Assembly: GCA_025602905.1 (NCBI GenBank)
Contig: JAHLKI010000006.1
Coordinates: 434,001 to 498,000 of the forward strand
From: Phlyctochytrium arcticum
Lineage: Eukaryota; Chytridiomycota; Chytridiomycetes; Chytridiales; Chytridiaceae
Reading direction: 5' to 3'
Length of the DNA: 64,000 nucleotides
The translations under genes and the position numbers were made by a program. This document shows, one piece after another, positions 1 to 64,000 of the stretch. The notes under the pieces are model-generated. The model had not been told where the DNA came from. It searched no databases and saw only the letters and a program-made list of their open reading frames with translations. Positions within the stretch are counted from its first letter, which is position 1. Each line of letters opens with the position of its first letter.

Positions 1-14
1 AATTCACACCTTTG

Positions 15-275
15 CCGCCATTTCCTTGCCATTACCTCATACAAGACCGCTGACTCGACATGCCCATAATCATTTCAACTCACGTCAACGCCCGCTACAA
101 GATTCAACTAGGCAGCAAGTCACCTTGCTTCATTACTTTGGTCACAAATCTCACCCTCGCCACCATTTTCTTGCCACTGCCTCATATCTCAGCTCTGGAT
201 CAATATGGCCCTAATCATTTCAATCCAACTCAACGCCCTCTACAAGATTTACTACTCCCAAACGACACAATACCT
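15..275. repeat. Diverged two-unit tandem repeat
   Basis: A segment beginning near 15 (CCGCCATTTCCTTGCCATTA) recurs near 159 as a diverged copy (CGCCACCATTTTCTTGCCACT). Both continue through a CATAATCATTTCAA / CTAATCATTTCAA block and a C(T/G)CTACAAGATT block, giving a period of about 145 nt. Short open frames cross it but show no recognisable domain, so I read it as repeat DNA and not as a gene. Confidence 0.55.
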
Positions 276-3200
276 CATCATCTTTGCCACAAAAAAACAA
301 CATTTGTCATTTTTCCCACACATTTTGGTCCCAAACAAACCAAGATCCCTATGGACTACTTCTGGATACCTACAGACATCATAGAGCGTACCTTCCGGCG
401 TACTCTTCTATTTGTTCTCGTCATCTACTCCCTTTCCTGACACATTTTACGTTAGTTCTGCATTTTTTCTTGACTTTTTGTCTAGTCTTTAGATAGATAG
501 CTTGTAGATCTACTTCTTGTATTTCTACACACTCTTCTGAATTAAACGAACCCTAACTCCTAACCCTAAAGTTTACGTGAGGTTCGTTAATTCTTGTTCA
601 TTCCGTGCCATCTGCGGAATAACTGGACTGAGGAAATTACGATGACCCTGATTTATTTTCTGAAAAACAATGGAAAAAATCCTGGAATGGTACAGTGAAT
701 AGTCTCATAAAGCTACCAGGATATTGGTTCAAACGCTGAAAGCCAAAGCAAGCACGTGAACGTTGACGTTGCATAAGTCCGCCAAATGATTCCGAGACTG
801 GTGTATTTGCAGTTTAGAAAAAAGCTTGTCATGAGTTACCCTTGGTAAGACAATATGGTGCAGGAAAAAACAGAAAATGTCAGAATAGGAGGTCATTGGA
901 AGTCACTTACAACAAAGGAAATACCGTAAAATATTGAAGATATGGGTACGAGGTGACGGGCACAGCGAAGCATGTTCAAAGTCACAAGTATACCGTAGTT
1001 GAAAGGTTGGCAAGACAAGACGGAGTATTTCAAGATGTAATATGCAGAAGCCCGGGGAGAAATGAACGACCAGGCAAGTACTTGCCAGAACGTAGCTAGA
1101 GAATTCCGAATTAACAGATGGGTATCGCGCCAGGCGCACAATAGATAGGTAGACAGATGTGTAATGAATTTGGCAGTCCCTGCACGCAAGGAGTGTAATA
1201 AGGATACAGTTCAAGAATAAGGCAGTTGGTAATAAGCTCTTAACTCTCACATTCAAACGGTAATTAATAATGCACGTCCGGCGTCAGCTAAGTAAGAGAA
1301 ATATGGTAAGACAGAGACGCACAGAAATAAAAAGAAAAAGACATTCCAGCGGTAATTGTTGGTTATTGGCGTGCGAAAGGAAGTCTTCTGGGGATCGGAC
1401 AAGAACATTTCAAATTAAATAGTAGCTGATAGATGGGAGAAGACAGTCTGTAATTTGTCAACGGGTATCGAAAGAGAAGATTCGTTGTAAAAGAGTAAAT
1501 TCACAGAAGTATACATGCAGTTACCGTACTTTGGTACACTTGCTACTTGCAAGCCATACATGCAATAGCTTGCCCGATCGATAACTGGGACAAGACAATA
1601 ACTGAGAAAGAAGGTAGCGTGATGATAAAAGAAGGTCTCTAAAGGTTGAGAGAAAAAGACCGACGGACAGTTTGGTGGGCATATGACAGGTAGAGACAGA
1701 TAGAAGGAAGTAAAAATGCTGAATTGGATTGAATGTGCTCAAGCGTGGTCGAAGGCGCAAACAAAGAGGATAGCGACAGCGTCGTGAGCGGATAGCGAAT
1801 ACATCTATGACAGAATACATCTCGTCTGGCAATCAACGTATATCATGCGAGTGAGAGAGGTAGATACAAAGAAGTACGAGAGTGAGTTTTGGGTAAAAAT
1901 CACCACTTTGGGAGGCATAGCGAAAGATAGAGAGTCAGAGACTGAGAAAGATTGTACAAAAATTCGGTCAGGAAGGAACGAGTGATTGTAAAAATTCATC
2001 GTATCAAAGCCAGACGAGATCCCAAACGCACTCTAGGTGGGCATAACTAGAGAACAACTACGATACATGAACTACATACTGAATGCCTCGCGACCTTTCC
2101 CCTAAATATTGCAGGAACCACGCAACATTTCAGACACTCTAGACAATGAGTTTTCTTGATGGTAATTGTTAGATACAAGGATTTTTTTTATCCGGACGCC
2201 TTTTTGTATATTCTCAATCCAACTACTGTTGTCGGAAACTCCACGTTAGAACCCTGCAGTTTTGACCACTCCCGCCCACCGCAAGTGCTATGTGCAGCAA
2301 ATTCAGCTCCATGCATATATATATCGATCGATCGATCCAGATCAGCCATCCTCACATGTAATTAGCAAATGCTGGCGCTTCTGGCAGTGGGAATTCTCAG
2401 GTTGGAGTAAGAGACTTTGTCTTGAATTTGTTGTAGCATATTGAAAAGACAAATTCCGCTTCAAGTCCGGACAAAGAAAGTATTCTAATTGGAAAAGATG
2501 TAGTCGGCGGGATAGTCACAGTCGAAAGAATTGTGACTCTCCAGGTCGTGACATTCATAAATCAGCACTACATATCTAGGATTGGAGTGTCCCACTCGTC
2601 TCCTGATGAGCGAAGTCAGATGTACAAGCGGGCATTTTGACGATATAGTCCGAGAGAGGTTCTCCTGAGTTCTCCTGAGGTTTTGCAGGATTATGTTAAC
2701 CTCTGCGGCACTGTGGTAGTTTATGTTTAAAGCCCGGGAGGCTGAGCGTGCGGCATTTTGGTATTTATCGTAAATACCGCTGAGGCATTTTGGTATTCAG
2801 ATAGCCGTTATGATAAATACCTGCGGCAGGGACGCGGTATTCCCGGTTTTCAACAAGAGAACTCCGGAGTGAACTCTTTATGCAAAACATGCACAAAAGG
2901 TTGTGTGTCAATAGATTCCTCCAATTCCCAGTTTCGACTCGGAGCAGACCGCTGGTCCTCGATCATCAACAGTGGAAAGCTCGTCGAGCGGGTTTGAAGA
3001 TTGGAATCGCAATCGAGGTTGTTATTGGTTGAGTCGTCTACCCAAAAAGGTTTTCCGGATTGCGGTGTACCAAGGTATTCCTACCATGTTGATTGGCAAA
3101 TAATCGAAGGTGATATGCGACATGCGTTGTAAAGGGCTTTGAGTGGTCTGGAAGCGTCGAAAGCGAAGTTGACTTGGCCAGCCGCACGAAGCGCCAGGCA

Positions 3201-3464
3201 CTCCGGTTCAAGATCCGAGCTTACGTCCAGGGCCCTCCTCCTATATGCAGATCCCCGGAGATCTCGTCCATCCTTCTCTGGTCGAACTTGTTCTCGTAGT
3301 CCTCTGTAGTCCTCGTCGAGCCTGTCAAATGCGGAAGTGCCTGAAGTCCAAGAAAGGCATAAAAAAGCCGCTGAGCCGCTTTTGGCGCCAGGAACTTGGC
3401 CCCCAAAAATCCAAAGATCTGAGAAAATACAAGGACTGAAGGGCTCACAAAGTCAGTACCTCAG
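276..3464. other. Gene-poor, AT-rich region without a supported gene
   Basis: No frame here looks like a conserved protein. From about 820 to 2000 the plus strand is visibly purine-rich, as in the 34.5-37 kb region. A short CGAT microsatellite lies near 2323-2338. TTAGGG-like words around 550-570 (CCCTAACTCCTAACCCTAA) are too few and irregular to be a telomere. The stretch resembles decayed repeat DNA. Confidence 0.5.
2760..2778. other. Perfect 8-bp inverted repeat (hairpin)
   Basis: GGTATTTA, a TCG loop and TAAATACC form a perfect 8-bp stem. Related words (GATAAATACC, GGTATTCAG) recur over the next 60 bases. No function is assigned. Confidence 0.5.
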
Positions 3465-6061
3465 GGTTTCTTTGTGGTTTTGATCGGAAAAGTCATTTTC
3501 TCGTATCTTGACGCACAGACTTACACTCCATTCACACTGACCTGCCGAACGCTACACTCCCTCCGCTCCCCGCACGACATTCATCAAGTCTTGTACAATA
3601 CACTTCCCGGAGCACAGTTATCCCCCATAGGTGGAACATCGATTTGGGCCTTTCTCCATGAGGACAATTTCCCGCCCTTTGCTTTGAAGTTCCGCCGAAA
3701 GTATGTTATGTCAATATTGCAGGAAATAGCCGCCGATCCTAGTCTTCAATCAAGTAACACCCCCAAGACGACGTCGTGACCCTCCACCACCGAGAGGGGC
3801 GGATATCGAAATTAGTCAACTTTTGCGAAATGATCTGGACTCTTGTGCCGAATTTGCGTTGGCACATTGCCTTGGGAAAAGACGAAGTGCATGCTACAGC
3901 GCCTCGTACTTGACTCAATGTTGCCTTTCAAACAAGATGCCAATCCGAAAGTTGAAGCTGTTGGCCCGATACAATCTACTTGATTCAGAATATGGGCCTG
4001 AACATACTATCAGATATGTTCAAACGGAACATGAGCCGATCTATGATGAATATTCTGATTTCTTTCTGGAGCGTTGCACAAAGAACAGACGGCATTTGAG
4101 GTGCGATTCATTCTGTGGAAATTGGTGAGAAACTCATAGGGAAAACTACGGTAACGCCGCGGGTTCTGGCGAGAGCTACGAAAAACCCCCAGATCTTTCG
4201 TTTCCTACTATCCCATTTGCCTGACCCGTTACCTGCTTACGACGACGATGGCGATTGGTACCTACCTGCACTCTGAAATTCTGCACAGTTCGGCCACGTT
4301 GAAACTTTGGAGGTGCTATTAGCTCGTGAGGATGTGAAAGTCAATGCAATGACACCCAATGACGACGCGCCCTACACTTTAGCAGCTTCTCTTCAAACGG
4401 GAACGACTGCAATCGCTGACCTATTGCTTTCTAAGGGTGCATCGGTATCAAATTCGTCTGTGCTTGGTCATGCAATCGGATGGGACATAACACTCGAGTA
4501 CATAGAAGAGACCTTGATCCAGAAGCATGGTGCGCGACCATTAAGGCATCACGCAATTTCTGCGCTGAAAAAGAGACGCTTTGACGTTTTGGCAATGTTG
4601 CCCAGAAAACTTAAGACTGCAACGCCCCCAGTTACTAAGGAAGAGATGGAAACGTACATAAGAGGATCTCGGTCAGAATTGCTTTCCGTGCTGGGAGAGT
4701 TTCATGCTTTTCAATGTACGGCATAGCCTTTGTCGGGATTTGCATTTGTCATTCAATGAGTGTTTCTTCCGCTTTCGCGACTCTGGTGTCCGGGTTATCA
4801 TTCCCTTCATCGACTGGTGGAACTGGCGCGGGGGAGTCGAGGAACTCGTGGCCTTTCGCGGAAGGACGCGCTACGAGTTTTACACCGATCCACAGGTCAA
4901 GGGAGACTTCAAGGCCTTCATTCGGGCCATTGTCCTTCCCAAAAAGCTTTTTACTGATCCCATGTACCAGGATGATGAGTTAGTTCCCGGCTGGGAGCTG
5001 TGAAACGAGTTGGGAGGCTGGTTCGGCATGCGAACGACCGAGTGGATGTTGTAAATGTCGGCCTATATCAAGTATTTTGACGCAAAGCGTCTTGTCTTCG
5101 ACGGGTCCATCGCGGTTGTGCACAAGCTCGGCTTCTTGGAGGGCAATCTCAAACACACCCACTTTTTACCGTTGAACTCCAAAGTCGATGGGTACCGCAA
5201 AGCCGGTGTCATTTCCAACGAAAACTTTGATGTCTTTCGTGAACACCTCCATGTTGCAGATGTAAGTACATCGCGTTTCAAGACAGCGTGTGTTCTATTT
5301 TCTTGAGACTGAATGATTTGATTTGTAGGATGACAGTGAGTACTCGCGATGAGCAGCTGAGGCATCCAAGATCACTGCCGGGGCCGGCAAAGCATTTGCC
5401 GTTACCGGATATGGCTTCTCGAGTCAATTCATCTTCCGCGACCGTTTTGAACGACGAACGCATTTCAGCAGCAGCCATCTGGGGCTGTCGAACGCACACC
5501 CATTGGGGCGGGTACTATGTCCACCAAGAAGAGGACCCTTGGCTTTCCTACCGCTTATTGGGAAATCATATAGCAGACCGTGCACCGGCTGACGAATTTG
5601 ATACAGAAAACCTCATCCGCGAGTTTGCCAGGAAGATGCAAGGTGGCGATCCAGCCAATCAAGTTCTCCCAGCTCCCCAACTGCCTCGATTGCATCCCAT
5701 CAAGAAGGTTAAGCAAATTACTTGGCAAGGCAGTGCCATGGCCTATCTGTACGCGCTCGCTCGCGCTAGTATAATCCCTCCGCCCACTCCTTCTCCCGAG
5801 ACCGACATCGATGCACCTCCCGAGACCGACATCGATGCACCACCACCAAGTGATTTACCTTGGGAAGTCATTTTAAACAAGTTGTATGATGTCCGTACTG
5901 CCGTATTTGCAGATTTAACCGCCCGGTACGGGATGGTGTCTAGCGGCTCTGAATGGATTGAGTGGAGTGAGTGGAGCTCAGTAGAGTCGGTATATGAGTC
6001 ATGCCCAGCCGCAGACCGCGAAAAAGGACGCAAAGTCACTTCTCCCGTCAGCATCAAATAG
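3465..6061 (+). pseudogene. Decayed ankyrin-repeat / F-box-like gene
   Basis: The first block (about 3474-3779) reads like an F-box-type helix pair (IFSYLDAQTYTPFTLTCRTL). Blocks from 3800 to 4726 look like degenerate ankyrin repeats (for example GHVETLEVLLAREDVKVNA and IADLLLSKGASV). Downstream blocks at 4704-5003, 5055-5259 and 5330-6061 are further protein-like stretches. Consecutive blocks lie in different frames. The first shift falls at a C run near 3760, others lie near 4090 and 4270, and a splice-like GTAAGT...TGTAG at 5260-5328 joins into an early stop. At least four breaks are needed to read one protein, so I call it a pseudogene of a large, fast-evolving ankyrin family. A multi-intron live gene with unusual splicing is a weaker alternative. 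Confidence 0.5.
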
Positions 6062-6262
6062 TCTTGCCGTTTGGAAAACTTTCCTCTATATAACTAGATG
6101 ACATTAGACAAAGACAGACTAGAAATCTCCATCTATAGATAGAGTAGACCGGCTAATGCACTGCGTATTTCCACGGCACGTATAAAACGTTTTGGGGGAC
6201 ATGGGTAGAATAATTTGTTGAAAAAAAAACTGGCTAATATACAAACAATGGCGTCGTTGTAA

Positions 6263-6735
6263 CTAATCTGCTTTCTGGCGTAGGTCCAACAAGGTTGCGT
6301 CGGCCGACAACTCCGCGAGAACCCACTGCAGCATCTTGCAATATCAGTTTGCGCGTCACTCACGGTAATATGCTCAGAGGCTATCGGCACTAAACTTGTC
6401 CCCAGTTTCATCTGCGCTGTAGCTTTGGTAGTGTGTCCGAATTCGAGTCAATCGGTCTTGACCTTGTTCATGGTTGCGAATGTACATGTACGGTACAGTA
6501 TAGCGGTTGTCTCGGGGGGTCGTTGAGGTCCAGATCTAGCTAGTCCGCTTTCTGGCGTAAATCGAACAAGGTTGCGTCGGCATTTGGAGCATCTTGCTTA
6601 TGATATCAGCTTGCGCGTCATTCAAGAGAAAATGCTCAGAGGCTATCGGGATCCAATTGGTTGCCAATTTGGTCTTTTGTGCCGTGACCTTGGATGTATG
6701 CGCAAATTCAAGTCGATCGGTCTTGACCTTGTTGA
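6263..6735. repeat. Diverged direct duplication, about 200 bp units
   Basis: Unit 1 (6263-6470) and unit 2 (6540-6735) share CGCTTTCTGGCGTA-type starts, AACAAGGTTGCGTCGG, AGCATCTTGC, ATATCAG(T/C)TTGCGCGTCA, ATGCTCAGAGGCTATCGG and a common end TCGGTCTTGACCTTGTT. The units are clearly homologous but diverged. No coding potential is convincing in either. Confidence 0.75.
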
Positions 6736-6927
6736 TCTTGCTGTCCTTGCTGGTATCGGAAAGATTGAGCTTCGCGCGGAGATCATTCTAATCAATCTTG
6801 GTCATCGACAGCGCTGTGTGATGGTCAAAAAGTCAATATTAAAGAGTCGGCACAAAATTCCTTCGCAAGAGCTAATGAAATCATTTACGATGTTTCTCTG
6901 CCTTCTTGACACGCTCCTCCGGTATGG

Positions 6928-7398
6928 CTAAATTGTGCTTGCGACCTCCTTGTCCCGTATCGAAACCTCCTTGTCCCTCGGTTGCGACACCGGACAAGGA
7001 GGGCTCGAAGTTGGGTCCAAAACCGCATTAAGTCTCACGTTCTGCTGGTCGATCGTGTTCCGTATAAATCGACGTAGCGTCGGTTCGCTACTTCTACCGC
7101 TGCGTTCACCATGTCCCGCAGCATTGACGCAACGTCCCATACGACGATACGAGGCGTGCAGGTACCGGGTCTGCCCTTCGTGAGATGGTCCAAGGTATAG
7201 TTGCCCGCTTATGTTGACCATGGGGTTCACGATGCGAAGGGCCTTGTCCTCAGGATCCGGGTAATTCTCGATAGTGCGTTTCAGTTCATGATAGGGGGCA
7301 GCGTGCTTCCAGCGTATGAAAGTAAATATACCGAAATTGTAAAGCTTTACGTCCAATGTGTATGGCTCATTCGGTGCACTTCTCAATTCCAAAGTCAC
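6928..7398 (-). CDS. Hypothetical protein fragment, unrecognised
   Basis: A 156-codon open frame with ordinary protein composition (for example YTLDVKLYNFGIFTFIRW near its start). It has no ATG at its 5' end and would begin with GTG, so it is either a 3' exon or a remnant. It lies head to head with the GH5 gene, only about 80 nt away. I recognise no domain, and the call is weak. Confidence 0.25.
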   Translation of the reverse strand: MTLELRSAPNEPYTLDVKLYNFGIFTFIRWKHAAPYHELKRTIENYPDPEDKALRIVNPMVNISGQLYLGPSHEGQTRYLHASYRRMGRCVNAAGHGERSGRSSEPTLRRFIRNTIDQQNVRLNAVLDPTSSPPCPVSQPRDKEVSIRDKEVASTI

Positions 7399-7476
7399 GC
7401 AGCACGGACGGCATCGTCGCGTTTCCCCATGAGCATGCTGATTCAGATGCAGATTGTTTGAGGCAGTAGAGTAGAT

Positions 7477-10475
7477 ATGGCTACTTCACCGTTCGACTCT
7501 TGGGACGGAGGCCTTGGCGAGGCACACGATTTGCGTGGGGCACTGTTCTCCAAGGATGGGCACTTCCACGACGAGCATGGTCGAACACTCTTGTTGCGTG
7601 GTGTCAACATCTCTGGAAACTCCAAACTACCAACAAACCCCCCCGGCTCTACGCATCTGAAGGATCGCTTTCTAGAGCACCGACATGTGTCTTTTGTTGG
7701 ACGGCCCTTCCCACTGGCGGAAGCCGATGAACACTTCGGACGCTTGAAAGCGTGGGGGTTGACATTTATTCGCCTTCTTGTGACGTGGGAGTCCTTAGGT
7801 GTGCCGATCAAGATAAATCAGCTAAAGGATCTGTACTAATGCTGCCCTTTAAGAGCATGAAGGTCCTGGTATCTATGATGAAGAGTTTATTGATTATACG
7901 ATTCAAATTCTGGAAAAGGCCACCGAATATGGGATCAAATGCTTCATAGGTAATGCATCGGCCTTGCATCGTAAAATAAATAAATAAACATTTACTTACT
8001 GGTGCACTTTCTGAAGATCCTCATCAAGATACCGTAAGACCAAACATGGCAGAAATCGTGCGCTGCCCAATTTTGACCCTTGGTTGTAGTGGAGCAGGTA
8101 TTCTGGCGGTTCTGGGGCGCCAGGTTGGACATTTGAAGTGGTGGGCTTGGACCTGAGAAACTTTATGGAAACTGGCGCTGCATATGTACACCAGTCAGCT
8201 CGTCCGGCGGACAGTAGTCACACTGCATGGCCAACCAATTACCTAAAGTTAGCATCTGCAACTATGTTTACTGTATTCTTTGGAGGCGAAATCTTTGCTC
8301 CAAATGCAAAATATCTGGGGGAGCATCCGCAAGAATTTCTTCAACGGCACTTCTGCGCGTGCTACCAACATCTTGCCCGGTATGGCCTTTCTACATATTT
8401 ACAAGTTTTTGGCTTAATACTTTTCATCTCTAAAGGCGGCTGCGACATCTTGATATAGTCATCGGCTTCGAGGTTATGAATGAACCACACTACGGGTATA
8501 TCGGCTTGAAATCTATTCATCACTTTGATCCTATGAAAGATCTCCATTTGGGCGAAACACCGTCCGCGCTTCAATCTATGGCACTGGGTGCAGGCATCTC
8601 TCTGGTTGGTTTTCCACACTGTTCTATCTCTTTTGATTGTCCGACTGATTTTGCACCCTCCGTAGGATGTTGATGTGTGGGTGAAGAGTTGGCCATGGCC
8701 AACACGCAAATCGCATTCTCGCAAGGCAAATGCGGGCAGAATTTCGGCATGGTTGCCAGGTCATGACTGCATCTGGTGAGCTTTTGGTCGCCAAAAACCC
8801 GCCCATTTTCACACAACTCACTATTTTTCTAGGAAGGAACATGGAGTATGGGGTTTGGATGAGGCGGGCAAACCAAAAGCCCTTATTTCAGACTATTTTA
8901 CCAAAAATAGGGACGGCTCCTGTGTCGATTTCGGGCAAGACTGTTATCTTCCATTCATCAGAAGATACACGACAGCAATCCATGCTGTAAAACCGGATTA
9001 CTTTATATTTTTTGAACCAATACCAAATGAGAATCCCCCGGAATTCGCACAAAAGGAGGCAGATCCATACTTGGTGTACTCTCCGCACTGGTATGACTTG
9101 AAGGCACTTTTTAGCAAGGTGAGACGCCAGGATATTGGCAATTGCTGGGCGCGTTTTAACAAACTTGGCAGTCTTTCAATGGTGTGATCACTCATGACGT
9201 ACAAGGACTGAGTCGAGTATGCTCCAGACATTTGTTCAACGATGGTAGACTGAACTAATATGACTATAGGGGACGAAAAACGTCTTGAATGCTACGTACT
9301 TTGGAGTAACGGGGGCAAATCGGAATTATTACGGACAAATAAAAAATATTGTCCATGACGGCCGCAAGCTTGTTGGTGCGAATAAACCAATAGTATTTGG
9401 GGAGTGCGGCATTCCAATGGACATGAATGAGAAGAAGGTAATTATGGAAGATTCAAGCTCCAGATTTTGGAATTGATAGTTTTCTCTTCGCCAGGCATTT
9501 GAGACCGGTGATTACAGCCATCACACCAATTTCTTGGATGCCATGATCAACGCTCTAGAGGTTCGTATATGCTAAGCCTTCCTGCCCACCAACAGCTTAA
9601 CATTACACGCTTAGGGGTCTTTGGTTAATTTTACATTGTGGAACTACAATCCTCATAATGATAACATCTGGGGCGACCATTGGAATGGGGAGGATTTCTC
9701 CATCTATTCTCCATCTCCGACTCCGCCAATCTCTCGCTCCGCTTCACGGGTTGGCATGCAGTCACCGCTCTCACAATCCGAGAGCTCTAACGAAGGTCCG
9801 TCGAATACCGAAGGTGACGCTCCGACTCTCCGCGTTGAGCCACCTTCCTTGCTTGACTGCCCAATTGCCGATACGGATTCTGAGAACGCGGGTGATGAGG
9901 AAATTCTGCCCAGTAACCCTCCACCTACACCATTTGACATTACGGATATGTGCTACAAAGACGAGGACACGCCAAACTCAAATGACCTACATTACATCGG
10001 CGGTCGTGCACTGGATGCCGTGATTCGTCCGTATGTGGCCAAGCTTGCTGGCGAACCTTTGGTCATGCGTTTTGTTATGGAACGACTGGAGTTTTACCTG
10101 GACTTTGTTTCCCACGTTAACGCGTCAATCATGGAAATTCCTCGCACAACCGAAATATTCGTACCTTTGTACCATTATGGAGCGATGAAAGAGCTGGATG
10201 TCCAAGTCTCTGACGGGGTTTGGAGCTACAACCCTCAGCGCCAAACATTATACTGGCGTTATGACCCCGATTATCGCACCTCAAATGAAGGGACCTTCTT
10301 TGCTTCCTGGCTTACATATCTTACAGGTCGGTCAGGCGGAACGGAAACCAGCCCATCCGACTGGGTGAAACATTCAATTTCAATCAAACCTACCCCAGAA
10401 TCTCGGCCGCCTACAAGATCACGATCTATCATGGGGACGCTCTGGCATTGGACACGGTCCATAGTTATAGGATAG
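7477..10475 (+). CDS. GH5 glycosidase, steryl/ceramide glucosidase type, 11 exons
   Basis: Exons read as 7477-7798, 7854-7949, 8017-8033, 8090-8379, 8436-8604, 8666-8775, 8833-9118, 9172-9216, 9270-9437, 9495-9560 and 9615-10475. They join in frame to about 809 residues. The N-terminal part matches fungal EGCrP-type GH5 enzymes, which remove glucose from ergosteryl glucoside or glucosylceramide. It has LLRGVNISGNSK, then DPHQD, then SGGSGAPGWTFE. The acid/base glutamate sits in the NEP motif (about E258) and the nucleophile in FGECG (about E490). The C-terminal third begins after a serine-rich, acidic linker and carries a beta-rich domain typical of this family. No signal peptide is visible, which suits an intracellular lipid-glucoside hydrolase. 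Exon 3 is only 17 nt but encodes the conserved DPHQDT segment. All other splice sites fit GT-AG with CTAAT-like branch points. The substrate is inferred from family only. Confidence 0.9.
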
Positions 10476-10919
10476 GAATGTTTTATTAAAAAGTAAGAGG
10501 TAGAACGGACTACCCCTTTGTAGAAATTGCGCATAATTTTGTGTATTTGAATCTCATCTTGATTTGGTCGTCATGTATCTTTTTCAATACGGTATCCCAA
10601 TACCCATCGAAATATAGAATGTCAACGATTTTCATCAGGCGACGCCCCGAAACTTTTTCGACAACCGTACGCTAAATTTAGTTTGACATCGGTAACTCTC
10701 GGTAACTCATGCAAAAGGAGCAAGAACCCGTTGATTAGAATAGTTAAATGATCCCAAAAAATTCTCCTTATTGGTTTGTTTTTAGTTACCAAATGTGTCT
10801 CAGAAATGGGACTGCGTACCCAAAATCTGCTGTTTGTTGAAGGCGTGAGTGATTTTGTTTTTTTTCATCAGAGAAGTATTTAACATGCGAACCTTTAATA
10901 ACCAATTATATAACGATCA
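10476..10919. other. AT-rich intergenic spacer
   Basis: This spacer separates the GH5 stop from the next ATG. It is AT-rich, with T runs near 10855, and probably holds the GH5 3' end and the next promoter. No gene or RNA is seen. Confidence 0.5.
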
Positions 10920-12464
10920 ATGTCGGAAGATCCCGAAAATCTATATTGTGGCCGTCATTCCACTCATTGCCCAACTGCACAAGGTGCTCGGGCCACTGTT
11001 CAGAAGCCAAGTTTGAGTCTACCGCCAAATATACCAGTCATTATGGCAAAGGCAGGAAACAAGGAAGCGAATTTCGAGGAACTGATCGCCAAATCTGAAC
11101 AGCTTGCAGTGGCTAAGGGCCGTCTTGCGACTACCGCTGGAGTTCAGAAAGCGAGGCCAGCTGCACATGATTGTATGCCGGTAGCGACGATGGCGCCGGC
11201 ATCCGTAACGCAGCCGCCGGGGGCAGCAACAGGAACGCAGGTCTCCTATTACTGGGTTCCTGTCCCTGCCATGTTTCATGGGTTCAAGCCAGCTCCGGTA
11301 CTCACTCCAACAGGCCATCGCCGAGCATCCGTGCATTCCCACGGCATGATTGGCCCTACTTCTACAGGCGCGCGGCACCAAGCACATCCGTATTATCCTG
11401 TCGCTTCCCATATGCGGCGGCCTTCGTCGAATGCGATACCTCCGCCTGTATTCGTTCGAAGATTTTCCGCACCTGCGCCGTACGTTCCAATGGCGATGAT
11501 TCCGCAACCGCACGCGAATATACCCCAGAGTGCTTCCGACGCTACCGGTCATGCAGCATACGCACGACCAAACTTTCCCACCCGTCGATATTCCCTTGCA
11601 AGTCCGTATATGACTGGGGGACCTTACCTTTTTGCCTACCAACCTATGGCAAGTGCTATACCCACTGCTCCTGCCGCAGAGCATCCGTGTACCTCCACCT
11701 TTCGACCTCCTTCGGGGACGGTGCCCGCCTTGACCAGACCTTACGGTCCAGTGCGGGCCTACAGCCACGGACGCGTACCCGTATGTACGCCAGTAGTTCC
11801 TACGCGTGTCGCGTCCTCAGCACCTATTTTATCGACCATGGAGGGTGAGAATCGAGGTTCTCGCCGAGCAAGTGGTGTCGGAGGATTTATGAGAAAGGCT
11901 CATCCGAGTGAATCTGTAAGCCATGGGAACCATCATCAAGAGGAAGAGAACTCTGGACCTGTGACATCAGGCCCGCCATCAGCTGTAGATCTATCGTCAA
12001 ACACGTCGGATTTGTCTTTTGTAACATCACAAGGACCGGCATCTCAGGCACTTGTGACTTCCGAAAAAGTACTTGTGGAAGGTGTACAACTTGTAGAGAC
12101 AGACTCCTGCTGGACACTGCAGGCAACATTCCCAGGATTCAACGTCAACGACATTTGCGTCCTTCTTATTCATGATCCCATGTCCAAGGAGCTTGCGGCT
12201 GCCAATCCGGACGATCCCTTGATTTTGCCGGTCTCGGCCGCTAAAGGCGACGGAGTGGGGAATTGTGCTTTATACCTTGAGGCCATGCATATAAACTTGC
12301 GGCAAACGGACGAAGGCCAGAACTGCAAGACTGTAACAAGTGCGCAGAGCATTGTTCCACTTGGTAGTTGTCCGGCAATGGTCGGTTCTTTAGATGTGAC
12401 GGAGATGGCAAAAGGTTCGGGGACAATTGAGGTTCGCCTTAGCAAGAAAATGATTCCGAAATGA
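10920..12464 (+). CDS. Pro/Ala-rich protein with possible alpha-crystallin-like C-terminus
   Basis: A single-exon gene of 514 codons with a clear ATG. Residues about 50-330 are low-complexity, rich in Pro, Ala, Ser, Tyr and Arg, with several R-R-(Y/F/P)-S motifs that could be phosphorylated. The last about 130 residues are different: SCWTLQATFPGFNVNDICV followed by an insertion and then GTIEVRLSKK. That pattern resembles the start (ATFPGF..ND) and end (hydrophobic-E-V-R-L) strands of an Hsp20/alpha-crystallin domain, but it is split by a charged and cysteine-containing insert. The domain call is an inference from pattern only. I do not recognise an orthologue. It lies between the GH5 gene and a convergent kinesin. 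Confidence 0.7.
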   Translation: MSEDPENLYCGRHSTHCPTAQGARATVQKPSLSLPPNIPVIMAKAGNKEANFEELIAKSEQLAVAKGRLATTAGVQKARPAAHDCMPVATMAPASVTQPPGAATGTQVSYYWVPVPAMFHGFKPAPVLTPTGHRRASVHSHGMIGPTSTGARHQAHPYYPVASHMRRPSSNAIPPPVFVRRFSAPAPYVPMAMIPQPHANIPQSASDATGHAAYARPNFPTRRYSLASPYMTGGPYLFAYQPMASAIPTAPAAEHPCTSTFRPPSGTVPALTRPYGPVRAYSHGRVPVCTPVVPTRVASSAPILSTMEGENRGSRRASGVGGFMRKAHPSESVSHGNHHQEEENSGPVTSGPPSAVDLSSNTSDLSFVTSQGPASQALVTSEKVLVEGVQLVETDSCWTLQATFPGFNVNDICVLLIHDPMSKELAAANPDDPLILPVSAAKGDGVGNCALYLEAMHINLRQTDEGQNCKTVTSAQSIVPLGSCPAMVGSLDVTEMAKGSGTIEVRLSKKMIPK

Positions 12465-12636
12465 TGACTCGATGCTTGTAAACGGGGAGACAGAGTTCCT
12501 CAGTGGCAGTTAGCATATAGTTCATTTATGTTTATTATTTAGTCTTATTTTGCTTTAAGCACCTGGGAACAATTGCTGTATATACAGTCAAAATAACATT
12601 ATACAATTGGTCATCTAAGTACACAAGAAATTGAGG

Positions 12637-14971
12637 TTATGGGCCATTCATGCGCTTTATTTCACGATCTATTGCGTAAACATCCTTTTCCGCTCGATGC
12701 CGAACATCTGTCATATGAGAATGGGGACCTGTTTGGGTGACGTGCCCGTAGTACCCAGACATATAAGGAGTAGCTAGGTAAGATGGCCCTGGGTGTGATG
12801 GGTACGAATATTGCATTGCTGCCGTAGAATATTGTGACTGGTCAGGGAATCCGTAGTACGGGGATGGTCCTTGAGAAGAAGGTTGAAAGTCATTCCTACG
12901 AAAGAAATTAGTATTCAAATATGTAGGAAAGAAGAGCGCAACCCAATGGTACCCATGCTGTGCAACAAACTCGGTTCTCACTTGACTGGGGTCAGGTGCA
13001 GCAGCATGCGAGGGGGCCCGCTTAGATTTCTGTTGCACCCCTTTGGACGAATAAGATCCCTGCTTTTGCGCACCTCTGGGCAACTTCTGAGCGCCTGGCT
13101 TCTGCTTGGGCGCTTTTATGCCACTTGTTGCTCCAGGGCGTGCCAGTGATGGGGAAACAGTTTGGTAGGTTTCTTGTCCAGGAGCGTATGGAGTATGGTT
13201 GGTCAAATGCAAATTTGTCAATGCTTGCTGAGCATTTTCATGCGTATTGGCGTCCCATTGACCGGGCCTTATATGGGAGCTAAATGCGCCCGACTCACTG
13301 ATAGAGGTAATGTTTGAAGTGTTTGGCAGCGCTGGAAGACGAAAGTTCATGCTGGAGCTGCGCGCAGGGGCTGATGAAGGGGTCAATAATGGTGATTGTG
13401 ACATCGACTGTGAGGCCACACTGCTGCCATGCTCCATTACGCCCTTCAGGTACCGATTTTCCAGTCGCAACTGCACGATCTCTTGCCGGAGGCCATTGAG
13501 AATCTCATCGCGCGGATCTGTTCGTACAACCGGCCGATTGCGGATTCGTTTGGCGCGCTGTGCGTACCTAAGTGTTTTCATAGTTTCATTTACATGTCGT
13601 GGTGCAGGGGATATGCAGGCAATCATTAAAGCTAAACCGTGGCCACCGAGTGAGTCAGCAAGTAGACGGGTCAAATTAGAGTCCCGATATGGCACATGAT
13701 TCCCCTGTTTTCGATGGTCTGCCAACGCTGAGATACAATTTCCGAGCGTCAACAAGCTTCGGTTGATATTGAAGGTCTCGCTTAACGCCTCTCCTGTGGT
13801 TTTGGATTCTTTCACTTTCTCGCTGCCTAAGACCCCTTAGCAATATTTCGGTGCAGTTTTGAGTTTCACACCCCGCCTACCTGCCAGGTCGACAAACTTG
13901 ATCTTCCCGTACCGCTTAACTGGCTCCCCTCCCAAAGGATCCTGAACTTGACTGTCGATCGAGAGAATCATCATACTATGACTCCGTGAAGAGTGCTCAT
14001 TTAGTTGATGTGCACGCGTTGTCCGGTTTCGCAACCCTATTGTGGGAGTTGTTAGTGGTCAAATACGGTGTCCAACGTTGCATCAAATGGAACTGTACCT
14101 TCTTGTAACACAGCCATGCAATCATCCAGAGTTTGGCATTCCAATATGAGAAGATTCTCTACGTAGAACCCTCGTTGAGCAGTCCATCGCACTGGAAGTG
14201 ACGTTTGCGCAGCGGTATTCATCAGATCGTGGACCTACAAAAATAAATTAGTATGGCACGCCTGTTAAGAGAAACAGCTTACCATACATGCTCATTGTAT
14301 ATTTCCAAATACGATGCCCGAACGGTAAATTGAGCATCTGAGCGCTGATGGATTTGTTCGAAAATGTACATTAACGAGCGGAGGATAATTCCGCTGTGTT
14401 CGGGATGCATTTCGGCCCCTGGCGGTCCGGTCATCGTATAACTCTTGCCACTTCCGGTTTGCCCAAATGCGAAGATGGCGGTAGCATAACCGTCCAAGCC
14501 TCGGCTAACCATATCCTTCACCCCGCACTCTTCGAAGACACTGGTTTGGAAGCTCTCCGCACCAAAAACCCTATCAAATGTCAAAGCTCGACCTTCCCCC
14601 GCTGGGGCAGTGACTTGGACAGTACGATTGTCATCCAAGCAAGTGATTCGTCCTCCTCCCGGGGGTTGTGGCTCATTCGCATTGACTGGTCTACAGCGCA
14701 CAACAACTCGAATATTCTCATTTCCCTGCTGTGATGGGCTACGCGCGGTGGGTGATGACCCTGGTGCTGAAGAGGGCCCGCTTGGCAAGAAGCCATACAT
14801 ATCTCCGTGATGACTGCTCCCGGCAGACCACTTTACTGACGATCCAATAGTAGATGTTCGCTGATGCTGTGGTAATGGGTGATGCACACCTGGTTGCTGG
14901 CCATCGCCGAAGTATCCGCCCGCAGATACATGATGGCCAGCAGATTGATCTCCCGCAAAGTGGTGTGGCAT
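12637..14971 (-). CDS. Kinesin motor protein, KIF12-like
   Basis: Exons read (minus strand) 14971-14288, 14234-14099, 14036-13881, 13826-12953 and 12895-12637, giving about 702 residues. An N-terminal Gly/Ser/Pro-rich extension of about 85 residues precedes the motor (IRVVVRCRPVNANE). The P-loop GQTGSGKS lies at about 170-177, switch I is NEHSSRSHS and switch II is DLAGSEK. The stretch INRSLLTLGNCISALAD followed by PYRDSNLTRLLADSLGG is closest to KIF12-type kinesins. A short neck (RAKRIRNRP) and coiled-coil-like segment follow, then a disordered Pro/Ser/Gln tail. The last intron is 57 nt and in frame, so it could be read through. The GTACC donor, CTAAT branch and CGTAG acceptor favour splicing. 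The predicted role is microtubule plus-end motility. Cargo cannot be told from sequence. Confidence 0.88.
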
Positions 14972-15264
14972 TCAAACTATACTGTGCACCGCGACGGGCA
15001 TATTGCCCTCATGCAATAGTCCAACAGCCAGTTGAATACACTTTCGCACCAGTTTCTATTAACTCCTTTACCTTCTACCGTATGCAAAATATGGAAGTTG
15101 CTGCCGTCAGCAAGAACATGGGCTTAGTCGTACTTAACATGACAGTTCAACACGACCCTATGTACTGTATGATCATACCAAACAAGTAAAGGTGAACTCC
15201 GAAGCTCTCAAAACCAGTTCTGTACCCTGGGGTGAAAGATGAAAGTGTGATCCCTGGTTTCTCG
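14972..15264. other. Spacer upstream of the kinesin
   Basis: About 290 nt between the kinesin ATG and the possible minus-strand gene ending at 15265. It should contain the kinesin promoter. I see no clear TATA box or RNA gene. Confidence 0.4.
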
Positions 15265-15754
15265 CTAAAAATTTAAAGAGGTCTGATCCCCAAGAGTCTG
15301 AGCAATTAAGCGTCCCAATGACTGGCGAGCGCCCATTACATTTGCAGCTAGTTGAGTGAGCGCGCTATATGTAAAGACCTCCGAACTATTGGCGAGGAGA
15401 TGTCCCAGCGGAATCAGCGGATTCTGAAACTTCCACGCTGACATAATCTCCGGCGCAGCCACGAATGCCGCCGTGCCAGCCAACGGTGTTGTTGAACGAG
15501 CGGCGGAAACAAACCCCAGCCGGGCAATCCCAAAGTGCCCAAATCCCACACGCTCCCTGCAGTATCGACGACTTTTGCTGGAGGGACCTTGAGAAAGCTT
15601 CGAGCTCCATCAGTTCTGTCGACCAGCAGCGCCTCGCGGAGCGCTTTGGGGGATCCACACGGTCTACGCGCGAACGCTGAACCTGCAGTGTTTTGGATAT
15701 AGCCCCCTCTCGAATCAAAGCCTGGAAATCATTAAAAAGGGACCACTTTGCCAA
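15265..15754 (-). CDS. Possible small gene, frame unresolved
   Basis: Two overlapping minus-strand frames both look protein-like: 15754-15386 (start KWSLFNDFQALIREGAI) and 15549-15265 (end RLIAQTLGDQTSLNF, with small-residue-rich segments). They may be one gene joined by an unseen intron or a frameshift near 15560. No family is recognised. It lies upstream of the zinc-cluster regulator on the opposite strand. Confidence 0.3.
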
Positions 15755-15892
15755 GCGATTCGGTGCTGTCGTAATTTCAAGCGTATTTTACTTGGAAGTC
15801 GTCTTGGATTCTCTGTGACAATTTGCGCCATCTGGAGGGTTTGAGAAAAAACGTCAACTTGAGTGATTGTGGATAAGGAACACCGTTCAAGT

Positions 15893-18557
15893 ATGGATGG
15901 TGATTCCTCTGAAAATCGCTCGGCATCGCCAGGCGAGGACTCCTCGCGGTCTTCGTCAAAGCGAAAGCGGACCACGAAAGCTTGCGATATTTGTAACAAA
16001 CGCAAGGTCAAGTGCGATGGAAAACAGCCAGCATGCACGCAGTGTGTCAATGGGACGCTAAAATGCACATATGCTCGCGAAGCCAAAAAGCGTGGTCCGA
16101 AGCAGGGTCATTTGAAGGAGTTGGAGTCTCGATTGAAACAAATGGAAGCGTTAATAAGGCCTCTGGCCGATAAATTGCCGGATGGTACGTCTTATATTCT
16201 GACAATTTGGCACTCCCACTAACATAAGTATGTTGAACCCATAGCTGCTGCTGCTTTGAGTGGTCGAACTGATTCTCCTTCCTCCTCAACAATATCTTCT
16301 GCTCCCGACCCGTCACTAATATCCTCGCCGCACCCCTCCGGGGGTCATAATGGCCCAAATTACCCACAGCTACACAGTCATTACCCTCCCCTCAACTCAT
16401 TTAGGTCCGGACCCATCGCACCTTCTCCACAGTCATACCAGCTGCAGCCACAATATAACCCTACTGCGCCGTCTCCCGTCGCACTTCATAGCCAAGGCCG
16501 CAATACCAATTCTCATTACACTGGCTCTGGTCAGTCAGTGGAGTACAGCAGTGGCTTCGCATATGGCAGCAATCCGAACGTGATGCCGGCAATGGCGAAT
16601 CCCGGACTGTCGCCATCTTTGGGGTTCAAGCCTGCAATATTACCCAGTGGCGCCTCGCCGCACTTGTCACATTCAGAAGACGAGGATATTTGGAATGTTA
16701 TTGATCGAGACTTCGACGAATTAATGGGAGGAGATTCCTTTGCGGCAGACAAGCAGTTGGAGGAAAACTGTGTTAATACATTTACATATCTGTTGGATCA
16801 TGGGTCGGCGCTGCCGGACGGTGCCGGTCCTGGTTTGGGCAATGTGCGACAGACCCGAAGTATACCGAAGCAACTTCGGGGACCTTTTGGAGAAGTTCCA
16901 CTTGCTCCCGCTAACGAACCTCAGTACAAGGAATGGCCAGAGGAAGATCGAATTCCCCAATCGAGTCTTGATAACTTACTCGATGACTTTTTCATCTACG
17001 CAAATCCCATTCTGGGTCATCATGTGCACGAGCGAGAATTCCGACGCACCCTCGCAGCACAATCGCCGCTACTGTTAAATTCAATGTACTCAATGGCAGC
17101 TCGTTTTTCAAAAGATCCAACCATTTTGAAAAATTCAGATAAATTATATGAGGCAGTAGGTGTTCATTTTTAAACGGTCATATCAATTCTGGTGGCTAAA
17201 AAAGCTTTGTCCTCTTCTAGGGAGACATGTTCTATAGTAAAGCTCGCCAACTGATGACCCAAACAATTGATGTACCCAGTTTGGATACTGTCTCTGCACT
17301 CATCATGCTTATGACGTACGCTGCAGGATGTGGGCGAGGTAAGCGTAACACTTATCAGGCTAAAGGCAACCCTGGTCTCATTCTCTTGCTGGACAGCTTC
17401 GGCATCGTGGATGTATTCCGGGATGGCTATTCGAATGGCGCAGTCTCTCAAGTTAGACTTGGACCCAGACTTTACGGAAGTCCAGTCTTTGTTCGGCTCG
17501 CTGTCATGGTTTGAAAAGGAGCGGCGACGGCGACTGTGGTGGTGCTGTTTCCTGATGGACCGTTATTCGGCCGCCGCGGCAGATCGGTCAATGTTGTGTC
17601 TCGACCGTGATGTACGAGTTTTCGCACCTGTCGCCGTTGATCAGTGGCAGAAAATGAGTCCCGATGACAAAGAGCCTTCTGACGATGCCGAAGGATCCCA
17701 TAGTGAATGGCAGCTTACGATCTTGTCCTCAACGGGCAATACTGCAGCAGCACAAACGCCACAACAGTCAGCACTGAGTAACAGTCCTTTTACGCATTAC
17801 ATTACCCTGGGCAAAATATTCGGCCGAGTAATGGATTATACTGGAATGCTGAAAAGTCCCACACCTTCCATGCCTGGAAGCCAGCTTATTACTGTGGCAG
17901 AATCCGAGATTCGCAGAACACAGCTGGAATCCGCGCTCAGAGAGTGGATGGCAGCTCTCCCCTCATGGATGCGTCACCCAGGCCGCACATTCGCCTCTAA
18001 TTGGACAAACAAAACTGATGATGGAGCATTGTCTCCGCCACCCTGGGAGGTTGCGTACCTACATCTCTTTTACAACACGGCCGTAGTGCTTCTTCACAGG
18101 CCCAAGATGATGGCATGTTTGTCGCAAGGGCCCGCCGAGGCGGTCCGATCGGCGCATTTTCTGGCTTCGCAGCAATCTGCCACTGCCGTTGCAACCATGT
18201 TGGAAATTATCATGGCAGCTAATCCGGAATTGTTTTGGATTACACCTTTTGTCTGTTTTTGCATCTTTCAGGTGAGTTGGCTCTCTTCTTCTTCTCATTG
18301 ACCATACCAAGTCTGACTTTGTACCAAAACAGACTGCACTCGTTCACATCATCGCAGCGCAGACAATGCGTGGGGATGACATTAGTGTCTCAGCAGCATG
18401 TCAACGGGTGAAAACCCATTTGCGCGCATTGCGCTGTCTGTCACGATGTTGGTCGCAAGGTGCCAAACTCGCTGGCATTTTGAGTGATCTATTCAAGAGT
18501 GTTGAGAATCTTGCCGTCCTGGGCACTTCCTCTGGAGCTGTAGTTCAGCGACATTAA
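15893..18557 (+). CDS. Zn2Cys6 transcription factor with fungal-specific TF domain
   Basis: Exons read 15893-16184, 16245-17155, 17221-17338, 17397-18271 and 18333-18557, in frame to about 806 residues. I chose the ATG at 15893, which follows an in-frame GTG only. After a Ser/Asp-rich start and a basic KRKR stretch, six cysteines sit at about 31, 34, 41, 48, 51 and 58 (CDICNKRKVKC...CTQC...C), the DNA-binding binuclear zinc cluster. A short heptad-like segment (LKELESRLKQMEALI) probably dimerises. Residues about 120-230 are Ser/Pro-rich. The middle-homology region of fungal regulators follows, recognisable as FFIYANPILG, SALIMLMTYAAG and SGMAIRMAQSLKLDLDP. Nuclear and DNA-binding. The target genes are unknown. 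Confidence 0.9.
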
Positions 18558-19025
18558 TCAGTAGCCTCGTAAATTGTAGTTAGTGGCATTCCTTCTTGAG
18601 TCCTTGCGGTTCTTCCTTGTATTTATTGGCTTAACTTATAACCATTTTGTCCTTTTCAGGACAGGCAATCATGTTTTTTTCTGAGCAAGTTTTTTCGACA
18701 ATCAGATTTCTTTATCAACCCGATTTTGTGTTTTTTTTTCCCCTAATGATTCTGCATCTCATCTCTCAATGCCAATACCCCATACATCGTACCTGAGCGT
18801 AGTGAAGGTTCTAGATACTCGAGTCGGATTTGGATAGCTATCGCTAGCTAGCATATGCCCTCGGATCGCCACCCGCAAGCCAATCGCAACTGCGTTCAGC
18901 AAGCATCTGTCGACAATCAAACGCGACGTATGGAGATCACTCAGTGTCGAGAAAGATATGAGTATATTGCTTGTATATACAAGTGCAAGGACGTAAACAG
19001 AAAGGAGACGGGTGGGCGAACCCAC
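18558..19025. other. 3' spacer between convergent genes
   Basis: This separates the transcription factor (plus) and the MAPEG gene (minus), which end toward each other. T-rich runs at 18676-18745 and TTTATTGG/TTAACTTATAACC words are plausible 3'-end signals. No gene is seen. Confidence 0.45.
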
Positions 19026-19777
19026 TCACAGCTTGGCCAAAACATTGGCCGCCTTAATCATCAACGTGATACAGCTCGCAATGCCCGCAACCCACGTAAT
19101 AGATCGTGCTGCAGCCGTCTTTTCCGACTTTTGGGAAACGTACAGCGCGGTGTAAATTGCTCGGATGCTAATGTATCCGACCGCATAGGCGTTCAATGTG
19201 GAGATGGGCAGGCGGGCCATGTTGCCCAGAATCTATATATTCGGAGGATTTTAGATGAGAGTGGAGAGTGGAGGGGGAATGTGAACGTACCACTGCAGAG
19301 GCGAAAACGGGGAATCCTTCCAGGGCATTAGAGTGAGCTGCACTGCAGCGTTGAGCTTTGGTGAAGGCCTTGGATACGAATACAGTCAACAGACTTGTCC
19401 CTTTTTGCTTCTGTATACAATTTCATTACCTCCTTGGACATCTTTTGCTCAATCTTTTCCAACTGGGAACGCGGGTTCTGGCTGTAAACAACAGATCAGT
19501 ATCCGATTGCAAACACCGGTGTTTTGGAGGGTACTCACTTGTTGTACTTTCCCGTAGCATTCTTGATCACGCTTCCCCTATTTGCATCAACAGCAGGTTA
19601 GTCTATGGTCAACATGCTAGCTACCATAAAGTGATCCCTGGGACGGATGAAGATCCAACTCCCCACACACTGTGACAAAGTTGATCTCCCGCACCAAACT
19701 TACTTGATGAAATGAGGGACATAGGCCAGAATGACCGCGGCGGGGAGGGTGTAGAGGGAGTAGTTGACAACGTCCAT
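19026..19777 (-). CDS. MAPEG-family membrane protein
   Basis: Five short exons read 19777-19704, 19577-19539, 19481-19430, 19368-19291 and 19232-19026, joining in frame to about 149 residues. The start is MDVVNYSLYTLPAAVILAYVP, a first membrane span. The MAPEG signature follows as NPR (loop 1), then KAQRCSAAHSNALEGFPVFA, then a tail with two more hydrophobic segments. MAPEG proteins are microsomal glutathione transferase / leukotriene C4 synthase relatives that form trimers in ER or outer mitochondrial membrane. Conjugation or peroxidase activity is plausible, but the sequence alone does not show which. The dense intron pattern (five exons in 750 nt) is notable. All junctions have GT-AG ends. 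Confidence 0.88.
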
Positions 19778-20629
19778 TTTGTCGGATTGTAGTTTTGGTA
19801 GATGTTGATGGTAAAATCTTGTGGGGGAAATTGGGCAATGGGGACACGTCAGTTGTTTTGTCGCCCTGGTTGAACAATCACCCGAGCGGAGACCAACATC
19901 TATTCTGACCGGACGACTCACTCCAAAATCCAAATGTGGAAGGTTTCTGCCTGTTTTTGGAGTAAAAAGTACCGGATTAGGCGGAAATGGCTGAGAATGG
20001 AGATGTCGTCGGGGGATGTCAAGTCGAGTTCGATCATCTGTCCCAGATACGCAAGATTTTCGTGCGGTTTCCGTGCGTGGAGGGTATGTTTCCCCGTTTC
20101 TGAGACGTTTGACTCAAATTGGGTGATTGTCAGTCCACAAATGGGTCGGAAGTGTCCGCAATTGGATGTTGGCGGGAGTCGTTCTGTATTTTTGGTCGCC
20201 GACGAAGAGTACGGACGGGTACCTGGTGGAACAGGTCCGTCCGGGGTTGTCAGACATTTTCACACAATCGGGTGGTTTGTCAGTCTAGGAAAGATGGGGT
20301 GCGTATCGGGCGCTGTAATATCCGGATCGATCCACTTTGGCCGTGTCGCGTTCGTTCAACTTGCCCGGCGAGATCCCTCCAGAGTCCAGAGATCACTACC
20401 GCTCATTGCAACTTCAACCCAACAACGAAACTGCCAGATCTAGCTTTCCGTCTTCGCCCATACTTATAACACCCCTACCTTTCTGTCTTCACCCACTTTC
20501 ATCACACCTCTCTCAGTAAAAAGCCAGGATCTGTGTTTTTGGAGCGTGCTCTGTTTGCTGTCATTACCTTTGTAGGTCAATCAAGGTATTGTATAGTATG
20601 ATATTTTGAACCACCGTTTTCTTGTACAC
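19778..20629. other. Spacer between MAPEG gene and MULE transposase
   Basis: This holds the MAPEG promoter and the 5' flank of the MULE. A weak TATA-like word (TTATAAC near 20464) lies about 165 nt upstream of the transposase ATG. Open frames are GC-rich chance frames with no domain. MULE terminal inverted repeats, if present, should begin here, but I could not identify them by eye. Confidence 0.4.
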
Positions 20630-22003
20630 ATGAGCCTGATCAGCAACAAACTATCAGCCTTCAGTATGTCTCAACTTCGTGCCGCCAATATTGATCGTGC
20701 CAGAAGCTCGTCAATCTATTACCGCCGTCAAAGACTTTTTCATCCTATCACAGCTTTCGAAATACCCCTACAGGATTTTGCTGCGGAGTGGAAGCTTGGC
20801 GACAACTTCTGGACGCAGTACAATAACACTACTTCTGCTAAAACTGGAAAACAGACAATCTCCTACAAATGCAAGTTTGTCAAACACCGCAAGTCTTCGG
20901 GGAAACGACCCGACAAGGAAAATTGCCCACAGAAGAAGAGAAGACTTACGAGTGTCTTCACCAAAGTTGAATGCCCCGCACGCTTGGATGTTGTTATTGA
21001 CAAAAACAACAATCTGGTTACCATTCGACATGCTATTGGTCATACTGAGCATAGTGAAGGGCACGATAATGCGGACGCGGATGATCGTCATCTGTGTAGC
21101 CACGCCTCTGACTACATCAAGGACGAGGCGGAATCGCCGTATGCTCACGCAGATATTGCGAAAGCGTTGCCCGTCATAATCATGCGTGCAACGTCTCCTG
21201 CCCGTGTCAGCGCGCTCGGTCTGGATCGCGTCTCCGCCCGTGCTGTCTACAACGCACGCTGGAGAGAGCGTCGGGAGCAGGCAGCTCCTCCAGGGTCATT
21301 GGCGGAAGACGTGAAGCAGGCTATTGAGTACCTGACCGCTGAAGGCTACATTGTTAAGAGACTTTTATCTGGATCTGACGGACGGGCCGACGAAGGATTT
21401 ACTTTTGCCGTGAAGGAAAGTTTGAGCCTTCTTCCAAAGTGCAGTTATTTGGTTTTACTCGACTCCACCCACAAGACAAACCGGTACGATTGGAGATTAT
21501 TTACTTGTATGATCCGAAATCAGCAAGGCAGTTGGCTGCCGGCAGCGCAATTCTTTGTCAGCAACGAAAATGGTGATGCAGTCGCGTTGGGTCTGCAGCA
21601 AGTAAGAGAAATGGTTGAAGAGGTGTGCGGGGTCAAGTGGCAACCACGAAGTATCCAGGTCGATCAGTCCAATATCGAGAAAAACGGAATATTGCTGGCA
21701 TTCCCGGGAATGTACGCAGGAGAGGAGGAAGTTAAAGTTCGATATTGCAAGGTAACGTTCTAATTTGGGCGCAAGAACGCATCCCCAGATTTTGAATTAT
21801 CCTAGGTCCATGTCGCCCGCACTCTCATGCGTCGCCTAGCTACCCACAAACCTACATATGCCAAAATGCTGCAGGCACTAAACAAAACGACCATGGTCGG
21901 TGCCACGGCGTTGCTACGAGAGGCCATTACCGATGCTCCAGAAAAGCTTGGAAACTATTTGGAAAGTTATTGGGCAAATCCTGCTGTGCTGGATTTGCCA
22001 TAA
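20630..22003 (+). mobile_element. MULE-type (Mutator-like) transposase gene
   Basis: Two exons (20630-21751 and 21806-22003, with intron GTAACG...CCTAG) give about 439 residues. The N-terminal half has a FAR1/FLYWCH-like Cys/His arrangement (YKCKF...VECPARL...H-x4-H). A helix-turn-helix-like stretch follows. The RNase-H-like core has LLDSTHKTNRY (D about 278), AAQFFVSNENGDAVA and IQVDQSNIEKNGI (D about 345), with CKVHVARTLMRRL after the intron. These are MULE transposase landmarks. Only about 60 residues follow CKVHV, fewer than in full MULE transposases, and I cannot place the catalytic glutamate. The protein may therefore be C-terminally truncated or domesticated. Pyrimidine-rich repeat DNA starts right after the stop. 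Confidence 0.75.
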
Positions 22004-23171
22004 CCTTTCTTTCTAATCTTCGTCCTATTTACATGCTCCATCTGTTTTCCGGACTTTGACTTTTTAGGGCTGTTACTCATCTTCAGTTCTCACTCTTCCC
22101 TTCCTGTTTTTTGTGCTTATCCGTACTCGGGATGAGGATGTACGATGTATCTGTCTATTGTCTTGCTTCCTACTGCTCCTTTTTTACACATTTGGGTTCT
22201 CCTGCCTGGCAGTCCAGCAGTCCTGTATACATTTTATGATCCAACATTACTGCTTTCTTAGCTATTTCTTCTTTCTCACAGGCTTCTACCCATTTGCTGA
22301 CCGCCGATTACTTCGTTTCCCCTTCTTTGCCTTTCCTGTCCTTTTCGCGTCTGCCGCACACTCAACTTCTTTCGACGTGTTCCATCTTGATGCACTCCGT
22401 CTGAGCAGTCTGCCAAATCTGGCCATACTTCCTGTGTGCGCTCATGTTTTGCTTCATTTCCTGTCTGCGGGACAGATGCTGTCCGTACTGTTGTTACTCC
22501 TGTAGCGCCATGCTTTGTTTCCAACTTTGCCCGTTTTATACATCTGCTCCGTCTGTCTGGCAGATGAACCCCTGCGTGTTACCGGTATTTTGTTTCCACC
22601 TTTTCTCTTCTGTCCTTTGTTCCTATCCCCAAAAAACGCAGCTGTTTGCAGATTCACAAGACTTTGGTCGCGTATTGTTTTGTTCCCACTCTTACTATGC
22701 TGTCCTTTGGGCATATTCCTCACCTTATGCGTTTGGATACCCATTCCTGTACTCAGGATTCGTATGTAGAGTCAGGCAGATCTGTCTAAATGCTTGCTTC
22801 CTCTTATCTTTTAATCCCTATTTGAGACTCTTTTATTTTTTTCTTCCTTTCACGGTACTTTGACTGTTTCTCTTCACTACCTCTGTTTCTCTTTTCCAAT
22901 TTACTTTTTCTGGCTCTTTCACTTTTACTAGCTGGGATGAAAAAGAAGCTCCACCATCTGCCACAGCAAGCTTTCCTTCGTATCGTATATCTATTGTTTA
23001 TTGTCATCACGGAACTCTATTCACTACGATTCCATTGCTTGCGATGGGCACTCAACGTGGTCCGCGGGTTCTGCGCGAACGGACGAATGCTTCGCAAGCA
23101 ACTCAATACCAGCAACAAGGCTTCCCAAACTCAAAATTGATACTACGCGACAGTCGTCTAAAGTCCTCAAG
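22004..23171. repeat. Pyrimidine-rich dispersed repeat (copy 1)
   Basis: The plus strand is strongly T/C-rich over about 900 nt. The part 22547-22865 is homologous to 36279-36520. Shared words are CTCCGTCTGTCTGGCAGAT, GGTCGCGT followed by TTTTGTTCCCACTCT, CTGTCCTTTG, ATTCCTCAC and GTATGTAGAGTCAGGCAGAT. Here the copy carries about 100 nt (22566-22665) absent from the other. No convincing gene is present. The long open frames reflect the lack of purines. Confidence 0.75.
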
Positions 23172-23612
23172 ATGACCAAAAAGCAAGCCGCCAAGGCCCG
23201 TTGGGCATCCACCAAGACCAAAGATATCAAGATAACGCCGTACGGGAGGAGTCGGTGTTGGTCGTTAATGATGAGGATGACAACGCGCGTAATGCTCAAA
23301 GAAATCTTCTGCCGGAGCAAGACCATGGAAAACTTGCGGCAAATCAAATGGACCGACTTGGATGCTCTTCTCAGCTTGCTACCGACAACATCTCTCACAC
23401 AAGCCCTCGTTGTCGACCTTATAGATCGGATGTCATGGATGGGGGTTATACACGAGGACATCTACATCGAACGGATCCCAAGAGGTCGCAAATTCTTGAT
23501 GAAAGTACACAAAGTGCTCAGTGTCGGGTTGACTGATGAGTTCTCCATCATTGAATCGGTACTGAAGATCAAATCTGAACAACTGAGGGTGAGGTTACTT
23601 ACCAAGAGCTGA
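23172..23612 (+). CDS. Hypothetical small gene or remnant
   Basis: The start MTKKQAAKARWASTKTKD is basic and could be a nucleic-acid-binding N-terminus. After about 20 codons two frames compete: one rich in Asp, Asn and Gln (23222-23536), and one containing MSWMGVIHEDIYIERIPRGR. An indel or unseen intron is likely. No family is recognised. It sits between the repeat and the broken Fanzor and may be part of the same mobile island. Confidence 0.25.
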   Translation: MTKKQAAKARWASTKTKDIKITPYGRSRCWSLMMRMTTRVMLKEIFCRSKTMENLRQIKWTDLDALLSLLPTTSLTQALVVDLIDRMSWMGVIHEDIYIERIPRGRKFLMKVHKVLSVGLTDEFSIIESVLKIKSEQLRVRLLTKS

Positions 23613-24270
23613 GATCGAAATGCTCATACGCTTTCCCAGACTATTTTCTTACAGCGATAACTTCCTCACAGCGATAACCACAAAGCTACACATATGCAGA
23701 ACTCTCTTAAGCAATCATGTCAATAGTATATTCACTCTGTATCAGGTGGTATATATAGTAAAGCTAACTTACAGAACTAGCGTGGAATTCAGACCAAAAC
23801 TGCCCATCCTTTGCAGGCTTATTTGTAGATCTACAGACATATTGAGGCGCTGTCCATGCATTGTCTTGTGTCGCTCATCTAGGATTCGAATGTCGTCGCC
23901 CTTTTCTGTCTACATCTAGTGAATGAGATGGCGCTCATTGAATGCCTGGCCTCCAAACGCAACTTTCGATTTTTGAATTTCTGCCGACGCACCAGCCATC
24001 GCGTTTTTTACTCGGAATTTAAAAGTCTATCACATAGCCTGCAATTCTGCATTGCATGTGAACGACAGCATGTAAATGCCCCCAGGCAATGAATAAGAAA
24101 GTTTATTTTCGTACATGCGCACTCCTAGAAATATCCACACAATCCGTCGAGCCAGGGCGGGACCCGACGGAGCAGGTGTGTGTGGCGCGGGAAGGAGGAG
24201 CTAGATCTGTGGGAAAAATGGCGGTTTAGAACCCGCACGCACTGCGACATGGCGGCGTGCTGGCGTTTTG
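23613..24270. other. Spacer upstream of Fanzor copy 2
   Basis: AT-rich to about 24120, then GC-richer, promoter-like DNA. CCGTCG (24145) and CGACGG (24162) form a short inverted repeat. No gene is seen. Confidence 0.4.
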
Positions 24271-24280
24271 CATATATAAG
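24271..24280 (+). promoter_or_regulatory. Probable TATA box of Fanzor copy 2
   Basis: CATATATAAG lies about 235 nt upstream of the ATG at 24507, in a GC-rich setting followed by a C/T-rich leader, a typical fungal core-promoter layout. Confidence 0.5.
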
Positions 24281-24506
24281 CAGCCCGTCGCCAAGTCCCC
24301 CCGCTGCTTTCCCCCATCCTTTTTTTCGACAAAGACTATTCGCGTTGCAACCGATCGTACCCGAATTTACTTCTTTGGTCAGTTTCTTCAACATCGCTCA
24401 TCGGCAACAACAAACGCCTAATCCTCTCTTTTTGATTGGTCTTTTTAGATGTCCTCCTTCCAAATATACTGATTTCCAATTCTCGCATCGCACATACATA
24501 CACACA

Positions 24507-26601
24507 ATGCCACCAAAAACGAAGAGACAGTGTACTACTGGGGTCCCCACCGGCCCGAAACGCAAGAAAAAGCCACCAAACCCTCCTGGAAATCCTACTC
24601 CTCTACCTGAATCTTTTGCAAACGCCGGCCCAAACCCCCGCCAATCCGCCCGCAAGATTTCGCTTGCAAGAATTTTCAACCATCAGCATCCCCTTGCGCC
24701 CATCTACTTACAGCGGCTGTTATCTTTCATCAAGACGGTGCACGAGCTAGCTTCTCACACAACACAATTTCTCCGGTTCTTCTACACTCAGCACCTGCAT
24801 GACGTGTCTCTGGAACCTCCCAAGGCCGAAGACATGTACGCCATCTTCCAGTTGCTCAACAAAGGCAACGCATACAATCCCACAGCACCGGAGATGGTCG
24901 CGATCAAGAACCGTTATATTGACACCATTCCCATTTACAGCGCTTTGGCCAATTTCCACCAGCCACAAATGAAGGATGACCAGCAGCCTTCCCACTATGT
25001 GGGCAAGAGTATTTTCACCAACTTGAGAGTCAACATTCAGCAGAATTACTACAAAATGCTCTTGCGATTCCTGAATCGGCGTCTTGATGTGAAAGAACGG
25101 GTGCAGCATCTCAAAATCACGAATCAACGGGAGCTATTGCCAGCCTTCTATCAACGTGTACGATGGCTTAAAAGCATTGCTACTTTCGACACTGTTCCGA
25201 CCGAGGAGGAATTGGATGGGTTGCCCGTTGAAGAAGCAGCCATTCTTGACGAAATCTGGTCGATCCTGCCTCGAAGAGCGATAGAGAGTGCAGACGGCAT
25301 TGCTTTAGATGTCGTGGTAGAGCCACTACACTACCTCCAGTCGTATTGCAAGCTGGCAGAGCTGTACGAACAGTACCAATACCTATCATTCACGGCGATT
25401 CCCTTGCGAAAGTCTCATATTTAATCATCGATTCGAATTGACACAACGATACTGGCCAAGAGTATATTGTGTTTGACTCGCAAGCAGACAGGCGTACTAA
25501 GGGAGGGCAACCGAAAGTACGACCTATGGAGCAACTGTTTCCGGCTGGAATCAAGAGTCTTCCAGCCCCAGCAATCGACCGGGCTCGAGTTTGATTTCTC
25601 CATCGCCACGGATGGGCATGCAGTCTCGGTCCACCTTCAAACGCCTGGATTCAAATACGGTACCTCAGCTAAGCGCAAGTCAAAGGCAGCAATCAGAGCT
25701 GAAATTGCTGCTACCTACTGCGATCAAAATCTTGATACTTTGGGACAAGCGCCGAACATCGTGATGATAGACCCAAACAAAAGGGACATCCTATTTTGTC
25801 GCGGTGTTCATGGCGGAGAAACGATGCGGTATACTGCCAATCAGCGAAACAAAGAAACCAGGTCCAAGGTCATACGCAAGACGTCCCAGTCGATGCGGAG
25901 GGATGCTGACATAGAATCACTGGAATCTGCAATTCCTACCCACAAGACCATGAATACGAATCAATTCGTCGAATATCTAGAATATCAGGCCAATCATCGG
26001 CAGGAGCTCCAGGCGTTCTACCATCGGCGCTTCCACCGCCGCTCGCGCTTCCGTTGTCATTCATTCACCCAAAAGTCGGAGGCCGAGCTGATCAATCGGA
26101 TGCGAGACAAATTCGGCGAGAACTTTGTCGTGGTCTTGGGGGACTGGGACGATGCGGGGCGAACCGCCAGGTTCCAGACATCAAGCAAGACGGCTGGTTG
26201 GAGAAAAACATTTCGCCAGCACCACGTTCAGTGTTTCCTCCTGGACGAATTCAAGACGTCGGCGTTGTGCTGTCGTTGTCATCAGCCAGGTATGCAAGTC
26301 TGATTGTTTGTGAGAGATGACCAACAAGTATTAATTCCAAGTTCTAGTCATCAAAAACATCAAGACTCGCCTGTCATCCCGGCCCTGGCGCCGAGCGCAA
26401 GGGCACCATCAGTCTGTCCACGGCCTGCTGGGTTGTACCAACCCAGATTGTATAGAGCAGGATTGGACAGCGGATGGGAATGTGGGGCAGCGTATGCGAT
26501 ACTACAACCGCGACGGCCTCAGTACTCTCAATATGGCCACCATAGTTCGAGCTCTCCTGCAGACTGGCGTGCGGCCACTTCCATTTCAGAGGGGTAGATA
26601 G
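24507..26601 (+). pseudogene. Fanzor (TnpB-like RNA-guided nuclease), one in-frame stop
   Basis: Exon 1 (24507-26289) and exon 2 (26342-26601) are joined by an intron GTATGC...TTCCAAG. The frame is open except for one TAA at 25422-25424 (codon 306). The residues on both sides of it align with the intact paralogue at 55725-57707: there ALPLRRKLNVAHLPIDTRIL, here AIPLRKSHI, stop, SSIRIDTTIL. The N-terminus (MPPKTKRQ...KRKKKPP) looks like a nuclear localisation signal. The RuvC parts are all kept: DPNKRDILFC, GDWDDAGRTARF, LLDEFKTSALCCRC, then in exon 2 CTNPDC (second half of the zinc ribbon) and YNRDGLSTLNM. The intron sits between the two zinc-ribbon halves. A Fanzor uses a guide RNA from its own 3' region to cut DNA. 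With the stop, only a 305-residue N-terminal half would be made unless TAA is read through or re-initiation occurs. A recent nonsense mutation or a sequencing error both fit. Confidence 0.88.
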
Positions 26602-27095
26602 CTTGAAGTAGTCGGGGTATTATATAGACATTTTCCGGGGGGGTTGACGCCCTCACATATTCTGGATCCCGTACCCTTGGGGGTCGGGTTACATACGTGT
26701 ACGTGTATAACTTGTATGCCTGAAGCCACTCATTTCAAGGCTGAAACATTGTCGCGGGGGTTTTGCGGCGGAGTGGAGTGGCGCAAGATGGGGCGTTCGT
26801 GCTGACGTGAGGGCAGCGCATGAGTCAATTGCGCAGCCAAGGAAACTCCTCAATGAAGGCAGCTGGCCGCTGCTGGAGCTTTGCTATTGCTATTACAAAT
26901 GGCAACGACTCTCCGCATCCGTCTCAGGTAGCCGCTTCAAGTTTAAGAGCAGCATTAAGAACAACACACGACTTTGCTTGGTATCCAGCGATAGCCAGGT
27001 TAGTCGTCCTACTTTCTCTTTGAAATGAGCTTTGCCTCAAACATCACCGTTCAGATTTATCGGTCACTTCGTGGACAGGACCACCCCAAGCCGCG
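26602..27095. other. 3' flank of Fanzor copy 2 / ATPase promoter
   Basis: The first 200 nt contain G-runs and short self-complementary words (ATACGTGTACGTGTAT near 26693-26708; GCC...GGC around 26724-26742). In Fanzor loci the guide RNA overlaps the ORF 3' end and this flank, so it is a candidate region, but I cannot fold it. The distal part should hold the ATPase promoter. Confidence 0.35.
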
Positions 27096-30000
27096 ATGAG
27101 CTTCCAGTCTACTAACGACAGTGGCTCGCCCACCATGGCAACGACCACCATTGCTATCGAGGGAATGACCTGCATGTCTTGTGTCCGAACGATCGAAGGG
27201 CAAATACAGCCTAAACCAGGGGTGGACTCCATCACGGTATCCCTTGCCTCGAACTCTGCCACAATAAAGTATGACCCTGGCATCATTCACCATCCTCAAG
27301 AACTAGCGGATGCAATCGAGGAACTGGGTTTTGAAGCCTCCCTTCCGTCATCTACAACTCCCGATGAACCTTCTCGAATACAGCATTTTGATATACCTGT
27401 AGTTGGTATGACATGCCAGTCATGCGTGAAAACAATAACAGAAAAGGTCACCGTGCTTCCTGGAATTGAACAGGTTGTGGTGGACTTGGCGGCCAACATT
27501 GCTCGCGTCGATCTGGACATGACCATCCTATCAGTTCAAGATGTCGTTGATGCAATCGAGGATTGTGGCTTTGAAGCATCTATTCCACATACTTCCGACG
27601 TAGCACCCATTTCCCAACCTGCTGCACACCATCGCGTCCGCGCCTTATCTCAACCTCCGCCACACATCACCATCTCAAAACCAACACGTCCCCCATCGGC
27701 AGTGAATATGTCTTCACCTCTATATACCGCAACCACGGCTGGTCCCGTTCGCACAGTCCAACTGGAAGTGTTTGGCATGACTTGCGCTAGCTGCGTTGCA
27801 ACCATAGAAAAGCACTTACGTGGCAATCCCGCAATCGTTTCCTGCAAAGTGGCTTTGTTGGCCGAGCGAGCAGAAGTTCAATTCAAAGAGCTACTAATGA
27901 CTGAGGAACAAGTTCCTGAGATGATCAACGAGATTGGCTTTGAAGCGCGAATCCTTCCCACTGCGTCATTAGGCTCGGTGGACTTGAAGATTTTTGGAAT
28001 GACGTGTGGAAGTTGTTCTGGGAAGATTGAGCGCGAAGTCTTAAAGATACCTGGAGTTGAAACTGCGGCGGTTAATCTACTTGGCCAAAGTGGGCGATTC
28101 CAGTTCGATAGTTCTTTGCTTGGAGTTCGAGACGTAGTGGAGAAGATTGAGAGTCTTGGTTTTACGGCATTCATCTCAGATATGGGTTCAAATGCTCAAG
28201 CTGAATCACTGGAGCGCACGCGAGAAATTCAAGAATGGCGGGCCGCATTCTGGAAGTCGACCAAATTTGCGATCCCCGTAGCTCTAATTTCTATGATTTT
28301 CCCTATGACGTTCTTGGCCTCGTTTATTGACTATCAGCTGCTCCCCGGAATTTCCATTGGTGACACAACTCAGTTAATTCTTACCATCCCGGTTCAATTT
28401 GGCATCGGGAAACGTTTCTATACGGCGACGTTCAAGGCATTGTCCCACAAAAGTTACACGATGGATGTCTTGATCACATTGGGCACAACAGTGGCCTTCA
28501 TCTTTTCAGTTTCTGCTATGCTTTACGCATTCTGCGCCGGTGGACTTCCCAAGCCGCAAGTCTTTTACGAAACGTGCACCACGTTAATCACATTCATAAC
28601 ATTGGGCCGATACCTTGAAAACGTTGCTAAAGGAAAGACATCATCTGCGTTATCAAAGTTGATTTCCCTGGCCCCAACAACCGCTGTGCTGCTCACCATG
28701 GATGCTTCGGGTAGCACCCTTGAACGAGAAATTCCTTGCGAATACGTGCAAGCCGGTGATCTTCTCAAGGTTGTTCCTGGCGAGCGCGTGCCTGCTGATG
28801 GTGTAGTTGAATCCGGTAACACCAGTGTGGACGAATCGCTTGTTACTGGCGAGCCACTTCCCGTCAACAAAGCCATCGGTGATGGTGTCATTGGGGGAAC
28901 CGTGAACGGATCAGGAGTGATACATATGCGAGCTGTACGTGTTGGTGCCGATGCGACCCTGGCGCAAATCGTCAAGCTAGTGAACGAAGCACAAACCTCA
29001 AAAGCGCCGATTCAAGATATTGCCGATACCGTCGCCGGTTACTTCGTTCCAGGAGTCATCATTCTCGGCCTAATAACATTCTTCTCTTGGGTCATCATTT
29101 TATCAGCTACATCATGGCGTCCGTCAGTGTTCCCCAAGGAGAGCAGCGTGTTCTTTATCTGCATCAGCATGTGTATCTCGGTGATTGTCGTTGCATGTCC
29201 TTGCGCTCTAGGTCTTGCAACTCCCACGGCAGTTATGGTCGGCACTGGTGTCGGCGCACAGCTTGGAATTTTAATCAAAGGAGGAGGGCCTTTGGAAACC
29301 GCTCACCGAGTCACCAAATTCGTCTTTGACAAGACAGGCACTCTGACAATGGGAAAAATGTCTGTCGTAACACAGCATTTATTCGCCACTGATCCTCGCA
29401 TGAACGATGAAAAGTTCTTTTTCGGCATAGTTGGAGCAGCAGAAGCCAATAGTGAGCATCCTCTCGGTAAAGCCGTCGCCAAATTCGCCAAATCTCTGCT
29501 TCAGTTATCAAGTTTCGCTCATGTTGTGGAAACATTCGAAGCTGTGTCGGGCTCTGGCGTCCAATGCAGGGTCACTCCTCCGGTTTCCGACTCCATCAAG
29601 ACAACGCAAGCCATTGAAGTACTAATTGGCAATCAAGCATTTCTCGACTCCCTGTCATGCAGTCCCATTCCTCAAGGTATCTTGGATATCCAGCGGCATC
29701 ATGAGTCGATGGGACATACTGTTATCTTCGTCGCCTTTAACCGCCAACCGGTCGGCTTGATTGCTATGGCCGACACCATCAAATCAGCGTCGGTGCCAAC
29801 TCTTGAAGCACTGAAGCGGATGGGCGTTCAAGTGTGCATGGTTACGGGAGATCAACGCCTTACAGCCATGTCAATTGCCCGGCAGTGTGGTATACCCCAA
29901 CAAAACGTTTACGCCGGTGTTTCCCCTGCGGGCAAGAAATCCTTGGTTCGCAAGTTTCAGGAAGATGGCCATGTGGTTGCAATGGTGGGCGACGGCGTGA

Positions 30001-30723
30001 ACGATTCCGCCAGTTTGGCGCAAGCTGATATGGGAATTGCCGTGTTTGGCGGGACGGATGTTGCTGTGGAGGCAGCTAGCGTCGTTCTCATGCGAGATGA
30101 ATTGGGTGATGTAGTGACGGCAATGCATTTGTCGAGGACGATTTTCCGCCGAATCCGTCTCAACTTCTTGTGGGCGACCATGTAGTAAGTATTCTTATGC
30201 TGCACTATCCTCTGATGTAAATCGCTAATCTTTTCATTACAGTAATGTGCTTATGATTCCTCTCGCAATGGGTTTCTTTACTCCATGGGGTCTTACGCTT
30301 CCAGCAATGGTCGCCGGCATGGCCATGTCCTTCTCCTCTGTTTCTGTCGTCATCTCATCCTTGCTACTGAAACGGTACACCCCTCCCAAAGTACCAGGTC
30401 TTGGCGCTACGTCTCCGATGTTGGATATGGAACGCGGAGACAGTGCGCTTAGCGTGGACGATGTTGGAGTAATCAAGGGCGGACGCATTTCAATGTCTTT
30501 GGGCGAGGAAGATGACGAACGCCCCCTGATCAAGAAACCCTCTACCAGCAGCTTCAAGCGAGGCATGGTCGGTGGAGGTGTTACGTCCCCAGCTTCAGCG
30601 GGTGTAGCACTACAAAATCTACTTGGTGGTAGCGGCGGAGGTCGGGGTTACATTAGGGTCGAGGACGATGAGGGAGACGGTGACGATGAGGACCATTTAC
30701 TGGGTAATATTCAATTGCCATAG
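27096..30723 (+). CDS. CCC2: Copper-transporting P1B-type ATPase
   Basis: Exons 27096-30184 and 30243-30723 give about 1189 residues. Four N-terminal heavy-metal-associated domains each carry a GMTCxxC motif (GMTCMSC at C26/C29, then GMTCQSC, GMTCASC, GMTCGSC). The core has membrane segments, VTGEPLPV (actuator), the CPC metal-binding motif at about 701-703 ([13 protein letters not shown]), the phosphorylated Asp in DKTGTLT (about D745), SEHPLG (nucleotide binding) and MVGDGVNDS. The intron falls in the seventh-eighth membrane region (LWATM / [12 protein letters not shown]). The tail is acidic ([11 protein letters not shown]). This is the ATP7/CCC2 family, which moves Cu+ into the late Golgi to load secreted copper enzymes. 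Four metal-binding domains is more than the two of yeast CCC2. All catalytic motifs are intact. Confidence 0.95.
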
Positions 30724-30941
30724 AACTCTCTTCTTTCCTATGTAATTGTCTGTATATAGTGCTTGCTTTCTAGTTTTCATTTTGGTCTTATGTTCTTTTT
30801 TTTTCAATTACATCGCGCATTTTGGTCGGCAGAGATTCAGTATTCAAATTACAATTTTGGAATCATCGAAAGCAAAGAAGAAGAAAACAAGAAAAGACTC
30901 AATACTGTCATACAAAGATGATTTTACTTTATCCGTAAACT

Positions 30942-33601
30942 TCAAGAAAATAATGTAACGCTAGCCAAATAACCATTTCTCATAACTTCAAAGACACACC
31001 CTCCTACGCCAGAGCCATAGAACCAGGTACTTCCGAATGGGTGTGAGTGTCCATTCCCGCGCGAGAATACCACTGGACGAGTGTCCGCGGCAGCCATTGC
31101 AGATGATTGGAGCAGAGGTTGAATGTCAGCCCATGGTTGATCGCAGGAGATTTCAATTGCAGACTCCAAACTTGGAGAGCCATTTTGACCAGACGCAGAT
31201 CGAGTGCTGGTAGGGGCGGTGGGTGACTCGGTGTCGATTAGAACGGTAAAGTGACATTTGCGGTATACGCAGAAATCCCATGATCCTGTTTGATTCGTAT
31301 GCAACACGAACTTTACAATGGAATGCGTGGCCTCCGAAAACAGAATGTCGATTCCTAATGAAAAGTCTAGCAAGAGAACCGATTAGATGATGCCAAACAT
31401 TAGAAATTCATCTCTTACAGTTCCAGAAATAGGCACCTTCCTCCTCGGAGCCTTCATCGCCTGTGCTAATCCCACCCAGGCCCCCTATTCCAGAACTACC
31501 ATTTGCAGTACTGCCGTTCTGATGCGGGGGTGAGCTAGAGCCACCAAAAATACGCATCCGCTGCTCTTCCTTTTCCATGATTCGATCTGGCTTCCCCAAT
31601 GCGTCGAGTACATCTTGCGCTGGTGTACCAAAAAGCAACAAGACACTGCCAGAAGTTGAGGAACGAGATGGGAGTTGCACACCACGATGTGCATGAGCAA
31701 GTACTGGTGAGGATGTGGCATGAACAGGAGACTTGGCAGAAGGACTTGAATCTGCCATTAAAGCCGGTGAGAGCACAGGGGAGGTCGGGGCATTTGGACA
31801 AGCATCCTGCCATCGATCCGCGCCAGTAAAGACATAAAGTCGATTCAGAACTGGAGTGGTGCCATCCGGAAATGACAATGGCAAATCTGTCGCACTCAAC
31901 CGATTAGTAAACGCAAAACAGAATAGCTTGAATGTAGGCACTACCTGTCACATTACTAAGGGGTATATATTTGTCTGGGATGGGGAACATAAACGAGATC
32001 CCAGGGTAGCTCAAAACATATTGCTTTTTCTCTTTACAGAATTCGCCCTGGAAATTTGAGTTTGAGAAAAGCAGTGAAAGAATGGAATCCGAGCGAGCGA
32101 CATACTGGGTATATGGGGCCAAAGAGCTTGTAGATATGTACAAAAGTAGGTAGGACCTTGAAAGAGCTAGGCGACCAAATTAGTTTTTCAATACTCGGTT
32201 CTAAATATGTGCACCTACTTGAACTCTTGGTTGCTGTAAAAGAGCAGAAGTTTGTTGAAATCATAGACTTCGATTGACTTGAGTCGCTGTACTCATATGG
32301 GGTTGGTTACTGGTAATTAAGGAGAGCGGAAAGTGCTCTTCTGTCACATCGAACGCACCTGTGAATATGGATCAAAACGCATACACATGCCATTTAGAGG
32401 CAGATTTAGAACTATGTCGATATCAAGGGGATTTAGATCCCCATATTTGCATTCAACTTGCGGAATAACATGCTCCATTTCACGCAAACTATGAATGATG
32501 TCGCCAATAGTTGCGCCTAGCGAGAATGGACCAATTGACCGTCCTGGAACAACCGACATGTCTAAGCGAATGTTTAGGCTGGCTTCATTTTGGAATGCGC
32601 CTGGTGATCCGTGTGGAGACGTTCCCGTTTGACCAATGCGAGAATCTTTGGTAGGTTTTCCATTGATTGAGATTTGGGTCGGCGGCACGCTATCCACGGG
32701 TGAAGGAGGAGCTGCCCCGGTCGCCATAATGCGAGGAGATGGCGTCGGGATATGAGGAACTGATCCCGGGCTTCGCGCTGTAGACAAATTGCTCAAAGTG
32801 GGTGCGCCCCCAATATTGGACGACCGTTTGTTTATGTTCAAATCTATCGCTAATGGAGCAGATGATGATGAGGGAACGGGTGCGGAATCCGGGGAATCTC
32901 CTCCTCTCGCTGGATTCAGGTCCAGGGGTGAATCTATTCGCGGGGTAACGGTCTCTTTGGCGCCTGGTGAACTAACGGGTACTTTCTGTCTAGAAAGCGA
33001 TCCGGTGGGACTGGAAGGGGCAGGTGATGTCGGCACCTGTGTTTGATTCCCTTTTGGTGCCAGCACTTTGAGACCTTTAAGGCTTCCCGCGTCCGTACTT
33101 TCTGTAGGATATGGGTACCCTATCACTGCGGATTCCGCAAATGCTGGATTCTCCAAACCGCCAATCTCTGCGGAAGTATTTGTGATGCTATCGACTGGCT
33201 TTCTGTTGATGCCAGCGGAGGTTTGTGGCTCTTTTGGAATCTCCAACGGTTTTACTTGCACAGGGGGGGTTTCCTCAGTCTTGGCCTCTCCAACAGATGC
33301 TTGGACACGACTTGGTTCCTGGATACCGGGAGCAACGGCGCGCCTTTGTGCCTTCTTCTTTCCTAGGGTATTGCAAATGAACTTTTGTTAGTCTAGAGTT
33401 GTAGTTTCGCTGGCAGTTTGCTGGAATTTCGCACTGTTTTGGCCAATGTCAAGGTCGCGCGTGGGAACTTTCGGCATCCGCAGCTGACGCAGGCCACGTG
33501 ACCCACAATTTTTTGGCCGCTGCCGCTGCGCAATTGGCCGGCGGCGAAGTTTTCAAGTCCGGCATTCCGAACGGAAATACTCCAAAAAACTCACCTCCCA
33601 T
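30942..33601 (-). CDS. PHAF1: PHAF1 (UPF0183 / C16orf70) family protein
   Basis: Six exons on the minus strand: 33601-33595, 33362-32359, 32286-32219, 32156-31945, 31886-31419 and 31366-30942, about 727 residues. The first coding exon is only 7 nt (ATGGGAG). A Ser/Pro-rich extension of about 230 residues, absent from animal PHAF1, precedes the conserved start PGRSIGPFSLGATIGDIIHSL. Family blocks follow: LDIDIVLNLPLNGMCMRFDP, SIEVYDFNKLLLFY, YPGISFMFPI, FGTPAQDVLDALG, FSLGIDILF...VKFVLHTN and GCVFEVMRNGYLASVTLF. The family is linked to phagophore membranes and autophagy in animals. The role here is inferred. Ser- and acid-rich inserts lie in exon 5. Confidence 0.9.
33495..33500. promoter_or_regulatory. 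E-box (CACGTG) upstream of the PHAF1 exon 2
   Basis: GGCCACGTGACCC lies in the first intron, about 100 nt downstream of the 7-nt first exon. CACGTG is the core bound by bHLH factors. Its use here is speculative. Confidence 0.25.
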
Positions 33602-34023
33602 AATGGCAGCTGGAGAGGATCAGTGCCCCGCGCTGGTTGACGGACAGATCGGTGGTGGCTAGTCTTGAGCGATCCGGAATGTCACTTTGTCCAAGGGCAA
33701 TTCAGAAGTAACTGAGCGTTTGGCAAACGCGTCGGAGTTCAGGCTTTCAGAAGGTGAATTGTGAGGCGAAGGTGCTGGACATGAACGGACTCTGGGCCAA
33801 ATGCTGGGGTAATCGCCGGCTTGATCTGTACAGCCTTTGCCACGTCGGTACGCTGCAGTTCAAGTATTGTTGCGGAGGCAGGGCGGCATAAACTTGGATG
33901 TGAAAGCGGTGGTTTTGGATATAGCAACGTGGTGGTCCAGGGAGGCCGCACTCTATTACGCGTAAATGCCGGGACGGTCACGCCCCTCACAAATATCATA
34001 TTCATACCCCCGACCTCAGAGAG
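33602..34023. other. PHAF1 5' flank
   Basis: Intergenic DNA upstream of the PHAF1 ATG. The frames in it have no recognisable domain. It should contain the PHAF1 promoter. Confidence 0.4.
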
Positions 34024-34341
34024 TCAGAGACAACGATGTGTATACGCTAAGAGGTTCCCTGTATTCGGGACCACAATTTGTATATATAGATTTTTATTCA
34101 CATTGACATCCTGCTCTATCTCGTTGATCTTTTTTGGTCTACGCCTCATCCACGACACGCGAAGGGGGCCTGGCAACTCCGCGCAAGACCAGCATCCAAA
34201 TCTGATTCCAAAACGCATCTCCAGTCCCCGCACTCTTCCCGTTTGCAACTGCCCTGGTGCGCGCGGTACATTGTGGTTCGTCGGTGCTATTGAGGAATCT
34301 GTCAGTTGCGCGTAAAATGATTCTCGTAAATCGAGGGCCAT
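34024..34341 (-). CDS. Hypothetical small protein, unrecognised
   Basis: An ATG-initiated frame of 105 codons beginning MALDLRESFYAQLTDSS and containing MRFGIRFGCWSCAELPG. Composition is ordinary up to about residue 70, after which it looks like intron or chance sequence. No homologue is recognised. It could be exon 1 of a gene whose later exons I cannot place. Confidence 0.25.
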   Translation of the reverse strand: MALDLRESFYAQLTDSSIAPTNHNVPRAPGQLQTGRVRGLEMRFGIRFGCWSCAELPGPLRVSWMRRRPKKINEIEQDVNVNKNLYIQIVVPNTGNLLAYTHRCL

Positions 34342-36278
34342 CGCTCCCTGCTTCGTGTTCAGCTGCTGATTCGCGAACGTGGTGCTATCATATTGAGCTT
34401 GTTTAATGTCGCTGGTAGACCTTTCCGACCTTTAGGTCTAAGTCTCCTGAGCGGTGGGAGTGATCCTTGCACACGAAATTTACTATGCCAATGACACTAT
34501 TCCCCGAAACCACTGGTAAAAGCGGTACTAATACTCCCCACATGTCCCGCAGATGCCAAGAAAAATAAACCAGAAGAAGGGAAGGGGGATAGGAGCAACA
34601 GATAATATGGGGGAAGTGGTAAAGCTAAATTGAATGGCGGTACGGAAGGCAGAGGAAAAGAAAGCAAGAGGCGAAAGCAGCTCATCACTTACAGAAAGAA
34701 ATGAAAGCTAAATAATGCCACTGAAGGTGAATGGGAATTGTAAGAAAGGAGAGAGAGAAAGAAGCAAGTATCGGAGGAAAATACGCGGCATTGGAAAAGT
34801 ACAGTAAGGGATCAACGAACTGTTATTGCACGAAGCAAATCCGCATCGCATAATTGAAAATGGATCAAAGTGTTAAAGAGAAATAGAAGCTCAATGATAG
34901 CGAGGTAGTGAAGAAGGGATGGAGACTAGGCGCAACAGAAAGTATGGGGGAGATGGTAAAACTAAGTTAAATGGTTTAGGAAAAGAGAGCAGAGCTAAAT
35001 TACCAATATACCAATTGAGGCCCGACATCCAGCAGTTTTACCAATATACTACTGAGGCAAAGATGTGAAGGAGGATAGCAGCAAAAAATACGATTTATGA
35101 GTAGTTTCGGGGGCAAATCAGTGACGAACTAGATAAAAAAAAATGCGAATGAGGATGGGAGCAATTAGAAAAAAGAACCGAAGCGCAGGGCAGGGCGAGA
35201 GCAACCGACGAGTCAAGGGCAAATAAATCGAGAAAGTATCCAGAAATCGAAGCGAAAGCAAGGGAACCAATGTGTTATAGCAAGGGCGGAAAGAAAGTCA
35301 AAATATGATGCAAAATGGCATTAGAAATAGAAGGCAGATACACACAAAGACCCGAGGCGTTATTGGACAGAAACATATAGTAGCAACGGTCAAATAATGA
35401 ATACGGTATCTTAGGCAGGAAAGTTACTGTGGCGAAATTACGACAGACTAGGAGCCTAGGAGGACGGTAAAGATAAGTTGTGCTTGTTAGGCGGGTCCAC
35501 TTTTACATGGTAGTGGAATGTGTAATATAGCGCGGCTCGCCATGGATCGGGCCCGTCCGTTGCAGCAAGATGGCTCAAATCCGAGGCACGCTTGACTCTC
35601 CCTTCGGTCGAGCCAAGCTCGGTCTGGATCGGGAGCGGGGGAAAAAGAGTGGATGAATAACAGTTTCTACGAAAGCATGGGGGCTGATAACCGCTTTAGA
35701 TTTCGAATTGAGAGAATTGAAGAAAGAGGTGAAAAACCTGGGTGAGAGCAAAAGCCTGAGCGGCTTGCAAAAGGCAGCGTATAGTAAGTAGCGGTAACCA
35801 AAGAGAAAAAAGGAAACAAAAATGTGTCCATGAAAGAAAGTTACCCTGGGCCGAACAGGATAACAAATGGAAAAGTCAGAAGTGATAGTAGGAAAGATAG
35901 ATAGCTAGATAGTAGCCTGTAATAAGTGGTACAGTAGTCGGTGCACTCCAGCAATGCAATGAAAGCGAAAAGGTAGCTAATGCCCGCCAGGCGTACGGAG
36001 TCTAATGTTTATAGTCAGACATAGCTGGAAAGAAAGAAACAAATTATGGCAGCCTCTCATATTTAAACGGTGTGACAGCTTGGAGCTGTCAGATGTAGTT
36101 CGGCCACTTGGAACTGCCCGAACCCCCTAACCCTTAGTCTCAATGCGGACATTACTTTTAGGATACGTAGAACCTCTCTTTCTGCATAATCTGTCCGTAG
36201 ACTGTGCTACTGATTCTTTCTTTTCTGGAGAGTCTGGCTTCCTGGAACCATTCTAATATTGGCCGTCCTATACGTCGG
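34342..36278. other. Purine-rich, gene-free region
   Basis: From about 34540 to 36060 the plus strand is dominated by A and G (GAAAGG, GAGAGAGAAAG, AGGAAAAG). No conserved protein or RNA gene is visible. Similar words (GGGGGAAGTGGTAAAGCTAAATTGAATGG at 34609; GGGGGAGATGGTAAAACTAAGTTAAATGG at 34947) show an internal diverged repeat about 338 nt apart. The region is probably degenerate repeat DNA. Confidence 0.55.
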
Positions 36279-36520
36279 CTCCGTCTGTCTGGCAGATTCA
36301 ACAGACTTGGGTCGCGTCTTATTTTGTTCCCACTCTCCCTGCGCTGTCCTTTGTGCTTATTCCTCACTTTGTGCGCCTGGACACCCCTACCTTGCTGTAA
36401 TCAGGATGACAGTAGGTTCATTTCGTATGTAGAGTCAGGCAGATCTGTCCGTACCTCGCCTAATTTTCATCCCTATTTGAAACTACTTTACCCTTCAACC
36501 TTTCATGGTACTTTACTATT
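36279..36520. repeat. Pyrimidine-rich dispersed repeat (copy 2)
   Basis: Homologous to 22547-22865 in the same orientation. It shares CTCCGTCTGTCTGGCAGAT, TGGGTCGCGT...TTTTGTTCCCACTC, GCTGTCCTTTG and GTATGTAGAGTCAGGCAGATCTGTC. It lacks about 100 nt present in copy 1. No coding potential. Confidence 0.8.
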
Positions 36521-37313
36521 TCTTTTCTACTGCCGCTGTTCTCTGTTGGCGCAAAAGCACCATGTCTGTTTGTACAGGAATACAGTAGATATAAAAAAAG
36601 TGATGTGACACAAGTAACGCATAAAGCCAAGAAGTGAAAGCGGAAGGACTGTCGATCTACCGGACCAAGGCCCCTAGATTAGGCTAGAGAAGCTGTGTGT
36701 GGGAAGAATCCATAAATGGCGGAGATGAAGAACATCCAGCGGAGCGGAAGAAGTCGGTAACAACATGTGAGAGAAGGGTTAGCAAAGACAGAGCGGGGCA
36801 TGCACGTAAAGAAGTGGAAAAAAAAAGACCAGAATGGACATATTACTAGTAGAATCCGCCGCGGGAGTGAAGATGTAATTGAGGGCAAAAAACTGCTAGA
36901 GTGGAAGAGCGTTCAGCGGAGGTGGTAAAAGGGGTGGTGAGTAGCGGAGAATAACAGGACAGGTGGACAACAGAAAATAAGAGCGAAAGTGGGGGAAAAC
37001 CGTGAATTGAATTAAGAATAGAAGAACAAATCATTAAAGAAGTAGATAGGAAAGAGAAAAAGAAGTACGGAGAAGCGGTGAAGAACAAATTTAAAATTGG
37101 GGTGGGGGTGGGGGAGCATGCATTGATTGTGAATGTGGATGATCGCGAGCATGGAGTCTCTCCACTGAACCCTACGAACACGACAACGTCCTGCATCAAC
37201 TTGGCAACTCCGGGCAAAAATGCGTCGATGTTGTCGTCAAATACCGATCTCGGGAGCCGTGGGAGATGATTCGGGAGATGGTAACGGAAGGCCCAGGTAC
37301 AACAACAAATTGG
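36521..37313. other. Purine-rich spacer
   Basis: Plus-strand A/G-rich DNA directly after the pyrimidine-rich repeat, so the strand skew flips near 36590. The open frames reflect composition. No gene is supported. Confidence 0.45.
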
Positions 37314-39141
37314 CTACGACGTCCGTGTCTTCTTGGAAACCGGAGTGAACGCCGCGCCAGACGGGCGAGATGCTAAAGGCGGTTGTGAGAGACGAGGTAA
37401 ATTTGTCAGAACCTCGGATCTTGGGTAGCCTCTATCCAATGAGAGCAAATCCTTCAAATAAATGGCGTCTTTCACGACCACTTCGTTCAGGAACTCCGCA
37501 AATCGCAGCAAGTCAAACATTCCGTCCGGCGACCTGCCAATGGTGAATGATTGTTGCTGCCGCGCAACAATCCAAAGCAGGCCATCAATTTTGCGTACAG
37601 CCATAGAATAGACAACAAGGCCCGAATGTCCGACAAGATCGTAATGAAACCGCACGCGTTGAAGTTCCGTATCTTTGACATGGGTGGTAGACAGCAATGC
37701 AAGGCATTGTTGTGCGATCTCACCGGGAGTTTTAATGTGGTCTTTGTGAACTCGGTAAGAGCACTTGTCTTTCTGAACCTTAATAATGAAAGTGCCTAAG
37801 TGAAAGGCGTCGGTTTTTACACAAATTGTAATGTCCGATTTCGTGACTTTTTCGTTGTTGCCTGGTGTCGCCTCAAACATATGCGGAAATTCGAGACGCA
37901 CGTCGATGCCGTTTTCTTTACGTGCAGGTAAGGCCGCACAAATGAGCGAAAACCACATTGATCGTACATCTTGTTCATAAAAGTCAAACATTCCCGCTGG
38001 CGACCGGCCAATGGTGAAGGATTGTTGCTGCCGCCCGACAATCCAAAGGAGGCCATCGATCTTACGAACGACCATTGAGTATACGATTAGACCCCAGTGT
38101 CCGACAAGACCGTAATGAAACCGTACGTGTTTCGGATCTTTGACATCGGTGGTAGACAGCAATGCAAGGCATTGTTGTGGGGTCTCGCCGGGAGTTTTAA
38201 TGTGGTCTTTGTGAACTCGGTAAGAGCACTTGTCTTTCTGAACCTCAATAATGAAAGTGCCTAAGTGAAAGGCATCGGTTTTTACACAAATGGTGATGTC
38301 CGATTTCGTCACCTTTTCGTTCTTGCCTGGTATCGCCTCGAACATATGCGGAAATTCAAGACGCACGTCGATGCCTGTTTCTTTACGTGCAAGTAATGCT
38401 GCACAAATGAGCGAAAACCACATTGATCGTACATCTTGTTCATCGTAATTGTCGCCATCCGCAGCGATGCTTGAGTTCAGATGAAGCAACGACATCGTGG
38501 CGGGAGCTGACACAAGTGCTTGTCTGTGAGCTGGCTTCCACGGCCACGACATCCGGGGGGGATTTATAACTTTCCCTTCTTTTCGAAGTGTTTCCACGGT
38601 CATGCAAAACATCCGGCTCAACACTTTGGAATGCGGAATGTACCGCGCAAAGATTTACGGTAATAGGTTTAGGTCTTCTGCCACCATCGTCCGATCGATC
38701 CTCTCCATTGAATAGCCCAAGATAACGGTCATCCAACGTCGCTGCGTCTCTCAATAACCTCAGGACGTGTCGACCAGTTTGTTTCAGACGAACGTCCGCT
38801 TGTAAGGTATAATCTGCAGCTCGCTCAATGTATTCGGAGATGGTTGCAGATCCGCGGGCCAGCAGGCGAACGTCATCGAGCAACATTTGGTCATTACGCA
38901 AGTCCACGATTCTGTCTTCAGGCACGCTTTCAATCATCGACGATGCGCGCGGCGGCGGAAGGGTTGGCGTGACTGGGGTATCTGCATTACTAGAACTGCC
39001 AGCAGCCGAATCTATGAGCCTTCTTTTTCTTGTGGTCTCTTGGATGATCTCGGCGGCGGCGGCTTCGACCGATTCGCTTAGTACATTGTCGGCTGATACT
39101 TGGGCTTTCTGCCGGAGTGTTGTCTGCAGATTGATTGTCAT
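37314..39141 (-). CDS. Internally duplicated PD-(D/E)XK-like protein, one frame break
   Basis: The 3' part (38624-37314) encodes two nearly identical blocks of 155 codons. Each reads DVRSMWFSLICAAL, RLEFPHMFEA, SDITICVKTDAFH, GTFII(E/K)VQKDKCSYR, HKDHIKTPGE, DGLLWIV and QQQSFTIGRSP. The D-x-T-I strand followed by I-I-E-V-Q-K resembles the D...E-x-(Q/K) core of PD-(D/E)XK nucleases, the fold also seen ahead of fungal FunK1-type kinases and in Crinkler-like proteins. In block 2 the glutamate codon is Lys, so only block 1 keeps the motif. The 5' part (39141 to about 38600) is in another frame, starts MTINLQTTLRQK and looks like a helical regulatory segment. A frameshift or unseen intron near 38580-38640 is needed to join them. 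Function unknown. Nuclease fold is inference. Confidence 0.55.
37500..38429. repeat. Recent in-frame tandem duplication, 465 bp units
   Basis: The sequence CACATTGATCGTACATCTTG occurs at 37954 and 38419, exactly 465 nt (155 codons) apart. The two units are almost identical at nucleotide level throughout, so the duplication is young. Confidence 0.9.
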
Positions 39142-39411
39142 TCGACGGTCTCTTTTAGGTGGATTTGTGTAGGTACGCACGTAGTTGCGTGCAAAACAGT
39201 GTCTGGCTGTTCTTATACCTAAAATGTTTGGCAAAACTTGTAGGTGTGAAATTGGTTTGTCGGAAGAGATCATTCAGGAAGTTTAATTTGGCTTCTTTCG
39301 CTGGAATTCATTGACTTTTCGGCATCTGCAGGAGATGTGGGGAGTATCAGTACCGCTCCTACCGGTGGTTTCGGGGAATACTGTGAATGACATGGTAGAT
39401 TTCGTGTCCGA

Positions 39412-39568
39412 GGATCTCTCCCACCGCTCAGGCGATGAAGACGCAAAGGTCTACAACCGACACTGAAGAGCTCAATAGCACCCCCTTGACTCACGAGGTT
39501 TGGTGAACAAGGATCTCTCCCACCGCTCAGGCGATGAAGACTCAAAGGTGCGCACCAACACTGAACGA
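39412..39568. repeat. Tandem repeat, about 101-nt period
   Basis: GGATCTCTCCCACCGCTCAG and the following GCGATGAAGAC-CAAAGGT occur at 39412 and again at 39513, with similar downstream CACTGAA...GAGCTCAA...AGCACC blocks. Confidence 0.85.
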
Positions 39569-40012
39569 GCTCAAAAGCACCACGTTCACGAATTCGCAGC
39601 TGAACACGAAGGGGGGAGCGACGGCCCTCGACTCAACAAGAACAATTGTCGTGCCACTGCCAGATATCTCAACAGCACCGGACGACTCACAGCCTGCACA
39701 ACACCTCTTTCACCCACCTTTGTGTTCTTCGGTTGACGCTTGTATACACGTATGCGAGGGTAGCTGCAGTCGGAAACGGTGCAAGATTCTGTTGCTGATC
39801 TCTGCTGGTCGCGTCTCCGCACTCCGCATCGTAGGTCTCGTGAGTCGTGATACTCTGGCCAATCTGCCAGCCTGCCAACGGCCAACCTTCCAAGGCTTTC
39901 AGCTTTTTCCAGAGCTCTTTCAGTCCAGAGAATATTTACCAGCTAATATGTCAGAGTCAGAGTACCTTCCACTAGCCTTATTGCACGCCTGGAACGTGAT
40001 GTCGCCCTCACA
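39569..40012. other. Unassigned, possibly coding on plus strand
   Basis: A plus-strand frame to 40091 ends with ordinary-looking protein (for example SESEYLPLALLHAWNVMSP at 39952). It may be the 3' exon of an unrecognised gene. Nothing else is visible. Confidence 0.3.
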
Positions 40013-40206
40013 GGATGGCCAGCTTGTCGACTCAATGCGCACGGATAGCGGCACCCAAGGATCAGTCGCTCCTGTGGATTACAATATCTAAACCTTTCTG
40101 TTTTGTTGATGGGAAGTCTATCACAGTCCGGTATTCAGATTTGCATATGTTTTCTGTGAGATTTCGAAATACACTCTTTCTATTGTGCTGCATTGGACAG
40201 CCAAAA
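40013..40206 (+). repeat. Segmental duplication, copy A
   Basis: Pairs with 41643-41900 in the same orientation. Shared stretches are GGA(T/C)GGCCAGCTTGT(C/T)GACTCAA, TTTCTGTTT...GTTGATGGGAA, AGATTTGCA(T/G)ATGTTTTCTG and CATTCTTTCTATTGT-type sequence, ending GGAC(A/G)GCCAAA. Confidence 0.75.
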
Positions 40207-41084
40207 CTCAAAAAATTTGTGGCATCTCTTACTTATGTATAGGTATTTCTAGTTGATTTTAAGTTATCAAGTTTCCATCATTCTTTGTCCAAAAAGGCTC
40301 GACCGCTTGAAGTGCCAAACCTTCCTTCTATATCCCCAACGGCTTTTGAACTCTCTGGACCAATGAGCTCGATTCTGTCCCAAAGTTGACATCTTTATTA
40401 CATATATAAAGGGAAAATCATGCGCAACCCGGAAGGTTGTCCTCATTCTTGTGTGCTTTCATGTCTGAGTATAGAACGGAAAATGGCAGTTTTGATGTCG
40501 TTTGCATTTGTCACGAGTTCCTTCCAATACGCAACAACTTTTTCGCAATCTTTGGATTCTCGCTGGTCTTGCCGTAATGCCAAAGGTGTGAAAGGTGTTG
40601 AAAAAGAACATGTATTGTGTTATGCGACCGGGATAGCATATGTCAATCTCAATTTATTAGAACAAAAAAACAAAAAGGCCCCTTCAATGGCGTCCCCACA
40701 CTGACAAACCTCTGCACTCCCAGGACAACTCGTCACTTGCCCCTTTTCCTGCACATACCAGCACTCCCCCTCTTTCATCTCACTCAAATTTTCCATCGTC
40801 ATCGAGATTGGCCGCGTCCTTAAGCGTAAGGGTTTGGCAGGTGAGCGTCACGCACAAGAACTTGAACGTTCGGCCTCACCAGTATAAGCACAGAGCGGGA
40901 GGAGTGCTTTGTCAAGAACAAACAGAGGCATCTAGATATGGTTGGGTTTGGCCGCGAAACGCGTTGACCTTCTCAAGGTTGAGGGTGTCCTTCTTAAAAA
41001 ACAATAGAATCTCTGTAAAAGTAGTTGTCCGCGTGACGGCGAACTCGACCAGCTCGACTGGACCCGATTCCTTTTCGGAAGTCA
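40207..41084. other. Spacer without a supported gene
   Basis: Short protein-like frames occur on both strands (for example 40802-40620 minus, with Cys-rich GECWYVQEKGQVTSCPG) but none has a partner exon or a domain I recognise. Confidence 0.3.
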
Positions 41085-41535
41085 GGGAACGATTGAGAGC
41101 CTTCTGCGCTGGCAACCTTTTCTTGCCCATGACGAGGGGCACATGGTTGAGGCCGGACCAGACCGAAACGAGAAATTAAGCTTTAGGGTTAATCTGACAT
41201 CTCCATACGCGTGAAAACCGACGTGGGCACCTTCGTCATTGACGTTTAAATAAAAATGTTCCTACCGAGCTCACAAAGACCATATCGAAACACCAAGTGA
41301 AATTGCTGAACAAGGACTGGCGCTACTCTCGTCCTATTATGTGAAGTCTTTTATAGTAAGGCAGCACGCGTCTGTTCCGAAGGAGGGAATCCAGACTCTT
41401 TTGATTATATTCCAGATTGAGGGCATAGCTTGGCGCCAGCCGGAACGCGTAGGCATCGACGTGAGAATTATAACCATGCGCCACAAGCACCGGCGCACCG
41501 AGTCGAATGGGCAGTTTTGCCTGGCAAGTACATAA
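41085..41535 (+). pseudogene. Broken copy of the PD-(D/E)XK-like family
   Basis: Fragments in different frames align with the duplicated blocks at 37314-38440 but on the opposite strand. They are HMVEAGPDRNEK (against HMFEATPGNNEK), DISIRVKTDVGTFVIDV followed by a stop (against DITICVKTDAFHLGTFIIEVQ), SYRAHKDHIETPSEIAEQGLALLS (near-match to YRVHKDHIKTPGEIAQQCLALLS) and LLIIFQIEGIAWRQ (against LVVYSMAVRKIDGLLWIVARQ). At least two frameshifts and one nonsense codon are present, and the candidate catalytic Glu is Asp. Confidence 0.75.
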
Positions 41536-41642
41536 AGTAACTACATTGGCAATGCTCAGATTTGACAGTTGTGCGGGACGTCGTGCTCACACAGTCCAGT
41601 AGTCAACTCTACTCCAGCTCTACTCCTCATCAGACGGTCATA

Positions 41643-41900
41643 GGACGGCCAGCTTGTTGACTCAAAGCAACAGGATGAGGGCATTCAAGGGCATTCAGTC
41701 TGTTTGGCACTTTCCACTTGAGGCCCTGGAGGGACTATTTAGTTCCGTGGATGACAGTCCTGTAGCAACTCTGGGCGTTTCTGTTTGTTGATGGGAAATT
41801 CTGTCATAATCTGGCTACCGTACTTAGATTTGCAGATGTTTTCTGGGATTTCCAAACACGGTGCACATTCTTTCTATTGTCATCCATCGGACGGCCAAAC
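41643..41900 (+). repeat. Segmental duplication, copy B (diverged)
   Basis: Diverged partner of 40013-40206, lying just after the broken PD-(D/E)XK-like copy. It carries small insertions, including GGCATTCAAGGGCATTCAG. Confidence 0.75.
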
Positions 41901-42128
41901 TGTTAAGCCAATTGACCGCACCGTTTGTTTGTGCCGCATCCGTAAATACGACGGTCAAAAACCTAAATCTGGCTGTGATAGCAGTCATTTTTGCCAGAAC
42001 CATTGATTTTTGACGGTTTATGAATTGAACTATGTATGATAACAGTAAAAAATATTATAAGGCGATGGGGTACGGTGCGTTCCCTCCTGCCACCAACTCC
42101 ACCTTCAACCAAACACCATTATAACAAC

Positions 42129-42419
42129 ATGTCTGATTACTCCACTACATCTTGCCCAGCATCCCCCAAATTCAGGCCACGATCATCTGCAGAATCCTTG
42201 CACATTCAAAAAATGGTAAAGCTACTTACTCGTTGCTTCTTCTCTGGTTGTGATTCTGATGCTAACCCAAACCTTTAGAAAGCATATGCGCTTGCTGGAA
42301 AATCCCTTAGTCAAGATTCTATTTTTCATCTGAGTCGCACTGGGCAGCAACCTAAATCTTCCAACTCTTTGCCCATTCTGTTTCGTGCGAAAGAACAATC
42401 TTCTCTTCCGCTTTCATGA
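42129..42419 (+). CDS. Small two-exon gene, 75 residues, unrecognised
   Basis: Exon 1 (42129-42215) starts MSDYSTTSCPASPKFRPRSS. The intron has GTAAAG, GCTAAC and CTTTAG. Exon 2 (42279-42419) reads KAYALAGKSLSQDSIFHLSR and ends at TGA. The protein is Ser-rich with SP sites and a small amphipathic helix. Good splice signals and a frame kept across them argue for a real gene. No family is recognised. Confidence 0.45.
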
Positions 42420-42610
42420 AGTAACTCGTATCCCTGGCTATACTTTAGAAACATCATAGATTCATAGCGCGACATAAACTAGAAATTAGAGGTACATCTG
42501 GTCTGAATCATCTGAGAATAATGGAGAGTAGTTCAATCAAAAAACGAGGCACATCCAAGGAAAATCAAATCAGATGTTGGATGTCAACTGAAAACAAAAA
42601 AACAAAAGAA

Positions 42611-42683
42611 AGCCCGATGCGGGGGTCGAACCCGCAACCTTGAGGTTAAGAGCCTCACGCTCTACCGATTGAGCTAACCGGGC
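42611..42683 (-). tRNA. tRNA-Lys (anticodon CUU), no intron
   Basis: The minus strand folds into a complete cloverleaf. The acceptor stem is GCCCGGT/ATCGGGC, the D arm GCTC...GAGC, the anticodon stem TGAGG/CCTCA with loop CTCTTAA (anticodon CTT), and the T arm GCGGG-TTCGACC-CCCGC. CCA is not encoded, as usual in nuclear genes. Confidence 0.97.
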
Positions 42684-42874
42684 TATGAGATTGCATTCTC
42701 AAACCAGCTACATGACTCTGCTCAAGATCCAATATTCGGTACCATTTTCAGGTTCACTCTCACACTTGTGTGGGAACTTTTTGATCACCATCTTATACGT
42801 GAATACTAGCCTAATATCGTATACATTCATGTACAGCTACATCTAAAAGAACTCGCAATGGCTGGGTTTTAAGG

Positions 42875-43490
42875 TTATTCGTGATATCGCATCCAGTGCC
42901 TCAGATCATTTGGCAAATGTTCCCACGCCAGCTGCCGCATCAACATCCCAGATTTAGCCGCCTCTAGAGCGGGCCGGGATGGCTTGGTCATTGCGCATCG
43001 GCAATTGACATGATCAGCGAAGGTTTGGATACTTGAGTAAATATGCGAGGGATGTGTTTGTAAGGGATTGTCAAATGTCAATGGTAAAGGAGGGTAGGAA
43101 AATCCGGAGCCGCTGCAGCTTGTGTAGATGGCAGACGGCGAGGGACGGATGTAATTACGATAATCGGCTTTTGCGCTGGTAAGAACTGGAGGTGGAATGT
43201 ACTACGAATGTAAAAAAAACTATTCAGATTATGAAGCGTAAATTTAACCAGCACTTGATGCTACTTACCCTGCAGATCCCAAAAGATTTTTGCTTGTTGG
43301 CTTTGCAACTTGTAGAAATTAATCTTTCTTCTAATCGGCACATGCGGCAAATAGATTGTCTATTGGATTTTTCAGGTATAGCCGTACCATGGCTACATGT
43401 GGTGGTTGAAGAGGTATCATGGGGGTTTGGACGTTTACGACCCAGGATGGGCTGAATAGGGTACAGAGGCGTAAGGGGGATGGCGGGCAT
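42875..43490 (-). CDS. Two-exon gene, about 182 residues, unrecognised
   Basis: Exon 1 (43490-43269) starts MPAIPLTPLYPIQPILG, with a Cys/His stretch ICRMCRLEERLISTSC that could bind metal. A strong donor (AGG|GTAAGT) and a TTCGTAG acceptor lead to exon 2 (43201-42875), which reads YIPPPVLTSAKADYRNYI and ends LPNDLRHWMRYHE. Frame is kept across the junction. It lies next to tRNA-Lys. No family is recognised. Confidence 0.5.
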
Positions 43491-45014
43491 GAATGTAGTT
43501 TCGCTTTTGATTATCTCTGCTCTGAGCAAGGCGGAATTCGAAATTTAGCTCAGGCCATCAGGGTTTACCTGGCATTTTCGGAGAATTTTGAATGTTTCCT
43601 GGAATAAAGCATTTGTTTATTTGGGATTTATGTCCAGATCTTACTATGTTTCCTCAGAATAAGGTAGAAAGGAATGGATGCTGCCACACCCAAACTCACG
43701 GACTTGCTTCGTCACAATAAAGACAGAAGGAATGTGTGATGGATTTGCACAACATCATGTAGGCTATGCAGAAGGGAGACTGTAGACCAGTGACGAGTTC
43801 AGATTGTCACCAAAATGCAGCAGCCACGATAGAAATCCCTCCGAAAATCCCATGGCCGAATCCAGCTACCGCTGCTTCAAACGACTTGGATCCTAGACAC
43901 GATACCTGCGCAACTTTCATTGAATATTTTCCATAAAGTACTATTCGTAAAAGTTTGAATACCTGCACTCTTTACTATTCTGTGCTGACAAACATGTAAT
44001 TTGAGTGTGGGTTTCAGGTACACACTCTGAGTAAAGTCTGTAGCAAAGTTCGATGGTACAAAATGCGCCGTGTAGAACAACCCCCGACAACCCCTCTGGC
44101 CGCTTTTCGTTTTCTGAGCCTGGCTCAGCGTAGAATACTGGGTCGTATACACTACGAAGTAATTGTCGTGTAAAAACGGTCCAGACCAAGAACATGACGG
44201 ATAGAACACTGAACAATAGCTCGATTTTTTCTCAAATTCCACAAGTAACTTTGGCGTGGAAATACTTTACCAAGGTTTGTGGAATTAATTAATCTTGGGG
44301 GAGGAAAAGACCGGGAAAAGACTACCTGAATGTCACGTGTGCGGCCTCAACAGCGGAGCTTTTGACACTGAGTTTCAGAATCCGCTTTCGCCAAGACTCG
44401 CTATTGGTGCATTACTTTGCGTATTACTCGAGTTTAGTGCTGGGAACCTGGAACAAACTTGCAAGTAGTGGTCACTTTCATCCGATATTAAGGGGCTTTG
44501 CGCAAATTGTAGTTCTACGAGCCGGCTCCGTCTCCAACGACCTACACGACAATAGTGGAAATCCTTGTTACGGAGATATCGCGGATTGCCAACGACGACG
44601 ACGACGGTTGCTGACCAACTTGTGTCTTACTTCGTGATATATATCTCTGCCTTTGTGTACGGTATCCCGCTGCCAGCCCGCTCTCACGGTAGATACGGTC
44701 CCCCAGCGGCTGTGGTCACTCCGTCACAGCTGCTTTCACGACGCTTCCAAACCCGCTTTCGGCGGACAGCAAATGCCTTCGTAGAACTGCATTGATATTA
44801 TATTCGATCGGCACTGGTACATACGAGTTTACAAAGGTAGACAGTCGCCACTTTCCCCGGATTCCGCGGACGAATTGGTTTGGCGCCATTACCCAGGTAA
44901 GAATGCGCTCCTCCTGGCAGTGTAGGCTACAACGTAACTAAATACCAAGTTCTTGCAGGCTCGGCACCACTACATTAGAAATTGCTATCAGACAGTTACC
45001 TAACGTTGAGCAAC
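43491..45014. other. Intergenic region
   Basis: Several short frames on both strands lack starts, partners or motifs. The last 200 nt upstream of 45015 should be the RhoGAP promoter and leader. No supported gene. Confidence 0.4.
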
Positions 45015-48195
<3,181 letters not shown>

Positions 48196-48651
48196 AGCTT
48201 TGGGTTCTGAATGCAACTTTTTTATGATACTTTTTCTATTTTGGGCGCGCCAGAGTATTTTTCTTGGGTCTATTTCCATCAAGGCTTGTATTTTGGCCTT
48301 TCCACGTTTCGCTGTTGCACATCATGGTTTTTGCACGTAGTTTTGCATCGTACAATTTAATAAATGAAATGATTTGCCATCTTAATACAATTTCCTTATT
48401 CCTGATGTTTCCAATGTATTCTGGCAAAAAATCTGGCTCACGACCGCTACTCGAGTATGAAGAAGATTCTGTTTGTACGAGACCAAAACAATCCGTTAGG
48501 GAGTACAGAGAATGTACACACACATCCAGAAAGGAAGCGCAAAGACTTGCCTGGATTGAAATACCCCAGTGAAATGCGTCCAGCTTCCCCCTCCCTATCC
48601 GGATAACTTCCGAGGACACGTAAAGATGTCTGATGACGGAGCGAGTTTTGA
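48196..48651. other. 3' flank of the RhoGAP gene
   Basis: AT-rich DNA with AATAAA-like words (TTAATAAATGAAAT at 48357) after the RhoGAP stop. Minus-strand frames here lie beyond a stop at 48652 and are not supported. Confidence 0.4.
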
Positions 48652-49312
48652 GGTCAACTTCCTATGTATATTTCGTTAGCTATTTGTACAAACTCCATAA
48701 GGAACATACCACGTTTCTGGTCTGTGCAAAAGACGCATTGAGCTCCCCTGGCACTTTTGCATTCTTGGATTGATGTCTCACAGCATTCACATTTCGCAGC
48801 GCCTTCCTGACTCCCAATCCTCAACAACAACATCAAAACCCACTGGGGATTTATTGCATATATTAGATGTCTCCTTCATGGCCAAAGTTGCCAAGGACTG
48901 TTGTTCATGCTAGCCCCCCCCAACGATATCTGGCTTTGCTCTTGCTCTGGCCTGACTTAATGCTTCCAAGGTCGGTAATCGCGTTAGGCCATGGATAAAG
49001 TCCTCTGTGTTATGAGACCATATCTTTCTAGAGCCAAGAGTAAAGCAGGTAACAAACCCCGTAGATCTTGACCCAACAAACCTCGAGGTGCCTACTTGAC
49101 GTCGCCCGATTTCCGTTTCAAGGGAATCGTGGGTGTCTATTATTGCGGGATTCTTGTCCTGAGATGTGTGATTTGTGCCAATTGGAGTTGCGTGCGTGGG
49201 AAGTGAAAGGCGGCTGGATCCGGCTTTCCAGCCAGGATACACTCCAAGGGCGAAAAGCACCAAGGGCGAAAAGGCCAGAGATCGTCATTTTGCCAGCGCC
49301 AAAGCAGACCAC
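48652..49312 (-). CDS. Possible zinc-finger protein, exons uncertain
   Basis: A C-terminal segment reads KCECCETSIQECKS...QCVFC, a four-cysteine finger resembling the DksA/TraR type, followed by an intron-like GTATGT...ATAG and a stop at 48652. Upstream, 49263-48910 encodes ordinary protein (SLETEIGRRQVGTSRFVGSR, LPTLEALSQARARAKPDI) that could join to the finger after a spliced segment. The start is unclear, and MTISGLFALG at 49290 is the best ATG. The finger class and gene structure are inference. Confidence 0.35.
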
Positions 49313-49875
49313 CAGCGTCCCATCAACTTCAATCCCGACGGTTTGCGAGCCGCCGCGGCAGCCTCTGGGTATATACCACCTTCTTTCGGCGTCTTTGGAG
49401 CATTTCCCGTCCTGCTTGCCGCCATTCGATTTTGAGCCACAGAGATCGATTCAGGTTGTCCGCAAGGGGATAGCAAGGTATGCGAGAGCAGCTTACGCAG
49501 ACGGACTATGCGCGGAATACGCCTGAAGCGAATTGAGTCTAACCGAAAGTTTAGAAGATCTTGTCAAAATTTTAGCCGTAAGACGGTGACTGAGACATTC
49601 GAGGACACGAGGAGTAATTGCTCAAAGGAACAATCGGATTCAGCTCAAGATCGGTAAGTTCTTCGACAGCATCCCTGATTTTCTTTTGCATTGTCTCGGG
49701 GTTCCAAGACGGCGGGTTATTAGCGAGTTTTGGGGCCAAGGCTGGATCGTTCCGTTGCTGCGCTCTTTGATGAAAACGCTATTTGAGCGCATTGTCAAAT
49801 GGGACGCATTTGCCGAGATTTTACCGTCGTGACAGTAACGAACTTGAATACTGAACCATTTTTGTCTTGAACAGA
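49313..49875. other. Spacer upstream of the BTB gene
   Basis: Promoter region of the BTB gene and possibly of the minus-strand zinc-finger candidate. No gene is seen. Confidence 0.4.
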
Positions 49876-51302
49876 ATGATTAGCGGTCACGAAGTCGACG
49901 AATCTCCAATCAAGGAAAAGTGGCGATACGCACAAGGAGTAGAATTCGCAACGACAGACTCTTTGAACCACTCTTCCAACGCTGAAATGGTAGGATCTGA
50001 TCCGCTCATTTTACGAAAATAATTTATATGCTCATTGCCCCTTTTGGTTGCAACAGCCCCACCCAGCCAAATCAGACCGCTCCACCATGGTATCTCCAGG
50101 TCCTGCCAACAGTGGGACATCCGGAGCTGACAGTCAATCTGGTGCAGAGCACCAGCAACCCAGCTATCATGATGTCATTTGTTCGCACCTTTACCACAAC
50201 GGATACCTTCAAGGCCTCTATGCTGATTTGATTGTCCGATTGCAAACTCTGCACCCGAATGGCGTGAGCAATGGATCTCCTTTGGACGCAATTCTTTTCA
50301 AACTCCACCGTATCATTGCCATCAGGAGCCCGTACCTGGCGTCATTGCTTCGAGAAGACATGGAGATTAACGGAGAGTATGTAGTTTCTGTCGTTTGAAA
50401 GGATGTGCAAGACGGCTAATGTGTTTTTCAACAGATACCAACCTGTTGTTTCCCTGACAATTCCCGCGCACGATCCCAATTTGACTCCAGAAGGTCTTTC
50501 AATTGCCTTTGGACACCTGTACGCTTCCTATCCCCACTCGCTTCTTTCCCCCACCGATGGCCCTTCCGCCCAGCGATCCGCCCTTCTCCGGTCTGTTCTT
50601 TGCGCTGCCAACCTTTTGCAACTCGGAGACCTCGCCACTCTCGCCGGTGACCAGATCAAAGGCGATATCAACCGCGAGAGCGTTCTGGACTACTGCCAAT
50701 TTGTCAGCCAAGCCGATTTCGGGGCCAGTTACGGATCCCTCAGTCAGGAAATCCGGTCTGCGGTCCTGATTTATCTGACCAAGGGTGTTGTCGGTGATGT
50801 GGCGGACCACTTGGGACCAATTTGGGGCAACCGGGAAGGCGAGGCTTACCGTGAACTGGTCAAGACGTTTGCCGAGCTCCCATTTGAGTGGCTCAAGAAG
50901 GTTGTGGAGAGCAAAAGCTTTGAGGTGCCGGGCGACATGGAGCGGTATGTATTCCATGCAATTTGGTCGGGATTGTGTGACTAAACGACAATACGCTACA
51001 GATTTTCTTTTGCAAAAGAGATTATTGCCCTGCGGCAACGTAACAAGAACCTGACATCCTCTCTCATTGCTGGTGAAGAGAATGTATTGCTTGCCTTTGG
51101 CTCCAAAGATTGCTCGGGCGTCACCCTCGTGCGCAAGGCCATCCGTCACCACAACCAGCACCACCATCACCACCAGCCGCAGTCACCCTCCCAATCCCAG
51201 CAGTCCGGCTCTAGCACAACAAGCACGACTTCCGGCGGTTTGCCACGGATGGGCAGCGGGTACGGTGGTCCAGAGCGACGATTGTGGAAGGCCGGCCATT
51301 AA
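49876..51302 (+). CDS. BTB/POZ-domain protein
   Basis: Four exons: 49876-49989, 50057-50376, 50435-50944 and 51002-51302, in frame to about 414 residues. The BTB-like fold starts near residue 80 (GLYADLIVRL...FKLHRIIAIRSPYLASLL), where the surface loop after LHRII matches the pattern of BTB proteins in fungi (YDR132C/germ-cell-less type). A helical BACK-like region follows (LQLGDLATLAGDQI, LDYCQFVSQADFG, LPFEWLKKVVESK). The tail has a His-rich run and Ser/Gln repeats. BTB proteins often act as adaptors for Cul3 ubiquitin ligases or in dimerisation. The partner is unknown. All introns have GT-AG ends. Confidence 0.82.
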
Positions 51303-51876
51303 ATTCTTTGTGATTTTGGAGCGTTTTTCTCGCCTGAATAGGCAGCATCATGTTTAATCTCCGATCCAATTCATTATTTCCATTTCCCCCCCTCCCTTTT
51401 TTAAACACGACATAAATTCCCCTCCCTCACATTTGACAGCTCGTTCAGCACGGTCGCTTCCGTATGATGATGACAATTGCAGCGACTACAGTACTTGCGT
51501 TTTGGACCCGGCTGGCGGTTGATGCGCAATGGAATATGTGACTCGTTGGTTCTTCCCCTTGGCTTTCGTTGGTCTGTCCGTTGTTTTGTTTGTTCGCCGC
51601 GTTTTACATGTCATAAAGATCTGTCTTCTTTCATTTCCGCATCGTCCCCCCTAGACCGAATTGACAGGATGTCAGGTACACGGATGCACCTTGATCATAA
51701 AAAAAGCCAATCTATCCAATCTGTGCTTGCCACCGCCAATTACCCTTTCCATCATGCAAACCCCTGCACCAAACTTTATTACTCGTCTTGGGCGTTGTTA
51801 ATTGCGCGCGGACCATCCGGGATGCCAGGGGTAAGTAGGGGGCGCGCAGCAAATTGGCCAGGCAAGATCCGCGGGC
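51303..51876. other. Spacer before the orphan promoter
   Basis: Pyrimidine-rich 3' flank of the BTB gene, then GC-rich DNA leading to the TATA box at 51877. No gene is seen. Confidence 0.4.
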
Positions 51877-51884
51877 TATAAAAG
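51877..51884 (+). promoter_or_regulatory. Strong TATA box with C/T-rich initiator region
   Basis: TATAAAAG in GC-rich surroundings is followed by about 80 nt of C/T-rich leader (CCCATTTCCC, CTTTCCC). This is a textbook fungal core promoter pointing toward the transposase-like gene 800 nt downstream, with no ORF of its own. Confidence 0.55.
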
Positions 51885-51967
51885 GACGGCCCTCCCTCGC
51901 CCATTTCCCTTCTCACTCAACCCACTTTCCCAACATCCTTTCCTTCGACTCCCCACCCCCCAAACAG

Positions 51968-52236
51968 AATCACTGCTAGTCCACTACCAGGTCCTGTCTT
52001 TCTGCCATTTCCCTCATTTGCAACCGGGGATCAGAAACGCATAACTTGGAGCGGAGAGTGGTAATACTGTTTGTGGTAGTTGTCTTCTTTTTTGATTTCT
52101 TTTTTTTTGGATTCAAAAATCAAACATGATTACTGCTATTCCTCTACCGAGTCTTGCCTTTTGTGTCTTGCCCTTGCATTTATTTTTTGTGATGAGGGCA
52201 TTCCGAAACGCATAACTTGGAGCGGAGAGTGGTAAT
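51968..52236. repeat. Duplicated leader with identical 32-bp core
   Basis: Unit 1 (51968-52065) and unit 2 (52129-52236) both run from an (A/G)AT(C/T)ACTGCTA start through CT(C/A)TACC-(A/G)G-type and TTTCTGCC/TTGCC blocks. Each ends in an identical 32-bp core (first half GAAACGCATAACTTGG), 171 nt apart at 52034 and 52205. Confidence 0.85.
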
Positions 52237-52697
52237 CTTGTTTGTTTTTTATCTTTTGGGAGGGGAGTTTTATTTGTAATGTAAAGGAATGTCGGGCGTG
52301 GCCGGCATATAAATTCCATCTTACATCAGAAGAAAAGTCCAGGAGGAAAGTCTCTAATGTAATGTGAATATGACCAGCGTAAACTGGCCAGGAGTAATCT
52401 AAATAAACTATGAATAGCTGCGGCTGTAATTTTGTGGTCAACCCGGTTTTTGACTGACTGTGCCTAAAAAGTGGGACAGTCATCTTAGTATTAGGTAATC
52501 CGATCCGACCGAGCCGTTTTACTGTACGTTTTGCACGAACATTCGTCCACCATCTGTCCATTTTGACGCGACAATTTCGAATAGACACTTCTGTTAGGCC
52601 GTTCAAACTCTCCTCAGCCGGTATGGGAAGCACTCTTTGCGATTTTACCCGGGACTTTTCTGACAACAGCTTAGAATTCTGACGTGCAAGTGGTGGC

Positions 52698-55325
52698 ATG
52701 CCTCCAAAGAGAAAGGTGAATTCATGATCTCAGAAAAAACGCTTCACCGGTGTGTGAAAGTCAGTACACTGATTCTTTTACTTCTTCTCTTTGCGATTAT
52801 TATAGCGCCAGCCTGATGATGGCCTTCAGTGGTACACACAGAAGCCTGGGAAGAGTGGTGGGAAGTGGGAATATAAGCCTGGATGTATTGGATGTGGGAC
52901 GCTGAGATCCAATCGCTTCCACAAGTTTCATTGGGCAGAGGTCGGCACTCTTCAGTCAAACGGTTTGACGCTGCATTTTGGTCCGGGACTCGTCCACCCG
53001 TGGGTTTGTAACAATTGCCGCACACGCTGGTCGGAAGCAGGAATCGAACGGGGCCCACTTGTCCCCCTCCATGACGATGCCGATGAATCCACAACCGAAA
53101 TCGATGATGGCGGTTCTAAGAACAGCAAGGTCGTCCTTGCTGCACACTTTCAAGAAGCAGAGAGCCAAACCGATGGATCTGTGGTCACCCTGAACGGTTT
53201 GAACTCAACTTCAGCCTCGGAATACCAAGATGCATTGCGAGATTTGATCTCGCGACCGTTTCCGGGCAATCCATTCATCGAAATGGATGAATTCGTGGAG
53301 CAGTATCCACGAGCCTATGAGATCAAATCTCTTATGCTCGCTCACTCTGACCAGCACTCCGCCGTCTACAACGATCGGAAGATGAGACACGTCATCGTCT
53401 CCATTTGCTACGATGGATCCGTCCTGGATCAAAGCTGCGACTATGTGAAAAGATTCATCGGCCGCCGCTTCATCACCTCATCCTACTCTGATCAGCGGTT
53501 TTTATCGAGGATGAACTGTGGCTTTCATCCTCCGAAAAACATCGGTCGCATCAACAATCTCATAAAAACAGCACGCCAGAGTATTGGCGAAGACATCTTG
53601 GAGAATGATCCATTGTTGGCTGTCACCATTGACGATTTTCATTGGTGTCAGGTTCGCGCTGTACCGGACACATCAAATGCACCCGGGAAATTTACTAGCG
53701 CTCGTACCACCGCAAATTACGCGGTCAAGCTCCACAGGGATCTGCCGCCTCTCCCTTCTGGAATAAGCCAAGTACTGAAGGATGTCCTACAGGACACGTC
53801 ATGGATCTCCTCCGTCTTTGCTAGTCCAGAAACGCAAACATACGCAGAAGTTCGCAATGGCGAAGTGCAATCTAAGAAGATGTATGCGTATAGTATTGCC
53901 ACCAAGGCTGGATCTCAAGAGGACTTTTATGTCATTGGCAGTGATGACAATCCCATGAAATGTGCTCTTGATCTGCAGCCCGTCATGGACAACATTGCAG
54001 CATTCCTCACCGAGATTGACTACCCGGACAAAGAGGGAATTTTCCATAATTCCTTCGTACTGGCTGGCGATTTCTATGTCTGGATGTACGCTAGCAAATT
54101 GCTACGATCACCCAGATATAAACATCTCGAGGCTCATGTTCTTCCCGTCCCCGATATCATGCATGTGGCCTTGAATGCACAGGAGGCGGTCCTCGTGCAT
54201 GCATGGACCATCATTCATTCCCTTTGGCTCGCGGGGTACCCGGATGTGGAAAATACCACTCCCATCAACATGCGACCAAAGCGAAGGACGGCCATGTTGG
54301 CACTAGCATTGACTGCCTGGCAAGAGTGCCGGCAGGAGTTGTTGGCTGCTTACAAGAAGTCCGCAGCCAGCAATCCGGAGGCAACGACAGTCCGTAAGGC
54401 AATGGTCGACACCCTCATTGCCGTGTTCGAGGAGTACATTCCCATTGCAGTTGATTGTCCGTACCTCCTGGCCAGTGGGGATCTTCTTCAAATCAAGCTG
54501 TGTCTGACGCGTTTGTTCCCTCTGTTTGCTCTTCTGGGAAAGAAAAACTATGTCAATATTATTCTCTTCCAGCTCGGTCTTTTAGAAAAATTACCTTCTC
54601 TCCTTCCGAATGATATTCCCATGGCTTTTCTGTTTTCCAAGTTCTCAAGTGAAGACTTGGAAGTATTTCACTCCATCCTCCGGGCCGCAATCCGCTACCA
54701 GGATACCAACGATCAAGTATCTAGGAAAGCCATGTTAATCACTGCCATGAGCGGCGAGTCCGCAGTAAAGCAGCTTGCTGCTATGACCGCGAGGGAGAAG
54801 GCGATTCGTGAACAAGCTGCCTCTCCGATCAAGAAAGAGACACGTCCTTCCGCTCCATCTCCTTTGGAGAAAGCGAGCGAGGATGTTGTCCCGAGAATGG
54901 TCGTATTTCTGAAGAGCTTGTTCACTTCATTGTTCACTTTCTCTTTCGACGTCGTTGGGCAGCACGGCAAGACCCCTTACACGTCTGATGTACCACACTA
55001 CAAGCTCATTCAGAGGCCACTGCCTTCATCTCAACCGGTTACATCTGCGGAAGAATCTCCTGAGGTTATTCTGGCCACGATTCGGGAGTCACTCGTGCCA
55101 TTACAGCTGCGCCGACAGACTCTTGTCAACCTTGGTAATCACGTTGATGTAGAGAGCTTTCAAACGGTCCCATTGCCGATTGCGAAGAACCCATTGGGTG
55201 ATATCACCAATCTGCCGTCCCCCAGTTCCAAAACGACCAAAAAACCTGTCCGAGACTTCCTCTCCACGACCTCCCTCGAGTACGATCTCGCGCGTTGCGG
55301 TTGCTTCGCTTTAGCCTGCCAATGA
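52698..55325 (+). mobile_element. Transposase-like protein with CxxC zinc finger
   Basis: A tiny first exon (52698-52715, MPPKRK) joins a 2.5-kb second exon (52806-55325), about 845 residues in all. CxxC pairs at about 33/36 and 74/77 form an N-terminal zinc finger. The core matches a repetitive family that I know from early-diverging fungi such as Rhizophagus: a first acidic site in VTIDDFHW (D about 282), LAGDFYVWMYASKL (D about 428), VPDIMHVALNAQEAVL, then a long helical insert and EDLEVFHSILR (E about 625). The D-D-E spacing with a helical insertion suggests an RNase-H-like DDE transposase, but this is inference and I cannot name the superfamily. The tail is Ser/Pro-rich. It converges on the intact Fanzor with 400 nt between stops, as if both ride in one element. 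Confidence 0.65.
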
Positions 55326-55724
55326 TCAGCAATGTATCAGTCCATTGGGACTACGTCACTAGAGCATTTCCTGAAAAACATTGACAAAGATGTTCCGCGT
55401 GATAGTGAAGGTAAGCCAGACAACGATGTCTTCCGAGCTGTGTCTCTCGCCGGTGGGAGATCAACCTCTCACCGTTTTTTACACCCCATCTAAAATCACC
55501 CGACGCAGGCTCAACTTGCTAGCTTGATTACGGGACCCTCTTTTGCTCATATATGTACCTGTCCGAACGCGGTCGATGAATTTAGACGCTTCTTTTTTCG
55601 CATCAAACTTCAATTTCTACATAGGCTTAGGTAGTTGCCACGCTCTCTCAAATTTCTTTAGTAAACTTTCTTCGACTTCAGCTACCCATAAGATATATTT
55701 CATATACCCTTTTCAGGTACCTCT
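55326..55724. other. Intergenic space shared by transposase-like gene and Fanzor 3' ends
   Basis: The sequence is compact. Read on the minus strand it contains GGTGAGAGGTTGATCTCCCACC near 55470, a near-perfect hairpin (GGTGAGAG...CTCCCACC). In known Fanzor loci the guide RNA comes from the ORF 3' end and this flank, so it is a candidate guide-RNA region. No RNA evidence is available from sequence alone. Confidence 0.4.
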
Positions 55725-57707
55725 TCATTCTCCAGGAATTCCCCCAGCGGTCGGACATTGCTTATGTAAATTTTTGGCGCCAAAAAACCGGGTTGCGCTG
55801 AGATCACCAGCCAGAACTGAGTTCACAATTTTCAACATGTTTGTTGTACTCATGTCATCCCTGTTCCAAATATTGCGAGCTTGCTTGGCACAATTCAGAT
55901 TTTGACAAACCAGCAGTCCATGAACCACCCGCCATCTCTTCCCTCCCGATCCCCACCTGGGGGACTTTCGTCGGATCCACGGACGTGGGCTGTCGCGGTA
56001 AAGCATCGGCTCCACCACTTGCTCGCATTGAGGGCAGAGTTTCGAAGTTCTGAACTCATCAATAAGGTAGCATACAATTTTTTGTTGTTTGAAATATCTG
56101 AGCCATCCCGTTGTTTTCGAAGGCTCATTGTACCGTAGGGTGTGTCCTCCATCACTCCAGTCTCCCAGTATCAGGACAGCATCCTTCCCAAATTTTCTTC
56201 GAAATCTTGTGACAAACTTTTGTTCGCTCCTTTGAGTATTGATGTATCGGTTGAATTTCAATTTGTTGTGTATGGGTAAGTCGTAGAAAGGTTGGATCTT
56301 GGGCACTACGACGTTTCGTGCTTCGAGATAAGTCTCAAAGAAGTCCAAACTCATACTTTTCGAAGTGGGAAGCATGCTTTCCCAGGCGGCAACGCCGGCT
56401 TCGGTTCTCATACCATCTATAATCCGTGTGTACTTCTTTGTTCTAGTCTCCAACCTTCGCTGCATGCTTGTGTACCGTAGCTGATTGCCGTCGTTATCAC
56501 GGCAGTATAGAAGGTCCCTTTTATTTGGATCCGCTACGACAAAGTTCGTCTTGCTGACAATAACAGGGAGATGGTTTTGGAAATACAATGATTGCTTCTC
56601 GCCCTCTTGCTCGTTGTGCTTCTCTCGCTGTCTTTTTCTTTTTTTTGATCGCACCTTTCTGGGCCTTCCACTCGAATCATAAACGTCTGGCTCGAAATAT
56701 ACCGTAACCGATGTACAATCTGTTGATATCCGCCCGGCAAAGCGATATCCCTTTCGCGGCTTGAATGGTTTGGAGCTCAGACGAAAAAGATTCCCCCATA
56801 GATCCCCTTTGTTTGAACTCATATTCTTCACAAGATCTGGTCGTCCCAGTAAATTTAGGCAGAGAATTCTCGTGTCAATTGGGAGATGCGCGACATTCAA
56901 TTTCCGCCGGAGAGGAAGCGCCGAAAATAACGGAAAACCTTGTGCCTCGAGGCACGCAGCTAGCCGACAGTACGCTGGAACGAAACTTTGCGTCTGAGCC
57001 ACAAGGTTGTACGCCAGTGGGTACTCCTGAACTTCATCGTAGGGTAGAATGTATCCGAACTCTTTTACGAGGTCCTCTTCGACTGGAAGAAGCGTGTATT
57101 GTGGATCAGGGTGGCTGTTCCTCAGGCATAATTCTTTGACGTGTCGAATCCGCGCTCGGTAGGTTTTAAGGGCTGCCTTATTCCCACGAAGTGTCTTGAG
57201 CCCATCCTTCACGCCCAATACATGGTTGATATAGCGAGCAGCCATCTGGCTGAAGTGTTGCTGAACATTGACAAGCACGTTCGTTGCCATAGTGCGTGAG
57301 AGATAGGTATTCAGCTGCTGAACATTGTGGATTCTCGGTTGCTCAAAAGTCGGGACCAATTTGCGGTATCGGGCGATTGTGAAGCGCATCTCGCTGACGA
57401 GCGCTTTGTCTTCTGCAGATCTTGGGTTGAAATCGTCGTTGAGTAGATACAGGATCACAGAAGATACTTTGGGAACATCTCCATAGCGTGGTTCGTAATC
57501 CGCGTGATGGAGGTAGTAGAGCTTGAATACATGGGTGGCATGAATGACGAGTTCGTGGCAGGATTTGACTAGCGTCCGTAGTTTCTGATAGTAATCCTCG
57601 TTGAGAGGAAAAGCGAAGGCTTTGCGAAAGGAAGTTTTTGTGCAGACGTACGATTGTTCTTCGGTATTCATCAGCGCAATCGACCGGGGCTGTCGCGGGG
57701 GGCTCAT
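55725..57707 (-). CDS. Fanzor (eukaryotic TnpB-family RNA-guided endonuclease), intact
   Basis: One uninterrupted exon of 660 codons from ATG 57707, or 648 from a second ATG at 57671. The N-terminal half is helical and matches the other Fanzor here (CHELVIHATHVFKLYYLHH against VHELASHTTQFLRFFYTQH). A lysine/arginine stretch RKVRSKKRKRQREKH (about 350) may be a nuclear localisation signal. RuvC motif I is DPNKRDLLYC (D about 393). GDWSDGGHTLRY (about 515) stands where TnpB has its RuvC-II glutamate but has none, while LIDEFRTSKLCPQC supplies a glutamate at about 551. The zinc ribbon is CPQC (558/561) and CQNLNC (601/606), and RuvC-III is NRDDMSTTNM (D about 617). Every residue expected for nuclease activity is present. 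Fanzors make guided double-strand DNA breaks. The biological role in the host element is not settled. Absence of introns differs from the paralogue. Confidence 0.95.
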   Translation of the reverse strand: MSPPRQPRSIALMNTEEQSYVCTKTSFRKAFAFPLNEDYYQKLRTLVKSCHELVIHATHVFKLYYLHHADYEPRYGDVPKVSSVILYLLNDDFNPRSAEDKALVSEMRFTIARYRKLVPTFEQPRIHNVQQLNTYLSRTMATNVLVNVQQHFSQMAARYINHVLGVKDGLKTLRGNKAALKTYRARIRHVKELCLRNSHPDPQYTLLPVEEDLVKEFGYILPYDEVQEYPLAYNLVAQTQSFVPAYCRLAACLEAQGFPLFSALPLRRKLNVAHLPIDTRILCLNLLGRPDLVKNMSSNKGDLWGNLFRLSSKPFKPRKGYRFAGRISTDCTSVTVYFEPDVYDSSGRPRKVRSKKRKRQREKHNEQEGEKQSLYFQNHLPVIVSKTNFVVADPNKRDLLYCRDNDGNQLRYTSMQRRLETRTKKYTRIIDGMRTEAGVAAWESMLPTSKSMSLDFFETYLEARNVVVPKIQPFYDLPIHNKLKFNRYINTQRSEQKFVTRFRRKFGKDAVLILGDWSDGGHTLRYNEPSKTTGWLRYFKQQKIVCYLIDEFRTSKLCPQCEQVVEPMLYRDSPRPWIRRKSPRWGSGGKRWRVVHGLLVCQNLNCAKQARNIWNRDDMSTTNMLKIVNSVLAGDLSATRFFGAKNLHKQCPTAGGIPGE

Positions 57708-57720
57708 CCACTGGCCACCC

Positions 57721-57727
57721 TTTTATA
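57721..57727 (-). promoter_or_regulatory. TATA box very close to the Fanzor ATG
   Basis: TATAAAA (minus strand) lies only 14 nt upstream of the first ATG. A start site 25-30 nt downstream would fall near 57692, inside the ORF, and would make the ATG at 57671 the first usable one. Confidence 0.5.
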
Positions 57728-58302
57728 GCAGCACAAGGGGGGGCGTGGGAAATTGAGGATCCAGCTTGTTGCTATGGCATCGCTGATGATCTTTCCCGTG
57801 TTTTCCCGAGGTTCCGGATTTTGCCGCTCCAAATCCCGCTCACAATCCTGGACTTCCTGGACTTTCCTATTGGTGGGTCCATATATATCATACCTCAGAT
57901 GACATTTATTTTGTTGATGCAAGCGTGGCAAGCGTCGTTCTCGCCAATGCAAGCCTGAATGTAAGCAAGGTTCTTTCCGTGTGATCCTCCCCTAAAATAA
58001 TGGGTGGAGACCAATTGCTTGCAATGAACTCGTCTCAGTTGAGAACTGGGCTTTGTTCCTACGGCGAGTTTTGGATCCGCTAGCAACAAGCACATTCGAA
58101 AACAATGAAAACATTTAGAAGACGATATGGAAAAAAATACTGAGTGACAATGAAGAACATCAGGAATTAGCAACGATATCAATTACAAAAGGACTACTGA
58201 CTACTGTGACGGAGAAAATAAATGGGGGAGATGCTGAGTGTCCGCTAACCCGATAGACGAGAAGAAAAGTTCATAATAAGCCCAATCCGGAACCAATACT
58301 AG
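57728..58302. other. Fanzor 5' flank
   Basis: GC-rich promoter-like DNA to about 57880, then AT-rich. A second TATA-like word (ATATATATC near 57880) is present. Element ends or terminal repeats should lie in or beyond this stretch, but I could not identify a pair by eye. Confidence 0.35.
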
Positions 58303-58491
58303 TCAGGCCATATTGCCATGAGTAATACAAAATCCTGAAGAAGGACAAACTCGCGAGTTGTTGCGTACAGGATCGAACTCACTCCTTACCCAGAAAGGAG
58401 GCAGACCGTAATCCGTATGCGACCGGACAAATGTCTTGTAGAGGGTAAGACGGACGTTTTCAGACCAGTGGGGTGTACGGGATACTCTCAC
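58303..58491 (-). pseudogene. Reverse-transcriptase remnant (non-LTR type)
   Basis: The minus strand reads WSENVRLTLYKTFVRSHTDYG, close to the R-x-x-LYK-x-x-VRS-x-x-(E/D)YG motif that follows the catalytic domain of non-LTR retrotransposon reverse transcriptases. It is about 60 codons long with no neighbours in frame. Confidence 0.45.
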
Positions 58492-58699
58492 TACACGATA
58501 TGGCCAAGCTTAACCAAGTGCTCATGTACTGCAGATCGGGCCAATCGACCAGCCCGCGCTTTACAGAACAGATTTTGTCTAAAGCAGTATATTAGTTTCT
58601 TCATTCAATGAGTTCACCAGAGTGCGATACTTACTTTGACGATCAAAAAATAAAGCCGCATACCCACCTCATACCCTACATTCCTGACCATGAGAGGAC

Positions 58700-60030
58700 A
58701 TTTAGAAATGCTATTCGTGCTCTTCAACACCGCTATGTATGCAGTACTTTGAACGTGTGACCGTTCTCATAAACAAAGGTTCCCGGAAGGAGGCACCATT
58801 TCTGATCAGGGTGACACATACACCAGAAGCAAGGTAGTGTATCTCTCCATATGGCTTTGAACCCAAGTGCTCCCGACAATCTTTTACGCCTTTTGAATGT
58901 ACGATATCGTCGCGCAAAAGACGAAAAATACCCCTGAGAATAGCGCTTCTCTGGGTGATGACAATTGGAAACGACGCTCTCACGGTTGGGTCTTGCCACT
59001 CCGCTTGGGAGGCTGGGCTGATATGCGCAGTCGCAATATCATCGCACGCCTGCTGAAATAGCATGGCCGGAGGATGGCGGTGATGGAGGCCTCTTTGAGC
59101 GTCCTGGAAAGTTCGGAGCGTATTTTTTTGGGTTGGAAATTGTCTCATTCAATCTTTTGGAAAGAAACCATAAATGACTGGCCATATGGGCGATATAGCG
59201 CACATATCTGAGCAAAGCATACCTTTGAATGATATAAAGCCAGAAAAGAGTCTTCTTTCCTCTTTCAGCAAGTTGCATCCTTGAAGTCCTTGTAGCCACT
59301 GGCCGCAATCAATCTGACGGGGATGAGGTTACGGGGTGAGTCTGCACACAGTAAAGTCGGAAATGGCGGTCCCGTTTGGTAACTTGAAAATAGCATGTCT
59401 ACGGGTGCCCGATGCCTTTTCCCCGAGGAACGGGCGATCTTCTAAAAAAAGAGGGGTGTGAGTAGGCGCCTCCAAGCGAATAAAATCTCCATACTTGTAG
59501 GAGCGCGGCCCAAGAGCTTCCATGGAGAGTATCCATAATTTGACCAAAATCTCGTTTTCGAAACCAATGTTTCAGCGATTTCATCTGTCGGTAAGTTGGT
59601 TTGTTTGCTTTTCCTGAACGTTGCCGGCGGAAATTTGTATACGTTGCGTCGTCAAAGGAAAATGGGCGTACGACATTTCCCTTTGCAATGGGTTCTATAC
59701 CGTAAGTGCACATCCAACCAGGTATTTTGGAAACACTCCCTGTCTACCGGTCCATGCAATCAGGTGGTAGTGTTTACTCGCTGGCGGCTTGGGGGCGCCA
59801 CAGAGTCCCCGCATGTGCGCAAGTGGTTCAGATAGGGCGCTCATCCTGCAGTCACATAACCACAAATCAGTAAATAAATAATAACTGGGGTGCATATCAG
59901 AGGCATACCCTTTTGCAAGAAGATACGATCGCGTAACGATTGTCTGTAGCCAAAATTGCACTGGGAGGGGCGGGGAGTCTAGGTGACTCCGACCATGGTC
60001 GAGGGTTGTCCGGATTTGCTCAGAAGACAT
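58700..60030 (-). pseudogene. Decayed gene of unknown family
   Basis: Starting at ATG 60030 (MSSEQIRTTLDHGRSHLDSPP), protein-like segments continue in changing frames. They are an in-frame 63-nt intron candidate (GTATGC...CTGCAG), then MSALSEPLAHMRGLCGAPKP, YLVGCALTYGIEPIA, LVKLWILSMEALG, YKYGDFIRLEA, AIFKLPNGTAISDFTVCRL and, near 58740-58820, a Cys-rich CFWCMCHPDQKWC. The YGIEPIA block recurs near 60700, and a more diverged relative lies near 61520. Frame changes exceed what introns obviously explain, so I favour decay. Family unknown. Confidence 0.4.
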
Positions 60031-60740
60031 GTTGAGACAAATGTGTTGACCATTTAAACCTCGTTTAAACGCCCTACGATTGTATTTAGAATTTCGGTTG
60101 GCGTTGGGATAAAAAAACCGACTAAAAAAACGTGCTTACACCATCACCACCGATGCATCAACGCCAGAAAAAAAAATGCGGGTTCGACTGCTCATGTCGC
60201 GAACGACAAGGCGGAGTTAATTCCAGCTATATGTTTGTCGCCGTCTTCCAGAGGGAAGATCAACTTCTTTCAATAGATCAATCTCTTCCGCGTCAAATTA
60301 CTCCGCCATCTGGCTACTCAATCTTTGAATCCATGTTCTGCACTGAAAAAGGATGGTGGTCAGAACCTTCTATAAGGTTACCGACACGCTTGTCACCGAC
60401 ATTCACAGCTGTGTTTGTTTACATCAACCTGCACATTATGGCATATACACATATTTAGTTTTTCGTTTGTAATTTAAGAAAGCTGGTTCACGTTACCGTA
60501 TCAATCTCTTCATTTGAAGGTGTCTTCCGCTTTTGCCCTGCGACCGCGGTATCTTGGACAATCATACGCTCGGACAGCAAGCATCACGAGCCAGGAACTT
60601 TGCGTGCATCTGGAAGAATAGACGAAAGTTGGTTGTTTTGCTTTTCCTGAACTTTTGCCGGTTGCGTCGAAGGAAAATGGCGTACGACATTTCCATCGCA
60701 ATGGGTTCTATACCGTAGGTGACATCCAACCAGGTAATCC

Positions 60741-61486
60741 ATTGCACTTGTAACAGGTGTCGTTGCGGTGTTTTGGGTCCTTGTGGTCGGGAGTGCTGCC
60801 TGGAGTGATGCGGGGCGGGACATTGGGGGTAGTTGTTGGATGTGCACGTTCCGTACGCCCGCCCACCGGGTCGATGGGTAGTAGGAAATTCCCGCCTTTC
60901 ATCTTCTAGTTCCTTGCGCCGCTGCTTCTGGTTAAACTTTGGTCGGCTCATCCCGTGTCATGGTCTTGGCTGCATCGAGCGAGGTACACCTGCACCAAGG
61001 ACACTCATTGACAGGCCGCCAGTGTGCAACGAGAGGCACCCGTGCTTGATGGTATATCGATCAGGGCGGGAATGTAGAGAGGTGGCAGGTATCTATTGCA
61101 CTTGTAACAGGTGTTCGTTGCGGTGTTTTGGGTCCTTGTGGTTGGAAGTGCCGTCTGGAGAGTGATGCAGGGCGGGACATTGGGAGTAGTTGTTGGATGT
61201 GCACGTTCCGTACGCCCACCAGTCCCGTTATAACAAGAGAAAGGCCTGCCGGGTCGATGGGTATTGGGTAATTCCCGCCTTTCATCTTCTCCAAAACGGT
61301 CTAGTTCCTTACGCCGCTGCTTCTGGTTAAACTTTGGTCTGCTCATCCCGGGTCACGGTCTTGGCTGCATCGAGCGAGGTGCATGACAGACCACCTGCAT
61401 CAAGGACACTCATTGACAGGCCGCCAGTGTGCAACAAGAGGCACCCGTATATCAATCAGGGCGGAGACAGTAGAGAGGTGAACTTG
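60741..61486 (-). repeat. Tandemly duplicated gene unit, two copies
   Basis: Unit A (60741-61094) and unit B (61095-61486) are closely similar. Each carries, on the minus strand, the same start MSRPKFNQKQRRKELxx-DERRE (ATG at 60951 and 61346), a TERAHPTTTPNVPP-like block (in shifted frames in A), and TCYKCN, half a CCHC-type zinc knuckle. Unit B's frame is 113 codons (61346-61005). Small indels shift A relative to B. I cannot tell which copy, if any, is expressed, and no family is recognised. Confidence 0.6.
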
Positions 61487-63280
61487 TACATTTTGCGTCA
61501 AAGGGAAATGGCGTGGTTGGCGTACAATGGGTTCTAGACACGTAAGTTTGCACATCCACCAAGTGTCTCCTTTGCAGGAAGAGTAAGTATACTTGCAACA
61601 AGCAAAAGTTAAACGGCCTCTCTCTGCCCACCAAAACAAATCTCTTGGACACACTTTTTTCTTTCCCGTCGGTCGCTTTCAACTGGTTTCCCCTTGGCAT
61701 GTAACCAAAATTCGCATTCTGCAATCGCACCATTTTCCTCTCTTCCCGTCCATATACGTAAAAACCGTTTTTGATTCACTTAGTCGCAAAAAAGTCGTAG
61801 TCTTGGTGTCCATTACTCCCCCCCCCCCCCCCCCCCCCCCCATGCTCGTCTTTTGACAAAACATCCTTCAGATCCTCAAAACTCAAAATGGTATAATCCA
61901 GCAAGATCACCCCCCATATCTTATCTCATCCGCCTCGTCGCCATCCGGGTGTTCGATTTCCACGCAGCACGAAAGAAAGAATGAAGTGTTGTTGGCATCC
62001 AGGAGAAAGGTGGAAAAGCGTTTTCAAAACGGATTGATTTAATTTTTCAAATCAAGGCCGCATCGCGATTTCAATTCAACCTCATCCATCTCCGCAGAAG
62101 AATATTCGACTAAACGCTTTGCTCCCCCCCCCCACCCTCAAAGGTAAAAAAAGATGGATTTCGGGCCTCGGTCGGGGATCAAAAAAAAAGACGTATATAG
62201 TCTGCAGTCGAGCGTTGTCGTTATGGATTTTCAAGTCCAATCCAGGAATTCAGATATATATCCTGTTTTCCTTTGTCCTGTGGGGCAAGAGAGACTTTTT
62301 TTCTGTTCTTTGAGATCATTTTTCCTCTCCCAGGATCTCGATGGGATCCAATGAATGACCGAACCCGTAGGCGCGCACATGTGTGTGTGTGTGTGTGTGT
62401 GTGTGGTATATATATTCCGCTCCGAGTGAATGACAAAATATGCCTTTCGCAAAAAGTGTACTTTCTGGCTTTGACAACGAAAGAGATCTCCAAAAGTTTG
62501 GTGGCAAGTTCAGACCAAATGACTTTTGCATAAGGAAAAGGTGGGAGAAAATCGTATCTTGCGGGGGGGTTAGGTTTCGATGTTGCATCACTCCTTCAGT
62601 CGATTTTGCTCCCATTTCAGTCTCTCGTTATCGTTTCTTCAGTCTATACGATGCGTTGCGTTAGTTTTAGGAAATGCGAGAGTTGCAAGGTGGTCATCAT
62701 CATCATCATCATCAGACATTTCATTCGGTATTCGTCACCAGGTAGTTCCATTCACCAGAGAGAGCCCGTTGATCAAAAACGCCAAAAACAAAAAACCGTG
62801 TCGTTTTGCTTTTTAGCCCGTCAGAAAAAATATGTGTTTTTTCTTTTTTGATGGGGGTCGGCAATATCAGGTCCCCCTCCTCTTCAACCGTTTCAGATCG
62901 AAATTGTTCGCATCATCATCATCATCATCATCATCGTTTCGACCCCCATCTCTCAAAAAAACCCCTCACTCCCTCATCACCTAGATCCATTCATAAGTCC
63001 CTCTTCATCCACAACCCATTTACACTTACCATTTTTTCGTGTTTCCCCAAAAGCATCATTCTAGATTTCTCGAATGATCGAATGAGAAGATTAGAGATAG
63101 TATGAGGAGTTTGAGACTTGTTTTGATGAGGAGGATAAAGGACGGACGCGTCCAAATTCCAAGATCAAAACATTTTCAAACTCTTCAACTCCTTGTTCAC
63201 GTGACACCACCTTCCACCAACAATTCAAAAACACCGACCACTTCCTCAATCCCCCAAGATCCCCCCCACCAATCACAATC
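61487..63280. other. Low-complexity region with several microsatellites
   Basis: Contains 24 consecutive C at 61818-61841, a GT run at about 62380-62405, and CAT runs at about 62695-62714 and 62911-62934, plus short A, T and G runs. No conserved protein is visible. The end of the stretch should hold the PFS2 promoter. Confidence 0.6.
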
Positions 63281-64000
63281 ATGTCCACACCCACCCCCCG
63301 CCCCTACCAACCCTCCTTCCAACAGCAGCAGCACCAACGCCGTTTCAACAATCCACCCGGCCACCAACAAAATTATACCTCCAAACAACAACAACAGCAA
63401 CAAGACTACGACCAAAACAAACGGGTCCGAAAGGCCATTCAGCGGCGCACAGTCGATTACAATTCGGTGATTATCCGGCATTTAGAGGTATTGTGAGTTG
63501 AGTAGTGATGGGGGGGGGGTAGTATTTTAATGGGGTGTTTTTTAGTTACGAAGTACGACACGGACATGGAGGGATCATGTGGCCCTACAGCCTGACCCGA
63601 ATTTTATCGTTGATGTAAGTGGATGAGAAAAGTTTGAAATCTTTTGCTTGTAGGAGTAGGAGTAGTATATATATGTGTGTGTGTGGGGAGGGAGTTGGGG
63701 GGGGGGATGAAATTTTGTCTATTCGCAAATATATATTATATTCAAAACTTGTACTGTTACGATTTGAATTACGAACCCATCTTCTGCAAAAAAAGCTATC
63801 GGTTTCTGGCTAATGATTTGATGTGTGTTATAGATCCATCCACCCATTTCATACCCGACCAACCCTTCTACGTGCGTGACCACCAAGTTTGTGCATACGT
63901 CTACCAACAAAGTCCGGTGTCCGATTAATGCCGTGCAGGTAACGTTATTCTCCCTTCCCAAATCCATCTAGTCGTTAATGTAATATATTCACAGTGGACA
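63281..64000 (+). CDS. PFS2: Polyadenylation factor PFS2/WDR33, 5' part (runs off the window)
   Basis: Exons 63281-63487, 63546-63614 and 63834-63938, with a fourth starting at 63995 and cut by the window end. After a Gln/Pro-rich start (QQQQHQRRFNNPP), the protein has the family's hallmark pre-WD40 block: RKAIQRRTVDYNSVIIRHLE, then PDPNFIVD, then PPISYPTNPSTCVTTKFVHTS and NKVRCPINAVQWT. This is the start of the WD40 subunit of the cleavage and polyadenylation complex (WDR33 in animals, Pfs2 in yeast), which helps read the poly(A) signal. The WD40 propeller lies beyond the window. Splice sites are all GT-AG. Confidence 0.92.

Follow-up and report, generated by a model that had tools for sequence, protein, structure and literature searches.

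Does the long open reading frame (ORF) at positions 55725-57707 of this stretch of Phlyctochytrium arcticum DNA (64,000 nucleotides, hereafter the window) belong to an intact and functional-looking RNA-guided nuclease locus, as the initial annotation proposed? The gene is a real Fanzor1, a eukaryotic relative of the CRISPR-type DNA cutters; it is of a kind already known and stands in a damaged copy. The best explanation, to which we give a probability of about 90%, is that an unrelated transposon was inserted before the stop codon of this Fanzor1 copy, and that most likely no self-contained RNA-guided nuclease locus is left. In a literature search, no work was found that names Fanzor together with Phlyctochytrium.

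Identity of the open reading frame

The uninterrupted ORF of 660 codons is present as annotated, with the motifs DPNKRD, DEFRTSKLCPQC, CQNLNC and NRDDMS. It lies on the minus strand, and plus-strand frame 1 of 55725-57707 is full of stop codons. Its assignment to the Fanzor family is upheld by homology to characterised Fanzors far beyond chance and by the fold. Residues 2-634 are homologous to SpuFz1 (E = 1.2e-118), and further homologues are the Fanzors of P. parasitica (PpFz, E = 1.3e-36) and G. theta (GtFz, E = 9e-5). When structures were compared, the chains of SpuFz, PpFz and GtFz occupied rows 1-7, both by Foldseek and by Z, a ranking that agrees with a Fanzor1 fold (WED, REC, RuvC, NUC). 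The structural alignment with SpuFz1 covers 575-592 residues at 39-40% identity, with the catalytic residues alike. By a hand count on the alignment, D393, E551 and D617 correspond to SpuFz1 D383, E541 and D606, and the column of D393 holds Asp in all 29 aligned rows. The zinc-ribbon cysteines C558 and C561 are also present; thus the RuvC residues D, E, D and the cysteines are retained as had been claimed. The single-exon structure was supported as well, and the genome described as chytrid-like is that of a chytrid according to NCBI taxonomy.

The Pfam model Cas12f1-like_TNB (PF07282) scored 13.3 bits, below its cut-off of 26.3, although this is a general Cas12f/TnpB domain model and no definition of Fanzor1, and it is passed at E 0.001 by 10 of the 29 aligned proteins. 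A search of NCBIfam with the Fanzor gave a chance match only, and none of 58 pattern matches among viral contigs (IMG/VR) was confirmed.

A nested transposon before the Fanzor stop codon

The genome (31.5 Mb, 91 contigs) was searched with the DNA of the locus, and two repeat families were found to meet inside the ORF. The sister copies C5, C46 and C51 (97-98%) match the window only down to 55803, and beyond this position other places in the genome match. In all three sisters, window position 55803 is followed by GGGAG and then by window 52438-52322. Since the sisters run straight through the site, 52439-55802 is an insertion of 3.36 kb just before the Fanzor stop codon; base 52439 is itself compatible with either element. 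The parts are as follows.

55803..57707, minus strand: Fanzor1 coding sequence, codons 1-635, from homology and sister copies
55725..55802, minus strand: 25-codon read-through tail (LSATRFFGAKNLHKQCPTAGGIPGE) and stop, the end of the nested element and not Fanzor
52439..55802, plus strand: nested transposon of another family, terminal inverted repeat core CAACCCGG..., with copies elsewhere in the genome
52965..55325, plus strand: large ORF, putative transposase, from the ORF list and protein matches
52698-52715, plus strand: probable first exon of the nested-element ORF, read by eye

The gene is therefore not intact, because codons 636-660 derive from another mobile element (junction 55802/55803). 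The native C-terminus, which reads GRPENYSRSYS or GRPQNYSRSHS in the sisters, is replaced, its last 11 residues being exchanged for 25 foreign ones read through from the insertion. Within the lost part is a motif, RPxx[FY]xR, which is present in 21 of the 28 relatives examined (out of 76 protein matches of the Fanzor). Six of the seven relatives without it stop short of the C-terminus and the other, P0070, reads RASFFYR; among the 22 that extend to the motif, 21 keep it. An arginine of the SpuFz1 C-terminal loop, R631, perhaps that of RPxx[FY]xR, is reported to contact DNA (PMC11423790). The new tail may cost the protein its activity.

At least 98 stretches of the genome match the ORF of the nested element (57 of 260 candidates scored). 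The ORF of the window copy ends early at a TGA, where a relative, P0078, reads on. When the encoded protein was compared with Pfam, NCBIfam and PDB for a DDE transposase domain or fold, nothing above chance level emerged; DUF6589 was found weakly in 2 of its 13 relatives (best E 0.02), and its predicted model (pLDDT 41.7) is too poor for a fold search. The copies C75 and C49 start with CTCAGCGCAACCCGG and finish with CCGGGTTGCGCTGAG, and C45 is without the CTCA part of that start. C75 is flanked on both sides by ACAGGTGG, an 8-bp target-site duplication, and the flanks of C49 are GTCGCGCT and GTTGCGCT. In the window, the right junction of the nested element is exact, and missing from the left junction are its first seven bases (CTCAGCG), the expected duplication and the GGGAG of the Fanzor element. 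We infer that some 20 bases were deleted once the element had inserted, which accounts for all three losses and would also hamper further movement of the nested element.

The omega-RNA and its guide

The insertion also parts the gene from the 3' end of its own element, where the omega-RNA is predicted by analogy with SpuFz1. The ends of the Fanzor element and the features of its cut-off portion are as follows.

57855..57875, minus strand: left terminal inverted repeat of the Fanzor element (CACCAATAGGAAAGTCCAGGA)
52324..52344, minus strand: right terminal inverted repeat of the Fanzor element
52322..52438, minus strand: cut-off 3' end of the Fanzor element, with the native last codons, stop, guide-RNA region and right end plus TA
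52408-52410, minus strand: native Fanzor stop, from sister comparison
52322..52397, minus strand: predicted scaffold of the omega-RNA (76 nt with its closing TA), 5' end placed by analogy with SpuFz1
52371-52390, minus strand: predicted stem-loop 1 of the omega-RNA (stem 2 contains the right terminal inverted repeat)
52307..52321, minus strand: predicted 15-nt guide (AGATGGAATTTATAT), the first host bases beyond the element and TA

The guide RNA had been proposed at 55400-55800, which lies inside the inserted element, and the native 3' end is at 52322-52438. As a candidate, 55400-55800 was rejected: it is nested-element sequence and has no stem-1 hairpin on either strand.

The predicted scaffold, between the native stop and the right end, folds as two stems (-22.9 kcal/mol). 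Its first base was chosen so that UCC takes the SpuFz1 numbers 5-7, and with the 5' end set by analogy, the length of 76 nt is no independent agreement with SpuFz1. After this numbering, a 7-bp stem-loop 1 falls at nt 8-27, A29-C34 are unpaired, the second predicted stem includes the right terminal repeat, and the scaffold ends with TA at nt 76. The SpuFz1 scaffold is described as having 75 nt, two stems, a 6-nt linker (A29-C34), and contacts at U5, C6, C7, C19 and G20 (PMC10432273), and three Fanzor1 structures show stem-loop 1 with seven base pairs (PMC11423790). The bases C6, C7, G14, U15, C19, G20 and C21 are common to seven hairpins, which represent families A, B, C and F.

The stem of these hairpins covaries: 96.4% of 56 stem cells are paired (shuffled mean 68.7) and 15 cells carry double changes (shuffled mean 5.7), values that no shuffle of 500 reached in either case. 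At least as many pairs with a double change as the 6 observed occurred in 51 of the 500 shuffles, and at least as many further pair types as the 10 observed in 18 of them. These figures come from seven hand-picked rows that include two nearly identical pairs, C35/C26 and C31/C20. Left out were the C9 right-end copy, whose loop has one base more, further copies of the same families, and families D and E (hairpin not placed). The first hairpin pattern, GTTNACGC, missed the hairpins of family B, which were added from reading the tails. Of six pattern sites in the window, two pair well, at the Fanzor right end (7/7) and at 26635 (6/7). Rfam gave no match at gathering thresholds across 50000-60000.

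In an unbroken copy, by analogy with SpuFz1, the 3' end would give the scaffold of about 76 nt, to which some 15 nt from the flank would be added as guide. The Fanzor protein would load this omega-RNA and cut the empty donor site beside a NATA-like motif, which would help the element persist after excision. Across the whole genome, and with at most two mismatches allowed, the window guide fits the right flank of its own element (1 mismatch) and a site with 2 mismatches that is without ATA; no second target with the motif was found.

A 44-base direct repeat (52031-52074 and 52202-52245, 93% alike, 171 bases apart) lies just past the right end of the Fanzor element. The site at 26635 is the predicted guide-RNA hairpin of a second Fanzor pseudogene, which belongs to another family and extends from 24654 to about 26715 on the plus strand (35% identical, one in-frame TAA). 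Elsewhere in the genome are five more copies related to this pseudogene (96-99% alike), with 5' parts in different groups. A fragment with a MULE transposase domain (20606-21763, plus strand; Pfam E 7e-10) is, from 21388 on, common to the C44 copy of the same Fanzor family, and the pseudogene is adjoined by the ORF of a P-type ATPase with four heavy-metal-associated (HMA) stretches (27096-30185, plus strand).

Condition of the sister copies

Family A, to which the window element belongs, comprises four copies that include Fanzor coding sequence; at a fifth place, C9:775081-775223, there is the right end only. The C51 copy has one extra base at nt 72 and the C5 copy lacks one base at nt 941. 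The C46 copy (annotated as P0001) keeps the frame; its right end is short of two bases, and it carries Asp at the catalytic Glu (E551D), the sole Asp in that column among 29 rows, which also include one Lys and one gap. No undamaged copy of the subfamily was seen in the assembly. Between the window and C46, 12 codons differ nonsynonymously and 13 synonymously (1476 and 429 sites), a dN/dS of about 0.27 from raw counts. These differences suggest past constraint on the Fanzor protein. A partner transposase was sought through the terminal repeats of family A, which occur at 7 places (at most 2 mismatches), all within the five A copies.

What remains of the locus

The initial annotation regarded the gene as functional-looking. 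In the window the ORF does not run through a native C-terminus directly into an omega-RNA: the C-terminal motif is gone and the guide-RNA part is cut off by the 3.36-kb insertion. With its last residues replaced and its guide RNA parted from it, the window copy is likely no working unit. Protein and guide RNA would now be 3.4 kb apart, and with this separation and the motif lost, any remaining activity is predicted to be weak and in trans. Such weak activity may persist, as the protein keeps its catalytic residues and nothing is missing from the omega-RNA part, and the omega-RNA might have its own transcript, as the 'ghost' loci of Spizellomyces might.

Under a stronger version of this idea, the chimaeric protein still works, with omega-RNA supplied by the cut-off right end of its element or, in trans, by the right ends of the sisters. 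The whole scaffold and the four other right ends in the genome would allow it, ghost omega-RNAs are reported to work with SpuFz1 (PMC10432273), and the dN/dS agrees, though it perhaps reflects mostly the time before insertion. The protein has nevertheless lost a motif that nearly every relative reaching it keeps, in a terminal region where SpuFz1 touches DNA through R631 (PMC11423790), and the window guide has no second genomic site; we consider this version unlikely. An intact, functional locus whose guide RNA directly follows the ORF, at 55400-55800, is very improbable: the open frame and retained catalytic residues agree with it, but 55400-55802 belongs to the other repeat family, with copies elsewhere and no stem-1 hairpin, and the native continuation in three sisters refutes it unless both junctions are misassembled.

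The transposase-like neighbour had been taken as a meaningful partner; it sits (52965-55325) in the nested, unrelated element. That both form one composite transposon, whose transposase moves the Fanzor, is scarcely credible: the two elements are adjacent, and Fanzor genes are reported to ride in transposons with transposases (PMC3627910), but the terminal repeats differ, the element with the transposase is bounded by ends of its own and, in C75, by an 8-bp duplication, the six places matching its end at 95-99% are not among the Fanzor-body places, the flanks read around its copies are without Fanzor, and it is found in none of the four other A-family places. An unrelated insertion into a Fanzor1 copy is our preferred reading.

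Target motif and duplications at the left junction

In the window, C5, C46 and the C9 right-end copy, the left end is preceded at a distance of a few bases by TATATA. Four copies of family C have ATA at their start, with G, G, G and C ahead of it, although this ATA might be element sequence. With the CATA target motif reported for SpuFz1 (PMC10432273), these flanks lead to a predicted target motif of NATA.

At some left junctions, bases following TATA are duplicated: 8 in C5 and 10 in the C9 right-end copy (both family A), and 12 in the C9 copy of family C. They repeat the first bases of the right flank, beginning with its TA, which are those of the predicted guide target, and the 10- and 12-base duplications sit on 5'-truncated elements. 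No left duplication was found in C46 (complete) or in C51 and C20 (5'-truncated), and by eye the 5'-truncated C3 has none and C17 at most 3 bases. The window Fanzor element has no matching target-site duplication of its own. The four canonical family-C copies have TA alone, a result that depends on the boundary, which was put behind the shared ATA by analogy with SPu-1. Family F (six copies) was considered as a further source of such duplications; the 5' parts of its copies belong to different groups and show no clear left end.

A transposase usually leaves a duplication of one fixed length, and copy-back repair after cutting by TnpB is a known idea. Variable lengths that run from the motif into the guide target would fit aborted repair of a cut empty site from a filled sister. 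Some Fanzor copies may thus carry scars of RNA-guided cutting and copy-back repair, a doubtful proposition at present; if true, the P. arcticum genome records Fanzor homing directly.

Comparison with Spizellomyces punctatus

The P. arcticum element (about 2.2 kb) resembles SpuFz1/SPu-1 of S. punctatus (roughly 2.1 kb) in being a single-ORF transposon with inverted repeats, in a predicted two-stem omega-RNA with a linker, located between the stop codon and the right end, and in its predicted NATA-like target motif (CATA in SpuFz1). Its terminal repeats depart from the TA-flanked SPu-1 type at C5, one of three complete left ends, where there is an 8-bp duplication; a further difference is that the window copy is split by a transposon. 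For S. punctatus, 42 Fanzor loci and 134 ghosts are reported, whereas five right ends were found in P. arcticum. Other mobile elements inside the inverted repeats are described for 11 S. punctatus Fanzor loci, including Gypsy/Ty3 near or in the Fz gene, and its authors take insertion into the Fz gene as past transposition, not association (PMC10432273). The window is like these loci in holding a foreign mobile element inside the Fanzor element. Unlike them, its insert is a terminal-repeat DNA transposon, placed between the nuclease domain and the predicted omega-RNA, of a family with protein matches from P. arcticum only (12 of 12, among the best 7993 word-sharing candidates scored).

The comparison yields a predicted guide-RNA map and target motif for kin of SpuFz1 in a second chytrid, and the window is a natural case of nuclease and guide physically parted. 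Cloning the 'intact' ORF with the DNA behind it would give a chimaeric C-terminus and the end of another transposon instead of the guide RNA.

Apart from these mobile elements, the window contains a 465-bp unit duplicated in tandem at 37510-38443 (88% matches) and a CAGCAA hexanucleotide array of about 29 copies at 47440-47612.
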